Shown piece by piece: positions 1-64,000 of a stretch of 64,000 nucleotides of DNA. The notes beneath the pieces are model-generated. The model was not told the DNA's origin. It was given only the letters and a program-made list of their open reading frames with translations, and did not search any database. Every line of letters starts with the position of its first letter. Positions within the stretch are counted from its first letter, which is position 1. A program made the translations under genes and the position numbers. The stretch spans positions 1,277,309 to 1,341,308 of the forward strand of contig NZ_JACHZR010000001.1 of assembly GCF_014193695.1 (NCBI RefSeq), written 5' to 3'. The stretch comes from Rhizobium sp. BK316. GTDB taxonomy: Bacteria > Pseudomonadota > Alphaproteobacteria > Rhizobiales > Rhizobiaceae.

Positions 1-368
1 GCGACATGGCCGGTATCGGCCGCAGGCTGCCCTGGACGATGGGGGCATTCTTCATCGCGTCGCTCAGCATGATTGGCGTGCCGCCAACCGCGGGCTTCGT
101 CAGCAAGTGGTATCTGGCGGAGGGCGCCGTGGCGGCGGGAGAGATCGCGTTCCTGGTCGTGCTCCTGGTGAGCTCGGTTCTGAACGCCGCCTATTTCCTG
201 CCGGTCAGCTATGCCGCCTTCTTCCAGGCGGAGAGGCAGGAGAGCCGGACGACGGTCCGTGAAATTCCGTTGGTCACGATTCCGCTGGTCGCGACGGCGA
301 TCCTGTCGGTGCTGATGGGCATTTTCCCGGGCTATTTTCTCACCCTGGCAGACGGAGTGATCCGATGA
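1..368 (+). CDS. Antiporter-like (NuoL/MrpD family) membrane subunit, C-terminal part
   Basis: The reading frame is already open at the left edge (codon phase begins at base 3), so only the C-terminal 120 or so residues are visible. They contain the conserved 'MIGVPPTAGF-SKW' block of the proton-translocating antiporter-like subunits of complex I and Mrp antiporters, followed by three hydrophobic helices. The stop overlaps the next start (ATGA). It is most like MrpD/NuoM-type subunits. Because three further antiporter-like genes follow, it is probably an additional pump module of the complex I cluster rather than a free Na+/H+ antiporter. The family is clear; which subunit it represents cannot be decided from this fragment. 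Confidence 0.8.
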   Translation, partial: DMAGIGRRLPWTMGAFFIASLSMIGVPPTAGFVSKWYLAEGAVAAGEIAFLVVLLVSSVLNAAYFLPVSYAAFFQAERQESRTTVREIPLVTIPLVATAILSVLMGIFPGYFLTLADGVIR

Positions 369-619
369 TCAAGCGTGTCGTAGACTTCTTTGGTGACGAA
401 CAATATGCGAGGCCGCGCCGCCGATTGTTCTACCTCGTGCTCGTCCTGATCGTCGTCGCCGACTTTCTGGTCTTGCGCGAACACGCCGAATATCTGTGGG
501 ACAGCCTGCCGGGCTGGTCCGCCGTCTACGGCTTCGTCTCTTGCGTCCTGCTTATCTTCGTTTCCAAGTTTCTCGGCCATCGGGTCGGGCTGATGCGGCG
601 CGAGGACTACTATGACTGA
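365..619 (+). CDS. Small two-helix membrane protein of the nuo cluster
   Basis: This 84-residue protein has a charged N-terminus (MIKRVVDFFGDEQYARPRRR), a hydrophobic helix at about residues 21-37 and a second at about 50-68, ending in a basic/acidic tail. It overlaps the upstream antiporter-like gene by 4 bp and the downstream one by 8 bp, so it is translationally coupled to both. No family is recognised. Its tight coupling between two pump-type subunits suggests a small accessory subunit of the membrane arm, but that is inference. It is not NuoK, because it lacks NuoK's three-helix length and its buried glutamates. Confidence 0.7.
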   Translation: MIKRVVDFFGDEQYARPRRRLFYLVLVLIVVADFLVLREHAEYLWDSLPGWSAVYGFVSCVLLIFVSKFLGHRVGLMRREDYYD

Positions 620-2387
620 CTTCATCCATCCGGCTCTGCTCTTTATTCTTGGCGCCCTGCCGATCCCTTTCCTCGGCGGGTCGGTCCGCAAGGCCTATCT
701 GCTTCTGATTCCTGCGCTGGCGATCCTTGCCGTGCTTGCGATGGAGCCGGGCAGCTATGGCGAGGCACGGTTTATCGGGCAGGAGATCCTGATTGCGAAG
801 GTGGACAAGCTCAGCATCGTCTTCGCCGCCGTTTTCACCATCATGGCACTGATCGGCATGGTCTACGCGCTGCACCTGACGGATGCCGGCCAGCACGTGG
901 CGGCATTCGTCTATGTCGGCAGCGCGCTTGGCGTGGTGTTTGCCGGCGACTACCTGACTCTCTACCTGTTCTGGGAGGGCATGGCATTCGCTTCCGCCTA
1001 TCTGGTCTTCGCGCAGCGTGGTGGGCCGGCGATCCGGGCCGGATTCCGCTATCTCATGGTCCATATTACCGGCGGCGTCGTCCTGCTCGGCGGCATCATT
1101 TCCCACGGGCTCGCCACCGGTTCACTGCTTTTCGGCCCGATCGCGGGCGGCCTCACCAACGGGGGAATGGGGGTCGGCGACTACCTGATCCTTGCCGGCT
1201 TCATCCTCAACGCGGCCGTGCCGCCGCTCAATGCCTGGCTGACCGATGCCTATCCGGAGGCGACCGTCACCGGTGCGGTGTTCATGAGCGCTTTTACCAC
1301 CAAGACCGCCGTCTATGTGCTGGCGCGGGCGTTTCCGGGGACCGAGCTCCTGGTCTGGCTCGGCACCATCATGGCGCTCTACGGCGTCATCTACGCGGTG
1401 CTGGAGAACGATTGCCGGCGGCTTCTCGCCTATCACATCGTCAGCCAGGTGGGCTATATGATCGCGGGTATCGGCATCGGGACCGAGATGGCAGTGAACG
1501 GAGCCGCCAGCCACGCCTTCGCGCATATCCTCTACAAGGCGCTGCTGTTCATGGGTGCCGGGGCAGTCATCTACGTCACCGGCCGACGCAAGCTCACCGA
1601 GCTCGGCGGGCTTTACAAGACCATGCCGCTGACCGTGGCGCTTTACATGGTCGGCGCCTTCGCGATCTCGGCGTTTCCGTTCTTCTCGGGTTTCGTCACC
1701 AAGTCGATGGTGATAGCGGCCGCCGGAGCGGATCACCGCGCGCTGGTGGTGCTGGCACTGACGATGGCATCGTCCGGGACGTTCCTGCACACTGGCCTCA
1801 AGCTTCCCTATTACATGTTCTTCGGGACGGACCGGAAACTGGAGGCGCGGGAGCCGCCGCGCAACATGCTGATTGCCATGGGCATGGCGGCGGTGCTCTG
1901 CATTGCGATCGGGGTGTTCCCCCAGCCGCTTTATGCGCTTCTGCCCTATCCGGTGGATTTCGAACCCTATACGGGCCAGCATGTCATGGAGAGCCTCGGG
2001 CTCTTGATGTTCACCGCCCTGGGGTTCGTGCTGTTCCTCTGGGCGCTCGATCCCGAGAACACGATCAGCCTCGACACCGACTGGTTTTATCGCAAGGGTG
2101 CGCGGGCCTTCATGTGGCTCGCCGAAAGGCCGCTGGCGCGCTATGAGCAGGCGGTGAGCAATGTCTCCGAGACCGCGGCGCTGCCCTTGCTGCACGGCGC
2201 GGCGCGGGCAGGCCTCCGGCTCGACCTTGCCGGCGTGGATGCCGTGGTGAATGGCATTGCCCACTCGATCCTGCACGGCGGCGGGCGGCTCAGGCGGCTC
2301 CAGACGGGTGTCGTGACCCATTACGTGCTGGCGATGGTCGCCGGTCTGATCGCAGCCACCGTCGTCTTCGTCGTGGCGTGGCGGTAG
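612..2387 (+). CDS. NuoL-like antiporter subunit with C-terminal lateral-helix region
   Basis: This 591-residue polytopic protein belongs to the proton-translocating NuoL/MrpD family. The TM5 glutamate is present (FWEGM, E122), as are a TM8 lysine (K231) and a TM12 lysine (K364). The usual TM7 lysine-PLHTWLP motif reads 'LNAAVPPLNAWLTDAYPEA', so the lysine is replaced by N200. After residue ~480 there is a long amphipathic stretch, then a last helix introduced by 'RRLQTGVVTHYV', which resembles the NuoL C-terminus. This argues for a complex I pump with a lateral helix rather than an isolated Mrp subunit. It overlaps the small gene upstream, and nuoM begins 8 bp after its stop. Database annotations often call such proteins Na+/H+ antiporter subunit D. 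Confidence 0.85.
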   Translation: MTDFIHPALLFILGALPIPFLGGSVRKAYLLLIPALAILAVLAMEPGSYGEARFIGQEILIAKVDKLSIVFAAVFTIMALIGMVYALHLTDAGQHVAAFVYVGSALGVVFAGDYLTLYLFWEGMAFASAYLVFAQRGGPAIRAGFRYLMVHITGGVVLLGGIISHGLATGSLLFGPIAGGLTNGGMGVGDYLILAGFILNAAVPPLNAWLTDAYPEATVTGAVFMSAFTTKTAVYVLARAFPGTELLVWLGTIMALYGVIYAVLENDCRRLLAYHIVSQVGYMIAGIGIGTEMAVNGAASHAFAHILYKALLFMGAGAVIYVTGRRKLTELGGLYKTMPLTVALYMVGAFAISAFPFFSGFVTKSMVIAAAGADHRALVVLALTMASSGTFLHTGLKLPYYMFFGTDRKLEAREPPRNMLIAMGMAAVLCIAIGVFPQPLYALLPYPVDFEPYTGQHVMESLGLLMFTALGFVLFLWALDPENTISLDTDWFYRKGARAFMWLAERPLARYEQAVSNVSETAALPLLHGAARAGLRLDLAGVDAVVNGIAHSILHGGGRLRRLQTGVVTHYVLAMVAGLIAATVVFVVAWR

Positions 2388-2395
2388 GGGGTGCC

Positions 2396-3871
2396 ATGGG
2401 CTTCCCGCTGCTCAGCTTCATCATATTCACACCCGTCGTCGGGGCTGCGGTTCTGATGTTCCTGCGCGGTGACGATGCGGCGCGGTGGACTGCCCTCTCT
2501 TTTACCGTCCTCGACCTTGCTCTCTGCATCGCCATGCTGGTCGGCTTCGACACCACGACCCATGCCATGCAGTTCACCGAGACGCACCCGTGGGTGCCCG
2601 CGCTCGGGATCAATTATGCGCTTGGCATCGACGGAATCAGCGCGCTCTTCGTGTTCCTGACCGCACTGTTGGGATCGATCTGCGTGCTCGCCTCCTGGGT
2701 CGCGATCGACCGCAAGGTGAAGGAATTCATGATCAGTCTGCTCTCCATGCAGGCGCTGATGCTCGGGGTCTTCTGCGCGCTCGATCTGTTCCTCTTCTAC
2801 GTTTTTTGGGAAGCAATGCTGATCCCGATGTACCTCATCATCGGTGTCTGGGGCGGCGAGGGTCGGGTCTATGCGGCGATCAAGTTTTTCCTCTACACGC
2901 TGGCGGGCAGCCTCCTGTTCCTGATCGGTGTCATCGTGCTCTATTTCTACGGTGGCAGGACCTTCGATATCCTCGCTTTGACAGAGCAGGATTTGCCGTT
3001 CCGGATCCAGTCCTGGCTGTTCTTCGCCTTCCTGATCGCTTTTGCAGTGAAGGTGCCGATGGTGCCGGTCCATACCTGGCTTCCGGACGCCCATGTGCAG
3101 GCGCCGACGGCGGGCAGCATTATCCTTGCCGGAGTACTCCTGAAGATGGGCGCCTACGGATTCCTGCGGTTCTCGCTGCCGATGCTGCCGGAGGCATCGA
3201 TGTATTATTCGACGCTGATGCTGGCGCTTTCGGGGCTTGCGATCGTCTATGGCGGGTTGCTCGCGCTGGCGCAGGACGATCTGAAGAAGCTGGTGGCCTA
3301 TTCCAGCATCAGCCACATGGGCTTCGTGACGCTGGGGATTTTTGCGCTGAACCTCCGCGGGCTCGAGGGCGGCATCCTGCAGATGTTCAATCACGGCGTG
3401 ACGACAGGCGCCCTGTTCCTGTTCGTCGGGCTGATTTACGAGCGGACCCATACCCGCAGCATCGCCGACTATGGCGGGTTGATGAAGGTGGTGCCGGTCT
3501 ACACCACGTTTCTGGCACTGTTTACCCTGTCCTCGATGGCGCTGCCGGGAACGAATTCGTTCGTGGGCGAGTTGCTGGTGCTGTCAGGCGGATTTGCGGC
3601 CAACCTGGTCGCCGGCTCGGCCGCCGTTTTGGGCGCATTGCTGGGGGCTGCCTATCTGCTCGGCATGTATGGGAAAGTCGCGCTTGGCCCGGCTAGCGTC
3701 GGCGCCCGTCTGAAGATACGCGACGTGAACGCCCGTGAGATGGCCGCGATCCTGCCGCTGGCCGTCTTCGTATTCTGGGTCGGGCTCTATCCGAGACCCT
3801 TTCTCAACATCATCGATGCCTCGGTGAAACATCTGCTGACGCACGTGCAGAGCAGAGGGACCGGCCAATGA
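2396..3871 (+). CDS. nuoM: NADH-quinone oxidoreductase subunit M
   Basis: A 491-residue membrane subunit of complex I, one of the proton-pumping antiporter-like proteins. The TM5 glutamate (FWEAMLIPMY, E139) and TM7 lysine (KVPMVPVHTWLPDAH, K219) are both intact, as are the following 'APTAGS' and 'KMGAYGFLRF' blocks. An in-frame GTG at 2378 would lie inside the preceding gene; the ATG at 2396 is preferred because it follows a GGGGG-rich ribosome binding site and gives the usual MGFPLLS-type N-terminus. The stop overlaps nuoN by ATGA. Unlike the upstream 591-residue subunit, its proton-path residues look complete. Confidence 0.95.
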   Translation: MGFPLLSFIIFTPVVGAAVLMFLRGDDAARWTALSFTVLDLALCIAMLVGFDTTTHAMQFTETHPWVPALGINYALGIDGISALFVFLTALLGSICVLASWVAIDRKVKEFMISLLSMQALMLGVFCALDLFLFYVFWEAMLIPMYLIIGVWGGEGRVYAAIKFFLYTLAGSLLFLIGVIVLYFYGGRTFDILALTEQDLPFRIQSWLFFAFLIAFAVKVPMVPVHTWLPDAHVQAPTAGSIILAGVLLKMGAYGFLRFSLPMLPEASMYYSTLMLALSGLAIVYGGLLALAQDDLKKLVAYSSISHMGFVTLGIFALNLRGLEGGILQMFNHGVTTGALFLFVGLIYERTHTRSIADYGGLMKVVPVYTTFLALFTLSSMALPGTNSFVGELLVLSGGFAANLVAGSAAVLGALLGAAYLLGMYGKVALGPASVGARLKIRDVNAREMAAILPLAVFVFWVGLYPRPFLNIIDASVKHLLTHVQSRGTGQ

Positions 3872-5307
3872 CCGCCACCACGCTTTTCCAGTCGGCCCTG
3901 GCGAGCCTGCCCGAGATCGTGGTGATCACCGGCGCCTGCATCCTGCTGATCCTGGGACAGTTTGTGCGAAGGAGACAGGAACATTTCCTTGTCTGGGCGT
4001 CGGTCGCGATCGTGTTGATTGCCGCCTTGGCGACACTCATGCTGGCGAGCGAAGTGCGGCCGGCCTACGCGGGCATGTTCATCGCCGACCGCTTCGCGGT
4101 CTTCTTCAAGTTCGCTTTCTACCTGGCCACCGTTCTGACATTCCTCCTTTCGCAAAAATATGCCGATATCGAAGGGATCGGGAGCAGCGAATACTATGTC
4201 CTGCTGCTCTTCGCGCTTTCGGGCATGATGATCATGGCCTCGGCGACCGATCTCCTGTCGATCTATGTGGGCCTCGAACTGATGGTGATTTGCACCTATG
4301 TGCTGACCGGCTTCCTGCGGCGTGAGCGGCGGTCGAACGAAGCAGCGCTGAAATACGTAATCCTTGGCGCGGTCTCGACCGGGATTTTCCTCTACGGCGT
4401 TTCGCTGGTCTACGGGCTCACCGGCACAACGCAACTGGACGGGATGGCTGCGGCCGTGACCGGCGATCCGCTCGATCCCGGATTGCTGCTGGCGGTGGTC
4501 TTCATCGTCGCGGGACTGGTCTTCAAGGTCGGCGCGGTTCCCTTCCATATGTGGGTGCCGGACGTCTACGAAGGCGCTCCGACGACGATCACCGCCTTCA
4601 TGTCGGTAGGCCCCAAGGCGGCAGGGTTCGCGGTGATCCTGCGGGTGTTCCTCAACCCTCTGGTCGCAGCCTCAAACGTCTGGATCATCCTCGCCGTCAT
4701 TGCGGTGGTGACGATGGCGCTCGGCAGCTTCGTGGCGCTGGTCCAGGATAATTTCAAGCGTCTCCTGGCCTATTCCAGCATCGCCCATGCCGGCTTCGCC
4801 ATTTTCGGCGTGGCCGCCGGAGGCGCCGATGGGATCGCCAGCGTGATGCTCTATCTGCTGATCTACGCTTTCATGAATCTCGGCATTTTTGCCACCGTCA
4901 TCATGATGCGGAACGGCGATTTCTCGGGCGAGGTCATCGAAGACTATGCGGGTTTCGCCAAGTCACATCCGGGACTGGCGCTTCTGATGCTGCTCTATCT
5001 CTTCTCGTTGGCCGGCATTCCGCCGACGGCCGGGTTTTTCGCCAAGTTTTACGTGCTGGTCGCTCTCGTCGAGCATGGTTTCGTCATGCTGGCGGTCATC
5101 GCAGTGCTGCTCAGCGCCATCGCCGCCTATTTCTACATCCGCATCGTCATGGTGATCTACATGCGCGAGCCGAAGAGGGCGTTCACCCCGGCGCTGACGC
5201 CTCTGGTGGGCGCGACGCTCGCCATCACCGCTGCCGGCACCATCGGCATCGGCCTGTTTCCGTCGTGGTTTCTGAAGCTTGCCCAAGGCTCGGTCTTTGG
5301 CGGGTGA
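3868..5307 (+). CDS. nuoN: NADH-quinone oxidoreductase subunit N
   Basis: A 479-residue membrane subunit N, the third canonical antiporter-like pump of complex I, sitting next to the quinone-binding end. The TM5 glutamate (YVGLELMV, E137) and TM7 lysine (VFKVGAVPFHMWVPDVYEG, K220) are conserved, as is 'LAGIPPTAGFFAKFYV' near the C-terminus. It starts within the nuoM stop codon. A 128-bp gap separates it from nuoA, so the ABCDEFG block could have its own promoter or just a leader. In most genomes nuoN ends the operon; here it precedes nuoA. Confidence 0.96.
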   Translation: MTATTLFQSALASLPEIVVITGACILLILGQFVRRRQEHFLVWASVAIVLIAALATLMLASEVRPAYAGMFIADRFAVFFKFAFYLATVLTFLLSQKYADIEGIGSSEYYVLLLFALSGMMIMASATDLLSIYVGLELMVICTYVLTGFLRRERRSNEAALKYVILGAVSTGIFLYGVSLVYGLTGTTQLDGMAAAVTGDPLDPGLLLAVVFIVAGLVFKVGAVPFHMWVPDVYEGAPTTITAFMSVGPKAAGFAVILRVFLNPLVAASNVWIILAVIAVVTMALGSFVALVQDNFKRLLAYSSIAHAGFAIFGVAAGGADGIASVMLYLLIYAFMNLGIFATVIMMRNGDFSGEVIEDYAGFAKSHPGLALLMLLYLFSLAGIPPTAGFFAKFYVLVALVEHGFVMLAVIAVLLSAIAAYFYIRIVMVIYMREPKRAFTPALTPLVGATLAITAAGTIGIGLFPSWFLKLAQGSVFGG

Positions 5308-5435
5308 GCGATTGGATTTGCAATGATCACACCGACGGAATAAACTTGCAGGCAGAGAAAGGATTGCCCAAGTCGCGCAGCGCGTGACCGATTTACCCCT
5401 TCGGAATGAGGTCGGTGGGCAACCGGTGCAGTGAT

Positions 5436-5801
5436 ATGACTGCAATGGAATTCTTGCCGGTTCTTTTCATGGTCGCCGGAGTCGTTCTGGTGGCGGGGGT
5501 GACATTGTTCGTTTCCTCGCTGCTGCGCCCATCCAATCCCTATCCTGCCAAGAACATGCCCTATGAATGCGGCATGGACGCAGCGGGCGAGGCGGCGGTG
5601 GGCCGCTTCAGGGTGCCGTTCTTTATCCTCGCGATCCTGCTGGTCGTTTTCGATGTCGAAGCGATGTTCCTCTTTCCCTGGGCCGTCGTCCTGAAAGAGA
5701 TCGGGCTGGTCGGCTATATCGAGATGTTCATCTTCATATTGCTGCTTCTCGTGGGCTTCGCCTATGCTTGGCTGAAAGGAGCGCTGGAATGGGAGGCGTA
5801 A
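5436..5801 (+). CDS. nuoA: NADH-quinone oxidoreductase subunit A
   Basis: A 121-residue three-helix membrane subunit near the junction of the hydrophilic and membrane arms. The diagnostic segment '[15 protein letters not shown]' is present, followed by '[26 protein letters not shown]', which carries the conserved acidic residues of TM2. ATG 5436 (MTAMEFLPV) is chosen over an upstream in-frame ATG at 5406 because it gives the family's usual N-terminus; ATG 5445 is also possible. Its 3' end overlaps nuoB by 13 bp. The 128 bp upstream contain no convincing FixK/FNR box. Confidence 0.95.
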
Positions 5802-6292
5802 ACAACGCGATCCGCGACAGCGTGCTGTTCACCACGGCCGACAGCATCATCAGTTGGAGCCGGAGATCGGCGCTGTGGCCGGAGACCTTCGGCATTGCCT
5901 GCTGCGCCATCGAGATGATCTCGGCCGGTTGCGCCCGCTACGATCTCGACCGGTTCGGCGTGGTCTTCCGCCCTTCGCCGAGACAATCCGACGTCATGAT
6001 CATCGCCGGCACCGTGACACGGAAATTCGCGCCCGTCGTGCGGCGGCTCTATGACCAGATGCCGGAACCGCGCTGGGTGATCGCCATGGGTACCTGCGCT
6101 ATTTCGGGCGGGGTCTACAACACCTATGCCGTGGTGCAGGGATCGGAGACCTTCGTGCCCGTCGATGTGCATGTGCCTGGCTGTCCGCCCCGGCCCGAGG
6201 CGCTGATGCACGGCTTCCTCCTGCTTCAAGAAAAGATCAAGAGGTCCCGGTCGCTCGCCGGCACACCTCTGGATCGGGTTATAGCGTCATGA
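5789..6292 (+). CDS. nuoB: NADH-quinone oxidoreductase subunit B
   Basis: A 167-residue peripheral subunit that carries the terminal [4Fe-4S] cluster N2, the direct electron donor to quinone. The cluster ligands are visible as the adjacent cysteines in 'GIACCAIEM', the cysteine in 'MGTCAISGG' and the one in 'VPGCPPRPE'. ATG 5789 is used, inside the end of nuoA, which places MGGVNNAI at the N-terminus; the frame is open much further upstream only because it shadows nuoA. The stop overlaps the nuoC start (ATGA at 6289). Confidence 0.96.
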
Positions 6293-6825
6293 GTGTGGAG
6301 CCGTCCCTCAATCGCGCTCCGATCCTGGAGCGCTTCGGAGAAACAATCGAGGACCTCGGCACTGCGCACGGTATCGATGCTTTTGCCATTCCGCCCGCAA
6401 GGATCGTCGAGTTCTGCCGGTTCCTGAAAGAGCATCCGGCGCTGCAATTCAATTTCCTCTCGGACATTTGCGGGGTCGATCACTATCCCGAAACGCCGCG
6501 GTTCGAGGCAGTTTACCATCTTTATTCGCTGCCCAACAGGTGGCGGATCCGCATCAAGTGCCGGCTTGGCGATCCTCCTGAAGTGCCTTCGGTCACGGGA
6601 GTCTGGCGCACCGCCAACTGGCATGAGCGTGAGGCCTGGGACATGTATGGCATCCGGTTTGCGGGACATCCCGATCTGCGCCGGATCTACATGTGGGAAG
6701 GCTTCGAGGGCTTTCCCCAGCGCAAGGATTTCCCCTTAAGGGGCTATAAGGACAAGTTGAACCCCTTCGGTGCCGAAGGTCCGCCGCCAACGCAGCCCGA
6801 CCTTGCCACCAGGGACATTCCGTAA
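6289..6825 (+). CDS. nuoC: NADH-quinone oxidoreductase subunit C
   Basis: A 178-residue 30-kDa-type subunit of the hydrophilic connecting arm; it has no cofactor. Recognised by '[13 protein letters not shown]' and the signature '[20 protein letters not shown]' followed by '[13 protein letters not shown]'. It is a separate gene, not fused to nuoD as in E. coli. The start lies in the nuoB stop, and a 28-bp spacer separates it from nuoD. Confidence 0.96.
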
Positions 6826-6853
6826 GGGAGGCCGTCTACGCCGGAACGTTGAA

Positions 6854-8068
6854 ATGACCGAAGTCACCGAACTCAGCAGGCCTGAGGGTGAAGCGCTCAA
6901 GACCAGGGAAGTGCTTCTCAACCTCGGTCCGCAGCACCCCAGCACCCATGGGGTTCTTCGGCTCGTCCTCGAACTGGACGGCGAGTTCGTCGAGCGCGTC
7001 GATCCGCATATCGGCTACCTCCATCGCGGCACCGAAAAACTGGCGGAGAGCTTCACCTATACCCAGATTTTCCCGCTGACGGACCGGCTCGACTATCTCT
7101 GTCCGCCCTCTAACAACCTCGCCTTCGCGCTGGCGGTGGAGAAACTCCTCGGCATAGAAGCGCCGATCCGGGCGCAATATATCCGCGTGATGATGGCCGA
7201 GCTGGCACGGATCTCCGGTCACCTCCTGATCACGGGCGCGCTGCCGATGGATCTCGGCGCCATGACCGCATTGCTTTACGTCATGCGCGAGCGCGAAATG
7301 ATCATGGACCTCCTGGAAATGATCACCGGTGCGCGCATGCACACGTCCTTCTGCCGGGTCGGCGGGGTGCGCGAGGACCTGCCTGACGGGTTCTTCCCCA
7401 AGATCCGGGAATTCTGCGACATCTTCCCGAACCGGATCCGCGACTATGAGCGACTGCTCGAAGATAACCGGGTGTTTCTCAATCGCACGAAGGGGATCGG
7501 CGTGATCTCCGCCGAGGATGCTGTCGATCTCGGCCTCAGCGGCCCGAACCTGCGTGCTTCCGGTGTCGACTGGGACATCCGCCGCGATGAGCCCTACGAG
7601 ATCTACGACCGGCTCGATTTCAACGTCATTACCCGTAACGAAGGCGATTGCTACGCACGCTGGCGATGCCGCGTCGACGAAATGCGCGAAAGCATGGGGA
7701 TCATCGAACAATGCATCGACCAGATGCCCGAGGGGCCGTTCCAGATCGACATGCCGACAATCGCCTTCCCGCTGGACAAGGATCGGGTGCATTGCTCGAT
7801 GGAGGCGCTGATCCAGCATTTCGACCTGTCGGCCTACGGCTTCAAGGTGCCGAAGGGCGAGGTCTATTCGGCGATCGAGGCGCCAAAGGGCGAGCTTGGC
7901 TTCTACATCATCAGCGACGGGTCGCCAAAACCATTCCGCATGAAGGTGCGGGCACCCTCGTTCGTCAATCTTCAGGCCCTCTTCGGGGTCACCAACGCCC
8001 GCTATCTGGCGGACATGATCGCCGTGCTCGGCAGCCTCGACCCTGTGATGGCGGAGGTGGACAAGTAG
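6854..8068 (+). CDS. nuoD: NADH-quinone oxidoreductase subunit D
   Basis: A 404-residue 49-kDa-type subunit, evolutionarily the [NiFe]-hydrogenase large subunit, which with NuoB forms the quinone cavity. Family landmarks include 'NLGPQHPSTHGVLRLVLELDGE', 'HIGYLHRGTEKL' and 'ERLLEDNRVFLNRTKGIGV'. The hydrogenase cysteines are absent, as expected. ATG 6854 (MTEVTEL) is preferred over the in-frame ATG 6770, which would overlap nuoC by about 55 bp and add an atypical arginine-rich extension. Confidence 0.96.
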   Translation: MTEVTELSRPEGEALKTREVLLNLGPQHPSTHGVLRLVLELDGEFVERVDPHIGYLHRGTEKLAESFTYTQIFPLTDRLDYLCPPSNNLAFALAVEKLLGIEAPIRAQYIRVMMAELARISGHLLITGALPMDLGAMTALLYVMREREMIMDLLEMITGARMHTSFCRVGGVREDLPDGFFPKIREFCDIFPNRIRDYERLLEDNRVFLNRTKGIGVISAEDAVDLGLSGPNLRASGVDWDIRRDEPYEIYDRLDFNVITRNEGDCYARWRCRVDEMRESMGIIEQCIDQMPEGPFQIDMPTIAFPLDKDRVHCSMEALIQHFDLSAYGFKVPKGEVYSAIEAPKGELGFYIISDGSPKPFRMKVRAPSFVNLQALFGVTNARYLADMIAVLGSLDPVMAEVDK

Positions 8069-8084
8069 CAAGGATTTGAATGCG

Positions 8085-8594
8085 ATGACCATGCGCGAAA
8101 AGATCGAAGAGGCGGCGGCGCGCTATCCCGACCAGCGCTCTGCGATCATGCCCGCGCTCCTGATCGCGCAGGAAGAACATGGCCATCTGCCTGGGCCAGT
8201 GCTGGAAGAGGTCGCCGACATTCTCGGAGTCGAGCGGATCTGGGTCTACGAGTTGGCGACTTTCTACACCCTCTTCCACACCGAGCCGGTGGGGATGTTC
8301 CACCTGCAGCTCTGTGACAATGTTTCCTGCATGCTGTGCGGATCAGAGGAACTGCTAAACCATCTGGAAACGGTGCTGGGGATCAGGAAAGGCGGCACCA
8401 CCCCGGACGGGCTGTTTACGCTTTCGACCGTCGAATGCCTCGGCGCCTGCGAGATGGCTCCGGTGATGCAAGTCGGCGACGATTACCACGGCGACCTTGA
8501 TGTGGCGCGGATAAACGCACTGTTGGACAGCCTGCGGGCGACAGCGGGAGCGGCGAGCGCCGAGCACGCCTCTGCGCGGCTGCCGGGGGAGTAG
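8085..8594 (+). CDS. nuoE: NADH-quinone oxidoreductase subunit E
   Basis: A 169-residue thioredoxin-like [2Fe-2S] subunit (24-kDa type, cluster N1a) of the NADH dehydrogenase module. Ligands are seen as C-x4-C in 'LCDNVSCML' and C-x3-C in 'VECLGACEMAPV'. ATG 8085 follows an AAGGA about 10 bp upstream; a TTG at 8076 is a less likely start. nuoF begins 4 bp after the stop, so E, F and G are coupled. Confidence 0.95.
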   Translation: MTMREKIEEAAARYPDQRSAIMPALLIAQEEHGHLPGPVLEEVADILGVERIWVYELATFYTLFHTEPVGMFHLQLCDNVSCMLCGSEELLNHLETVLGIRKGGTTPDGLFTLSTVECLGACEMAPVMQVGDDYHGDLDVARINALLDSLRATAGAASAEHASARLPGE

Positions 8595-8598
8595 CGCC

Positions 8599-9903
8599 AT
8601 GTTCGAGCCGGTTCTTCTCAAAAATATCGATGTGGCGGACGGTCATTTGGTGTCGACCTACGAGGCCGGCGGCGGCTACAAGGCGTTGGCGAAGGCGCTG
8701 CGCGAGTACACGCCTGACGAGGTTATCGACCTCGTCAAACGGTCCAACCTGCGCGGTCGCGGCGGTGCCGGATTCCCAACGGGCATGAAATGGGGTTTCG
8801 TGCCGAAGCGCACCGGCAAGCCGACATATCTGTGCTGCAACGCCGATGAGGGCGAGCCGGGCACGTTCAAGGACCGGATCGTCATGGAGCGCGACCCGCA
8901 TCAACTGATCGAGGGGCTGGCGGTCAGTGCCTATGCGATTGGGGCCGAAACCGCCTATGTCTACATTCGCGGAGAATATGTGACGGCGATCCGTCGTCTG
9001 CAGCAGGCGATCGCCGAGGCCCACGCAAAGGGCTATCTCGGAAAGCGCATTCTGGGCTCGGATTTCAATTTCGCGGTACACATCCACTGCGGCGCCGGCG
9101 CCTATATCTGCGGCGAGGAGACTGCAATGCTCGAGTCGCTCGAGGGCAAGCGGGCGCAGCCGCGATTGAAGCCGCCATTTCCGGCCGTGGCCGGGCTCTA
9201 TGCCAGCCCAACAGTGATCAACAATGTCGAGACGCTCGCTTGCGTGCCGCATATCATTATGCGGGGGGCGGACTGGTTTCGGGGCATCGGCCCGGACAAG
9301 AGCCCCGGCCCGAAGCTCTACTGCCTCAGCGGGCAGGTGCGCAAACCCGGCCTCTACGAGTTGCCGATGGGCATAGCGCTGCGCGAACTGGTCGAGAACC
9401 ACGCCGGCGGCCCGCTGCCGGGACGCAGAATCAAGGCGGTGATCCCGGGCGGGGTCTCAGCGCCGGTCATACCGGAGCACGGGCTGGAGGTGAGGATGGA
9501 TTTCGACTCGCTAGCTGCCGCCGGCTCGATGCTCGGTTCGGCTGGCGTCATCGTGATCGACGACTCGACCTGCATGGTCAAGGTTGCGACCCGGATCATC
9601 GAATTCTTCCATCATGAGTCCTGCGGCAAGTGCACGCCATGCCGGGAAGGATTGAACTGGGTCGTAAAGGTCCTGCGCCGGATTGAGGCCGGGGAAGGTG
9701 CTGCCGGCGATCTGGAGCAGCTCGAGATGCTCTGCAAAGGCATTTTCGGCAATACGTTTTGTGCCTTGGGCGACGGCGCGGCGATGGGATTGCGGGCCGC
9801 ACTCGCGCATTTCCGCGATGAATTCGTCGCCCATATCGAGGAGCAAAGGTGCCCGTTCACGGAGGGAGCGCGCTGGGACGGGGCTGCGAGGAACTATGGT
9901 TAG
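8599..9903 (+). CDS. nuoF: NADH-quinone oxidoreductase subunit F (NADH-binding)
   Basis: A 434-residue 51-kDa-type subunit that binds NADH, FMN and cluster N3. The glycine-rich NADH site 'GRGGAGFPTGMKW', the FMN-associated 'GAGAYICGEETAMLESLEG' and the [4Fe-4S] motif 'ESCGKCTPCREG' with a later cysteine (GNTFC) are all present, so the protein should be a functional NADH oxidase module. The gene overlaps nuoG by 8 bp. Confidence 0.97.
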   Translation: MFEPVLLKNIDVADGHLVSTYEAGGGYKALAKALREYTPDEVIDLVKRSNLRGRGGAGFPTGMKWGFVPKRTGKPTYLCCNADEGEPGTFKDRIVMERDPHQLIEGLAVSAYAIGAETAYVYIRGEYVTAIRRLQQAIAEAHAKGYLGKRILGSDFNFAVHIHCGAGAYICGEETAMLESLEGKRAQPRLKPPFPAVAGLYASPTVINNVETLACVPHIIMRGADWFRGIGPDKSPGPKLYCLSGQVRKPGLYELPMGIALRELVENHAGGPLPGRRIKAVIPGGVSAPVIPEHGLEVRMDFDSLAAAGSMLGSAGVIVIDDSTCMVKVATRIIEFFHHESCGKCTPCREGLNWVVKVLRRIEAGEGAAGDLEQLEMLCKGIFGNTFCALGDGAAMGLRAALAHFRDEFVAHIEEQRCPFTEGARWDGAARNYG

Positions 9904-12475
9904 CATTACGATCGATGGACAAACGCTGGAAGTTGAGGCTGGCTCGACAGTGCTGCAGGCCGCCCGGCGTTTGGGCATCGATATCCCGACCTTCTGCTAT
10001 CTGAAGCGTCTGCCGGCGCTGGCCTCCTGCCGCATGTGCCTGGTGGAGATCGAGGGGCAGCGGCGGCTGCAGCCGTCCTGCGCCACCGCCGTCACCGAGG
10101 GAATGGTGGTGCGGGCGAATACAGCTCTGATCGAGGAAACGCGCTCTTCCATGCTCGATATGCTGCTCGCCAACCACCCCCTCGACTGTCCGATCTGCGA
10201 CAAGGGCGGTGAATGCGAGCTTCAGAACATGGTGATGGCCTATGGCCCCCGCGAGAGCCGATTCCGCGATGACAAGCGTGTGTTCCACTCCGAGGACATC
10301 CGTCTGAGTCCGGTCATCATCATGAACGTCAACCGCTGCATCCAGTGCCAGCGCTGCGTCCGGATGTGTGAGGAGGTCGTCGGCGCGGTCGCCCTGGGTA
10401 CCATCGAAAAAGGCATGGATACCGCCGTTACCGGCTTCGAGGGCAGTCTCGCGAGTTGTGATCAGTGCGGCAATTGCGTCGAGGTCTGCCCGGTCGGCGC
10501 GCTGATGAGCTTCCCCTATCGCTACAAGGCACGGCCCTGGGATCTCACCGAGACCGACACGGTCTGCCCGCATTGTGGCACCGGTTGCCAGCTGACGGTG
10601 GGCACACGCAAGGGCGAGTTCATGCGGGTGCGCTCGAAGTGGGACGAGGGGCTCAACCGCGAAACGCTCTGCGTTCGGGGACGCTTCGGCCTCGATTTCG
10701 TCGCGAGCCGGGACCGGATCAAGCGGCCGATGATCCGTCGTGATGGCGCCCTGGTTCCGGTTTCCTGGGATGAGGCTGGGGACTATCTGCGCCGGCGGCT
10801 ATCGGCGGTCGAGGGCAAGGCTGCCGGAGGGCTCGCCTCGCCTCGCCTCCCCAACGAGATGCTCTATCAGTTTCAGAAGCTGATGCGGACGGCATTCTAT
10901 ACCAACAACATTGATTGCTCGTCACGCTGGTCTACGCCCTTCGATACGCTCGGCCCGCTGCTGGCAGCCTTCAACAGCCGCGCACCGCTGGACGACGTGA
11001 TCGGCAACGACTGCGTGCTTGTCGTCGGCGGCAACGTCACCGAGGAGAACCCGGTCACCGAATACCTGCTGCGGGATGGCGTGCGGCGGCGGGAGACCAG
11101 ATTGCTCATGCTCTCGGCGCGGCCGTCCCGTCTGGATGCCGATGCCAGGATGGTGGTTCGCGTGCTGCCGGGCGGAGAAGCGGCGAGCCTTGCGGCGGTG
11201 GTGGCCGGTCTCGCAGCGGCAGTTGGTCCGGCTTTGCCTGCCGACGTTCTCGCGGGCATCGGCGCGACAATTGGCAAACCGGTGGCGGAAACCGGCATTG
11301 ACGGGCCGGGTCGTCTGGCAGCCGTGCTCAAGGAAGGCCGCAGCGTCACCGTGCTTGTCAGCGTCGACCTCCTGAGATCACCCGAAGCGCGCGCGACGCT
11401 GCAGCAGATCAATAACCTGCTGCAGGTTCTGCGCCTGCTCGGCAAGGGCCTGGCGATGCAGTTCCTCTTCGACCGTGCCAACCAGATGGGCGCCTGGGAC
11501 ATGGGAGTTCTGCCGGCGGCTCTGCCGGGGCTGCGGGCGGTCACCGACGATGTGGCGCGCACAACTCTTGCGCGGAACTGGGGCGCCGAAATCCCGTCTG
11601 AACCCGGCGCGGATCTCGATGCCATTCTGGAGCTCTGCGTCGGCGGACGGATGGGCGCTCTCTACGTCGTCGGAGCCGACCCCCTGATCGCCTATCCCGA
11701 CAGGGATTTCGTGAGGCGGGCGCTTGGCGCCGCCGATCTCCTGATCGTGCAGGACGCCTTCCTCACGGATACGGCGGGCCTTGCCGAGGTCGTCCTACCC
11801 ACGGCAGGTTACGGCGAGGAAACCGGCACGTTCACCAACAACGAGGGCCGGACCCAGACGGTCCGCAAATTCCGCGAACCCGCCTTCGAGGCGCGGAGCA
11901 ACCTGGCGATCTTCGATTTCGTCGCGGCGCTTCGCAACCAGGCACTGCGCCCGTCGACGCAAGGCGAAATTTTTGACGAGATCGCACGGCTGGTTCCAGC
12001 CTATCAGGGATTGACGCAGCACGCGCTTGGTGCCGACGGCGTATTCACCAAGGCAGTGCCCACGCCACCGGCGGCCAAGTTCTTTGCGCCGCCGCCCGTC
12101 CCGGCAGCAGCCGACCGGCTCATGCTGATCACCGGCGACTGCCTGTTCCACAACGGATATCTTTCCGAACGGTCGGACACCCTGAACACGGTCGCCAATG
12201 ATCCCTATGTCGCGATGAGCGCGCAGGATACCGCAGAGCTTGGCCTTTCGGATGGCGATCAGGTCATTGTGCGTTCCGCCCAGGGAGAACTGACGGCGCA
12301 GCTCAAGGTCGATAGGCGGTTTCCCAAGGGTCTCGTCTTCGTTCCGGAAAACTATAGAGCCTTGCGTCTCAACGGCCTGATGCGGCGGGGCGAATACCCA
12401 TGCCCGGTGGAGGTTCAGAAGGTGCATGCCACTCTTGAGGTCGACCGCCCGAGCAGGATCTGGCGTGGGGTTTGA
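9896..12475 (+). CDS. nuoG: NADH-quinone oxidoreductase subunit G, molybdopterin-fold type
   Basis: An 859-residue iron-sulfur subunit. Visible ligands: [2Fe-2S] C34/C45/C48/C62; His-ligated cluster H94/C98/C101/C107; two ferredoxin-type sets C148/C151/C154/C158 and C188/C191/C194/C198; and a further cluster C224/C227/C231/C259 in the layout of formate dehydrogenases. The rest is a molybdopterin-oxidoreductase fold ending in an 'ALRLNGLMRRGEYP' dinucleotide-binding-type domain. At the position of the formate dehydrogenase Sec/Cys ('NNVDCCARVU') the sequence reads 'NNIDCSSRWS', giving S346, so formate oxidation is unlikely. ATG 9896 overlaps the nuoF stop; the frame upstream is a shadow of nuoF. 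Confidence 0.93.
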   Translation: MVSITIDGQTLEVEAGSTVLQAARRLGIDIPTFCYLKRLPALASCRMCLVEIEGQRRLQPSCATAVTEGMVVRANTALIEETRSSMLDMLLANHPLDCPICDKGGECELQNMVMAYGPRESRFRDDKRVFHSEDIRLSPVIIMNVNRCIQCQRCVRMCEEVVGAVALGTIEKGMDTAVTGFEGSLASCDQCGNCVEVCPVGALMSFPYRYKARPWDLTETDTVCPHCGTGCQLTVGTRKGEFMRVRSKWDEGLNRETLCVRGRFGLDFVASRDRIKRPMIRRDGALVPVSWDEAGDYLRRRLSAVEGKAAGGLASPRLPNEMLYQFQKLMRTAFYTNNIDCSSRWSTPFDTLGPLLAAFNSRAPLDDVIGNDCVLVVGGNVTEENPVTEYLLRDGVRRRETRLLMLSARPSRLDADARMVVRVLPGGEAASLAAVVAGLAAAVGPALPADVLAGIGATIGKPVAETGIDGPGRLAAVLKEGRSVTVLVSVDLLRSPEARATLQQINNLLQVLRLLGKGLAMQFLFDRANQMGAWDMGVLPAALPGLRAVTDDVARTTLARNWGAEIPSEPGADLDAILELCVGGRMGALYVVGADPLIAYPDRDFVRRALGAADLLIVQDAFLTDTAGLAEVVLPTAGYGEETGTFTNNEGRTQTVRKFREPAFEARSNLAIFDFVAALRNQALRPSTQGEIFDEIARLVPAYQGLTQHALGADGVFTKAVPTPPAAKFFAPPPVPAAADRLMLITGDCLFHNGYLSERSDTLNTVANDPYVAMSAQDTAELGLSDGDQVIVRSAQGELTAQLKVDRRFPKGLVFVPENYRALRLNGLMRRGEYPCPVEVQKVHATLEVDRPSRIWRGV

Positions 12476-12550
12476 AGATTGGGGCCGAAGCACCGCAAGG
12501 CCCCCGAGCAAGCTGCCCTGCCCCAGCGTCTTCGCATCAAGCTGGCGACG

Positions 12551-12991
12551 TCAGTGATACCTGGTCCCGCAGATGTAATCCTGCAGATCCTGCTCTGTGC
12601 GCTGCGCTTCCTCGAGCCTGTGTTTAACCACGTCGCCGATACTGACCACGCCGACAACGTCGCCACCATCCAGGACCAGCACATGACGCGTGCGCCGCTG
12701 GGTCATGATCCCCATCGCGACGGGTAGCAAATCCCGTGTCGAACAGGTCGCCACGTTGCGGTTCATGATATCCGCGACCCGCATCATCGCCGCCTCGGCC
12801 CCGTATTCCGCCACCGCATTGCAGCAATCCCGCTCCGATAGCGAACCGAGGTATTCGTCGTTCGATCGGCTGACGACGACGAAGCCGATATTGTTGTCGC
12901 GAAACAGCCTCAAGACTTCCACCATCGTCTGATCGGGTGCCACCGTGATGACACCGACACCCTTGTTTTTCATGATCTCGCCGACAAGCAT
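12551..12991 (-). CDS. CBS-domain-pair protein
   Basis: A 146-residue cytoplasmic protein made almost entirely of two CBS motifs (about residues 8-60 and 74-126), e.g. 'DNNIGFVVVSRSNDEYLGSLSERD' and 'RRTRHVLVLDGGDVVGVVSIGDVVKHRL'. CBS pairs usually bind adenine nucleotides or related ligands and regulate partner proteins. It lies 45 bp downstream of nuoI on the same strand and is probably cotranscribed with nuoH-nuoI. A regulatory link to complex I or to cellular energy charge is inferred from position only. It converges with nuoG. Confidence 0.88.
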   Translation of the reverse strand: MLVGEIMKNKGVGVITVAPDQTMVEVLRLFRDNNIGFVVVSRSNDEYLGSLSERDCCNAVAEYGAEAAMMRVADIMNRNVATCSTRDLLPVAMGIMTQRRTRHVLVLDGGDVVGVVSIGDVVKHRLEEAQRTEQDLQDYICGTRYH

Positions 12992-13036
12992 CTGAGCCTC
13001 CTGTCTGCGCGCTCCGGCTCGACGGATGGCGCGCGT

Positions 13037-13603
13037 TCACGTTCGCCGGATATTCCGCCACCAGTTGTAGCCCTGCGTCTCTTTCGTCTCGACCAGCACG
13101 TCCTTCCTTGTATTCAGGCGCGCGGCAACCACGCCGCCGCCGGTTGCCGCCTTGCCCGGCTTGGCGAGCAGGTCGTCGCGCCCGATCACCAGGTCGGCTG
13201 AGGAAAAACTCGAAAATTCGTACTGCTGGCCAAGCTTAATTGCATCCGCTGGGCAGGCGTCCTCACACAGCCCGCAGAACAGGCAGCGAGCGGTGTCGAT
13301 CTCGAATTTGGCCGGGTGCCGGTTGCCCTTCTCGTCCTCGTAGGGGACGACTTCGATGCAGTCGCAGGGACAGATCCGCGCGCAAAGTTCGCAGGCCACG
13401 CACTTGATCTCGCCCTCTTCATCACGCGTCAGGAAGTGATGCCCGCGATAGCGTGAGTAGGGTAGCCATTTTTCCTTGTCCGGATACTGCATGGTTACGG
13501 TTCTGGAGAACAGGTAGCCGAAGGTCAGAGCCAACGCATTCGCCAGATCGGCGAAGAACGCCCAGCCAATCCATGTTCCAACTCTGTCCTGCGCGTGCGA
13601 CAT
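13037..13603 (-). CDS. nuoI: NADH-quinone oxidoreductase subunit I
   Basis: A 188-residue 8Fe ferredoxin-like subunit (23-kDa type) carrying clusters N6a and N6b in the connecting arm. Two CxxCxxCxxxCP motifs are present: 'CVACELCARICP' and 'CLFCGLCEDACP'. The N-terminal 'TVTMQYPDKEKWLPYSRYRGHHFL' region is typical. It follows nuoH by 10 bp on the - strand. The C-terminal ~45 residues after the second cluster are a little longer and more basic than in housekeeping homologues. Confidence 0.96.
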   Translation of the reverse strand: MSHAQDRVGTWIGWAFFADLANALALTFGYLFSRTVTMQYPDKEKWLPYSRYRGHHFLTRDEEGEIKCVACELCARICPCDCIEVVPYEDEKGNRHPAKFEIDTARCLFCGLCEDACPADAIKLGQQYEFSSFSSADLVIGRDDLLAKPGKAATGGGVVAARLNTRKDVLVETKETQGYNWWRNIRRT

Positions 13604-13613
13604 CGCCGCCTCG

Positions 13614-14636
13614 CTACGGAGCCGCTATGGCTCCTAAAAGTACACCGGTTATAATTATGTTCGCCATCGACAGAGGAAGCAAGACTTTCCATCCGATCGC
13701 CATCAGTTGGTCGTAGCGGTAGCGGGGGAAAGTGAAGCGGAACCAGATAAATACATAGACGAAGAATGCGACCTTAAGCACAAACCAGAGAAGTGGTGGC
13801 AAGGGGATCAGGACACCGTTCCAGCCGCCGAAAAACAGGATCACCACCAGGACCGACACCAGCAAGACGATGGCATATTCGCTGACCATGAAAAACGCAA
13901 AGCGGATACCGCTGTATTCGGTATGGAAGCCGGCCCCCAGATCACCCTCCGCTTCCGAAAGGTCAAAGGGAATACGCTGCGCTTCAGCCAATCCGGCGAC
14001 GAAGAATACGAAGAAGCCGACCGGTTGGTAGACGATGTTCCAGACATCGGTTTGCGCCCGCACGATGTCGAGCAGGCTCATGGACTGCGCCAACATGACC
14101 ACCCCGATCACCGCGAACCCCATCGGAATCTCGTAGCTGATCATCTGCGCGCAGGTCCTGAGGCTGCCGAGGACCGCGTATTTGCTGTTAGCGGCCCAGC
14201 CACCGAAGATGACACCATAGACCTCGATCCCGATCACGGCAAAGACGAAGAGTAACGCCACATTCATGTTGGAGACGTAGAGCGTGATCTCGGCGCCAAG
14301 GACCGAGATGCTTTCGCCGAAGGGGATCGCGACGAACACCACAAAGGGCGGGGCGAGCGCCAGGACTGGCGCCAGTTTGAACAGGAAGCGATCGGCCTCG
14401 GCCGGAATGTGGTCCTCTTTGGTCAAGAGCTTTATTCCGTCCGCCACCGGCTGCAGCAGCCCGTGCCACCCGACACGCATCGGCCCCATCCGCTGCTGGA
14501 TGTGCCCGGCGATCTTGCGTTCCAGCCATGTCAGCGGCAACGGCAGCAGCAGCAGGATCGCAATCAGAAACGCGACCTTGAAGACAATCAGGCCAAGGGC
14601 GACGATAAGTTCCATGATCCGCGGCCACTTATTCAT
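13614..14636 (-). CDS. nuoH: NADH-quinone oxidoreductase subunit H
   Basis: A 340-residue, eight-helix membrane subunit that forms the quinone entry channel and couples the redox and membrane arms. Characteristic blocks are 'TWLERKIAGHIQQRMGPMRVGWHGLLQPVADGIKLLTKED', 'EIPMGFAVIGV' and 'AEAQRIPFDLSEAEGDLGAGFHTEYSG'. An internal ATG at 14,615 (MELIV) is an alternative start. In most nuo operons nuoH sits between G and I on the same strand; here nuoH-nuoI run toward nuoG on the opposite strand, so part of the complex is transcribed from a separate promoter. Confidence 0.96.
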   Translation of the reverse strand: MNKWPRIMELIVALGLIVFKVAFLIAILLLLPLPLTWLERKIAGHIQQRMGPMRVGWHGLLQPVADGIKLLTKEDHIPAEADRFLFKLAPVLALAPPFVVFVAIPFGESISVLGAEITLYVSNMNVALLFVFAVIGIEVYGVIFGGWAANSKYAVLGSLRTCAQMISYEIPMGFAVIGVVMLAQSMSLLDIVRAQTDVWNIVYQPVGFFVFFVAGLAEAQRIPFDLSEAEGDLGAGFHTEYSGIRFAFFMVSEYAIVLLVSVLVVILFFGGWNGVLIPLPPLLWFVLKVAFFVYVFIWFRFTFPRYRYDQLMAIGWKVLLPLSMANIIITGVLLGAIAAP

Positions 14637-14810
14637 CGGGTTGAAGCGCGCGACCGGACTTTGGCTCCTGTCGGGCTACATGGTACAATGGCCACGCACC
14701 TCATACAATGCCATCGCAGTTATGTCGTCGCGATCGTCTCTTTGTCTTTCCCAATCTCGAAGCGAGCCGAACACGCATCCAACAACACCCGCCTTTTTTG
14801 CACCGGCGAC

Positions 14811-15542
14811 CTAAGGATCCGCCTCCAGAAAGGCTCGGGCAAAGCCCGGCTGCGCGGAATCAATTGTCCCGTCGGGCAGTTTTAGGAGTCGCTCGAAGGC
14901 AATGCCATAGAGCCGCAGCCGCTCCTCGAGCATCCATACGGCTTCGTCGACATTTCCTCGTTCGGCCGTGCGCGTGGCCTGATACATCACGTCCCGGAAG
15001 ATCAGCCTGAGCTGTAGCAGCATTTCGGCGAAAGCCTCCGGATCAGGCACGTCGAGCACCCCTTCTTCACTCCCTTTCCTGAGAAGATCGGTGAAGATCG
15101 GCATGGCAAGTTCGCGGCCCGCCTGGTCGACACGATGGAAGAGCGCGATATTCTCCGGCCGGAAGAGCACCGAGAACGTCTTTCTGAGCCGCGGAGCAAG
15201 CTCGATGTTCAACTGTCGCGCCCCGGAGAAAAGCGCGTTGATCCTGCCGATTGCGTCGAGCGACGGGTCTTCGAGCAGGGGCCGCAGTTCGGCGATGCTG
15301 TCGCGGGCAAGACGTGCCGCCAAAGCCTCCAGCAAGGCCTCCTTCGATACGAAATAGTGATAGAACGCCCCTTTCGACAGACCGGCTTCGCGGATGATGT
15401 CGTTCACGGTCGTATTGTCGTAGCCGCGCTCGAAGAACAGACGCTGGGCGCAGTCGAGAAGCTCGGCAGATCGTATCTCCGGCTGTTTGATCACTCTGGG
15501 CAAGACAGTCCTCGCTTCATGCGTGTCGCGCAATGGAAGCAT
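14811..15542 (-). CDS. TetR/AcrR-family repressor of the adjacent ABC exporter
   Basis: This 243-residue regulator has an N-terminal TetR helix-turn-helix at about residues 25-70 ('SAELLDCAQRLFFERGYDNTTVNDIIREAGLSKGAFYHYF') and a helical ligand-binding C-terminus. It is divergent from the exporter genes beginning at 15,604, with a 19-bp palindrome in the 61-bp spacer. The simplest reading is local autorepression and repression of the exporter, released by an exported compound. The first ~20 residues may be over-called, because alternative GTG starts exist just downstream. Confidence 0.9.
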   Translation of the reverse strand: MLPLRDTHEARTVLPRVIKQPEIRSAELLDCAQRLFFERGYDNTTVNDIIREAGLSKGAFYHYFVSKEALLEALAARLARDSIAELRPLLEDPSLDAIGRINALFSGARQLNIELAPRLRKTFSVLFRPENIALFHRVDQAGRELAMPIFTDLLRKGSEEGVLDVPDPEAFAEMLLQLRLIFRDVMYQATRTAERGNVDEAVWMLEERLRLYGIAFERLLKLPDGTIDSAQPGFARAFLEADP

Positions 15543-15567
15543 GATCCGCTTCTATATGCAATATTTA

Positions 15568-15586
15568 TAGACCGACGGTCGGTCTA
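15568..15586. promoter_or_regulatory. 19-bp palindrome, probable TetR operator
   Basis: A perfect 9-1-9 inverted repeat (tagaccgacggtcggtcta) lies between the divergent TetR gene and the exporter operon, 18 bp upstream of the exporter start. A/T-rich promoter-like sequence sits immediately to its left. Size, symmetry and position are those of a TetR-family operator that would control both directions. Confidence 0.85.
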
Positions 15587-15603
15587 ATGATAGGTTTTTG
15601 GCA

Positions 15604-16635
15604 ATGAAGAACCGAATGGAGCGTTTCGTGAGGCCTTTGCGCTGGATTGCCGGCATTGCGATGGTTGTCGCAGTGGCTGGCGCCGTCGCCTGGTATATCT
15701 TGCGGCCGGCAGCGATTTCCATCGCGACGCCCATGCGCGGCGACGCAGCGGAGATCGTCTATGCGAGCGGTGTCGTTGAGCCGCGCATCTGGGCCAAGGT
15801 AGCGCCGGTGGTTCGCGAGAGGATCGTCGAACAATGCAATTGCGAAGGATCGAGGGTCGCGAAAGGCGACGTGCTGGCCCGACTCGATGACAGTGAAGCG
15901 AGGGCTACTCTCGGCGAGCTCGAGGCGCGGCAGGTTCTCGCGCAGCAGGAGTTTCAGCGCCAGACCGCGCTTGCGGAAAAATATGCGGCGAGCCAGCAGG
16001 AGGTCGACCGCGCCCGCAGCGAACTGTCTCAGGTCCAGGCGTTGCTTGTCGCCCAAAAGGCTCGACTCGAATCCCATATATTGCGCGCACCCAGCCCCGG
16101 CGTGGTCTTGAGGCAGGATGGTGAGGTCGGCGAGGTGGCCGAACTCGGCAGCGTGCTGTTCTGGGTTGGCGAGCCACGGCCGCTGCTCGTGGTCGCAGAG
16201 GTCAACGAGGAGGACATTCCGCGGGTGGCGGTGGGGCAGCGCGCGCTTCTCAGGGCCGATGCGTTCCCCGGACAAAATCTCGAGGCGGTGGTCGACAGCA
16301 TCACGCCGAAGGGCGATCCCATGACGAAGACCTACCGCGTCCGTTTTCGCCTGCCGGACGACACGCCGCTTCACATCGGTATGTCGACGGACGTCAATAT
16401 CGTCATTCGCGTGTCCAAAAATACGCTTCTGGTCCCGTCCGTGTCGATCGAGGGAAACAAGCTCTTCGTCGTTGAAGGGGGCATGGCGCGACTGCGCGAA
16501 ATCCAGACGGGCATTCGTGGTATCAATGGCATCGAGGTACTTTCTGGTCTTGACGAGAAGGCCCGGATCATCTCGCCCTATCCGGCCAACCTGGCCGATG
16601 GCGCGCGGGTGACGATTGCCGCGCCACAGGAGTAA
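15604..16635 (+). CDS. HlyD/MacA-like periplasmic adaptor of ABC exporter
   Basis: A 343-residue membrane-fusion protein with an N-terminal anchor helix (about residues 10-33), biotinyl-lipoyl-like halves ('VARLDDSEA' and 'LRAPSPGVVLRQDGEVGEV'), a helical hairpin between them and a beta-barrel domain ('VPSVSIEGNKLFVVEGG'). A paired-cysteine 'EQCNCEGSRV' segment at about residues 76-85 lies at the start of the lipoyl domain. It heads a three-gene operon (adaptor, permease, ATPase) of MacAB/DevBCA layout. ATG 15,604 is preferred over TTG 15,598. No outer-membrane channel is encoded nearby, so a chromosomal TolC would be needed. The substrate is unknown. Confidence 0.88.
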   Translation: MKNRMERFVRPLRWIAGIAMVVAVAGAVAWYILRPAAISIATPMRGDAAEIVYASGVVEPRIWAKVAPVVRERIVEQCNCEGSRVAKGDVLARLDDSEARATLGELEARQVLAQQEFQRQTALAEKYAASQQEVDRARSELSQVQALLVAQKARLESHILRAPSPGVVLRQDGEVGEVAELGSVLFWVGEPRPLLVVAEVNEEDIPRVAVGQRALLRADAFPGQNLEAVVDSITPKGDPMTKTYRVRFRLPDDTPLHIGMSTDVNIVIRVSKNTLLVPSVSIEGNKLFVVEGGMARLREIQTGIRGINGIEVLSGLDEKARIISPYPANLADGARVTIAAPQE

Positions 16636-16641
16636 GCCCAT

Positions 16642-17883
16642 ATGCCGCTTATCCTCGACATCGCCGTTACGCATATCGTCGGCCGCGGCCGCCAGACGGT
16701 CGTTGCCGTGCTCGGGGTCGCGGTCGGCGTCGGATTCTCCATCGCGATGGCAGCGCTGATGCAGGGCGGACAAGACGACTTCATCAGGCAGCTTGTCGAC
16801 ACGATGCCGCATGTCGACATTACCGACGAACATCGCACGGCGCGCCGCCAGCCAGCGGAGGATGTCTTTACGAGCGTTGCCATTTCGGGGCTGAGACCAC
16901 GCGACGACCGCCGTGGCATCATCAACCCGACCGCCGCGACCGCCAGGCTCGAGAGTTGGGTCCCCGGCCGCTTTGCGGAGAGCCTCAAGGCGCAGGGCGT
17001 GATCCGCTATTCCAGCCGCGAGGTGGGGGCGGCGATCATCGGCATCGACCCCGAACGCGAACCGGGCGTGTCACCGATCGTCGAGGACTTCGTGAAAGGC
17101 AGCTTTGCGGCATTGACCGCAGGCGGCAACAACGTTGTCATAGGCGAGACAATGGCGGGCCGGCTCGGCGCCGGGCTTGGCGACACGATCACGGCAGTCT
17201 CCTCCGAAGGCCTGACCCGCGACTTTAAGATCGTCGGCCTGTTCCACACCGGCACCACGGCGCGGGATGAAGGGGAAGCCTATCTCCTCCTGAAGAATGC
17301 CCAGATCCTGTCTGCCCGGCCGAACGCCATCAACGAGATCCGCATCAAGCTCGACGATCCGAACCACGCGCCCGACGTCGCGCGTCGTGCCGAGGCGGAG
17401 CTTGGCTACAAGGCCGTTGCCTGGCAGGAAGCAAACGAATCCATCCTCGAAGCGCTCGTGGTGCGCAACGTCATCATGTATACGGTGGTCGGCGCGATCA
17501 TGCTGGTTGCGGGCTTCGGCATCTACAACATCATCTCCACCATCACGCATGAGAAGGCGCGCGACATCGCCATCATGAAATCGCTTGGCTTCCCTGAGTC
17601 GGATATGCGCCGGATGTTTCTGCTTGAGGGCATGGCGATCGGGGCGGCGGGTTCGGCAATCGGCTGTGCCTTCGGCCTTTCGATGACCTATGCGCTGTCC
17701 CTTATCCGGTTCGAAATCGCAGCAACCGGCCAGGAGATAACGCGGCTGCCGATTGCCTGGAGCACGCTCCACTATGTCATTGCCTCGGCTTTTGCGCTCG
17801 GCTCGGCGGCGGTGGCGGGATATCTGCCGGCGCGCCGTGCGGCACACTTGAACCCCGTCGAGATCATCAGAGGGGCGACATGA
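16642..17883 (+). CDS. FtsX/MacB-type ABC exporter permease
   Basis: This 413-residue permease has one N-terminal transmembrane helix (about residues 16-36), a large extracytoplasmic domain (about 40-270), and three C-terminal helices with the FtsX segment 'ISTITHEKARDIAIMKSLGFPESDMRRMFLLEGM', then 'PARRAAHLNPVEIIRG' at the end. This is the MacB-type, mechanotransmission-like topology. It begins 6 bp after the adaptor and overlaps the ATPase by 4 bp, so the three genes form one exporter. Confidence 0.9.
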   Translation: MPLILDIAVTHIVGRGRQTVVAVLGVAVGVGFSIAMAALMQGGQDDFIRQLVDTMPHVDITDEHRTARRQPAEDVFTSVAISGLRPRDDRRGIINPTAATARLESWVPGRFAESLKAQGVIRYSSREVGAAIIGIDPEREPGVSPIVEDFVKGSFAALTAGGNNVVIGETMAGRLGAGLGDTITAVSSEGLTRDFKIVGLFHTGTTARDEGEAYLLLKNAQILSARPNAINEIRIKLDDPNHAPDVARRAEAELGYKAVAWQEANESILEALVVRNVIMYTVVGAIMLVAGFGIYNIISTITHEKARDIAIMKSLGFPESDMRRMFLLEGMAIGAAGSAIGCAFGLSMTYALSLIRFEIAATGQEITRLPIAWSTLHYVIASAFALGSAAVAGYLPARRAAHLNPVEIIRGAT

Positions 17884-18581
17884 GCGCCCTCGTCGAGACG
17901 GAGAAACTGACGCGCATTTTGCCGGAGACGGTACCTGTCACGCTCGTCAAGGACGTGACGCTTTCCATAGGCGAGACGGAATTCGTCGCCGTCACCGGCC
18001 CGTCCGGATCCGGCAAGTCGTCGTTGCTTTACCTGCTCGGGCTGCTCGACAGGCCAACCGATGGAACGCTCACCATCGGCGGCCGCGACACCGGGCCGAT
18101 GACGGAGCGGGAGCGGGCGGCGACCCGGCTTTCGATGATCGGCTTCGTGTTCCAGTTTCACTTTCTGCTGCCGGAATTCACCGCGCGGGAGAATGTCGAG
18201 ATTCCGATGCGGAGGCTCGGCCGATTGGCGCGGCCCAAGATGCGCGAGCGGGCCGGTGAGTTGCTCACATCCCTGGGGCTGGGCGAGCATCTCGACAAGC
18301 GGCCCGACCAGCTCTCGGGCGGCCAGCGTCAGCGCGTCGCCGTGGCACGCGCACTCGCCAACGATCCACCGCTCATACTCGCCGACGAGCCGACTGGAAG
18401 TCTCGATAGTAGGAGTTCCGAACAGGTCTTCGCGACCCTCGAGAATCTGGTACGCGAACGCGGGAAGACGGTAGTGGCGGTAACTCACGATCTCGACATG
18501 GCGGCGCGCATGGATCGCCGCATCCATATCGTCGACGGAAAGATCGATCTGCTGCCGGAACTGCCGCATTTGCAGGCTTAA
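17880..18581 (+). CDS. ABC exporter ATP-binding protein (LolD/MacB-like)
   Basis: A 233-residue ABC ATPase with Walker A 'GPSGSGKSS', the signature 'LSGGQRQRVAVARAL', Walker B 'LILADEPTGSLD' and a switch histidine in 'AVTHDLDMA'. It is of the LolD/MacB class that powers FtsX-type permeases and is translationally coupled to the permease upstream. The following 181 bp to the convergent slipin gene hold no gene. Confidence 0.93.
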   Translation: MSALVETEKLTRILPETVPVTLVKDVTLSIGETEFVAVTGPSGSGKSSLLYLLGLLDRPTDGTLTIGGRDTGPMTERERAATRLSMIGFVFQFHFLLPEFTARENVEIPMRRLGRLARPKMRERAGELLTSLGLGEHLDKRPDQLSGGQRQRVAVARALANDPPLILADEPTGSLDSRSSEQVFATLENLVRERGKTVVAVTHDLDMAARMDRRIHIVDGKIDLLPELPHLQA

Positions 18582-18762
18582 CAGCCCGAGTTGCAGCGAG
18601 ACGGGCTCGGCTCGTTATGGCGTCAGGTAAAAGGACCACCGGTCGCACTACGATCGAGATAAGCCCTGAACGGGCTGAGGCGGCGGTTTTGCGGCCACCG
18701 ACCAGAACGGAGCTCCAGCGTTTGCATATGAATCACGGCATCAGATAGAACTTCTCGTAAGC

Positions 18763-19536
18763 TTATTCCCGTGGTCTTCCCGCCTGAAGCGGGATCAGGT
18801 TGCCGATTTCCATCGGGAACGGGAATATGATCGTCGAACTCTTTTCGCTCGCGAGAACGTTCAACGTGCTCAGATAGCGAAGCTGCATGGCCTGCGGCTT
18901 GCGGGCGAGGATCTCCGCCGCCTCGAGAAGCTTTGCTGCCGCCTGCTGCTCGCCCTCTGCATTGATAACCTTCGCCCGCCGCTCCCGCTCGGCCTCCGCC
19001 TGGCGGGCGATGGCGCGGATCATCGATTCGTTGATATCGACATGCTTGATCTCGACATTGGCGACCTTGATGCCCCACGCATCCGTCTGCGCGTCGAGGA
19101 TTGCCTGGATATCGCTGTTGAGCTTGTCGCGTTCTGCAAGCATCTCGTCGAGATCATGCTTGCCGAGCACTGAGCGCAGCGTCGTCTGTGCGAGCTGGCT
19201 GGTGGCGGCCATGAAGTTTTCCACCTGGATGGTCGACTTTTCAGGATCGATGACCCTGAAATAGATCACCGCGTTGACGCGAACTGAAACGTTGTCTCTG
19301 GAAATAACATCTTGGCTCGGCACGTCGAGTACCCGGGTGCGCAGGTCCACTCGTATCATCTGCTGCACGTAGGGAAAGAGCAGGATCAGGCCCGGTCCCT
19401 TGACGCCGGTGAAGCGGCCGAGTGTAAAAACGACGCCGCGCTCATATTCGCGCAGGATCTTGATCGCCGATCCGATGATGAGCAGCAAAATGAGGATGAC
19501 GACGCCATAAAAGGCAAAGCCCACGAACATGCTCAT
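18763..19536 (-). CDS. Slipin, SPFH/band-7 membrane protein
   Basis: A 257-residue stomatin-like protein with an N-terminal membrane hairpin or helix (about residues 4-27), the band-7 segment '[29 protein letters not shown]' and '[25 protein letters not shown]', and a coiled-coil with '[24 protein letters not shown]'. Slipins form oligomeric scaffolds in membrane microdomains and are typically paired with an NfeD protease. Here nfeD lies 31 bp upstream on the same strand, forming the classical pair. Confidence 0.94.
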
Positions 19537-19567
19537 GATTTCCTCCTGCCTTTGAATATTTTCTGCC

Positions 19568-20965
19568 CTACCTTTCCTGCCGCTGGCGAGCGACTTCGAG
19601 CGTCAGGCCTTTGCGGCCGGTAACCTTGATTTCGTCGCCGCTGGACAGTGGTTCGGCGGCGATCGCTCTCCAGCGTTCGCCATGTGCGATCACGTAGCCC
19701 GTCATATCTTCCCAGCTCTGAACCTTGCCGGAAAGACCGATCATCTGCTCGGCTCCCGTAGCCACGTCGCGCCGGCGCGATGTGAAGGCGAGAAACGCGA
19801 TCAGAAGGCTGAGCGCCGAGATTACAATGGCGATGGCGCCCAGCATCGGCCATGAGACGCTGAAGCCCGGTATGTCGGTGTCGAACAGAATCGCCGCACC
19901 CAGCACCAAAGCCAGTCCGCCGCCTATGCCGAGCGCGCCGAAAGACGGCGAGTGCACTTCTGCGACGGTCAGGCCCACGCCCAATACAATCAAGCCGACG
20001 CCGGCATAGCTGACTGGCAGCAGGGCGAGCGCATAGAGGCCAAGCAGCAGGCAGATGGCGCCGATCGTTCCGGGCAAGAACGTTCCCGGCGCGAGAAATT
20101 CAAAGATCAGTCCATAGATGCCGATCATCATCAGAATGAGAGCGATGTTCGGATCGGTGATCACCGAAAGCAGACGGATCCGCCAGTCCGGCTCGAACGC
20201 CTCTATGGCAAGGCCTGCCGTATCGAGCCGCACGTCAGCCTGGCCGATTCTCACCACGCGCCCTTGCGCCTGGGCCAGAAGGTCGGCGGGGCTGGCGACC
20301 ATGAAATCGATGACGTGTTCGCGCAGGGCCGCGGTCGCCGAAAGGCTGGCCGCCTCGCGCACCGCGCGCTCAGCCCAGTCGGCATTGCGGCCCCGCAGTT
20401 CCGCAAGCCCGCGGATATAGGCCACGGCGTCGTTGACTGCCTTGGCCTCCTCCGGACTGCGCGGTGCCTGCCGCTTGTTGCCTTCCGGATTGGTCTGATC
20501 GTCTCCCGTGCCTTTGTCCGGCGGTCGGCCGAGTGCGATCGGCGTTGCGGCACCGAGATTGGTGCCAGGCGCCATTGCCGCGACATGACTTGCATAAAGG
20601 ATATAGGTTCCGGCGCTGGCGGCACGCGCTCCGGGAGGCGCGACGAAACCCGCGACCGGTACCGGCGACGCAAGGATCGCGCGGATGATGTCACGCATCG
20701 ACGTGTCGAGACCGCCCGGCGTATCCATCTGCAGAACAACAAGCACCGCCCCGCGATCGGCGGCATGCTGAAGACCGCGCTTGATATAGTCAGCCGTCGC
20801 CGGACCGACGGCACCATTCAGCTGAAGGATGATCGCGACCCGATTGGACTCCCCCTGCGCCGCGATGGCACCAAATGCCGGTATCAGGCCCAGCATCAGG
20901 GCAAGCACTTGCGATATTCTTCGCCAGAACCTCGAATGCCATGCCAATTTTCGCCGATTATCCAT
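19568..20965 (-). CDS. NfeD-type membrane-bound serine protease
   Basis: This 465-residue protein has a signal sequence (about residues 1-36), a ClpP/crotonase-like serine protease domain (about 40-230), a multi-helix membrane region (about 265-400) and a C-terminal OB-fold NfeD domain. The likely nucleophile is the serine in '[13 protein letters not shown]'; a general-base lysine would lie in the '[23 protein letters not shown]' helix. It is the long, protease-bearing form (NfeD1b class) and forms an operon with slipin. The family is implicated in membrane-protein quality control; no substrate can be named. Confidence 0.92.
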
Positions 20966-21387
20966 AGGCGGGAATATATAGCGGCACGGTCAAACGGTAA
21001 GACCGGTCGATTGGGCTAGCGCCCGTCGAGACGCAGCGCGTGTTCCAGTCGTCGATGTCGATGGAGGTCACACGGGGTAGGGTTTTGAGCTGCTGTTTAA
21101 GCAAGCTGCCGTTTTTTTAATAGGGAAGAAGCTAAGGTACGCCCATTCGACGCTTTGATGATAGCAGCACCTGAGGCCTCGCTACTCGACGTCTGGCGCA
21201 GTTGATGGGATACGTGCCGCCGTACAGCGGGCAAGATTCTACTTCGCATCAATGACTTCCTACACATAGGGATGGAGGGCGTTGGAGACCGATGTTTTGC
21301 ATCTGATTGCTTTACTGTCGACCGCCGACGGGTCCGGCAGCGGTTCGCAGTCTTGAGAGGTGGTCGTGGAAGACCAGTCGAGCGCGC

Positions 21388-21450
21388 GTCAGGCAGCGGA
21401 TAAACCACCCGCCAACACTCTCGCGGGTCGGAAAGCGCCGAAAAATGATC
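21388..21450 (-). pseudogene. Possible ISAs1-family transposase N-terminal remnant
   Basis: Read on the - strand, this segment encodes 'DHFSALSDPRECWRVVYPLPD', which resembles the N-terminal associated domain of ISAs1/H-repeat transposases (typically HFSALxDPRxxxKVxYPLxE, then LLLVLCA). The homology ends abruptly after 'PLPD', the 'LLLVLC' continuation is missing, and no terminal repeats were identified. It is too short for certainty; the reading rests on one motif. Confidence 0.4.
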
Positions 21451-21564
21451 AGGAATGAACGGCTCCGTCGATTCGAAGCTCCTCACGAATCACAATCGCA
21501 CCTCTGCCGGCCACAACGAAATGCAAAGCTGAAGCGATTGTCCTGCATGGCACAGATGCCTTAC

Positions 21565-21591
21565 TTGCATGCCGGACGTCCGGCATATAAA
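21565..21591 (+). promoter_or_regulatory. Palindromic operator/promoter upstream of AraC gene
   Basis: A perfect 9-9 palindrome (atgccggacgtccggcat, 21,569-21,586) lies between a TTGCAT (21,565) and a TATAAA (21,586), so it fills the spacer of a possible promoter 9 bp before the AraC start codon. If that promoter is real, the transcript would be almost leaderless. The palindrome could instead be the binding site of a dimeric regulator that blocks transcription. Confidence 0.6.
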
Positions 21592-21599
21592 TTGGCCCA

Positions 21600-22580
21600 A
21601 TGCTTGATCGTTCATCCCAATCTCCGACACATATTCCTACGGACGCACTAAGCGAAGTTCTACAGGACTTTCGCCTGAGTGGGGTCAACTACGGTCGTTG
21701 TGAGCTGCGCCATCCATGGAGCATCGCCTTTCCGCAGCAACAGCTGCTTCGCTTCCATTTTGTCAGTGAGGGGCCATGCTGGGTCCATACCGAAGCCCAG
21801 GGATGGCAGGAGTTACAAGACGGCGATCTGGTGTTGTTGCCACAAGGTGTCGAACACCGACTGGCCAGCAAGCCTGATGTTGTCGGGGACTCGCTTAAGA
21901 GCTGTCACGTCACCAAGTTGGGGGGCAATGTCTGCGAAGTGGTGCATCAAGGAACAGGAGCGACGAGCACCCTGTTCTGCGGTTCCATGGCTTTGGGTGC
22001 GAATGCCCTCAACCCTTTGATCGCTCTGATGCCACCGATCATCAAGGGCTGTGATGTTGCTGGCAATGATCCGATCGTCGGCCCTCTCCTCGCCGCCATG
22101 ACGGCAGAGGCATCGCAGCCCCAGATAGGCAGCGCCACGGTCTTGTCACGCATGGCGGATGTACTCGTCGCGCGGCTTATTCGCTGCTGGGTCAATTGCA
22201 GCGGAGCCTCGACCAGCGGCTGGCTCGCCGCGATCCGTGATCCTCATATCGGTCGTGCGCTGGCAGCCATGCACCGAGATCCCGGCCATGACTGGACGCT
22301 TGAGACCCTTGCTGGCGTGGCAGGTCAATCGCGCTCGATCTTCGCGGAACGCTTCAGCGCCATATTGGGGGAAGGCGCGGCACGCTATCTCGCCCGTCTG
22401 CGCATGCAGCTTGCACGAGAGTTACTCGGTCAAAACATGTCGGTTGCCGAGGTCGCTTCTCAGCTGGGTTATGAATCTGAAGCTTCTTTCGCTCGCGCCT
22501 TCAAGCGCATCACCAGTGTTTCACCTGGCGTTGTGCGCCGCACCATTTCCGGACGAACGGACATAGAATTCGGACTTTAG
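21600..22580 (+). CDS. AraC-family regulator with cupin sensor domain
   Basis: A 326-residue regulator with an N-terminal cupin-like domain (about residues 15-195, 'LRFHFVSEGPCWVHTEAQGWQELQDGDLVLLPQGVEHRL') and two helix-turn-helices at about 220-315 ('WTLETLAGVAGQSRSIFAERFSAILGEGAARYL', 'SVAEVASQLGYESEASFARAFKR'). This is the AraC subgroup that often sits beside and controls an MFS exporter or an oxidoreductase. Here the NepI-like exporter starts 59 bp downstream in the same direction, so it is the probable target. No ribosome binding site is obvious before ATG 21,600. Confidence 0.9.
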   Translation: MLDRSSQSPTHIPTDALSEVLQDFRLSGVNYGRCELRHPWSIAFPQQQLLRFHFVSEGPCWVHTEAQGWQELQDGDLVLLPQGVEHRLASKPDVVGDSLKSCHVTKLGGNVCEVVHQGTGATSTLFCGSMALGANALNPLIALMPPIIKGCDVAGNDPIVGPLLAAMTAEASQPQIGSATVLSRMADVLVARLIRCWVNCSGASTSGWLAAIRDPHIGRALAAMHRDPGHDWTLETLAGVAGQSRSIFAERFSAILGEGAARYLARLRMQLARELLGQNMSVAEVASQLGYESEASFARAFKRITSVSPGVVRRTISGRTDIEFGL

Positions 22581-22639
22581 GGCACATATCATCCTGAAAG
22601 ACTCCGCTATGAAGACCTTCAAACCTTGGAGGTACTTCA

Positions 22640-23848
22640 ATGACGGACACAACATCACAGCTTGACGGCCCCGCGATTGACCTCGATTCTGCCGTTCCGA
22701 GTGCATGGAGCCCCACTACCTGGCTTGCCGTTATTTCAATGGCAGCCACAAGCTTTGCGCTGGTGTCAGCTGAATTCCTGCCGGCAGGCCTGTTGACGCC
22801 AATGGCGCGTGACCTTGGCATCAGCGAGGGAACCGCCGGTCAGGTTGTCACCGCCACCGCGTCTGTTGGCGCGGTGACGGCGTTGTTGAGCAATGTTCTG
22901 ATCGGCAAACTGAACCGGAAGACTGTCCTGGTTGGCCTAAGTGCCTTGGCTATCGGCTCCAATCTTCTGGCCGCGCTCGCGACCGATTTTTGGCTATTGT
23001 TGTTGGGCCGAGCCGGGCTGGGCGTGGCGCTAAGTGGTTTCTGGGCGCTTTCAGTTGCCGTTGTGGCGAGATTGGTTGGCACCAATGCGACAGGTCGGGG
23101 CATGGCTATAGTCACCCTCGGTGTCTCTCTCGCCACCATCGCTGCACCATCGATGGGTGCTTTGATCAGCGATTGGCTCGGCTGGCGTACCGCCACAGGT
23201 ATGACGGCAGGGCTCGCAGCGGTTGCGATGCTGCTGCAGATACTCAGCTTGCCGACACTACCCGCAAGCACAAGCAACAGTCTTTCTGACGTCTTCCGGC
23301 TGACGAAACGGCGCACTGTTCAACTCGGAATGCTTGCCATCCTCTTGCTGATGACCGGACATTTTGCCGGCTCGGTCTACGTGCGGCCCTTCCTCGAACA
23401 AGTGACGCTCCTTGGCACGGGGCCGATTGCCTTGGCGCTCCTCGGGTTTGGCATCGCCGCTGTGATCGGCAATGTCGCCGGCGGCCGACTGGCAGACGCC
23501 AATATCCACATGGCACTCGCTGTCACCGGCGTATTGATGGCGTTTGCGGCTGTTGCTCTCGTGCTCTGGGGTGCACATAGCGGCATCGCGTTTGCCCTGG
23601 TTACACTTTGGGGTTTAGCTTTTGGGATGGCTCCGGTGGTATTGCCTACTAACTTGTCCCGGGGCGCAGGGGATGCCTTGGAGGCTGCTGGCAGCTTGAT
23701 GGTCGTTTCGTTCCAGGTCGCCATCAGCATGGGTGCGGTGTTTGGCGGCTACATCGTCGATCAGCATGGCGCTTCCGGGCCGTTGATCATTACCGCCCTC
23801 TTGGCGGCATCGACCATCGTCCTGGCGTTGCTGCAGCCCCGCAGCTGA
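22640..23848 (+). CDS. NepI/AraJ-like MFS exporter
   Basis: A 402-residue, twelve-helix MFS protein of the DHA1 drug:H+ antiporter type. The N-terminal segment 'EFLPAGLLTPMARDLGISEGTAGQ' followed by 'GRAGLGVALSGFWALS' and 'LVGTNATGRGMAIVTLGVSLATIAAPSMG' closely resembles E. coli NepI (purine ribonucleoside efflux), so a nucleoside-like or toxic-analogue exporter is plausible. Substrate assignment is inference. It follows the AraC gene with a good GGAGG ribosome binding site. Confidence 0.85.
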   Translation: MTDTTSQLDGPAIDLDSAVPSAWSPTTWLAVISMAATSFALVSAEFLPAGLLTPMARDLGISEGTAGQVVTATASVGAVTALLSNVLIGKLNRKTVLVGLSALAIGSNLLAALATDFWLLLLGRAGLGVALSGFWALSVAVVARLVGTNATGRGMAIVTLGVSLATIAAPSMGALISDWLGWRTATGMTAGLAAVAMLLQILSLPTLPASTSNSLSDVFRLTKRRTVQLGMLAILLLMTGHFAGSVYVRPFLEQVTLLGTGPIALALLGFGIAAVIGNVAGGRLADANIHMALAVTGVLMAFAAVALVLWGAHSGIAFALVTLWGLAFGMAPVVLPTNLSRGAGDALEAAGSLMVVSFQVAISMGAVFGGYIVDQHGASGPLIITALLAASTIVLALLQPRS

Positions 23849-23971
23849 CTCTTAGGGTCCCAGCGAAGGTGAGCAGAGGCCGCCGCCGAATGGTCAATGC
23901 GCGACGGTGGCTTCAGCCGATCAACGCTTCGGCATCGCGACGCCGGCATCACCGGCTTTGTGACATCGCCA

Positions 23972-24892
23972 TCACTCCCGCCACAAGACCTTGACCGCCA
24001 GCGTGGCGGCCGAAGTACGCTTTTCCACGGCGAGCTTGTTGAAGATCTGCTCCATGTGCTTGTTCACCGTCCGGGGCGACATGTCGAGAATGTCGGCGAT
24101 CTCCTTGTTCGACTTGCCGTGTGCGACCCAGAGCAACACCTCGGCCTCGCGCAGCGTCAGGCCGAAGGCCTTGACGAGCTGTTCCTCGTCGGTGCCACGG
24201 TGACGGTCGACGAGCCTGAGCAGGATTTCCCCATCCTGGCTATGCGACAACAGGCGGAACTCAACATCCTGGGAATGACGCGAGTAGCGCAATGCCTGCG
24301 GCAATGGCGGTCCGTCCTGGGATTTCGGTTCACTCAGCCAACCGGCCACCTCCCACGGCAAATAGGCACCGGCATCGGGCCGCACCCCGACCCGCAGGAG
24401 CAATTCGCTGGCTTGTGGCGTCGACCAGCCGATGCGGCCGTTGCCGTCGCAGGCGACGATCCAGCGTCCGGTGGAATCGAGCGCGTTGCGGGCTGACCGG
24501 GCGCGCCTGGCATTGCCGAGATGCACCCGCATCCGGGCGAAGAGCTGGTCGAGCAGGATCGGCTTGCTGACGAAATCGACGCCCCCCGATGCAAGCGCCT
24601 TCACCACATGTTCACTTTCGTTGTATCCGGTCATGAAGATGATCGGCAGGTCCTCGAACCCCCGCGCGGCCTTGAGGATCTGGCAGGTCTCGAACCCGTC
24701 CATGCCCGGCATGATCGCATCCATCAGGACAATATCGGGGACTGTCGTGTTAGCAAGCGTGATCGCCTGCCTGCCGCTGCTGGAGACCACCACGTCCATG
24801 CCCTCGAGGCTCAGAGCGTCGGAGAGCATGGCGAGCGCTTCGGGGGAGTCGTCGACGATCAGGACTTTGCTGCAATCGGACGTCTCAGGCAT
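23972..24892 (-). CDS. LuxR-type response regulator with PAS-like middle domain
   Basis: This 306-residue regulator has a receiver domain (about residues 8-125, phospho-acceptor D58 in 'DIVLMDAIMPGMDG', lysine in 'VSKPILL'), a middle region (about 135-232) of PAS-like character ('GRWIVACDGNGRIGWSTPQASELL') and a C-terminal LuxR helix-turn-helix ('LTLREAEVLLWVAHGKSNKEIADILDMSPRTVNKHMEQIFNKL'). Its start overlaps the end of the permease-fused kinase by 8 bp, so the two are a cognate pair. The likely target is the divergent amide/urea operon. The PAS-like insertion is unusual, since most LuxR regulators go straight from receiver to helix-turn-helix. Confidence 0.92.
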   Translation of the reverse strand: MPETSDCSKVLIVDDSPEALAMLSDALSLEGMDVVVSSSGRQAITLANTTVPDIVLMDAIMPGMDGFETCQILKAARGFEDLPIIFMTGYNESEHVVKALASGGVDFVSKPILLDQLFARMRVHLGNARRARSARNALDSTGRWIVACDGNGRIGWSTPQASELLLRVGVRPDAGAYLPWEVAGWLSEPKSQDGPPLPQALRYSRHSQDVEFRLLSHSQDGEILLRLVDRHRGTDEEQLVKAFGLTLREAEVLLWVAHGKSNKEIADILDMSPRTVNKHMEQIFNKLAVEKRTSAATLAVKVLWRE

Positions 24893-27800
24893 TGTTCTTG
24901 GTCTCCTCGATTACGGCGAGGAAATCGCGCAGGCGATAACTCGTGGCCAGATGACGCATGTGTCTACAAAACCGCACGGTTTCCGGCGCGGAAACTTCGA
25001 GATCGTTCAGCATGGCCTCGATCGAGCGGACAAAACCCGTCTGGCCGAGGGTGCGCAACTGGCGCAGCTTCTGCCTGTCCGGTAATTCCGCATCCAGGAA
25101 GCGCGGCGGCACCTCGACCTCCTCCGGCCGACCGTCGTCATAGGTCCAGCTCAATGGAACGAGCGCTGCCAGTCGTTCGAAGAGTTCCTCGAAGCCGAAG
25201 GGCTTGATCAGGTAGGAATCGTAAAGGTCCGTGTACTCGGGCCTGGTTCGCTCGGTGCCGGCATCGGCGGACAGGATGAGGATCGGCAGGTCGCGGCCGA
25301 GACGCTGCCGAATCCGCCGGGCCACCTCCCAGCCGGACATCGTAGGCATAGCAACATCGAGGATGACGATGTCGGGGCGATGAAGCGCCAATTGCGACAG
25401 GCAGGCAGGTCCATCAGTCACGGTGATGACCGAGAAGCCCATCGGCACCAGGACGTCCTCCATCAGCGCCCGCTGGACCGGATCATCGTCGGCGATCAGC
25501 ACCGTCCGGCGCGGACCTTCATACCCGATGATGGCAAGTGCCAGTCCCGCCATGTCGTCCGGCTTGGCCGCCGAAGACAGCATGAGCCGGATGGTAAAAT
25601 GTGTGCCCCTCCCGGGCGTGCTTTTCAGGGTAAGCTCGCCGCCCATAATCTCCACCAGCAATTTGGTGATGGTCAGGCCAAGGCCGGTGCCGGGCGGACT
25701 GATGTGTCCGACCGCAACCTCGGCACGCTCGAAAGGGAGAAATATTCGCTCGATATCGCTCGCCTTTATCCCGACGCCGGTATCCTGGACCTCGAAGGTC
25801 GCCACCTGCCCGCGATAGGACAGGCTGAAGCAAACTCTGCCGGCATGGGTAAACTTGATGGCGTTGGAGAGCAGGTTGATAAGCACCTGGCGCAGCCGCT
25901 TCTCGTCGGTGTAGACATAGTCGGGCATGGTCGAGGTCGAGCGAAATTCGAAGCTGATGCCCTTGGCCTGCGCCTGGAGGCTGAACATGTCCACGATCTG
26001 ATCGAGGAAGGGGCCGAGCGCGATCTTGTGGCGGTAGATCTCCAGCTTTCCAGCCTCGATCTTGGAAATGTCGAGCAGCCCCTCAATCATGTCGGCCAGA
26101 TGCTCGCCGCTTCGCTTGATGGTACGCGCGGCATTGTGGACATAGCCGGGCATGCTCTTCTGCCGCTCCAGCAACTGGGCATAGCCGAGAATGGCGCTTA
26201 GCGGCGTGCGCAGCTCGTGGCTGAGGCCCACCACATACTTGCTCTTTGCGACGTTGGCGGACTCGGCCGCCTCCTTGGCCTTCTGCAGCAGCCTGTCGGT
26301 CTCCTCGTGCGCCTTGATCTCGTCCATGAGCAGGCGCGTGTGACGGCGCGATTCCTCCTCGGCGAATTTCCGGCTTTCCTGGGCCAGCACGAAAAGCCAG
26401 ACAATGATGCCGGAGATGATGAAGACGATGATGAACAGTTTCCACAACACCGCCGAGATCGGCCCGGCCGGCAGTGACCGGTCGATTGTACTCTGGAAAT
26501 AGATCAGCCAGAATAGCACTCCGATCAGTAGCGTGACCATCGTCAGGATGGCGGCATAGCGCATCAGCCGGCCCTCCACCCAAACCGCAAAACGGGCCGG
26601 CAGCAGAGCGGCGGCGGCGCTGCGTGCCTGGTCCATGAGCCGGGCATCGGTCTTGCAGAGATCACCGCAACGGGCATCGAGCGAGCAGCAAAGCGAGCAG
26701 ATCGGCCCGGAATAGACCGGGCAGCCGGCCATGTCCTCGCGGTCGAAGCTGTGCTCGCAGATACAGCACTGGATCATCGGCTGATTGGCCCAGTCAGCCT
26801 TGGTTTCCCGGGCTATATAGTAGCGACCGCGCGTGGCGGCCGCGATCAGCGGTGCCAACACGAAGGCCGAGGCAAGCGCCACGTAGATGTAGGCCTGAGC
26901 CAGGAAAGTGCCGAAGAAACCGAGATAGGCGAGAAGGCCGGCGAGATCGGCGATGCACATGGCACCGAAGCCTGCCGGATTGATGTCGTAGAGGTGGGCG
27001 CGCTTGAACTCGATGGCGGCCGGCGACAGGCCCATCGGCTTGCTGACCACGAGATCGGCGACGATCGCCGCCATCCAGGACACGGCGACGATGGCGTAGA
27101 GGCCAAGCGTCTGTTCGAGTGCCTTGTAGACGCCGAATTCCATCAGCAGCAGGCCGAGCAGCACGTTGAACACCAGCCACACGACGCGGCCCGGATGGCT
27201 GTGGGTCAGGCGCGAGAAGAAGTTGGACCAGGCGATCGAACCGGCATAGCTGTTGGTGATGTTGATCTTGACCTGGCAGACGACGACGAAGATGCCGGTC
27301 AGCCCCAGGGCCAGTTCAGGCGAGACCAGCATCTCGCGAAAGACGCTCAGATACATCTGGGTAGGGTCGGCGGCATCGGCGAAGCCGACCCCGTGCTGAA
27401 AGGCGTAGAAGGCCAGGAACGATCCCGCGAGAATTTTCAGCCCGCCGATCAGGATCCAGCCGGGGCCGGCGAACATCAGCGCCGCCCACCAACGCAGCCG
27501 GTTCTTTCGGTCCTCGCGCGGCAGGAAACGCAGGAAATCGACCTGTTCCCCGATCTGCGCGACCAGCGAGAACAGGACCGCAGAGGCCGCGCCGAAATGG
27601 GCGAGATCGACAGAGCCATCCGGCTGGCCCCACAGGCCGGTATAGCCAGTCCACTGGCGCACCGAGACGTGGCTTTGCGCGGCGATGAAGATGAAGGGTG
27701 CGAGCTGGAGCACGATCCAGAAGGGCTGGCTCCACGCCTGAAAACGGCTGATGAAGGTCACTCCGTGCGTCACCAGCGGGATGATCAGCAGTGCGCTGGC

Positions 27801-28262
27801 GATATAGCCGATCGACAGCGGCAGGCCGGTGCAGAGCTCCAGCGCGGTCGCCACGATCGCCGCCTCGATGGCGAAGAAGATGAAGGTGAAGGTGGCATAG
27901 ATCAGCGAAGTGACCGTCGACCCGATATAGCCGAAGCCTGCGCCGCGGGTGAGAAGATCGATGTCCACGCCGAACTTGGCGGCATTGTAGGCAATCGGTA
28001 TCCCCATCAGGAAGATAATCGTGCAACTGACGAGGATTGCCGCGACCGCGTTGGGGAAGCCATAGTTGAGCGTAATAGATCCGCCGATCGCCTCCAGCGC
28101 CAAGAAGGAAATTGCGCCGATCGCTGTGTTGGCGATGCGGCCGTTGGAGAAACGACGCACGCGATAGGCGGTGAAGCGCAGCGCATAGTCTTCCAGGGTC
28201 TGGTTGGCGACCCATTTATTGTAAGTCCGGCGATTTCTCGGGATCCTCTCCGCTGTGGTCAC
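24885..28262 (-). CDS. Hybrid histidine kinase with NCS1 permease sensor domain
   Basis: This 1125-residue fusion has, in order: an NCS1 (cytosine/purine/allantoin) permease-like domain of about a dozen helices (residues ~1-480); a cysteine-rich linker with C499, C500, C502, C514, C522, C525, C526, C532 and C536, probably metal binding; two more helices (~566-625); a coiled-coil; HisKA with phospho-acceptor H682 ('GLSHELRTPL'); HATPase with N, G1 'DTGVGI' and G2 'GTGLGL' boxes; a receiver with D969 ('DIVILDVAMP'); and a helical tail. It would act as a membrane transceptor sensing a nitrogenous solute. It is divergent from the urea/short-chain-amide ABC operon and overlaps its response regulator. 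Analogous in plan to CbrA, which uses an SSS-family transporter. Confidence 0.93.
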   Translation of the reverse strand: MTTAERIPRNRRTYNKWVANQTLEDYALRFTAYRVRRFSNGRIANTAIGAISFLALEAIGGSITLNYGFPNAVAAILVSCTIIFLMGIPIAYNAAKFGVDIDLLTRGAGFGYIGSTVTSLIYATFTFIFFAIEAAIVATALELCTGLPLSIGYIASALLIIPLVTHGVTFISRFQAWSQPFWIVLQLAPFIFIAAQSHVSVRQWTGYTGLWGQPDGSVDLAHFGAASAVLFSLVAQIGEQVDFLRFLPREDRKNRLRWWAALMFAGPGWILIGGLKILAGSFLAFYAFQHGVGFADAADPTQMYLSVFREMLVSPELALGLTGIFVVVCQVKINITNSYAGSIAWSNFFSRLTHSHPGRVVWLVFNVLLGLLLMEFGVYKALEQTLGLYAIVAVSWMAAIVADLVVSKPMGLSPAAIEFKRAHLYDINPAGFGAMCIADLAGLLAYLGFFGTFLAQAYIYVALASAFVLAPLIAAATRGRYYIARETKADWANQPMIQCCICEHSFDREDMAGCPVYSGPICSLCCSLDARCGDLCKTDARLMDQARSAAAALLPARFAVWVEGRLMRYAAILTMVTLLIGVLFWLIYFQSTIDRSLPAGPISAVLWKLFIIVFIISGIIVWLFVLAQESRKFAEEESRRHTRLLMDEIKAHEETDRLLQKAKEAAESANVAKSKYVVGLSHELRTPLSAILGYAQLLERQKSMPGYVHNAARTIKRSGEHLADMIEGLLDISKIEAGKLEIYRHKIALGPFLDQIVDMFSLQAQAKGISFEFRSTSTMPDYVYTDEKRLRQVLINLLSNAIKFTHAGRVCFSLSYRGQVATFEVQDTGVGIKASDIERIFLPFERAEVAVGHISPPGTGLGLTITKLLVEIMGGELTLKSTPGRGTHFTIRLMLSSAAKPDDMAGLALAIIGYEGPRRTVLIADDDPVQRALMEDVLVPMGFSVITVTDGPACLSQLALHRPDIVILDVAMPTMSGWEVARRIRQRLGRDLPILILSADAGTERTRPEYTDLYDSYLIKPFGFEELFERLAALVPLSWTYDDGRPEEVEVPPRFLDAELPDRQKLRQLRTLGQTGFVRSIEAMLNDLEVSAPETVRFCRHMRHLATSYRLRDFLAVIEETKNNA

Positions 28263-28608
28263 GACAGGTCACTCCGCGGGGTTGCAGGCCCGTCCGCCGT
28301 ATGAGGCGCGTCCCGAATTCGCTGCAACTGCAAAGCAAGAAACGTTCCAGCCACGTCGCCGCGCAGCGAAAGTGGCCGAAACCATTTGCCGCCGACCGTC
28401 ATTTCGGGATTCGGACCGTCCTCTTTTTTCAATAAATTCAATCCTCCGATGTCTTCAAACCGTCATTTGGCCCGATGCTAGGGGGAAAATGGGCAAGGAC
28501 AAATACGTCAAACGCTCCATTGTTGCGTTGCAGCACCGCCGCAACACTCGCGTCAGTTGGCCGGATCGAGCCAGCACCTTCCGAACACAAGCGAAATGAG
28601 GCTCTGCC
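28263..28608. promoter_or_regulatory. Divergent control region between kinase and amide operon
   Basis: A 346-bp spacer with no gene that must hold promoters for both directions. It contains a 10-bp direct repeat, accgtcattt, at 28,395-28,404 and 28,459-28,468 (64 bp apart), and a short gttgc/gcaac inverted repeat around 28,520-28,545. These are candidate sites for the adjacent LuxR-type regulator. No sigma-54 -24/-12 element was convincing by eye. Confidence 0.6.
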
Positions 28609-29871
28609 ATGAAGGACGAACCATCGAAAAGACTGATGCCCGTGACCCGCAGGACGCTGCTGGCCGGCATTGCCGCAATGCCTTTCCTCACCACGGGCGT
28701 CGTGCCGGTTGTGGCCGCCGACTATCCGACCGCCGCCGTCAACACGACGGGGCTCGCCGTCACCGACGATACCGTCAAGGTCGGCATCCTGCATTCCGTC
28801 ACCGGCACGATGGCGATCAGCGAGACCGGTTCGGTCCAGGCGGAGAAGCTGGCAATCGAGCAGATTAACGCCATGGGCGGCGTGCTCGGCCGCAAGATCG
28901 AATTCATTCAGGAAGATGGCGCTTCCGATTGGCCGACCTTCGCCGAAAAGGCCAAGAAACTGCTTGTTCAGGACAAGACGGCGGCCGTCTTCGGTTGCTG
29001 GACGTCCGCCTCGCGCAAGGCCGTGCTGCCGGTCTTCGAACAGTATAACGGCATGCTCTATTACCCGACCTTCTACGAAGGCCTCGAGGAGAGCCCGAAC
29101 GTGATCTACACCGGCCAGGAGGCGACCCAGCAGATTCTCGCCGGTATCGACTGGGTGGTGAAGGAAAAGGGCGCCAAGTCCTTCTACCTGCTCGGTTCCG
29201 ACTATATCTGGCCGCGCACCTCCAACAAGATCGCCCGCAAACATATCGAGAAGCTCGGCCTCGAGGTCGTCGGCGAGGAATATTATCCGCTCGGTCACAC
29301 CCAGTTCAATTCGGTGATCAACAAGATCAAACTGAAGAAGCCGGACGTGATCTATGCGATCGTGGTCGGCGGCTCGAACGTCGCCTTCTACAAGCAGCTG
29401 AAGGCCGCGGGCATCGACCTGTCCAAGGAAAAGCCGCTTCTCCTGACGATTTCAGTGACCGAGGACGAAATCCTCGGCATCGGCGGCGAGAACATGGCCG
29501 GTGCCTACGCGATGATGAAGTATTTCCAGAGCCTGGAGAACGACAACAACAAGCAGTTCGTCGCCGAGTTCAAGAAGATGTGGGGCGACAATATCGTCAT
29601 TGGCGACGTCACCCAGGCGGCCTATCTCGGCCCTTGGCTGTGGAAGGCCGCCGTCGAGAAGGCTGGTTCCTTCGATATCGACAAGGTCAAGGCCGCGTCG
29701 CCGGGCATCGAACTGACCACGGCGCCGGAAGGCTACGTCAAGATCCACGAGAACCATCACCTCTGGTCGAAAGCGCGCGTGGGCCATGCCCAGCTCGATG
29801 GCCAGTACAAGGTGGTCTACGAGACGACCGGCCTGATGGAACCGAACCCCTTCCCCGAAGGCTATCAATAA
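28609..29871 (+). CDS. urtA: Urea/short-chain amide ABC transporter binding protein
   Basis: A 420-residue periplasmic solute-binding protein with an export signal containing a twin arginine (VTRRTLLAG, residues 12-20) and cleavage near 'VAADYP'. The mature part belongs to the AmiC/UrtA/FmdD group: '[17 protein letters not shown]', '[30 protein letters not shown]'. It could equally be named fmdD, because formamidase lies in the same operon. It heads a seven-gene run (urtA-B-C-D-E, fmdA, fmdB), and the divergent permease-kinase suggests substrate-responsive control. Confidence 0.93.
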   Translation: [420 protein letters not shown]

Positions 29872-29952
29872 GCCTCGCCTAGCGCCGCCCCGCCTGACTG
29901 CCCGGGCGGCGTCCCTTTCCTTCCATCCTCAATTGCGAACGGCGAGGCCGCG

Positions 29953-30879
29953 ATGATTGGCGACTATACCTTTGGCGAGTTCACTTCGATTTTGGCCATG
30001 CAGGGCTTCGCAGGCCTCAGCCTGTTTTCCGTCTTCGTGCTGATGGCGCTGGGTCTTGCGATCATCTTCGGCCAGATGGGCGTCATCAACATGGCCCATG
30101 GCGAATTCATGATCCTTGGTGCCTATGTGACTTATCTCTGCTCCCATCTGGTGACCGAATATGTGCCGGTGTTGTTTCCGGTCTATTTCTTCGCGGCCAT
30201 GGCGCTCGCCTTCTGCACTTCCTTCGGGCTCGGCGTGCTTGTCGAGTGGGGCTTGATCCGGCATCTCTATCGTCGGCCGCTCGATACCTTACTTGCCACC
30301 TGGGGCCTGTCGCTGATCCTGCAGCAGGTCTACCGCTCGGTCTTCGGCGCCCGCGAAGTGGGCGTCACCCTGCCGGACTGGATGATGGGCTCGGTCGCGC
30401 TGACCGACATGATCGAGATCCCGATCAACGGCCTGTTCGTCATGGGTCTGACCATCCTGATCGCCTTCGCCGTCTATCTGATGATGGCGCGCTCCACCTT
30501 CGGCAAGCAGGTGCGTGCCGTGCTGCAGAACCGGGTGATGGCCGGCGCCGTCGGCATCGACACCAAGCGCGTCGACCGTATGACTTTCGGGCTCGGCTGC
30601 GGCATCGCCGGGATCGCCGGTTCCGCCTTCACCATGATCGGCTCGACCGGGCCGACCGCCGGCCAGCTCTATATCGTCGACACCTTCCTGGTGGTCGTCT
30701 TCGGCGGCGCCGGCAGCCTGATCGGCACGATCGCCTCCGCCTTCACCATCTCCCAGGCCCAGTCGACGATGGAATTCTTCATGAGCGGCTCCATGGCCAA
30801 GGTACTCACGCTGCTCACCGTCGTCGGCATCCTGATGCTGCGCCCGCAAGGCCTGTTCACGCTCAATATCCGCCGCTGA
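29953..30879 (+). CDS. urtB: Urea/amide ABC transporter permease B
   Basis: A 308-residue LivH-type inner-membrane permease with about eight helices. Recognised by 'LGLAIIFGQMGVINMAHGEFMILGAYVTY', the loop 'DTLLATWGLSLILQQVYRSVFGAREVGV' and 'GRLV-like' C-terminal helices ending 'LRPQGLFTLNIRR'. It is the short UrtB form without the long periplasmic N-terminal domain seen in some cyanobacterial proteins. It lies 81 bp after urtA and 13 bp before urtC. Confidence 0.93.
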   Translation: MIGDYTFGEFTSILAMQGFAGLSLFSVFVLMALGLAIIFGQMGVINMAHGEFMILGAYVTYLCSHLVTEYVPVLFPVYFFAAMALAFCTSFGLGVLVEWGLIRHLYRRPLDTLLATWGLSLILQQVYRSVFGAREVGVTLPDWMMGSVALTDMIEIPINGLFVMGLTILIAFAVYLMMARSTFGKQVRAVLQNRVMAGAVGIDTKRVDRMTFGLGCGIAGIAGSAFTMIGSTGPTAGQLYIVDTFLVVVFGGAGSLIGTIASAFTISQAQSTMEFFMSGSMAKVLTLLTVVGILMLRPQGLFTLNIRR

Positions 30880-30892
30880 GGAGTACCGAACC

Positions 30893-32026
30893 ATGACCTC
30901 CGAGACTTTTCTGTTCAAGCAACGCGAATGGGTGGCGCTCGCCGTCCTGGCCGCCCTGATCCTCCTCGTCCTGCCCGCCACCGTCGATGTCTTCCGGCTC
31001 AACCTGGTCGGCAAATACCTGACTTATGCCTTCGTCGCGCTCGGCCTCGTGCTCTGCTGGGGCCTTGGCGGTATCCTGAGCCTCGGCCAGGGCATCTTCT
31101 TCGGCCTCGGCGGCTACTGCATGGCGATGTTCCTGAAGCTGGAGGCCTCGACCCCGGAGGCGACGAAGATCCAGTCGACGCCTGGCATTCCTGATTTTAT
31201 GGACTGGAACCAGGTGACCGAACTGCCCTTCTGGTGGCAGCCGTTCCATTCCTTCGGCTTCACGCTGATCGCAATCGTCGCGGTACCGACCGTGTTTGCC
31301 TATGTCATTGGTGCCGCGATGTTCAAGCGGCGGGTCGGCGGCGTCTATTTCGCCATCATCACCCAGGCGGTGGCCGCGATCCTCACCATCCTGATCATCG
31401 GTCAGCAAGGCTATACCGGCGGCGTAAACGGCATCACCGACCTGCGCACGCTGCTTGGCTGGGATATCCGCACTGACGAAGCCAAATTCGTGCTGTATTT
31501 CGTCAATGCGTTGCTGTTGATCGGCTGCCTGGTTCTCGCCCAGTTCGTCCGGGTATCGAAATTCGGTCGGTTGCTGGTTGCGATGCGCGATCGCGAGGAC
31601 CGCGTGCGCTTCTCCGGCTATGACGTGTCGAACTTCAAGATCTTCGTCTTCTGCCTGGCGGCCGCCTTTTCCGCCATCGGCGGGGCGATGTTCACCCTGC
31701 AGGTGGGCTTCATGTCACCCTCCTTCGTCGGGATCGTGCCGTCGATCGAAATGGTGATCTTCTGCGCGGTCGGCGGTCGCCTGTCGTTGTTCGGCGCGGT
31801 CTACGGCGCGCTGCTCGTCAACTTCGCCAAGACCTCGTTTTCCGAGAGTTTCCCCGAACTCTGGCTGTTTGCCATGGGCGGGCTGTTCATCGCCGTGGTC
31901 ATGACCTTCCCCTTCGGCCTTGCCGGGGTCATCCGCGAGCATGTCGAGCCGGCGCTGTTGAAATTCACCCGGCGCGTGGCGCTGCTGCGCCCCGGCGCCG
32001 CGGCTGCGTCATCCTCCTCGAAGTGA
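30893..32026 (+). CDS. urtC: Urea/amide ABC transporter permease C
   Basis: A 377-residue LivM-type permease. The first half shows 'ALGLVLCWGLGGILSLGQGIFFGLGGYCMAMFLKLE' and the second 'AMRDREDRVRFSGYDVSNFKIFVFCLAAAFSAIGGAMFTLQVGFMSP', both typical of UrtC. The periplasmic insertion around residues 85-115 ('PGIPDFMDWNQVTELPFWWQPF') is characteristic of the urea/amide branch. It pairs with UrtB to form the translocation channel. Confidence 0.93.
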   Translation: MTSETFLFKQREWVALAVLAALILLVLPATVDVFRLNLVGKYLTYAFVALGLVLCWGLGGILSLGQGIFFGLGGYCMAMFLKLEASTPEATKIQSTPGIPDFMDWNQVTELPFWWQPFHSFGFTLIAIVAVPTVFAYVIGAAMFKRRVGGVYFAIITQAVAAILTILIIGQQGYTGGVNGITDLRTLLGWDIRTDEAKFVLYFVNALLLIGCLVLAQFVRVSKFGRLLVAMRDREDRVRFSGYDVSNFKIFVFCLAAAFSAIGGAMFTLQVGFMSPSFVGIVPSIEMVIFCAVGGRLSLFGAVYGALLVNFAKTSFSESFPELWLFAMGGLFIAVVMTFPFGLAGVIREHVEPALLKFTRRVALLRPGAAAASSSSK

Positions 32027-32038
32027 AAGGCCAAGGCG

Positions 32039-32791
32039 ATGGACCCGAACGCACCTGCCGACTTCCTCCTGAGTGTCGAAAGCCTCACGGTTTCCTTCGA
32101 TGGCTTCAAGGCGGTCAACGACCTTTCCTTCTATGTCGATGAGAATGAGATCCGCGTGATCATCGGTCCGAACGGCGCCGGCAAGACCACCGTGCTCGAT
32201 CTAATCTGCGGCCGCACCAGACCGACCGAGGGCTCGATCCGCTTCAGGGGCCAGGAACTGACCGGCATGCGGGAGCACGAGATTGTGCATGCGGGCATCG
32301 GCCGCAAATTCCAGAACCCGTCGATCTACGAGGACCTGACGGTGTTCGAGAACCTCGAACTCTCCTTCCCGCGCGGCCGCAACGTGTTCGGCGCGCTGTT
32401 CTTCCGCCGCGACGCCGAGGTGCGCGACCGGGTTGAGGAGATCGCCAAGATGATCTTCCTTAAGGACCACCTGAGCACCGAGGCGGCGATCCTCAGTCAC
32501 GGGCAGAAGCAATGGCTGGAGATCGGCATGCTTCTGATCCAGAGCCCCAAGCTCTTGATGCTGGACGAGCCGGTTGCCGGCATGAGCATCGCCGAGCGCA
32601 GGAAGACCGCGGAACTCCTGAACACTATCATCCGCAACCAGTCCGTGATCGTCATCGAGCACGACATGAAATTCGTCGAGGACATCGCCCACCGGGTCAC
32701 GGTGCTGCACCAGGGACGGGTGCTCTCCGAGGGGTCGATGGAGCGCGTCAAGAACGACCCGAAGGTCGTTGAAGTCTACCTCGGCCATTAG
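32039..32791 (+). CDS. urtD: Urea/amide ABC transporter ATPase D
   Basis: A 250-residue LivG-type ABC ATPase with Walker A 'GPNGAGKTT', Walker B 'LLMLDEPVAGM' and the modified signature 'LSHGQKQWLEIG', which is diagnostic of UrtD rather than ordinary LivG (LSxGxQ). The switch histidine is in 'VIEHDMKFV'. It lies 12 bp after urtC and 9 bp before urtE. Confidence 0.94.
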   Translation: MDPNAPADFLLSVESLTVSFDGFKAVNDLSFYVDENEIRVIIGPNGAGKTTVLDLICGRTRPTEGSIRFRGQELTGMREHEIVHAGIGRKFQNPSIYEDLTVFENLELSFPRGRNVFGALFFRRDAEVRDRVEEIAKMIFLKDHLSTEAAILSHGQKQWLEIGMLLIQSPKLLMLDEPVAGMSIAERRKTAELLNTIIRNQSVIVIEHDMKFVEDIAHRVTVLHQGRVLSEGSMERVKNDPKVVEVYLGH

Positions 32792-32800
32792 GAGGATGCC

Positions 32801-33490
32801 ATGCTCACAGTCGAAAACCTTCACGTCGCCTATGGCCAGAGCGAGGTCATCCATGGCCTCGACCTCACCGTCGCGGCTGGCGAAATCGTCGCCATCATGG
32901 GCCGCAACGGCATGGGCAAAACCACGCTGATGAAGTCGCTGATCGGCATCGTGCCGTCCAGCCGAGGCATGATCCGCATCGCCGACCGGTCAATCGAGAC
33001 GCTCGAAAGCTACCAGCGCGTCGGCGCGGGCCTCGCCTATGTGCCGCAGGGCCGCATGATCTTCTCGGCCATGACCGTCAGGGAGAATATCGAGACCGGT
33101 CTCACCGTGACGGGTGAAACCACCGTGCCGGACCAAATCTACGAATTGTTTCCGGTGCTGCTGGAAATGAAGGGGCGGCGCGGCGGCAATCTCTCCGGCG
33201 GCCAGCAGCAGCAGCTGGCGATCGCCCGGGCGCTCGCCTCTCGGCCGAAAGTGCTGATCCTCGACGAACCGACGGAAGGCATCCAGCCGTCGATCATCAA
33301 GGAGATGGGGCGCACACTCCGCCGTATCCGCGACGAGATGGGCCTTTCGATCCTTGTTTCCGAACAGGTGCTGAGCTTCGCCCTCGACATGGCCGACCGG
33401 GTGCTCGTCATCGAAAAGGGCCAGATCGTCCACGAGTCCCCGCGCGCCGGCATCGACGAGGAGAAGGTCTCCGCCTTCCTCTCCGTCTGA
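32801..33490 (+). CDS. urtE: Urea/amide ABC transporter ATPase E
   Basis: A 229-residue LivF-type ABC ATPase with Walker A 'GRNGMGKTT', signature 'LSGGQQQQLAIARAL' and Walker B 'LILDEPTEGIQPSII', which is the UrtE form. It completes the five-component transporter. A 42-bp spacer with an AGGAGA ribosome binding site leads to formamidase. Confidence 0.94.
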   Translation: MLTVENLHVAYGQSEVIHGLDLTVAAGEIVAIMGRNGMGKTTLMKSLIGIVPSSRGMIRIADRSIETLESYQRVGAGLAYVPQGRMIFSAMTVRENIETGLTVTGETTVPDQIYELFPVLLEMKGRRGGNLSGGQQQQLAIARALASRPKVLILDEPTEGIQPSIIKEMGRTLRRIRDEMGLSILVSEQVLSFALDMADRVLVIEKGQIVHESPRAGIDEEKVSAFLSV

Positions 33491-33532
33491 CCACATTCCC
33501 ACCCGATACATTCACGAAGCAAGGAGAACGGC

Positions 33533-34765
33533 ATGCCCGATACCCTCATCAAGGTGGACCTAAGCGAGTCCGCCTACAGCAACGAGAAGATACACAACCG
33601 CTGGCACCCCGACATTCCAATGGCCTGCTGGGTCGAACCCGGCGACGACTTCCGGGTCGAGACCTATGACTGGACCGGCGGCCAGATCAAGAACGACGAC
33701 GATGCCTCCGACGTGCGCGACGTCGACCTCTCGCAGGTCCACTTCCTGTCCGGCCCGATCGGCGTGAAGGGTGCCGAGCCCGGCGACCTGCTGGTGGTCG
33801 ACATCCTCGACATCGGCGCCTTCGACAACAGCCTGTGGGGTTTCAACGGCTTCTTCTCCAAGAAGAACGGCGGCGGCTTCCTGACCGAGCATTTCCCGGA
33901 GGCGCAGAAGTCGATCTGGGACTTCCAGGGCATGTTCACCTCCTCGCGCCACGTGCCGGGCGTCAAATATGCGGGCCTCATCCATCCCGGCCTGATCGGC
34001 TGCCTGCCGGACCGCAAAATGCTAGACCTGTGGAACAACCGCGAAAAGGCGCTGTTCGACACCGATCCCGCCCGCATACCGGCGCTTGCCACCCTGCCGG
34101 ATGGCGGCCCGACCGCGCATATGGGCGCTCTCAAGGGCGAGGCCCGCGACAAGGCAGCCGCCGAGGGCGCCCGTACGGTCCCGCCGCGCGAGCATGGCGG
34201 CAATTGTGACATCAAGGACCTGTCGCGCGGCTCGAAGATCTATTTCCCGGTCTATGTCGACGGCGCCGGCCTTTCCATGGGCGACCTGCATTTCAGCCAG
34301 GGCGACGGCGAGATCACCTTCTGCGGCGCCATCGAGATGGCGGGCTGGCTGCATATCAAGGTGTCGCTGATCAAGGACGGCATGGCCAAATACGGGATCA
34401 AGAACCCGATCTTCCGACCCTCGCCGATCACGCCGAAATACGACGACTACCTGATCTTCGAGGGCATCTCGGTCGACGAGGGCGGCAAGCAGCATTATCT
34501 CGACGTGCATATCGCCTACCGCCAGGCCTGCCTCAACGCCATCGAATATATGACCAAGTTCGGCTACACCCGCGCCCAGGCCTATGCCATCCTCGGCACG
34601 GCGCCGATCCAGGGCCATATATCCGGCGTGGTCGACATTCCAAACGCCTGCGCGACGCTGTGGCTGCCGCTCGACATCTTCGAATTCGACATGAAGCCCG
34701 GCGCCGACGGTCCGAAGATATTCCTTGACGGCACGGCCGACGTGCCGCTCGCCCCCGATCTTTGA
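33533..34765 (+). CDS. fmdA: Formamidase (acetamidase/formamidase family)
   Basis: A 410-residue cytoplasmic enzyme expected to hydrolyse formamide to formate and ammonia; the family also includes acetamidases. Family blocks include 'FLSGPIGVKGAEPGDLLVVDILDIG', 'HPGLIGCLPDRKML', 'PPREHGGNCDIKDLSRGSKIYFPVYVDGAGLSMGDLHFSQGDGEI' and 'TKFGYTRAQAYAILGTAPIQGHISG'. Length is normal for the family. Its place after the urt/fmdDEF-type transporter makes amide uptake followed by hydrolysis the natural pathway and leaves ammonium as the nitrogen product. No urease genes are present in the window. Confidence 0.95.
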   Translation: MPDTLIKVDLSESAYSNEKIHNRWHPDIPMACWVEPGDDFRVETYDWTGGQIKNDDDASDVRDVDLSQVHFLSGPIGVKGAEPGDLLVVDILDIGAFDNSLWGFNGFFSKKNGGGFLTEHFPEAQKSIWDFQGMFTSSRHVPGVKYAGLIHPGLIGCLPDRKMLDLWNNREKALFDTDPARIPALATLPDGGPTAHMGALKGEARDKAAAEGARTVPPREHGGNCDIKDLSRGSKIYFPVYVDGAGLSMGDLHFSQGDGEITFCGAIEMAGWLHIKVSLIKDGMAKYGIKNPIFRPSPITPKYDDYLIFEGISVDEGGKQHYLDVHIAYRQACLNAIEYMTKFGYTRAQAYAILGTAPIQGHISGVVDIPNACATLWLPLDIFEFDMKPGADGPKIFLDGTADVPLAPDL

Positions 34766-34833
34766 TCATACAAGGCAATCAGGGCGGCCATGCCGCCGCC
34801 CTGATTGCGCATCTCGACGACCCGGAGCCAGCC

Positions 34834-35166
34834 ATGCCCTATTACGACTATTCCTGCGACGCCTGCGGCCCCTTCACCGAACTGCGCCCCATGGCGCGCT
34901 CGGCCGAACCTTGCGACTGCCCGACCTGCGGCACGCCGGCACCGCGCGCCTTCTTCACCACGCCCTTCTTCGCCAAGATGGAAATGAGCGCACGGGTGGC
35001 ACATCAGACCAACGAGAAAGCGGCGCACGAGCCCAAGACCTCGAAAAGCCTCGGTCACGCCCCCGGATGCGGCTGCTGTAGCAGCAAGGCCAAATCGAAG
35101 GCGGTCTATCGCGCCGACGGCGCCAAGACCTTCCCTTCGGGGCGGCCGTGGATGATCAGCCATTGA
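34834..35166 (+). CDS. fmdB: FmdB-family zinc-ribbon regulatory protein
   Basis: A 110-residue protein with an N-terminal FmdB zinc ribbon ('MPYYDYSCDACGPFTELRPM' and then 'CDCPTCG'), a hydrophilic middle and a second cysteine cluster 'APGCGCCSSK' at about residues 84-93. In Methylophilus, fmdB is needed for amide-dependent expression of the fmd operon, and this gene is the last of the same kind of operon. ATG 34,834 has a GGAG ribosome binding site; a TTG at 34,762 in the formamidase stop region would add an atypical extension. Confidence 0.88.
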   Translation: MPYYDYSCDACGPFTELRPMARSAEPCDCPTCGTPAPRAFFTTPFFAKMEMSARVAHQTNEKAAHEPKTSKSLGHAPGCGCCSSKAKSKAVYRADGAKTFPSGRPWMISH

Positions 35167-35471
35167 GCGAGCCTCTCGGTGATCGGCGTTTCGAAGACAC
35201 CTTGGCAGGATAATTCCAGACAAGGTGAGGCTGAGGCCTAAATTCAATCCAGGGCTATACCGACCGAACCACGCACACCCCCTTCCGGCTCTAAATAGCC
35301 CAAAGCACCGAATTCCCCTCCGCATTTTTTTGGATTTGCAGGGCTATCAAGACGATCGGATGGGAACCGTAGTCATCGGCGCTGCTATCCTTGACCCCAA
35401 CCTGGCTGCTGTGAGCTCCGCGCTATCGTCTGGTCCGACGAAATCGGCACACAGCGCGTATCAGCTATTCT
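35167..35471. other. 305-bp intergenic region, nothing recognised
   Basis: This stretch lies between the end of the amide operon and the convergent TetR gene. No conserved gene, strong hairpin with U-tract, or repeat was seen. A short T-run (around 35,327) is not preceded by a convincing stem. Confidence 0.5.
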
Positions 35472-36119
35472 TCAGATGGAACGGTAGCGGCCGAGTTCGT
35501 TCATGGCGTGCTTCACCATTTCCATCAGTTCCTCCGACGTGGCGCCGTCACGCGCCTGGACGGACATGCCCTGCACGATGGCACCGAGAAAACGCGCCAG
35601 CGACTTGGCATTCGTGTCCGGGCGAAGCTCCCCTTCCGCTATTCCTCGCTCGATTCGCGTCGTGAAGGCATCGAGCGTCTGTTGGCGAAGCGCGGAGACA
35701 TAATAGGCAATGTCCTCGTTTTCCGAAGCGCAGTTCAGCACGGCCGTGGAAATCATGCAGCCTTTCGGATGATCGGGAGCCGTGAAGATCATCGCTGAAT
35801 TTCTCAGGAATCGTTCGAAGGCGGCGACGGTTTCGATCTCTTCCCTCAGCGGATTGCCCGGATACGGCCGGGGCATGCGGCGATATTGGTCGAGAGCCTC
35901 CCGGTAGAGGTCCGCCTTCGACTGAAATGCTGCATAGAGGCTTTGCGGCGTGATGCCCATGGATGCCGTGAGATCGGCAATCGACGAGCCGTCGTAACCA
36001 TGCTCCCAGAACACGTCGCGCGCTGCCGCAAGCACCGTCTCGCGATCGAACGCCGGCGGGCGGCCACGCTTGCGTGGCGTGGATTCCTTGTCGCCATCGT
36101 TATTTTTCACAATGATCAC
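35472..36119 (-). CDS. TetR-family regulator
   Basis: A 215-residue TetR regulator with the helix-turn-helix 'FDRETVLAAARDVFWEHGYDGSSIADLTASMGITPQSLYAAFQSKADLY' (residues ~24-72) after a basic tail 'PRKRGRPPA', and a C-terminal domain of the kind common in rhizobial TetR proteins ('HPKGCMISTAVLNCASEN'). GTG starts at 36,119 and 36,110 are both possible. It is divergent from the beta-lactamase-fold gene with a palindrome between them. Confidence 0.9.
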   Translation of the reverse strand: MIIVKNNDGDKESTPRKRGRPPAFDRETVLAAARDVFWEHGYDGSSIADLTASMGITPQSLYAAFQSKADLYREALDQYRRMPRPYPGNPLREEIETVAAFERFLRNSAMIFTAPDHPKGCMISTAVLNCASENEDIAYYVSALRQQTLDAFTTRIERGIAEGELRPDTNAKSLARFLGAIVQGMSVQARDGATSEELMEMVKHAMNELGRYRSI

Positions 36120-36129
36120 TCTAGAAATA

Positions 36130-36141
36130 CGAATCGATTCG
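36130..36141. promoter_or_regulatory. 12-bp palindrome, candidate TetR operator
   Basis: A perfect palindrome, cgaatcgattcg, with weak outer A/T symmetry (AAA..TTT) lies in the 66-bp spacer between the divergent TetR and beta-lactamase-fold genes, 30 bp before the AGGAGG ribosome binding site of the latter. Position suggests the local TetR operator. Confidence 0.7.
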
Positions 36142-36185
36142 GTTTATTCAGGAACGGTCATTGTGATTATAGGAGGTTTGGTCGC

Positions 36186-37346
36186 ATGTGTCTCCGTCTC
36201 GATACTGCTGCTGCAGATAATTCCCTGGGTGAAAGCCTCGATGCCGTCCTCGACCACACGCTCTACGACAAGCGGCTCGTCGGTATGGTCGTGCTTGTCG
36301 CCCAGCACGGGCAGCTCGTCTACCGACGCGCTGCCGGCCTGGCAGACCGCGAGGCGAACCGTGCGATGACGGAAGATACGATCTTCCGACTGGCCTCGGT
36401 AACGAAGCCGATCGTTGCGATTGCGGCCATGCGCCTCGTCGAGCAGGGCCTGATCGGGCTGGACGATCCGGTGACGAGATGGCTGCCGGATTTCCGGCCT
36501 CATCTCCCGGACGGCAACGAACCGGTTATCCGTATCCGCGATCTTCTGACGCATACGGCCGGGCTGACCTACGGATTCATGGAGGAGAATGGCCCTTACG
36601 TTCGCGTCGGCGTTTCCGACGGTCTGGCGGAACCAGGCCTGCCGCTGGACGAAAACCTCCGGCGTATCGCAAGCGCGCCCCTGCTCTTCACGCCGGGCAC
36701 GAATTGGCAATATTCGCTGGCGATGGACATCATCGGCGGTGTCATCGAGGAGGAGACCGGCACGAGGCTTGGCGAGGCGGTTGAAAGGCTAGTCACAGGC
36801 CCGCTTGGACTACGCGACACCGCGTTCCGGATCACTGACCGCGAGAGACTGGCGGCGGCCTATCAGAACGGCTCGCCGGAGCCCGAGCGCATGGGCACGG
36901 AATCATCCGTCGTCGCATTCACCGGAACGGTGAGATTTGTGCCGGACCGCATCTTCGATCCCAATTCCTATCATTCCGGCGGCGCCGGTATGGCGGGGAC
37001 CGCGCGTGAGGTGCTCGCCATACTGGAAACGGTCCGTAAAGGCGGAGCACCACTTCTTACCAAGGAGACGGTCGACCTCATGACCAGCGACCAGGCGCAC
37101 GGCGTGCGCCAACCGCTTGACCCGGGGATCGGCTTCGGTTTCGGATGGGCCGTGGTCACCGATCCCGTCGCCGCGCAGGCTCCGTGGTCAAAGGGTACCT
37201 ATCGCTGGGGTGGCGCCTATGGTCATAGCTGGTTCGTGGATCCGCAAAAGGCGCTGACGGTGGTAGCGCTGACCAATACTGCGCTGGAGGGCATGTGGGG
37301 ACAGTTCACCGTCGACCTGCGCAATGCCATCTATGGTGCCCTCTGA
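36186..37346 (+). CDS. Serine beta-lactamase-fold esterase (class C/EstB-like)
   Basis: This 386-residue enzyme has the S-x-x-K nucleophile motif at S71-V-T-K74 ('FRLASVTKP') and a tyrosine at Y176 ('WQYSLAM') in place of the canonical YxN, with 'GGAYGHSWF' near the C-terminus where class C enzymes have KTG. This pattern is typical of EstB-type carboxylesterases and D-aminopeptidase relatives. No signal peptide is present, so a cytoplasmic esterase is more likely than antibiotic resistance. ATG 36,186 has a perfect AGGAGG at 36,171-36,176. Control by the divergent TetR is likely. Confidence 0.88.
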   Translation: MCLRLDTAAADNSLGESLDAVLDHTLYDKRLVGMVVLVAQHGQLVYRRAAGLADREANRAMTEDTIFRLASVTKPIVAIAAMRLVEQGLIGLDDPVTRWLPDFRPHLPDGNEPVIRIRDLLTHTAGLTYGFMEENGPYVRVGVSDGLAEPGLPLDENLRRIASAPLLFTPGTNWQYSLAMDIIGGVIEEETGTRLGEAVERLVTGPLGLRDTAFRITDRERLAAAYQNGSPEPERMGTESSVVAFTGTVRFVPDRIFDPNSYHSGGAGMAGTAREVLAILETVRKGGAPLLTKETVDLMTSDQAHGVRQPLDPGIGFGFGWAVVTDPVAAQAPWSKGTYRWGGAYGHSWFVDPQKALTVVALTNTALEGMWGQFTVDLRNAIYGAL

Positions 37347-37680
37347 TCTCGTATCCGCCCAGGCGAACGATTAGAAGTCCTTGCGCTGGTTCCGGCTGAC
37401 GGGCGCAATTCAGGGAAAGTCTTTCTTGGAGCGACCGCTTCTCAGGTGACTGAGCTCCGGAGAATAGAGACACCTGCACAACAAAGAAGCGTATCGGAGC
37501 GTTCAGCATAGCGTCGCGCGGGAAAGCGGAAATTCGCGTCACACGAGGGCGCGAGGATGGGCAGGCGCTTCGGTGTCAGCGGTGCGCACCGACCATCCGC
37601 CAGAGCGCGGACGGTCGGGGCCGGAATGCTCCGCCACATTCGGCAAGGTTCTGCGATCGAAAGCGAGTGCCAAAAGAGCG
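37347..37680. other. 334-bp convergent intergenic region, nothing recognised
   Basis: This lies between the 3' ends of the esterase and chemoreceptor genes. Short open frames on both strands have no recognisable domains. No clear bidirectional terminator was found by eye. Confidence 0.5.
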
Positions 37681-40769
<3,089 letters not shown>

Positions 40770-40814
40770 AAAATTCCTCCGCGATTTGGATAGAGGCGGA
40801 TCGTTACAAATCTT

Positions 40815-40827
40815 GGTAAATTTTACC
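40815..40827. promoter_or_regulatory. 13-bp palindrome, LacI-type operator candidate
   Basis: A perfect 6-1-6 inverted repeat, ggtaaattttacc, lies 46 bp upstream of the binding-protein start. Its length and A/T-rich centre resemble LacI-family operators. No LacI gene is adjacent, so the regulator would act in trans. Confidence 0.55.
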
Positions 40828-40910
40828 TTTCACTCGCACGATGCTGTAGCCAAACGCTGCAGACGTCCCGACGCATCAAGGAGCACCGGATTAGGATCGC
40901 GCATGTGAAT

Positions 40911-41447
40911 TTAGGAATCATCGATGCTGGCAATGGAAGCGGGTGGTTTGTTTTGAACCGAAGCGTGGTCACCGTAAGCGCCGTGCCCAGGCGAACCGGC
41001 GATCAGTCTCATCGCGCCGGCCAATAGCAGGATCGAAATGGGAAGGACCAGCGCGTTCCATTGCAGCATCTGGTCGGTCTCCGCGACGAGCGTGGCGAAA
41101 TGGACCACCAGATAGAGGATAATCATCTGGATGAAGAGATTCTTGAGTTCGGCGACACTGTCGATGACCATCCAATCGGGCAGCGCCGCGCGTTGTTCGG
41201 GCGACAGATCGACGAGAAAGCCAAGCGCGATGGCGCAGCCGAAGATGACGAGGACGATCGCAAACAGCAGCTTATCCGTCGCCCGCATGACGGCCGCAAC
41301 GACGGCAAGGTCCGGGTCGGTTCTCACATAGGCAAAGGCATGCCATAATGTCAGCAGGCCCTCCCAAAACATCAAACCGGCGGCGGCAATAACACCTATG
41401 GATGCAAGCGCCATGACGAAGCGTAACTTCAGCAGGATGTTTATCAT
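40911..41447 (-). CDS. YqhA family (UPF0114) membrane protein
   Basis: A 178-residue protein with about four transmembrane helices, recognised as the YqhA/UPF0114 family by the N-terminal 'LRFVMALASIGVIAAAGLMF' region and 'AIVLVIFGCAIALGFLVDL', then 'LKNLFIQMIILYLVVHFATLV'. Function is unknown in the family. The C-terminal ~20 residues are polar and variable. It is divergent from mgtC. Confidence 0.85.
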   Translation of the reverse strand: MINILLKLRFVMALASIGVIAAAGLMFWEGLLTLWHAFAYVRTDPDLAVVAAVMRATDKLLFAIVLVIFGCAIALGFLVDLSPEQRAALPDWMVIDSVAELKNLFIQMIILYLVVHFATLVAETDQMLQWNALVLPISILLLAGAMRLIAGSPGHGAYGDHASVQNKPPASIASIDDS

Positions 41448-41566
41448 GGTCTCTCCGATCGAACTTCAACGTCCAAATCAAAGTAAGAAAAAGACGAGAG
41501 GATGCTGGTTTCTTTCTGCACGAGGGTAGGTGCCACTCACACCCGATAAACATAGAGGCGATCGAT

Positions 41567-42265
41567 ATGGACGCCAGCCAATCAATTCTCCTCAAACTGG
41601 TGACCGCGTTGCTGCTCGGAACGCTGATCGGCGCCGAAAGACATTTGAAGCAGCGGAACTCAAATCTCGTAACGCATGCGCTCGTTTCCCTTGGTGCCGC
41701 ATCCTATGCGTCGCTTCCGAGTGCGATGGGCTTCGAATTCGATCTGCGGATGGGCGCTCAAGTCGTTACGGGCATCGGCTTCCTTGGGGCGGGTCTCATT
41801 ATCCGCGACGGCACCAACATCAAAGGCTTGAGCACGGCTGCGACAGTCTGGAGCACCGGCGCTGTAGGTGTCTTCGCTGGCTATGGGCAGCTTCTTCTGG
41901 CTAGCGAAGCGGCCTTTTTCATTGTCGCCTTCAACTACACGCTTCCTAAGCTTGGATCGTATATCGAAGCCTGGTCTGTGGTCGCACCAGAACAGGAACG
42001 TATCTACGACATAAAGCTCAAATGCCCAACGGATCATGAAATAGCAGTCCGGGCGACGCTGCTGCAATCGCTGAACGCCAACAAACTGCAATTCCGATCG
42101 ATAAAAAGCCGCCTGTGCGATGCCGACGACAGAATGGAAATCGAAGCGATCGTTTTCACAAAAACCGACCAGGACAGCGTTGTCGAACAACTCGTGGCCC
42201 AGCTGAGTTTGAGATCGGACGTCGCACAAACAAGCTGGTCAAAAACCGACGATGAGACCAACTGA
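41567..42265 (+). CDS. mgtC: MgtC/SapB family membrane protein
   Basis: A 232-residue protein with four or five helices in the N-terminal ~135 residues and an ACT-like C-terminal domain. MgtC signatures are present: 'LLGTLIGAERHLKQR', 'GIGFLGAGLIIRDGTNIKGLSTAATVWSTGAVGVFAGYG'. The family aids growth at low magnesium and modulates membrane energetics and ATP synthase. No Mg2+-sensing leader or mgtB partner was seen in the 119-bp upstream spacer. Confidence 0.9.
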   Translation: MDASQSILLKLVTALLLGTLIGAERHLKQRNSNLVTHALVSLGAASYASLPSAMGFEFDLRMGAQVVTGIGFLGAGLIIRDGTNIKGLSTAATVWSTGAVGVFAGYGQLLLASEAAFFIVAFNYTLPKLGSYIEAWSVVAPEQERIYDIKLKCPTDHEIAVRATLLQSLNANKLQFRSIKSRLCDADDRMEIEAIVFTKTDQDSVVEQLVAQLSLRSDVAQTSWSKTDDETN

Positions 42266-42564
42266 GACGTGAGATAGCGCTCCTTGGGAAGAGCATGAAA
42301 GACAGTGCAAGAATCCCGCCTCTCGCCGCTTCAGGGTTCGACTTCGGCAGCGGTGGCATCAGCATCTGATCGCGACGCAATCAACAGTGCAGCACTTATC
42401 CGGCGATGGGTCGTCATGGCGCCAAATTAGGGCAGGACGCGCCAGCAGTAGCGCTTGCTGCTTTCCACGACTGGTAGTAGCATTTGAGCATATGCTAATT
42501 TTTGCAGACTGCTTCCATCCGCCTTGAGTTGTCAGATTTTCTCGGTCCTGTTGGAGACATGTCG
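42266..42564. promoter_or_regulatory. Region upstream of RND efflux operon
   Basis: This 299-bp gap contains a nested inverted repeat: tagcat (42,478-42,483) and atgcta (42,492-42,497), with the perfect 10-bp palindrome agcatatgct at 42,487-42,496. These lie about 70-85 bp upstream of the adaptor start and are a candidate operator for an unlinked regulator. No regulator gene is next to the pump operon. Confidence 0.45.
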
Positions 42565-43737
42565 ATGACGTTGCATCGTCGAGTTCCGCCGACATTCCTG
42601 ATGTTATTGTTCGCAGCTCTGATGTCAGTGCCGCAGGACGTGGCGGCACGGGCTGGTCCGTCCGTCGGCGTCCTCACCGTGCCGGTTCAAGACGTTTCGC
42701 CGAAACACGAATTCGTCGGACGTGTGGAGGCAGTCAATGCCGTCGATATCCGTTCGCGCATCGAAGGCTTCGTCGACCAACGTCTTTTTGATGAAGGCCA
42801 GTTGATCAGGAAGGATCAGGATCTCTTCCTGATCGACACGCGATCCCTGGAAATAGCGCTGGCGGACGCCAAAGCAGCGCTTGCGAGCGCCCAGGCGACA
42901 TTGGCGGATGCTCAACGCCGCGTCGCGCGCAATCAATCGCTGAGCAATCAAACCGTATCGCGCGCGACGCTGGAGGAAAGCCAGACCGCCCTTGAAACCG
43001 GCCAGGCAAACCTTCTGTCGGCACAAGCGCGCGTGAGCCAGGCCGAGCTCAATCTCAGCTACGCCAGGATAGTCTCGCCGATTGACGGCCGCATCGGAGC
43101 TGCGGAACTGTCGGTCGGAAGCTTCGTCAGCGGCAGTTCAACGGCACTGGCTCGCGTCGTCGAAATGGATCCGATCCGTGTCGTGTTCTCGGTGAGCGAT
43201 CGATCGATCCTCGAACTGCGCGCGGCCGCAGGCAATATCGGCAAGGAGGCGCTTGCCAGCAGCTATAAGCCCAGCCTGCGGCTGTCGAACGGCCAACCTT
43301 ACACGGAGCCGGGAAGGATCGAATTCTTCGGTAACGAAATCGACCCGGCGACGGGAACACTGGCCGTTCGGGCGCTATTTCCCAATCCAGATGCCCTGCT
43401 TATTCCAGGTCAGTTCGTAACAGTTGTCATATCGGAAAGGGAAAAGACGCTCCGTCCGGTTGTGCCGCTCGGGGCGTTGCAGCAGGATCGGGACGGCAAG
43501 TACGTCCTGCTCGTCAACGCGCAGAATGCCGTCGAGCTGCGTCGAATAAGGATTACCCGGCAGATCGGTGGCAGCTGGGCAGTAGACGATGGTCTTAAAG
43601 GCGGGGAGAAACTGATCGTCGACGGCCTGCAGAACGTCTCGGAAGGCCTCGTCGTCGAGCCTACGGAAGTCTCTCCAACCGACAGCAGCGCGATCTCACT
43701 CGCGCCCATGGAACCGCAACCGGGTTCAGCGCAATGA
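42565..43737 (+). CDS. RND efflux periplasmic adaptor (AcrA/MexA-like)
   Basis: A 390-residue membrane-fusion protein with an N-terminal signal sequence (residues ~1-28), a lipoyl half '[37 protein letters not shown]', a long alpha-hairpin, the second half '[24 protein letters not shown]', and a beta-barrel ('[24 protein letters not shown]'). It is coupled by ATGA to the RND pump. ATG 42,565 is chosen because the GGAG is 8 bp upstream; ATG 42,559 and TTG 42,502 are weaker. No lipobox was seen. Confidence 0.92.
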
Positions 43738-46700
43738 ACCTTTCGGCGCACTTCATTGCCAGGCCGAGATTTGCAATGGTCATCGCAGTCGTGATGATGA
43801 TCGCAGGTGGCCTATCCCTCTTCTTGATACCCGTCGCCCAGTTTCCGCAGATCACACCGCCCGAAGTGCAGGTGACGGCAAGCTATCCCGGCGCGAATGC
43901 CAGCGTCATGACCGACAGTGTGGCGGCGCCGATCGAGGATCAGGTGAACGGCGTTGAAGACATGCTCTACATGTCGTCGTCAAGCACCAATAACGGCACC
44001 TACAGCCTGACAGTTACGTTCGCAGCCGGCACGGATCCAGCAATCGCCCAGGTCAACGTGCAAAACCGCGTTTCAATGGCATCGCCGCGGCTTCCCGCTG
44101 CCGTTACACAGACAGGCGTCTCGGTCAGAACTCGTTCATCGAGCATGCTGCTCGGCTTTGCGGTCTACTCGCCGAAGGGCACCAGGGACGATGTCTTCAT
44201 CAGCAACTATGCCATGATCAACATCCGGGACGCGATCGCCCGCCTGCCGGGCGTCGGTGAAGCGAGCGTGTTTGGCCCGGCCTACAGCATGCGGATCTGG
44301 ATGAACCCCGATCGCATGCAGGCCCTTGGGGTAACCGCGGCAGACCTGACGGCAGCGATCCAGGCCCAGAACGTCCAGGCATCCGCCGGCCAGCTCGGTT
44401 CGCCCCCGTCGCCCACCGGTCAGCAGCTGCAGTTGACCGTCATGGCCAGAGGAAGGCTTGCGGATGCAACCGAGTTCGGCAACATCATCATCCGCACCAA
44501 CCAGGACGGAGCGATCGTCCATCTCCGCGACGTCGCCCGGATCGAACTCGGCGCACAATCCTACGATACGGCATCGACCCTGAATGGCAGGCCCAGCGCG
44601 ACCGTCGTCGTCTATCAATCGACCGATGCGAACGCGCTGGCGGTATCGAACGCTGTTCTCGGCGAGCTGCAGACATTGTCGAAACAATTTCCTGATGACC
44701 TCGCCTACACGGTCGTTTTCGACACGACCGCCTTCGTTCGGCAGACCATCCACGAGATTTTTGTCACATTGGCGATCACCTTCGTGCTCGTTGTCGTGGT
44801 CGTATTCTTATTCCTGCAGGACTGGCGCGCGACGATCATCCCGACGCTGACCATACCCGTTTCGCTGATCGGCGGTTTTGCCGTGCTTTATCTCATGGGT
44901 TATTCGGCCAATACGATCACGCTTTTCGCGATGATACTCGCGATCAGTCTTGTCGTGGACGACGCGATCATCGTGGTGGAAAATGTCCAGCGCATCATTA
45001 GCGAGATGGGCGTCGACGTGCGTGAAGCGACGCTACGCACAATGAGCCAGGTCACGGGTCCAATCGTTGCAACAACGTTGGTGCTGGCCGCCCTCTTCGT
45101 GCCGGTTGCATTCCTCGCCGGTATAACCGGTGAACTCTACCGTCAGTTCGCGGTTACCATCTTGATCACGATCACCTTCTCGACGATCAATGCCTTGACC
45201 CTCAGTCCGGCACTCTGCGTCCTCATCCTCCGGCCGGCACACGAGAGCCGGTCGAAGCTGTTCGGCAGAATAAACCGGGGCCTCGATGCGTCGCGACGGT
45301 TTTATGTTTCGTTGCTGGCGGTTTTTGCCCGCAGGATTGCCCTCAGCCTGCTGTTTCTCATGGTTACCGTCGTGGGCGTCTACGGTCTTTATCGCATCCT
45401 GCCCGTGGGTTTTGTCCCCGCGGAAGACCAGGGCTATCTCTTCATGAACGTGCAATTGCCCGATTCCGCTTCCCTCGAGCGCACGCAGGAGACAGTCGCG
45501 ACGGTCACCACTGTGCTCCAGCGGACGCCTGGGATTGCAAACACGATCGCCATTGCCGGGACGAGCATGATAGGCGGTGGCGGCTCCAATTCGGCAATGA
45601 TCATCTCGGCGTTGAAGCCGTGGAGCGAACGCGGGCCGGACCAGAGCGTCTTTGCGTTGATGAACGAGCTTCGAACGGAGTTCAGAAAGGTTTCGACGGC
45701 GTCGGTTGTCCCGTTCAATCCGCCAGCGATACCTGGTCTCGGGACGACAGGCGGCTTTGACTTTCGCCTTCAGGCCCGCGCCGGGCAAAGTCAGGAGGAA
45801 CTTGCCGAAGTGATGCGCGGGCTGATCGTCGCAGCAAACCAGACGGAGCGGTTAACAGGCGTCTTCAGCACGTTTTCGGCCGATGCGCCGCAGATCTATC
45901 TCGACATCGACCGGCGGCGGGCCGAACTTTTCGGCGTTTCGCCAGCGACGATCTTCAGCACGCTGCAAGCACATCTGGGATCGGCCTATGTCGACGACTT
46001 CAATATATTTTCGCGCGTATACCAGGTTCGGATCCAGGACGAGCCGACGTTCCGCTCACGCATCGAGGACATCCAGCGGCTGAGGGTGCGAAGCCAGTCA
46101 GGCGATCTGGTCCCCTTACAAGGATTGCTTTCCATCTCGACCATCTACGGACCAAACTCGGTCAACCGCTACAACCTTTTTCCATCCGCCGCGATCAACG
46201 GGCAGGCTGCGGCGGGTGCGAGTACCGGGGATGCCCTGAACGCCATGGAAGCGCTTGCTGCGGAAAAGCTGCCGCCAGGCTTCGGATATGAATGGACGGG
46301 ACTTGCCCTTCAGGAAAAGCAAGCGGGCGGACAGACGGTCGTCATCCTGACCATGGGGATCATTCTCACCTATCTCTTCCTCGTCGCCCAATATGAAAGC
46401 TGGAGCGTCCCGCTCGCCGTGATGATGTCCGTGATCGTCGCGGTGCTCGGGGCCTTGGCGGGACTGGTGATCGGCAGCATCGATCTCAATATCTACGCCC
46501 AGATCGGCCTGCTGCTGCTGATCGGGCTGGCGGCCAAGAACGCCATCCTCATCGTGGAGTTCGCCAAGGAGCGGCGGGAAGAAGGTCTCAGCATCATAGA
46601 AGCGGCACACGAAGGAACGTCACAGCGCTTCAGACCGGTATTGATGACGGCGATGGCGTCCATATTGGGCGTGGTACCGTTGGTGGTGGCGACGGGAGCC

Positions 46701-46940
46701 GGAGCAGGCAGCCGCCAGGCGATCGGTGTTACCGTTCTCGGTGGGCTGCTGCTCGGAACGATCGTCGGTCTCCTCACCATTCCTTTGCTCTATATATTCG
46801 TTCAGACGGTGAGGGAGGCCGCAAAGCGGAAACTATTCGGTGCCGCCCATGCCGAGAAGACCCGTGGTCCTACCGCGGCGACCAACACGAATGAAGGGTC
46901 GGTCGGTCGGGTCGAAGCTGGAAACGCTGAAGTTGAGTAG
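43734..46940 (+). CDS. RND multidrug efflux pump (AcrB/MexB family)
   Basis: A 1068-residue inner-membrane RND pump with the hydrophobic-amphiphilic exporter architecture: TM1 '[28 protein letters not shown]', porter domain, TM2-6 with the proton-relay aspartates D409-D410 ('[15 protein letters not shown]'), a second porter domain and TM7-12. Length matches AcrB-type pumps (about 1050). It pairs with the adaptor upstream. No outer-membrane channel gene follows, so a TolC elsewhere is needed. A lipase-like gene begins 12 bp after the stop. Confidence 0.95.
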
Positions 46941-46952
46941 GTCCGGGGCGTG

Positions 46953-47654
46953 ATGGGTAATGCAAGTGAGGATGATGCGGAATGCGTCGTTTTGGTGCAT
47001 GGGCTTGCGCGCGGCAGCGGATCCCTTCGGCTTGTCGAGAAGGCGCTGGCACGGCGCGGATTCCTCGTCATCAACAACGAATATCCCTCAACGCGCGCGA
47101 CAATCTCCGAACTTGCAGGCTACGTCGGTGATGCTGTGGCGATGTGCGGGCAGAGACGCGTCAATTTCGTAACCCACTCCATGGGCGGAATTCTTGTTCG
47201 CTATTGGCTGACCCATCGGCGTCCGCCAAATCTCGGGCGGGTCGTCATGCTGGCGCCACCCAACAACGGATCCGAGATCGTGGATGTCTTCGGAGAGATG
47301 CTGCCATTTCATTGGATCAACGGCCCAGCCGGACGCGAGCTTGGAACCGGTCAGACGGCGTTGCCGAAGCTTCTGCCGCTTCCGGATTATCCCGTTGGCA
47401 TCATCGCGGGCGACATATCCGTCAATCCGCTTTTCAACTCCATCATCAAGAGGAGGAACGATGGAAAAGTGTCCGTGGCATCGACGAGATTGGAGGGTGC
47501 GACTGACCATCTGGTGCTACATACCACGCACACCTTCATGATGTTCAACCCGATCGTCATCGCCGAGATAGTCAATTTTGTCGAAAAAGGCGCGTTTCAA
47601 CACGGCCTGACAATGCAGGAGGCGAGCACGGCGCTCCTCGCGATGTTTCGATAA
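46953..47654 (+). CDS. Alpha/beta hydrolase, lipase-like
   Basis: A 233-residue alpha/beta hydrolase with the oxyanion segment '[13 protein letters not shown]' (HG at residues 16-17) and nucleophile elbow 'THSMGGILV' (S76); a candidate catalytic histidine is in 'TTHTFMMF'. It resembles small lipase/acetyltransferase-like hydrolases often called 'alpha/beta hydrolase' in proteobacteria. No signal peptide is seen. GTG 46,950 or ATG 46,953 can start it. It is probably cotranscribed with the RND pump, but a functional connection is not evident. Confidence 0.82.
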
Positions 47655-47689
47655 AGGACCTGGTGCCTCACCGCTGGCGCAGTCTCAGA

Positions 47690-48730
47690 TCAGACGCCGC
47701 CGGCTTCGCTACCGCGTCCCAAAAGTTCGGACACCCATCGGCTGGAAGGATGATGGCGGCAGAATGTCACCAGCGCGATCGAGATCGGTACGCCGATGAA
47801 CGCGCCGAAAATCCCCCAGAGATAACCCCAGGCAAAAACGGAAAGCAGCACGACGACTGGCGAAAGGGAGAGAGCGCTGCCGGATATGCGCGGTTCGATA
47901 TAGCTGCCAAGTGTGAACTGAATGAGGTTGAGCCCCAGGAAGATGGCAATCGCCGATTGCCAGTTATCAAGCTGAATGAGCGCAAAGGCGGTGGGAAGCA
48001 GCGTTGCCACGAGCGGACCGATGAAGGGTATGTAATTCAAAACGAAGGCAATCGCGCCCCATTCCTTTGCAAGTGGCAGCCCAAAGCTGCTGGTGAATAA
48101 CCAGATGAAAAGCCCCGTTGTGATGCTCATGATCGTCCGGATCCTCATGAAGCGTCGAAGCTTTTGCGCCGTTTCCCGGCTGCCGTCGAGCAGGAATTTT
48201 CTTGCCACCGGATTACGCATCGCCTTGATCCGGCTCTCAAAACCCTCGACCTCCATCAAGCCGAGAAGAAGGTAAGTGAGAGCGATCAGCCAAAAGCTGA
48301 ACGTGCTGTTGACGCGGCTCGTCACGGCCTGAACCACACGCATTGCCCAAGCGGCGCCGACATTGTCGGCCCAGAGCACATCAACGTCGATGCCGTGTCC
48401 CTCCAGCCACTGACGAAGCTCATCATAGTGTTGTTGAAAGCGAGCGGTATTGTCGATCATCCATCCGCCGACATGCCCGAAGGACCAGGTGGAGATCCAG
48501 CCGAACGCTAGAAGGGCCAGCATCATAACGGCCAATGTCACGAGAAGCGCGACGTATCGTGGAAGGAAGGTCTGCACGCGATGCTGGACCGGCCATAGAA
48601 GGGCGATCGCCAGGAGCGCTAATGCGAGCGGCGCAAGTACCGTTGCACCCGCCGGCAACATGGCGATCACGACAAGCACCGCAATGACGACCTGAGCCGA
48701 AGGAACTGCTCGATGTCGCCCTGCCCGCAT
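47690..48730 (-). CDS. AI-2E family transporter-like permease
   Basis: A 346-residue membrane protein of the AI-2E/PerM family: paired N-terminal helices, a soluble segment (~85-140), then 'GAIAFVLNYIPFIGPLVATLLPTAFALIQ' and 'GSYIEPRISGSALSLSPVVVLLSVFAWGYLWGIFGAFIGVPISIALV', which are diagnostic. Members export small molecules or act as Na+/H+ antiporters; the substrate cannot be assigned. It lies 178 bp downstream of arcA on the same strand and converges with the lipase gene. Confidence 0.9.
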   Translation of the reverse strand: MRAGRHRAVPSAQVVIAVLVVIAMLPAGATVLAPLALALLAIALLWPVQHRVQTFLPRYVALLVTLAVMMLALLAFGWISTWSFGHVGGWMIDNTARFQQHYDELRQWLEGHGIDVDVLWADNVGAAWAMRVVQAVTSRVNSTFSFWLIALTYLLLGLMEVEGFESRIKAMRNPVARKFLLDGSRETAQKLRRFMRIRTIMSITTGLFIWLFTSSFGLPLAKEWGAIAFVLNYIPFIGPLVATLLPTAFALIQLDNWQSAIAIFLGLNLIQFTLGSYIEPRISGSALSLSPVVVLLSVFAWGYLWGIFGAFIGVPISIALVTFCRHHPSSRWVSELLGRGSEAGGV

Positions 48731-48908
48731 TATTGCCCTCGCCTGGATAGGTCAGAGTGTGTTGTTGAAAATCCGGCCATCCTTCATGACGACCTTCAGA
48801 CTCTACTCGAGATTTCGATGAGTTTCAGGTCGTCGAGCGGATTGCCGCCGCGTCCCAAGCGACGGCAAGCAGGGCGCTATAAGGTGGGCCGACTTTTTCT
48901 TGCCACAA

Positions 48909-50153
48909 CTAATAGTCGATGGCGTCACGAGCGATAGGGCATGTCATGCAATGCCCGCCGCCTCGCCCACGCCCAAGCTCTGCGCCCGTGATCGTGATCA
49001 CCTCGATGCCTTGCTTGCGCAATAAGGTATTGGTGTAGGTATTGCGGTCGTAGGCGTAGACGACACCCGGCGAAGCGCAGACCAGATTGGCGCCGCTGTC
49101 CCATTGGGTTCGCTCGCGCATATAATCATTTCCGCCGGTCTCGACGACACGCATCGCCTTGAGTCCGAGCGCGTCGCGCACGGTCTCGACAAAGGAGCCC
49201 TTGTCCTTGTGAAGTTCGATGCCGCCATTGCCATCAGGGCGATAGGAAAAGGCTTCGATATTGTTGACGATATCGGGGTAGATCAACACGCAATCGCGGT
49301 CCGCAAAGGTGAAGACCGTGTCGAGATGCATGGCAGCGCGCAGTTTTGGCATGGCCGCGACGATGACGCGCTCGGCGGCGCCTTTCTCAAACAGCGCTGC
49401 CGCCACCTGGCTGATCGCCTGTCGCGACGTGCGCTCGCTCATGCCGATGAGGACGTTACCCCTACCGATCGGCATGACATCGCCGCCTTCTATCGTCGCA
49501 AGGCCCCAGTCCTTCGTTGGGTCGCCCCACCATACGTTGACCTTGCCGGCGAAATCCGGATGAAACCTGTAGATGGAGGTGGTGAGGATCGTCTCCTCGT
49601 GACGCGCCGGCCAGTAGAGTGCGTTCAATGTTACGCCGCCGTAGATCCAGCAGGTGGTGTCTCGGGTATAGAGCGTATTCGGCAGCGGCGGCAGCAGATA
49701 TTCGTTGACGCCGGCTGCATCGCGGATCAACGCCAGTTGCTCGCCCCCGATGGCTTCCGGAAATTCAAACGTCGACAGGCCGCCGATCAGCGTTTCGGCC
49801 AGATCCCGGTCGGAAAGCCCTTCCAGATAGGATCGAACTTCATTCAGAAGACCGAGACCAATCTGGTTGGCGACGACCTGGTTGTCCAGTATCCACTTCT
49901 TGGCCTCGGGGATCGCAACCGTCTCGGCAAGCAGATTATGCATCTCCACCACGTCGATACCGCGGTCGCGCATTTTGGTTATAAAGTCAAAGTGGTCGCG
50001 CTTGGCATTATCGACCCAAAGAACATCGTCGAAGAGAAGCGCGTCGCAATTTGTCGGCGTCAGACGCTGATGGGCACGGCCGGGCGCGCAAACCATGACT
50101 TTTCGCAATTGGCCGACTTCGGAATGCACGCCAAATGTGATTTCCTGTGTCAT
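48909..50153 (-). CDS. arcA: Arginine deiminase
   Basis: A 414-residue guanidino-group hydrolase converting arginine to citrulline and ammonia. Family blocks: '[28 protein letters not shown]', '[17 protein letters not shown]', '[18 protein letters not shown]', '[10 protein letters not shown]', 'MHLDTVFTF' and the C-terminal '[10 protein letters not shown]' with catalytic C402. It follows the first antiporter gene by 19 bp. Ornithine carbamoyltransferase (arcB) and carbamate kinase (arcC) are not in the window, so citrulline would be excreted or used elsewhere. Confidence 0.97.
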
Positions 50154-50172
50154 CGATCTACTCCCTATGTCA

Positions 50173-51606
50173 TCAAGGCGTGATGGTGCCGCTGAGCAGG
50201 CCGTAAAATCCTACGAGTCCCGCAATCACGGTGACGGCGAAAACGATGAGTTCGATGCTGGTGAAAAGCGTCAGTTTCTGCTCGCGCCGCGCCCAGACGT
50301 AAAGGATGGTGCCCGGCACGAACAAAACGCTGACGAGCAGAACGTATTTGAGCCCGGCGGCGACGAACATGATGATCGTGTAAATGACGGCGATCCAGGC
50401 AAAGACCTGGTCGCGGCCGCGCTCCCCGGGTGTCTCCTCGTAGCCTTCGCCGCGGCGCGCGAGCAAAACGCCATAGCCTGCGACCAAAAGGTAGGGCAGA
50501 AGGGCCGTCACGCTGGTCATGTCGAGCATGAAGTTGAAAGCGTCGCGAGACCAGTAGGTCGAGATGACGAACAACGAGACGACGATATTCGTCAGCCACA
50601 ACGCGTTGGCCGGTACCCTATTGCTGTTTTGCGCCGCAAAAAGCCTCGGCATGTCCGCCGATTTGGCAGCGGCAAACAGCACTTCGGCGCAGATCAGCGA
50701 CCATGCGAGATAGGCGCCAAGGACCGAAACCAGCACGCCGATCGAAATGAATACCGCGCCCCAATGGCCGACGACCACTCCGAGGACGCCGGCAAGCGAA
50801 GGATTTTGGACTCCCGCGATCGTTGAGCGCGTCATCGCAGCATAGGGAAGCAAGGTGATCGCCACCATCAAACCGGTCACTCCGATGAAGCCCAGAATGG
50901 TCGCGGTACCGACATCGGCGCGGGTCTTGGCGAAGCGGGAATAGACGCTCGCTCCTTCGATCCCGATGAAGACGAAGACGGTAATGAGCATCGTGTCACG
51001 AACCTGCGCGACCAAAGATTTTTCCGGCATATCCACGCCGCCGAAGAAATTGGCGGAAAACTGCGCGTAATTGAACGCGAAGGCCATAACCAGGATGGCG
51101 ACGATGATCGGGACGATCTTGGCAATTGTCACGATCACATTGATGAATGCGGCTTGCTCGACGCCGCGCAGGATCATGAAATGGAAGGCCCATATCCCCA
51201 GGAGGGAAACGACAATGGCGATGATGGTGCTTCCGTCGCCAAAGATCGAAGGGAAGAACAGACCGAGCGTGGAGCCGATCAGGACCCAGTAAAAAACGTT
51301 GCCAAGGCAGCTGCCAAGCCAGTACCCGAAGGCGGAAAGGAAGCCCATATAATTTCCAAAGCCCTCTTTGGCATAGGCAAAAACACCAGAATCGATTTCC
51401 GGTTTTTTCTCCGCCAGGGCCTGAAACACGCGTGCAAGCATGTACATGCCAGTGCCGGCTATCAACCATGCTATGATCGCACCGAACGGACCGGTCGCCG
51501 TCCCGAAACGGCCGGGAAGATTGAATATGCCAGCGCCGACCATCGAACCGACGACCATCCCGGTCAGTGCGAAGAGGGATAATTTTTGCGTGGAAGCCGA
51601 AGCCAT
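50173..51606 (-). CDS. arcD: APC-family arginine/ornithine-type antiporter, copy 1
   Basis: A 477-residue basic amino-acid/polyamine antiporter of the APA family with about twelve to thirteen helices. Key segments are '[21 protein letters not shown]', '[32 protein letters not shown]' and '[23 protein letters not shown]'. It is directly upstream of arginine deiminase and probably exchanges arginine for ornithine or citrulline. A paralogue of the same family lies immediately upstream (51,912-53,342). This copy is called arcD by context; the substrate is inferred. Confidence 0.9.
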
Positions 51607-51911
51607 AATGCCCTCTCAGGAAGGTTGTTCGGACTTTTCGAAGATGTCATGCAGCAGGAATGTGCGTTTTAACCCACACTATAAAGTGCTTCCGTTCCGG
51701 CCGTGATCGCACAGAATCTCAGAACTATGCTTTGCGTCTAAAAGTGACGAAATTCACGAAGTTAGCGAACAAGGCGTTAAGGTGCGCGTTGACGGCAGCG
51801 ACTTGAGAAGCAGAAGACTGGTCGGCGTGAAGCCGGAAGGTTGGGGAAGCGCCGGTGGCGCGACATTTTCGCACAAATACGGCAACGGCACGGATCTGCG
51901 GTATGACTTGG
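51607..51911. other. 305-bp spacer between the two antiporter genes
   Basis: No gene is seen. It should hold the promoter of the arcD-arcA pair, read on the - strand, unless transcription runs through from the upstream antiporter. No FNR/ANR-type TTGAT-N4-ATCAA box was found by eye. Confidence 0.5.
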
Positions 51912-53342
51912 CTAGACGGAGATTCGACCGGTTGCGAGTGCGTAAATGGCAATCAGCGCGCCTATCGCCACAACGATGAACACCGGCGTTTCGGTCATCT
52001 TAAACACAGGACGCTTCTGCTCACGGCGCGCCATGAAGAACAGAATGGAACCGGGTCCGTAGATGGCGGCGGAAAGCAGGAGATGGGTGCCCCCTGCTGC
52101 GGCGATAAGGAAGGAAGTGTAGATGAGTGCCATTGCCGAACACACGAATTCGCGTCGTCGGCTTGCGGAATCCCGTTCGTAGGTCTCGCCGGTCAAAACA
52201 AGCTTGAAAGAATAGGCGGAGACGAGGAAATAGGGGATCAGAATCATCGAGCTGGTCAGTTCGATAGCGAGGTGAAGCGCATATTGCGCAAACAGCGACA
52301 GGATCAGGAAGACCTGCACCACGATGTTGGTCAACCACAGCGCATTTGACGGCACGCCGGCGCTGTTTTCACGCCTCAGAAATTCAGGCATCGTCCCATA
52401 TCTCGAAGCGGAAAACAGAATTTCCGCAGCAAGCAGAACCCAGGAGAGATAGGCCCCGCCGACCGAGATCATTAGCCCGGCGCTGACAAACAGGGTGCCC
52501 CAGGGGCCGACGACCGCCGACAGCACGCCTGCCATCGACGGATTGCGCAAATTCGCAAGATCGGCACGTGGCATGACGCCGTAGGAAAGGATCGTCACCA
52601 GGACGAGCAGACAAAGCACGCCCGCAAAACCCAGCAATGTCGCAATTCCGACATCAGAGCGATTGCGGGCATAGCGAGAGTAGACGCTTGCGCCTTCAAT
52701 GCCGACGAAAACGAATACCGTCACCAGCATCGTCGCGCGCACCTGCCCTGCGATGGCGCTGAACGTGACTGTCTCACCTCCCCAAAAATTGAGCGCGAAC
52801 ATGTCGGATTGAAAACCGTAAATGACAAATACGATGAAAAGGATGATCGGGATAATTTTGGCGTAGGTGACGATCGTATTGATCGATGCCGCGCCACGTA
52901 TACCACGCAAGATCAGGGCGTGAACGATCCACAGCAGCACCGAGGAGGTGGCGATGGCCAAAATGGTATTTCCATCGCCGAAGATCGGGAAGAACAGGCC
53001 AAGCGTCGACTTGATCAGCACAAAGTAGGAAACATTGCCAAGCAGCGCTGCGGACCAGTAACCGAGCGCGGACAGGAACCCCAGATAGTTGCCGAAACCC
53101 GCTTTCGCATAGGCGTAGATGCCGGCGTCCAAGTCTGGTTTGCGTTCTGACAACGTCTGGAAGACGAACGCGAGCATCAACATGCCGAGACCGGCGATCA
53201 TCCAGGCGATCGTTGCGCCGAATGGGCCTGTCGCGCGTCCGAAAGCTTGTGGAAGCGAAAAGATACCAGCGCCGACCATCGACCCCACGGACATCGCCGT
53301 CAGGGTCCACATCGAAAATTTGCCTTCGGAAGAGGAGCTCAT
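51912..53342 (-). CDS. APC-family arginine/ornithine-type antiporter, copy 2
   Basis: A 476-residue protein of the same APA subfamily as the gene at 50,173. It matches throughout: '[21 protein letters not shown]', 'YAYAKAGFGNYLGFLSALGYWSAALLGNVSYF', '[23 protein letters not shown]'. The two are clearly tandem paralogues that have diverged considerably. ATG 53,342 (MSSSSEGKF) is used instead of the upstream ATG 53,378 because it matches the N-terminus of copy 1. Substrate specificity may differ, e.g. arginine/ornithine versus arginine/agmatine or citrulline. Confidence 0.9.
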   Translation of the reverse strand: MSSSSEGKFSMWTLTAMSVGSMVGAGIFSLPQAFGRATGPFGATIAWMIAGLGMLMLAFVFQTLSERKPDLDAGIYAYAKAGFGNYLGFLSALGYWSAALLGNVSYFVLIKSTLGLFFPIFGDGNTILAIATSSVLLWIVHALILRGIRGAASINTIVTYAKIIPIILFIVFVIYGFQSDMFALNFWGGETVTFSAIAGQVRATMLVTVFVFVGIEGASVYSRYARNRSDVGIATLLGFAGVLCLLVLVTILSYGVMPRADLANLRNPSMAGVLSAVVGPWGTLFVSAGLMISVGGAYLSWVLLAAEILFSASRYGTMPEFLRRENSAGVPSNALWLTNIVVQVFLILSLFAQYALHLAIELTSSMILIPYFLVSAYSFKLVLTGETYERDSASRRREFVCSAMALIYTSFLIAAAGGTHLLLSAAIYGPGSILFFMARREQKRPVFKMTETPVFIVVAIGALIAIYALATGRISV

Positions 53343-53659
53343 GACAGACAATCCAGGTAGGCCTATTCTCCACGGCACGAACGGCCGTCCATCAACTTAC
53401 ATTACCTGATCCTCGACGCCCCGGTGATGGCATGGAATCTCATGCCTATGCTCTCCGTCCACCAAGCAGGCCGACTTCAGATCTGTTGGCATGGCGGCTG
53501 CAGATGCCCCTTCCGAGCCAGATCGCGCCGTCTGAAGGCGAGAAACCGGCGCTGCGACAGCAGGCAAATTCGACGGAACCGAATACGTTATAGGGCGATA
53601 GTAAAGCTGTCCCTGCCCGGCTAGATTGTGCTTTATAGTCGGTTATGCTAATAGACGAT
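53343..53659. promoter_or_regulatory. Divergent spacer between antiporter copy 2 and AraC gene
   Basis: This holds no recognisable gene. It must contain the - strand promoter of the antiporter and probably + strand sequence for the AraC gene. Short open frames here lack any domain. Confidence 0.5.
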
Positions 53660-53690
53660 CCGAAATCCGGCGTGCCCGAAATCCGGCGTG
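53660..53690 (+). repeat. Tandem 15-bp direct repeat upstream of AraC gene
   Basis: The sequence ccgaaatccggcgtg occurs at 53,660-53,674 and again, identical, at 53,676-53,690, separated by one base (period 16 bp). It lies 106 bp before the chosen AraC start and within the divergent spacer shared with antiporter copy 2. AraC/XylS proteins bind direct repeats, so this is a good candidate autoregulatory site; a recent slippage duplication is the alternative. Confidence 0.8.
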
Positions 53691-53795
53691 AGTGTCGTAA
53701 GAACGGCCGAACATCCAGTTGAATGCAAATTTTGGTTGGAGACCTTCGATGTCGAATTCCGCTTTTCAAAGCGCAGCTCGGTCTGCGCGCGTATC

Positions 53796-54938
53796 ATGAC
53801 AGTTTGCCAGATAGGGACGCAGCAGACAGCCTTTCACTCAGCGCGACTTGCGGCTGGAAGGAATGCGACGGAAAAACGCGCACTCGGACCGATTAACACG
53901 CCGCAGTCGTCAAATCTCTCTTCCTTTGAATTCGTAACGAGCGACGTACCGAGGATCCGCCAGTTCGAGGCGTGGCGCACGAATTTCGCCCCGATCGTTG
54001 ATCTCGGTTCCACGCATGACATGAGGAGGGGGTTCTTCGGCCAGCAGCTCACCTGGGACCTCGGCTGCTTCGTGTTTTCGCATGTCACGACGGATCCCCT
54101 GCAGTTCAGGAGCATAACACGTCACCACCGCTGGGAGCCGCTCGACCATTTCATCCTATCGGTTTTGCGTGCCGGAGAGGCGTATACGGAAACCCCCACA
54201 GGGACATTCCGTGGCACTGTCGGAGTCACGCAGGTCCACGCAATGGGTCGCAGTTTCCATGGCAGTCTGACGGCGAGTGAGATACTCATGTTGTTCGTCC
54301 CGCGGGATTTTTGCCCCCAAGTGACCCGGACCCTGGGTGCTGCGGAATTCACAACATTGGAAGGCGGCATGGCGCGGTTATTCCATGACTATATGGTGGG
54401 GCTCGCCAACCAGCTCCCGTTTGTCCAACAGGCCGATCTTCCCGCCTTGGTCGAGGCAACGCGAGCGATGGTACTCGCGTGCGCCTCTCCATCGGCCGAC
54501 AACGTCCAGACGGCAAGTCATCCGATTGCAGTAACACTACTCGACCGTGCGCAAAAGATCATACAATCGAGGCTGTTCGACCCGACCCTGGGACCTGAGA
54601 CGCTCGAACGAGAATTGGGAATTTCGCGCTCGCGTCTTTATCGCATGTTTGAGGCTTTTGGCGGCGTTAAGCACTATATCCAACATAGGCGTCTGCTCGA
54701 TGCACACGCAGCTTTGGCGAATCCGAGCGATCAACGCCGCATACTCGATTTGGCAGAGCAACGCTGCTTCAGTGACGGCACGGAATTCAGTCGCGCCTTC
54801 AAGCGGGAATTCGGCTATAGCCCGACGGACGTGCGGATCGGAAGAAGAAGCAATTTTCCTTGCCGACAGTCTCCGGGCCTTGAGGAAAGCGATCCCGCAA
54901 GCCGGCTTGGAACAATGCTGCGCAGGCTGCACGGCTGA
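53796..54938 (+). CDS. AraC-family regulator (AraC-binding-domain-2 type)
   Basis: A 380-residue regulator with a sensor domain (~30-240: 'FEFVTSDVPRIRQFEAWRTNFAPIVDL', 'DHFILSVLRAGEAYTETPTGTFRG') and a C-terminal AraC helix-turn-helix pair ('LGPETLERELGISRSRLYRMFEAFGGVKHYI', 'RILDLAEQRCFSDGTEFSRAFKREFGYSPTDVR'). The longer frame from GTG 53,688 would run through the tandem repeat, so ATG 53,796 is preferred. It is divergent from the antiporter/arginine deiminase genes and may control them; arginine regulators of the AraC family are known in Pseudomonas. Confidence 0.88.
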   Translation: MTVCQIGTQQTAFHSARLAAGRNATEKRALGPINTPQSSNLSSFEFVTSDVPRIRQFEAWRTNFAPIVDLGSTHDMRRGFFGQQLTWDLGCFVFSHVTTDPLQFRSITRHHRWEPLDHFILSVLRAGEAYTETPTGTFRGTVGVTQVHAMGRSFHGSLTASEILMLFVPRDFCPQVTRTLGAAEFTTLEGGMARLFHDYMVGLANQLPFVQQADLPALVEATRAMVLACASPSADNVQTASHPIAVTLLDRAQKIIQSRLFDPTLGPETLERELGISRSRLYRMFEAFGGVKHYIQHRRLLDAHAALANPSDQRRILDLAEQRCFSDGTEFSRAFKREFGYSPTDVRIGRRSNFPCRQSPGLEESDPASRLGTMLRRLHG

Positions 54939-54947
54939 ACCGCTGGC

Positions 54948-55137
54948 GCCGCCCGAGAGATGACGCGGATGGCGATCGGGATAGGGTTCTAGCGCGAGGA
55001 TCTTGGCGGCAGACTGCACCCGGCGGCCGATCTCCTCCTCGGCCCTGCCGCGCAGCTTCAGGGAAAACCCATATTCTCCGCCGCCGTCAGATGCGGATAG
55101 AGCGCATAGCTCCGGAACCCCATGGCAGTGTCCCGCA
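54948..55137 (-). pseudogene. Decayed sugar ABC ATPase fragment (MalK/UgpC type)
   Basis: On the - strand the sequence reads '[20 protein letters not shown]', then after one frameshift '[20 protein letters not shown]', then 'DRHPRHLSGG'. This matches the Q-loop to signature segment of MalK/UgpC ATPases ('[30 protein letters not shown]...LSGGQRQRVA'). The Q-loop glutamine is now arginine and one base is missing near 55,073. Homology stops just after LSGG, at the 3' end of the AraC gene, and Walker A is absent. It is a non-functional relic, probably of a sugar ABC operon. Confidence 0.85.
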
Positions 55138-55149
55138 CCTTCGACGCTC

Positions 55150-55166
55150 ACGCGCTAGTAGCGCGT
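55150..55166 (+). terminator. Hairpin with T-run after AraC gene
   Basis: A perfect 17-bp inverted repeat (acgcgctagtagcgcgt) forms a 7-bp stem with a 3-base loop and is followed by TTTT. It lies 212 bp downstream of the AraC stop and upstream of the sensor kinase. It could be a factor-independent terminator or, given the exact symmetry, a protein-binding site. Confidence 0.5.
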
Positions 55167-55335
55167 TTTGCACCAGCACACTTCAGGTTCCATCAAACGC
55201 AGCTTTCATGGAATCGCTCGTCTAGGCGCCGGTCAATGCTGTTTCACAGCTCGGCTTTGATGAGGCTTCACATTCGACGCTTGTTTCGAATAAAAACGGC
55301 AGGCTAGTCTCGCCGTTTCATGAGAGGCAATTACC

Positions 55336-56718
55336 TTGCAACTTCGCCATCAGATCCTTGCCCTTGCGGTTCTTCCACTTATGCTCGCGATCACCCTGAT
55401 CACGGCCTTCACGACATGGCAGTCCTCGAATCTGGCCCAGAGCAGCATCGAGGCTTTCGAACGCAACATGCTGAAGGCCAAAGAGAGCGAGCTTCTCAAC
55501 CTGACAAACCTTGCTCTGTCGGCGATCAAGGATGTCTACGACGCTGGGGGATCGGACGACGAGCAGGCAAAGGAACAGGTCAGGCAGATATTGACGTCCC
55601 TTGACTACGGGCAAGACGGGTATTTCTTCGTTTACGACTACGACGGCAATAACGTCGTTCATCCGCGCCAATCATTCAGGCCGGGCCGCAACTGGCTGGA
55701 CCTCACCGATCCTGACGGTGACCAGGTGATTGCGAACCTGATCTCCAAGGCGAAAGAAGGCGGAGGCCTTCACCAATATAAATGGGAGAAGCCTTCAAGC
55801 GGATCGATGGCCGACAAGCTGTCCTTTGCGGCCGGCCTCGACAAATGGCGTTGGATGATCGGTACCGGCGTTTATCTCGATGATGTCTTTGCCCAGACCG
55901 CTGCCGCCAAGGCGGATCTAAAGCAGAGCATCAGGCACACCTTTGTCGTCGTGACATTGATCGCCATTCCGTCGGTTCTGCTTGTCTTTGTAACTTGCAT
56001 GGGCATTACCCTTCATGAGCGCCGCATGGCCGATGGCAAACAGAAACTGCTGACGCAACGCATTATCGATACGCAGGAGGAGGAACGAGCGAGACTCGCG
56101 CGGGAACTGCACGATGGCGTGTCGCAAAACCTGGTCGGCGTCCGCTATGCCTTCGATCTCGCCTCTCGCAAGGTCAGAGCAAATACCGCCGACGCCGTTG
56201 CGGCGATCGATCGGGGGATCGACGCATTGAATGGAGCGATCAAGGAAGTCAGGGACCTGTCGCATGAATTGCGCCCACGTATTCTCGACGATCTCGGACT
56301 GACCGCCGCATTGACGTCGCTTGGCAATCGTTTTCAAGAGCGGACGGGCATCACCGTATCGGTGGAATCCTCAAGCCCCGACACGCTTAAACCCGAAGCC
56401 AATACGGCGCTCTACCGGATAGCGCAGGAGGCGCTCGCAAATGTTGAACGACATGCCGAAGCCTCTCAGGTCTCAATCAGGATCTGGAGTACGAAAGCCC
56501 GTGTACGCATGTTGATCGCGGATAATGGGATTGGGTTCGCCAGAAAACCAGCGAATGAAAGCCAGACCTACTCGGGTGGGCTCGGGCTTAGAAACATGCA
56601 GGAACGAATGGCGCATTTTCGGGGCATTTTGATCGTTCAGACCAATGAGCATGGTACGGCACTGACCGCCATGTTTCCCAAATCGGCCAATGCGACAACG
56701 CCAGCGAAAGCAGCATGA
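55336..56718 (+). CDS. Cache-domain sensor histidine kinase (NarL-type partner)
   Basis: A 460-residue kinase with TM1 (~8-30), a periplasmic single Cache domain ('LDYGQDGYFFVYDYDGNNVVHP', 'GLDKWRWMIGTGVYLDDV', residues ~35-195), TM2 (~202-224), HisKA_3 with phospho-acceptor H259 ('RLARELHDGVSQNLVGVRYA') and a HATPase ('DNGIGF', 'GGLGLRNMQERM'). The start is TTG 55,336 with a GAGAGG ribosome binding site. It overlaps its response regulator by 4 bp, and the TRAP genes follow, so the Cache domain probably senses the organic acid that the TRAP system imports. Confidence 0.92.
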   Translation: MQLRHQILALAVLPLMLAITLITAFTTWQSSNLAQSSIEAFERNMLKAKESELLNLTNLALSAIKDVYDAGGSDDEQAKEQVRQILTSLDYGQDGYFFVYDYDGNNVVHPRQSFRPGRNWLDLTDPDGDQVIANLISKAKEGGGLHQYKWEKPSSGSMADKLSFAAGLDKWRWMIGTGVYLDDVFAQTAAAKADLKQSIRHTFVVVTLIAIPSVLLVFVTCMGITLHERRMADGKQKLLTQRIIDTQEEERARLARELHDGVSQNLVGVRYAFDLASRKVRANTADAVAAIDRGIDALNGAIKEVRDLSHELRPRILDDLGLTAALTSLGNRFQERTGITVSVESSSPDTLKPEANTALYRIAQEALANVERHAEASQVSIRIWSTKARVRMLIADNGIGFARKPANESQTYSGGLGLRNMQERMAHFRGILIVQTNEHGTALTAMFPKSANATTPAKAA

Positions 56719-57362
56719 AGAGAAAGGGAGACATTTCCGTCATTCTTGTCGACAATCACCCGCTCGTTCTCGAGGGGCTGCGCGCAGTGCTGGAGACCTA
56801 CGAGCACATAAAAGTCGTCGGCACCGCCGAAGCTGTTCAAGCCGGCCTGGACATATCAACGCGACAATCCCCGGACATCGTCCTGCTGGACATCAACATG
56901 CCGCAGATCAGCGGCATCGATGCAATAGAGCTCTTCAAGGGCGCTGCCCCGTCGACCAAGGTCCTCATGCTGTCGATGCATGACAGCCGCGAATATATAT
57001 CCGCATCGGTCCTCAAAGGCGCCTCGGGCTATATCCTCAAAGACGTCCCCAATGAAGAGATTGTCCGAGCGATCGAAACAGTAGCCGCCGGCGGCACCTA
57101 TTTTTCTACCGGGGTTTCGGAGGTGCTTCTCCAGCAAAGGCGGAAGCAGGACAACGATCCGTTGCCGATCACTGCACGCGAGCGCGAAATCCTGACGCAT
57201 CTTGCCATGGGGCGCAGCAACCGGGACATAGCCGGACTGCTCAATCTGTCGGTCGCGACCATCGAAACGCATCGCAAGACCATCAAGCGCAAACTAGGGG
57301 TTTCAACCACAGCCGACCTGACGCGCATCGCGATCGAGCATGGTCTGACATCGGCGGGCTGA
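56715..57362 (+). CDS. NarL/FixJ-family response regulator
   Basis: This 215-residue regulator has a receiver domain (D59 in 'DIVLLDINMPQISG', switch lysine in 'YILKDVP') and a LuxR helix-turn-helix ('ITAREREILTHLAMGRSNRDIAGLLNLSVATIETHRKTIKRKL'). It is coupled to the Cache kinase and separated from dctQ by 117 bp, which includes an A/T-rich stretch and would contain a promoter if the TRAP genes are activated by this system. Confidence 0.93.
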   Translation: MKRKGDISVILVDNHPLVLEGLRAVLETYEHIKVVGTAEAVQAGLDISTRQSPDIVLLDINMPQISGIDAIELFKGAAPSTKVLMLSMHDSREYISASVLKGASGYILKDVPNEEIVRAIETVAAGGTYFSTGVSEVLLQQRRKQDNDPLPITAREREILTHLAMGRSNRDIAGLLNLSVATIETHRKTIKRKLGVSTTADLTRIAIEHGLTSAG

Positions 57363-57479
57363 GCGTTCTACCCACTACTGGGTAGAGGCCCTCAATTGAC
57401 CGCTCTCTCATATTGCGTCGGTTGAAAGCAGTCCGTACCTGTGTTCGCCGACCGCTGCCTGCGGCTTCGGGAGGACATC

Positions 57480-58028
57480 ATGGCTGGATTTTTGGCGCTA
57501 TCGCGGGCGGTAGACGCGATCAATACCTTTTTCGGGAAAGCTGTTTCCTGGCTTCTGCTGCTGGCAGTGCTGATCAGCGCCATCAACGCGACGACACGCA
57601 AGCTCTTCAATGTGAGTTCCAACGCGTGGCTGGAAGCGCAGTGGTACCTGTTCTCCGCCGCATTCCTGGTTGCGGCCGCGTGGACTTTGATGAGCAACGA
57701 GCATGTTAAGGTGGATCTGGTCTATGGGCGCCTTTCCCGCCGGGTCCAGCTCTGGATCGAAGTCCTCGGCACAATCCTCTTTCTGTTCCCGTTTTGCCTT
57801 ATCACCATCTACCTCTCCTGGCCGACGGTGATCGAGAAGTTTTCGACCGGGGAAATATCCAACAACACCGGCGGGCTCATCCTCTGGCCGGTCTGGGCGA
57901 TGATTCCGCTTGGTTTCGGGCTGCTCGCACTTCAGGGCGTCTCCGAACTCATCAAGCGGATTGCGATCCTTCGTGGCGACTTGCCCGACGCCATCGCGAT
58001 CGCAGACACCGAAGCGCAGACCCTCTAA
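57480..58028 (+). CDS. dctQ: TRAP transporter small membrane subunit
   Basis: A 182-residue DctQ-type four-helix protein with 'NEHVKVDLVYGRLSRRVQLWIEVLGTILFLFPFCLITIYLSW' and 'WPVWAMIPLGFGLLALQGVSELIKRI', both typical. ATG 57,480 (MAGFLALSR) has a GGGAGGA ribosome binding site; an upstream in-frame ATG at 57,441 adds an atypical extension. It joins with DctM to form the membrane complex. Confidence 0.93.
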   Translation: MAGFLALSRAVDAINTFFGKAVSWLLLLAVLISAINATTRKLFNVSSNAWLEAQWYLFSAAFLVAAAWTLMSNEHVKVDLVYGRLSRRVQLWIEVLGTILFLFPFCLITIYLSWPTVIEKFSTGEISNNTGGLILWPVWAMIPLGFGLLALQGVSELIKRIAILRGDLPDAIAIADTEAQTL

Positions 58029-58044
58029 GGCCAGGATCCCGATC

Positions 58045-59625
58045 ATGTTTGAATTTTTCGCGGAAAACCTCGCGCCGATCATGTTCCTGTCGCTGATCGT
58101 CGTACTCCTGCTCGGCTATCCCGTGGCCTTCGCCCTCGCCTTCGTCGGGTTCATCTTCGGCTTCGTGGGCATCGAGATGAGGCTTTTGCCCGTCAACCTC
58201 TTCGGTGCCATCCCCGATCGCATTTTCGGCCAGATGTCGAACGAGACGCTGTTGGCTATCCCGTTCTTCACCTTCATGGGACTGATCCTGGAACGAAGCG
58301 GCATGGCCGAGGATCTGCTCGACACGATCGGGCAGCTGTTTGGCCCGGTTCGCGGCGGTCTTGCCTTCGCGGTCATTTTCGTCGGTGCAATCCTGGCTGC
58401 GACGACCGGCGTCGTGGCGGCATCGGTCATCTCGATGGGCCTGATCTCGCTGCCGATCATGCTGCGCTACGGGTATGACCGGCGCGTGGCCGCCGGCACG
58501 ATCGCGGCCTCAGGCACCTTGGCACAGATCATTCCGCCAAGCCTTGTGCTCATCATCCTCGCCGACCAGCTCGGCCGTTCTGTCGGCGACATGTACAAGG
58601 GTGCGCTCGTTCCGGGCCTGCTGCTCGTTGCCGCCTACGCTCTCTACATCATCACGATGTCGATCCTGCGCCCGCCGAGTGTACCGGCGCTGCCGGCCGC
58701 TGCGCGCACGCTCAAGGGCTGGAGGCTCCTGCAGCGCGTCATCATCTCGCTCGTGCCGCCGCTGGTCCTGATCTTTCTCGTTCTCGGCACCATCTTCATC
58801 GGCCTTGCGACGCCGACGGAAGGCGGCGCGATGGGTGCGGTTGGTGCTCTGGCACTCGCTGCCATCAACCGCCGTCTCGATCTGGCGATGGTCAAGTCGG
58901 CGCTCTATGCGACGGCGAAGCTCTCTTCCTTCGTGATCTTCATTCTTCTTGGCGCCCGCGTCTTCTCTTTGACCTTCTATGGCGTCAACGGCCATGTCTG
59001 GGTGGAACATCTGATGACGTCTATCCCGGGCGGCGAAGTCGGCTTCCTGATTGTCGCCAACCTGCTCGTCTTCTTCCTGGCCTTCTTTCTCGACTATTTC
59101 GAGCTCGCCTTCATCATCATTCCGCTACTGGCACCGGTCGCCGATAGCCTCGGCATCGACCTGATCTGGTTCGGTGTCATGCTGGCGATCAACATGCAGA
59201 CCTCGTTCATGCACCCGCCCTTCGGCTTCTCGCTGTTCTACCTTCGGTCGGTCGCGCCAACCCGTGCTTACAAGGACCGGATGACCGGCGAAACGATCCA
59301 GCCGGTTACATCGGGCCAAATCTACATGGGCGCCCTGCCTTATCTCGGCATCCAGTTAGCCATGGTGATCATCGTCATCGCCTTCCCGCAACTTGTGACG
59401 CACTACAAGTCGGGCCGTGTAGCCGTCGATCCGTCGACGATCGAGTTGAACGTGCCGATGCCTGGCGAGGATGGAGCCAATCCCTTCGGCACACCAGCCG
59501 CTCCCTTCGGAGCCGAGCCATCAGAGAGTGAGCCCCCGCCACCGGCCTTCGACGCGCCGGCACCCGATTTCGGATCGCCGACGCCAAGCTTCGGCGCTCC
59601 GGAACAGAATGGATCTAATCCCTAA
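58045..59625 (+). CDS. dctM: TRAP transporter large permease with Pro/FG-rich tail
   Basis: A 526-residue DctM permease of about twelve helices, with 'SNETLLAIPFFTFMGLILERSGMAEDLLD', 'GAILAATTGVVAASVISMGLISLPIMLRYGYDRRVAAGTIAASGTLAQIIPPSLVLIILADQLG' and 'MHPPFGFSLFYLRSVAP', which make identification certain. After the last helix, residues ~473-526 form a proline- and acid-rich tail with four phenylalanine-glycine motifs (NPFG, APFG, PDFG, PSFG) that ordinary DctM proteins lack. ATG 58,045 is used; the frame is open upstream only as a shadow of dctQ. It begins 16 bp after dctQ. Confidence 0.94.
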   Translation: MFEFFAENLAPIMFLSLIVVLLLGYPVAFALAFVGFIFGFVGIEMRLLPVNLFGAIPDRIFGQMSNETLLAIPFFTFMGLILERSGMAEDLLDTIGQLFGPVRGGLAFAVIFVGAILAATTGVVAASVISMGLISLPIMLRYGYDRRVAAGTIAASGTLAQIIPPSLVLIILADQLGRSVGDMYKGALVPGLLLVAAYALYIITMSILRPPSVPALPAAARTLKGWRLLQRVIISLVPPLVLIFLVLGTIFIGLATPTEGGAMGAVGALALAAINRRLDLAMVKSALYATAKLSSFVIFILLGARVFSLTFYGVNGHVWVEHLMTSIPGGEVGFLIVANLLVFFLAFFLDYFELAFIIIPLLAPVADSLGIDLIWFGVMLAINMQTSFMHPPFGFSLFYLRSVAPTRAYKDRMTGETIQPVTSGQIYMGALPYLGIQLAMVIIVIAFPQLVTHYKSGRVAVDPSTIELNVPMPGEDGANPFGTPAAPFGAEPSESEPPPPAFDAPAPDFGSPTPSFGAPEQNGSNP

Positions 59626-59651
59626 CGTTCACAGGGAAAAAACTGAGATCG

Positions 59652-59672
59652 CTGCCGCACTCCATGCGGCAG
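59652..59672 (+). other. Intercistronic stem-loop between dctM and dctP
   Basis: An 8-bp perfect stem (ctgccgca / tgcggcag) with a 5-base loop lies 27 bp after dctM and before the dctP ribosome binding site (AGAGGAGG). Such hairpins commonly protect or partially terminate transcripts so that the binding protein is made in excess. There is no U-tract, so RNA stabilisation is more likely than termination. Confidence 0.65.
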
Positions 59673-59697
59673 GATTAACCTACAGAGGAGGACAATC

Positions 59698-60813
59698 ATG
59701 ACGAAAGACATGGGCCGTAGAGGCTTCTTGACGAAAGGCGCGCTGGCGGGCGCTGCCACCGTTGCAGGCGCTTCGCTTGCCGCTCCCGCATTCGCCCAGA
59801 GCACGCCGACGCTTCGCTGGCGCCTGACATCAGGCTTCCCGAACAACCTCGACACGATCTACGGCGGTGCGGTGGTCATGGCCGATGCACTGAACAAGAT
59901 CACCGAGGGCAAGTTCCAGATCCAGGTCTTCCAGGCAGGTGAACTTGTGCCCGGCGCCCAGGCGATCGATGCGGTCAAGTCGAATACGGTCGAGCTTGCC
60001 CATACCTGCGGCTATTATTTCACCGGCAAGGATCCGACATTCGCGATCGGTTCCACCATCCCCTTCGGCCTGAACGGTCGCCAGCAGAACGCCTGGCTCT
60101 ATCATGGCGGCGGCAACGAAGCTTACAATGAATTCTTGTCGGACTATGGCGTGGTCGGCATTCCGGGCGGCGCCACAGGTGCCCAGATGGGCGGCTGGTT
60201 CCGCGAAGAGATCAAGTCGGTCGCGGATCTCAAGGGTGTCAAGATGCGGATCGCAGGCGTTGCCGGCGAAGTCATGTCGCGCCTTGGCGTCGTCCCGCAG
60301 CAACTTCCGGGTGGCGATATCTACCCCGCGCTTGAGCGCGGCACGATCGACGCCGCCGAGTGGATTGGTCCTTACGATGACGAGAAGCTCGGCTTCTACC
60401 AGATCGCTCAGAACTATTACTACCCGGCCTACTGGGAAGGCGGCCTGACGATCCATTTCTTCATCAACAAGTCACAATACGAAGGCCTGCCAGACACCTA
60501 CAAGGCAGCGCTCGACACGGCTTGCAAGGCCGCGAACGTCAATATGCAGGCGCTCTACGACGTCAAGAATACGGCTGCTATCCGTTCGCTCGTCGGCAAG
60601 GGCGTCAAGCTGCGTCCCCTGCCCCGCGACGTCATGGACGCCGCTTACAAGGCCTCCTTCGAGCTCTACGGCGAGTACGGCCAGAAGCATCCGGCCTGGG
60701 CAAAGATCTATCCGGGCTGGAAAAAGTTTCGCGACGAGAGTTTCGAATGGTTCCGTGTCGCTGAATATAGCTACGACAGCTACATGTACGCCGCTCAGGC
60801 GGCCAAGAAATGA
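59698..60813 (+). CDS. TRAP transporter substrate-binding protein (TakP-like)
   Basis: A 371-residue periplasmic binding protein with a Tat-type signal (GRRGFLTKG, then cleavage near AFAQS). The region 'GVKMRIAGVAGEVMSRLGVVPQQLPGGDIYPALERGTIDAAEWIGPYDDEKLGF' matches the TakP group, known to bind 2-oxo acids such as pyruvate. The substrate is inferred from this resemblance. The strong AGAGGAGG ribosome binding site and the hairpin upstream fit high expression. A GC-rich hairpin follows the stop. Confidence 0.92.
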   Translation: MTKDMGRRGFLTKGALAGAATVAGASLAAPAFAQSTPTLRWRLTSGFPNNLDTIYGGAVVMADALNKITEGKFQIQVFQAGELVPGAQAIDAVKSNTVELAHTCGYYFTGKDPTFAIGSTIPFGLNGRQQNAWLYHGGGNEAYNEFLSDYGVVGIPGGATGAQMGGWFREEIKSVADLKGVKMRIAGVAGEVMSRLGVVPQQLPGGDIYPALERGTIDAAEWIGPYDDEKLGFYQIAQNYYYPAYWEGGLTIHFFINKSQYEGLPDTYKAALDTACKAANVNMQALYDVKNTAAIRSLVGKGVKLRPLPRDVMDAAYKASFELYGEYGQKHPAWAKIYPGWKKFRDESFEWFRVAEYSYDSYMYAAQAAKK

Positions 60814-60822
60814 TCTGCCGTG

Positions 60823-60842
60823 GAGCCGGGTTCGCCCGGCTC
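60823..60842 (+). terminator. Perfect 8-bp hairpin with TTCG loop after dctP
   Basis: gagccggg-TTCG-cccggctc forms an uninterrupted 8-bp GC-rich stem with a very stable UUCG tetraloop, 9 bp after the dctP stop codon. The downstream T-run is poor (TCCCTT), so it is a leaky terminator or a 3'-end protecting structure. Confidence 0.75.
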
Positions 60843-60884
60843 TCCCTTCGAGCGGTTCATTGCTTATGGGAATCTGGCTGGGAT

Positions 60885-61185
60885 TCCCATATGTGACGAT
60901 CCCGTCCTCTGGCAGCAACGATCTGCGCCTCAAGGTCGGCTATGTTGGCCGCCTTCGCGGCGTGGACCCCATTGCCGAAGCATGTGCGACGAAGTCGATC
61001 TCCGGCGCTCCTCGATGTTGCAATCCTGTACATGTTGTTGAACTCTTCGCCGCCGCATCCGATCTGCGGCGGTTTATGCCGCCGTACCCTCTGTTGTCGA
61101 TGAGCACGATCTGACCGGTAGACTGAAGCTTCTCCGTAACCACTCGGCTTTCCACGAACCGGCTTTCGCCATGGCCATAGTCTAA
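60885..61185 (-). pseudogene. Decayed iolD-like gene fragment
   Basis: Read on the - strand, three different frames together spell the C-terminal half of IolD (3D-trihydroxycyclohexane-dione hydrolase, a thiamine-diphosphate enzyme of inositol catabolism): 'IVLIDNRGYGGINR', then 'GCGGEEFNNM', then 'IDFVAHASAMG', then 'VHAAKAANIADLEAQIVAAR'. At least three frame changes separate these blocks and neither end of the gene is present. No intact iol gene is in the window. Confidence 0.75.
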
Positions 61186-61350
61186 CGGAACGGCCATTGT
61201 ACTTTAAGTACCTTGATCCTCAGCTCCTTCATGTTCGAGTTCCAACAAACGGTTTCTGCTCGACCGCAGCAGACTTTCCGTCCGAAGGGCTTGCAAGGGA
61301 ACTGACATCGATCCAATCGCCTGCTTTTTATGGTTACCTCATCATACCAG

Positions 61351-61362
61351 TTGACATGTCAA
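61351..61362. promoter_or_regulatory. 12-bp palindrome upstream of sugar ABC operon
   Basis: The perfect palindrome ttgacatgtcaa lies 46 bp before the binding-protein start. Its first half is also a consensus -35 hexamer (TTGACA). It may be an operator of a GntR- or LacI-type repressor overlapping the promoter; no regulator gene is adjacent in the window. Confidence 0.5.
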
Positions 61363-61407
61363 TGAGCATCCTGCAAGAAAGGCTCCAGCTTACAAGAGGA
61401 GGACGTA

Positions 61408-62661
61408 ATGCTGACGCTTTCTGCAAAATTGAAGTCTTCATGCATGGCCGCCATCGCGCTCGCGGCCATCGCGGTTACCCCCGCCAAAGCCGAAGACATC
61501 ACGCTCTGGACGCTGAACTTCGACAACAATGCCGCCAACGTGGCGCTGAAGAAGGTTGCCAGTGACTTTGAAGCGGCAAACCCCGGAACCCATATCGAAA
61601 TCGTCCAGCGCGCCGTCGACGAGCACAAGACGGCGCTGCGCGTGGCTGCCGGCTCCAACCGCGGACCGGATATCTATTTCAGCTGGGCGGGCCTTGGCCT
61701 CGGCGGCGAATATGTGAAGGCCGGCCTGTCGCTGCCGCTCGACAAGTACTACACCGAATACAAATGGAACGACGAGCTGCTTCCCTCGGCAGCCGCCTTT
61801 GCCGACCTCTATGCGGGTGGCAAGCACGGCACGCCTTTCACCTTCAAGGGTGAAGCCGTCTATTACAACAAGAAGCTCTTCCAGCAGGCCGGCATCACCG
61901 AAGAGCCAAAGACCTATGAGGAGCTTCTGGCGGCGGCTGAAAAACTGAAGGCAGCCGGCATTCCGGGCTTCACCTTCGGCGGCACCGTCAACTGGCACGT
62001 CATGCGTTTGATGGACGTGATCCTCGAAACCAAGTGCGGTGCGGAAAGGCACGACCAGCTGAAGCTGATGAAGCTCGATTGGTCGAAGGAGCCCTGCGCT
62101 ACCGACAGTTTCGCCGAATTCGCCAAGTGGACGAAGGACTATACGCTGCAGCCCTTCATGGGCATCGACAACAAGCAGTCTTATAGCCTCTTCACGGCGG
62201 GCCGCGCGGCCATGATGTTGGAAGGCGACTGGCTGGTTGGCCAGCTCTCCGGCAGCGGCGCCAACCTCGACGATTACGGGATCTTCCCCTTCCCGACCAA
62301 TACCAACCGCCTCTATGGTTTTGCCGAGTACAATTACATCAGCACCAAGACCAAGAACCCGGACATGGCTGCGAAATTCATTGACTATTTCCTGTCGACG
62401 AAGGTGCAGCAGGATCTCGTCGGCCAGATCAGCTCGATCTCGGTCAATAAGAACGTCCAGTACACCAACCAGAAGCCTCTGGAAGCCGAATGGCTGGATA
62501 TCTTCAAGACCTACAGCAAGATCTACATGAATGGCGACCAGGCCTTCCCGCTTGACGTGACGACGGAATATTTCCGCGTCATCAACGATGTCGCCTCTGG
62601 CAGCATTGAGCCGGCCGCAGCAGCCAAGCAGATGCAGGCCTTCATCGCCGGCAGAACCTAA
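61408..62661 (+). CDS. Sugar ABC transporter substrate-binding protein (CUT1)
   Basis: A 417-residue family 1 solute-binding protein with a signal peptide cleaved near 'PAKAED' (residue ~28). Mature features are 'FEAANPGTHIEIVQRAVDEHKTALRVAAGSNRGPDIYFSWAG', 'GTPFTFKGEAVYYNKKLFQQAGI' and 'LEGDWLVGQLSGSGANLDDYGIFPFPT', typical of oligosaccharide/polyol-binding proteins of the MsmE/MalE type. The AGAGGAGG ribosome binding site is strong. It heads the operon whose permeases follow. The ligand cannot be determined from sequence. Confidence 0.92.
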   Translation: MLTLSAKLKSSCMAAIALAAIAVTPAKAEDITLWTLNFDNNAANVALKKVASDFEAANPGTHIEIVQRAVDEHKTALRVAAGSNRGPDIYFSWAGLGLGGEYVKAGLSLPLDKYYTEYKWNDELLPSAAAFADLYAGGKHGTPFTFKGEAVYYNKKLFQQAGITEEPKTYEELLAAAEKLKAAGIPGFTFGGTVNWHVMRLMDVILETKCGAERHDQLKLMKLDWSKEPCATDSFAEFAKWTKDYTLQPFMGIDNKQSYSLFTAGRAAMMLEGDWLVGQLSGSGANLDDYGIFPFPTNTNRLYGFAEYNYISTKTKNPDMAAKFIDYFLSTKVQQDLVGQISSISVNKNVQYTNQKPLEAEWLDIFKTYSKIYMNGDQAFPLDVTTEYFRVINDVASGSIEPAAAAKQMQAFIAGRT

Positions 62662-62757
62662 CTCCTCCCGAGACGCCGGCTGATCGACACTCATGTCGGT
62701 CGGCTGGCGCCCGCCTTTGCAAGACCGAAAGGGGCAACGCCCTGCCCGGAGGTGAGC

Positions 62758-63657
62758 ATGTCATTGCGCCAAACAACTCATGATCCCCGCGTGCAGGCCT
62801 TCATCCTGCTCGTCCCGGCTCTGGCCATCTACGCGATCTTCGCGCTCTACCCGATGCTGAATGTGGTCGTCATCAGCTTCCAGAAATGGAACGGGCTCGA
62901 CCCGCAGCGCCCCTTCGTCGGCTTTGCGAATTATACGGCAATCTTCACGCGCGACCCGGTCTTCTGGGTCGCCTTCAAGAACACCGTGATCTGGACGTTG
63001 ATGAGCCTGATCTTCCCGCCGCTGGTCGGGCTGCTCTTGGCGCTCAGCCTCAACCAGAAGATTTTTGGCCGCAACAGCCTGCGCGCCATCTTCTACCTGC
63101 CCGTCATCATCGCGCCGATCGCCGTCGCCACGATGTGGAAGTGGATGTACGATCCGTTCTTCGGCCTGTTCAGCCAGATGCTGACCTCCTGGGGCATGCA
63201 GACCTGGATCAAGGACTGGCTCGGCAACAAGGACATCGCGCTCTATTCCGTCTTCATCGCCTATCTCTGGCAGACTGTCGGCTTCTCGATGGTGCTCTTC
63301 CTGGCAGGCCTCCAGAACGTCTCGCAGACGCTGGTCGAGGCCGCCCGCATCGACGGCGCCGGCCGTTGGGCCGTGTTCAAGCATGTCACCCTGCCGGCGC
63401 TGCGCCCGACGATCACTATCGTGCTGGTGCTTTCGATCATCTCGTCGCTGAAAGCCTTCGATATCGTCTACGGTCTGACCGGCGGCGGACCCGCGCAGTC
63501 GACGCAGATGCTGGCGCTCTGGGCCTTCACCCAGGCGATGCAGATCTTCGATTTCGGCCGCGGTGCGGCGATCTCCGTCGTCCTGCTCCTGATTACCATG
63601 GCGATCGTTATTCCCTACCTGCGCTGGACGCAAAAGCATGAGGAGGTCGAATCGTGA
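62758..63657 (+). CDS. Sugar ABC transporter permease 1 (MalF-like)
   Basis: A 299-residue six-helix CUT1 permease with the EAA motif 'EAARIDGAGRWAVFKHVTLPALRPTI' and 'FDIVYGLTGGGPAQSTQML'. ATG 62,758 is preferred over GTG 62,752 because the GGAGG is at the right distance. It overlaps the second permease by GTGA. Confidence 0.93.
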   Translation: MSLRQTTHDPRVQAFILLVPALAIYAIFALYPMLNVVVISFQKWNGLDPQRPFVGFANYTAIFTRDPVFWVAFKNTVIWTLMSLIFPPLVGLLLALSLNQKIFGRNSLRAIFYLPVIIAPIAVATMWKWMYDPFFGLFSQMLTSWGMQTWIKDWLGNKDIALYSVFIAYLWQTVGFSMVLFLAGLQNVSQTLVEAARIDGAGRWAVFKHVTLPALRPTITIVLVLSIISSLKAFDIVYGLTGGGPAQSTQMLALWAFTQAMQIFDFGRGAAISVVLLLITMAIVIPYLRWTQKHEEVES

Positions 63658-64000
63658 CAGCTCTCGGAGCCGCAGCCGATGATCTCGACATCGATATGAA
63701 GCCCCTTCGCCTGAAGCGCGATCCCATCCTCATCGGCTTGTGGATCGCCCTCATCCTTGTCGCGCTGATCTGGGTGGCACCCTTCGTCTTCATCGTCTTT
63801 ACCTCGCTGAAGACACCGGCTGCAGTCACCAGCACTGGCGCCTTCATGCCGCCGACGGACCTCGCCTTCCAGAACTATGCAGACGCCTGGAGCCGCGGCA
63901 ATTTCGCCAGCTCCTTCTTCAACAGCGTGATCATCACCGTGATCAAGGTGCCGCTCGGCCTCGCGCTGTCGGCAATGGCGGCTTACGCGCTTGCCAAGAT
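63654..64000 (+). CDS. Sugar ABC transporter permease 2 (MalG-like), 5' part
   Basis: A GTG at 63,654, overlapping the preceding stop, opens a frame that runs off the window with no stop. Visible: a ~23-residue cytoplasmic N-terminus, a first helix ('LIGLWIALILVALIWVAPFV'), 'FTSLKTPAAV', 'NYADAWSRGNFASSFFNSVIITVIKVPLGLALSAMAAYALAK', the last of these the typical second-helix region of MalG-type CUT1 permeases. The ATPase of this system should lie to the right of the window. Confidence 0.9.
   Translation, partial: MTALGAAADDLDIDMKPLRLKRDPILIGLWIALILVALIWVAPFVFIVFTSLKTPAAVTSTGAFMPPTDLAFQNYADAWSRGNFASSFFNSVIITVIKVPLGLALSAMAAYALAK

Follow-up and report, generated by a model that had tools for sequence, protein, structure and literature searches.

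The window, a stretch of 64,000 nucleotides from Rhizobium sp. BK316, carries on its minus strand a gene whose product unites a permease-like domain, a histidine kinase and a receiver in one chain (Table 1). The fused chain of the sequence-only reading is confirmed: the frame is open throughout, with no internal stop, and on the plus strand the corresponding frame contains stops. Downstream on the same strand follows a response regulator of the REC-LuxR type, the start of which overlaps the kinase stop. The genes urtA, urtB, urtC, urtD, urtE and fmdA run divergently from the kinase, and as all of them exceed their NCBIfam cut-offs, the kinase indeed adjoins an amide/urea transporter and a formamidase, as had been proposed.

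Table 1. Features of the kinase locus in the window (positions count from the first nucleotide of the window)
Feature	Position	Strand	Source
Hybrid sensor histidine kinase, NCS1-type permease at the N-terminus (1125 aa from a GTG start)	24885..28262	-	
NCS1-type permease domain, about residues 15-485	26808..28220	-	
Cys-rich module with eight invariant Cys (residues 499-537), a predicted metal site	26652..26768	-	
Extra TM hairpin (residues 565-639), the model joining its second helix without a break to the DHp helix (599-700)	26346..26570	-	
HisKA, residues 674-738, with H682 the same in all 53 aligned rows	26049..26243	-	Pfam
HATPase_c, residues 785-895	25578..25910	-	Pfam
Receiver (Response_reg), residues 921-1031; D925, D926, D969, K1020 invariant in 53 rows	25170..25502	-	Pfam
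C-terminal four-helix segment, residues 1063-1123	24894..25076	-	Structure model
Response regulator, REC and LuxR HTH, 306 aa	23972..24892	-	
urtA-like solute-binding protein (amide type)	28609..29871	+	NCBIfam
urtB-like permease	29953..30879	+	NCBIfam
urtC-like permease	30893..32026	+	NCBIfam
urtD-like ATPase	32039..32791	+	NCBIfam
urtE-like ATPase	32801..33490	+	NCBIfam
fmdA formamidase	33533..34765	+	NCBIfam
Operator predicted for the window's clade, ATACGTCAAACGCTCCATTGTTGCG	28503..28527	+	Clade alignment

The kinase core and the receiver noted earlier are recovered as three Pfam domains. H682, N796, N800, D827, the G-box glycines and D925/D926/D969/K1020, which we take to be the catalytic residues, are invariant in a 53-row alignment that includes the window kinase, and by its sequence the protein is a hybrid histidine kinase in which HisKA, HATPase_c and receiver have their catalytic residues intact. 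Among the matches listed, 120 homologues with 62-99% identity over residues 1-640, all three kinase and receiver domains are found in 116, the other four being without one or two, and the relatives from the class at 48-63% identity keep the long open frame, one of them being a fragment. Because homologues keep both the domains and the long frame, the kinase gene is no chance ORF. For the C-terminal four helices there is no convincing match in Pfam, and an Hpt role is therefore not claimed.

The N-terminal domain had been read as a complete NCS1 permease, and direct sequence searches with residues 1-521 do not recover such a family: Pfam at E 10 gives zero matches, PF02133 included, NCBIfam at E 1 gives no NCS1 and a single unrelated chance match (E 0.94), and a search of PDB sequences at E 10 gives no NCS1 match; nor does Pfam find any PF02133 protein in the window's genome. 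The structure model is that of a complete domain with the NCS1 variant of the LeuT fold, and its best structural matches are NCS1 transporters, with CodB and Mhp1. DUR3 (23.0) and CHT1 (22.9), the best rows of the solute:sodium symporters, lie about 10 Z units under CodB; the NCS1 matches rank best, and the domain does not qualify as an SLC5 permease. Homology to NCS1 is detectable in the sequence as well, by profile-profile comparison with PF02133 (hhalign, E 2.6e-8) and by way of L193, a kinase-free and Pfam-positive relative that the family model recovers at E 4.7e-46, a direct match to the Pfam model being absent. The NCS1 reading is kept despite the empty searches because structure and profile comparison are positive, and as there is no direct Pfam match the domain is named NCS1-type; model and sequence together support its placement as a divergent branch of NCS1.

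At an identity of only about 14-17%, three MAFFT modes pair W117 of Mhp1 with F129 of the kinase permease, Q121 with E133, N314 with N334, N318 with N337, and S312/T313, presumably the Na2-site hydroxyl residues on TM8, with K332/I333. In the excerpted text of PMC4195764, W117, Q121 and N318 of Mhp1 are contacts of the hydantoin, and in that of PMC9379551 the Na+ of CodB is coordinated by two TM8 threonines, T278/T279. F129 occupies the position of the stacking Trp of Mhp1. All 156 family rows keep E133, K332, N334 and N337 unchanged, and Q330 is an invariant pocket residue alongside E133, N334 and N337. In the alignment the TM8 hydroxyl residues of the Na2 site are not kept, K332 and I333 standing in their place, and by sequence the Na+ site of the permease looks lost. 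A lysine is found in the same site of CbrA, the SLC5-STAC histidine kinase of Pseudomonas, where K196 fills the Na2 site and histidine transport is reported to be sodium-independent and proton-driven (excerpt of PMC13022988), K196 being placed there by structure and K332 by alignment. K332 would substitute for the sodium, so that the sensor would need no Na+; because of the position of K332 and the precedent of K196, a sodium-independent sensor is a fair prediction.

Nine Cys had been noted in residues 499-536, which is also the number counted in the translation; eight of them (499, 502, 514, 522, 525, 526, 532 and 536) are invariant in all 156 family rows, and C500, the ninth, is not. The module matches no Pfam family, residues 480-560 have none at E 10, and the whole protein at a Pfam threshold of 0.01 has the kinase and receiver domains only, though Pfam may hold no STAC model. 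In the structure model strands surround the Cys cluster, and the module is probably metal-bound, a guess from the Cys pattern. It sits between the permease and the TM hairpin, whose helices (565-593 and from 599 on in the structure model) are the extra helices seen before the kinase core in the sequence-only reading. In the full-length model (pTM 0.50, local helix continuity being the sole feature used), helix 599-700 runs from the membrane to the DHp domain. Ligand occupancy of the permease pocket (E133, Q330, N334, N337, F129) would change the pose of the permease, and the Cys-rich module and the TM hairpin would relay this change to the one long helix that enters the DHp domain.

The homologue search scored at least 8000 proteins. 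The family is present in 26 of 385 genomes sampled from the class and in 56 of 398 sampled from the phylum, the latter including three weak partial matches (G608, G590, G697) and a fragment (G649). Neighbourhoods at 80 named, 26 class and 56 phylum loci were searched by tblastn with the window's response regulator, UrtA-E and FmdA, and with UrtA-E, UreB, UreC and UreG of a second island of the window's genome, loci being called urea-type where UrtA-E at 36-55% identity are accompanied by a long UrtB, by urease in the vicinity, or by both. The named set, made up of the 80 top-scoring loci, leans to close relatives; the class and phylum sets come from evenly drawn genomes. Of the best 80, 66 are amide-type, 5 urea-type and 9 without such genes; three of these nine (L040, L095, L104) have full flanks and the others end at a contig edge, and at the contig-edge loci L039, L054 and L059 an amide-type UrtA is nonetheless visible. 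The class loci comprise 13 amide-type, 8 urea-type and 5 without (L126-L129 and the fragment). The phylum tally, which omits G000, G042, G189, G283 and G361 as already covered, the G649 fragment, and L202 and L203, where there is no sensor match, holds 54 loci with a sensor match: 31 with amide-type genes and fmdA, 16 urea-type, 1 mixed, 2 with fmdA only and 4 without, of which two are kinase-free permeases and two lie on cut contigs. A urt or urease neighbour is absent at seven loci with full flanks (L040, L095, L104, L126-L129). The usual response regulator lies downstream at 78/80 named (best-scoring), 26/26 class and 50/54 phylum loci.

Conserved neighbours as expected for a urea/amide two-component system are thus present, and the recurrence of urt and fmdA contradicts the outcome that would have spoken against the sequence-only reading, namely kinase fusions with no consistent nitrogen-transport neighbours; the gene order supports a link between amide/urea transport and the kinase. 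Kinase and fmdA also co-occur: fmdA is found in 40 of the 398 phylum genomes, and the kinase in 39 of these 40 versus 17 of the 358 others (Fisher p 2e-39, which is not a count of independent events because the genomes are related), G536 being the sole fmdA genome without such a kinase. The searches for kinase, fmdA and urea urtA covered 398 genomes each, with the identity of unlisted genomes across searches assumed, and a second count leaves out the weak matches G608, G590 and G697. Some loci deviate in their gene content. L188 and L189 have shorter, fmdA-linked fusions (open frames of 894 and 899 aa) without urt operon and usual regulator, L188 with a different regulator-like ORF downstream. 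At L224 (G759), the mixed locus, one kinase stands beside both amide-type urt genes and urease. An ORF of L203 (8841-10709, plus strand), read by eye, begins Cys-rich and continues with TM hairpin, kinase and receiver but lacks a permease, and it looks like a truncated family member.

The second island belongs to a second kinase copy on contig 3, 54% identical, that adjoins a urea-type urtABCDE, in which UrtB is long. After this operon come urease genes, of which ureC was identified by Pfam and ureB, ureE, ureF and ureG by eye; the single urease alpha match of the genome lies there. The predicted role of the copy in the window is in formamide/amide uptake (urtABCDE-fmdA), that of the copy on the other contig in urea uptake and urease. 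Eight phylum genomes have two sensor matches. Five of them (G000, G574, G638, G658 and G776) pair an amide-island copy with a urea-island copy; in G516 an amide island is joined by a locus with fmdA only, in G607 the kinase-free permease accounts for the second match, and in G786 the two matches are pieces of one gene. On a quick tree of the sensor region, in which some branches are weak, the amide/urea labels of 139 rows change 6 times, and the urea group shows 7 changes versus a mean of 27.0 after shuffling, with 0 of 500 shuffles as low; L101 (one stop), L138 (a fragment), the kinase-free L193 and L201 and one duplicate were left out.

The region between kinase and urtA contains a candidate regulatory site. 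In 92 such intergenics, which remained of 117 after removal of near-copies, the palindrome TACG-N8-CGTA (consensus ATACGTcANNTgACGTAT) is exact in 54 and present with at most one mismatch in 73, the mean in five sets of dinucleotide shuffles being 0.0. Of the 125 exact sites at 155 loci, 89 fall in the 700 bp that precede the kinase, a density 69 times that elsewhere. A stricter site is found upstream of the kinase in only 44/109 amide-type and 7/29 urea-type loci, and anywhere in 51/109 and 13/29. Where the urea operon lies 2-10 kb off the kinase (L113, L197, L207, L209, L210, L240), the site stays near urtA. The window's genome has 34 exact sites, one of which is 96 bp before the urea urtA (contig 3, 181452). 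In a control of upstream regions of urea urtA, covering 90 of the 127 genomes with a match, the exact site is found in 14/17 genomes with a urea-type kinase, in 1/21 with an amide-type kinase only and in 0/52 without kinase (15/17, 2/21 and 5/52 with at most one mismatch); G744 and G767 have a urea-type kinase and no site at urtA, and in G457, G638, G776 and G786 kinase and urtA are at least 40 kb apart. In five genomes (G260, G033, G162, G796, G797) the sampled kinase is without a urt neighbour and an amide-type urtA lies elsewhere, with an exact site 119-202 bp upstream in 5/5. At other urtA-like genes of these five and two further such genomes there is an exact site at 0/10 and one with a single mismatch at two; these ten come from 15 genes, and the other five include a tandem copy (73%) in G796.

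In the window itself the full canonical palindrome has no match in the kinase-urtA intergenic at up to 3 mismatches. It is absent at up to one mismatch from 19 of the 92 intergenics, 7 of them from the window's clade and 12 outside it, and in all seven of the clade (the window's and L028-L033) a 25-bp block, identical at 21 of 25 positions, is found, which contains the half-site ATACGTCA. The DNA-binding region of the window's regulator resembles that of other clades, and it is speculation, by eye, that the block has two half-sites whose spacing exceeds that of the palindrome by one helical turn. The distribution of the site is that of a kinase-dependent operator at urt, as predicted from sequence, though the canonical form is missing in the window; since the clade's own block replaces the palindrome, regulation through that block is predicted by analogy.

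Architecture, kinase and receiver residues, modelled fold, neighbourhood, co-occurrence and DNA site together suggest that the NCS1-type permease-kinase is probably a receptor for urea or a short amide (e.g. formamide) that switches on urt-fmdA through the LuxR-type regulator and the predicted site. The kinase would phosphorylate the adjoining regulator, which is predicted to bind the conserved site and so to turn on the neighbouring operon for uptake and hydrolysis. Whether this can be extended to a widespread Pseudomonadota family of urea/short-amide receptors, derived from NCS1, made sodium-independent by the lysine, equipped with an eight-Cys metal module, acting through LuxR regulators and TACG-N8-CGTA at urt-fmdA or urt-urease and repeatedly switched between amide and urea, stands at about even chances.

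The polar pocket is identical in amide-type and urea-type kinases, and both may therefore bind one ligand. It is conceivable, if not the expected case, that both sense urea, the fmdA operon being urea-responsive and formamide incidental, and that the window's amide-type UrtA-E exceed NCBIfam cut-offs for urea transporters would agree with this. However, on the tree the sensor type tracks the operon type and switches 6 times, amide islands usually partner formamidase and not urease, and two positions differ: at F129 all of the 110 amide-type rows have F whereas two urea clades have L, and at F231 4/6 urea clades deviate. This trend is suggestive only, and positions differing between amide and urea types were not adopted as specificity determinants. 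Just as tentative is a true transceptor, in which the permease also moves its ligand and the kinase reports transport cycles (flux): the NCS1 fold is complete, and CbrA with its Na2-site lysine is reported to transport histidine in a proton-driven manner (excerpt of PMC13022988), but a dedicated ABC transporter is encoded alongside, K332 and I333 replace the Na2 hydroxyl positions, and Ks-Amt5, going by a section heading of PMC5764959, binds its own ion without translocation.

It is improbable that the permease is a membrane scaffold and the eight-Cys module reads a metal or redox state, as the polar pocket is just as invariant as the eight Cys (156/156 rows) that would favour such a role, and urea/amide genes are the constant partners among the neighbours searched (response regulator, UrtA-E, FmdA, UreB/C/G). 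Slighter still is the chance that the permease binds a nucleobase, hydantoin or allantoin like known NCS1 transporters, with urea a downstream product only. The fold does match CodB and Mhp1, but W117 and Q121 of Mhp1 pair with F129 and E133, and in the same neighbour searches the usual partners are fmdA and urt. From the sequences, urea or a short amide is the more likely ligand of the receptor.

Fusions of this kind have known counterparts. Like the window kinase, CbrA joins a LeuT-fold transporter to a histidine kinase, but CbrA, which like CrbS belongs to the SLC5-STAC kinases, has an SLC5 domain instead of an NCS1-type one and a STAC linker where the window kinase has the eight-Cys module and TM hairpin; according to the excerpt of PMC13022988 its ligand is histidine rather than the urea or short amide predicted here, and a four-helix bundle stands where the window model has strands round the Cys cluster. 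The sequence-only reading had called the transporter of CbrA unrelated; the family does differ, but wholly unrelated it is not, as both SLC5-type and NCS1 structures match the model and the LeuT fold is common to them. Ks-Amt5 likewise uses a transporter of a nitrogen compound as sensory module of a kinase, with the Amt fold and ammonium as ligand (excerpt of PMC5764959). By analogy, the window kinase would work like these fusions, with a sensor that is neither SLC5 nor Amt.

Mhp1 and CodB share the fold and align at the TM3/TM8 pocket positions, but at 13-18% identity in structural alignments, and the window protein is kinase-fused with changed substrate and sodium residues. The stand-alone relatives of the L193 family ("purine-cytosine permease family") have E133, Q236, D242, R245, Q330, N334 and N337 in common with it, kept in 119-120 of the 120 rows among the matches listed; they differ in having no kinase, an identity of 23-27% and Arg at the position of K332 (120/120 among the matches listed). 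The sister-branch permease of L193 itself (7948-9438, plus strand) adjoins a carbon-nitrogen hydrolase and an UrtA-like binding protein and is possibly a free-standing amide transporter. UrtABCDE urea transporters and FmdA formamidase, partners here, are known in their own right. In the open-licence PMC literature no study of such an NCS1-type kinase, nor of its tie to UrtABCDE/FmdA, was found, and the system is indeed little described, likely members being listed or mentioned there and none studied: a table on Dechloromonas in the excerpt of PMC2907700 has UrtA and a CheY-like receiver together with a histidine kinase of 1131 aa, which would fit the family, a genome paper mentions in its excerpt a urtABCDE operon with LuxR two-component genes (PMC13296017), and the excerpt of PMC11109136 does not name NCS1.

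To the SLC5 and Amt transporter-kinase fusions already known, the family adds an NCS1-type module tied to organic-nitrogen scavenging, and it offers a possible explanation of the way in which urea and formamide could be sensed in many proteobacteria. The regulatory evidence is unusually consistent for this family, with a predicted operator and regulon, and paired copies in one genome provide natural specificity controls. Two separate lineages of transporter-kinase fusions have a lysine at the Na2 site, a hint that transporters may become receptors by a shared route. Elsewhere in the window (37681-40769, minus strand), a chemoreceptor-like gene comes, by eye, just after a gene for a periplasmic sugar-binding-like protein, with a 4-base overlap.
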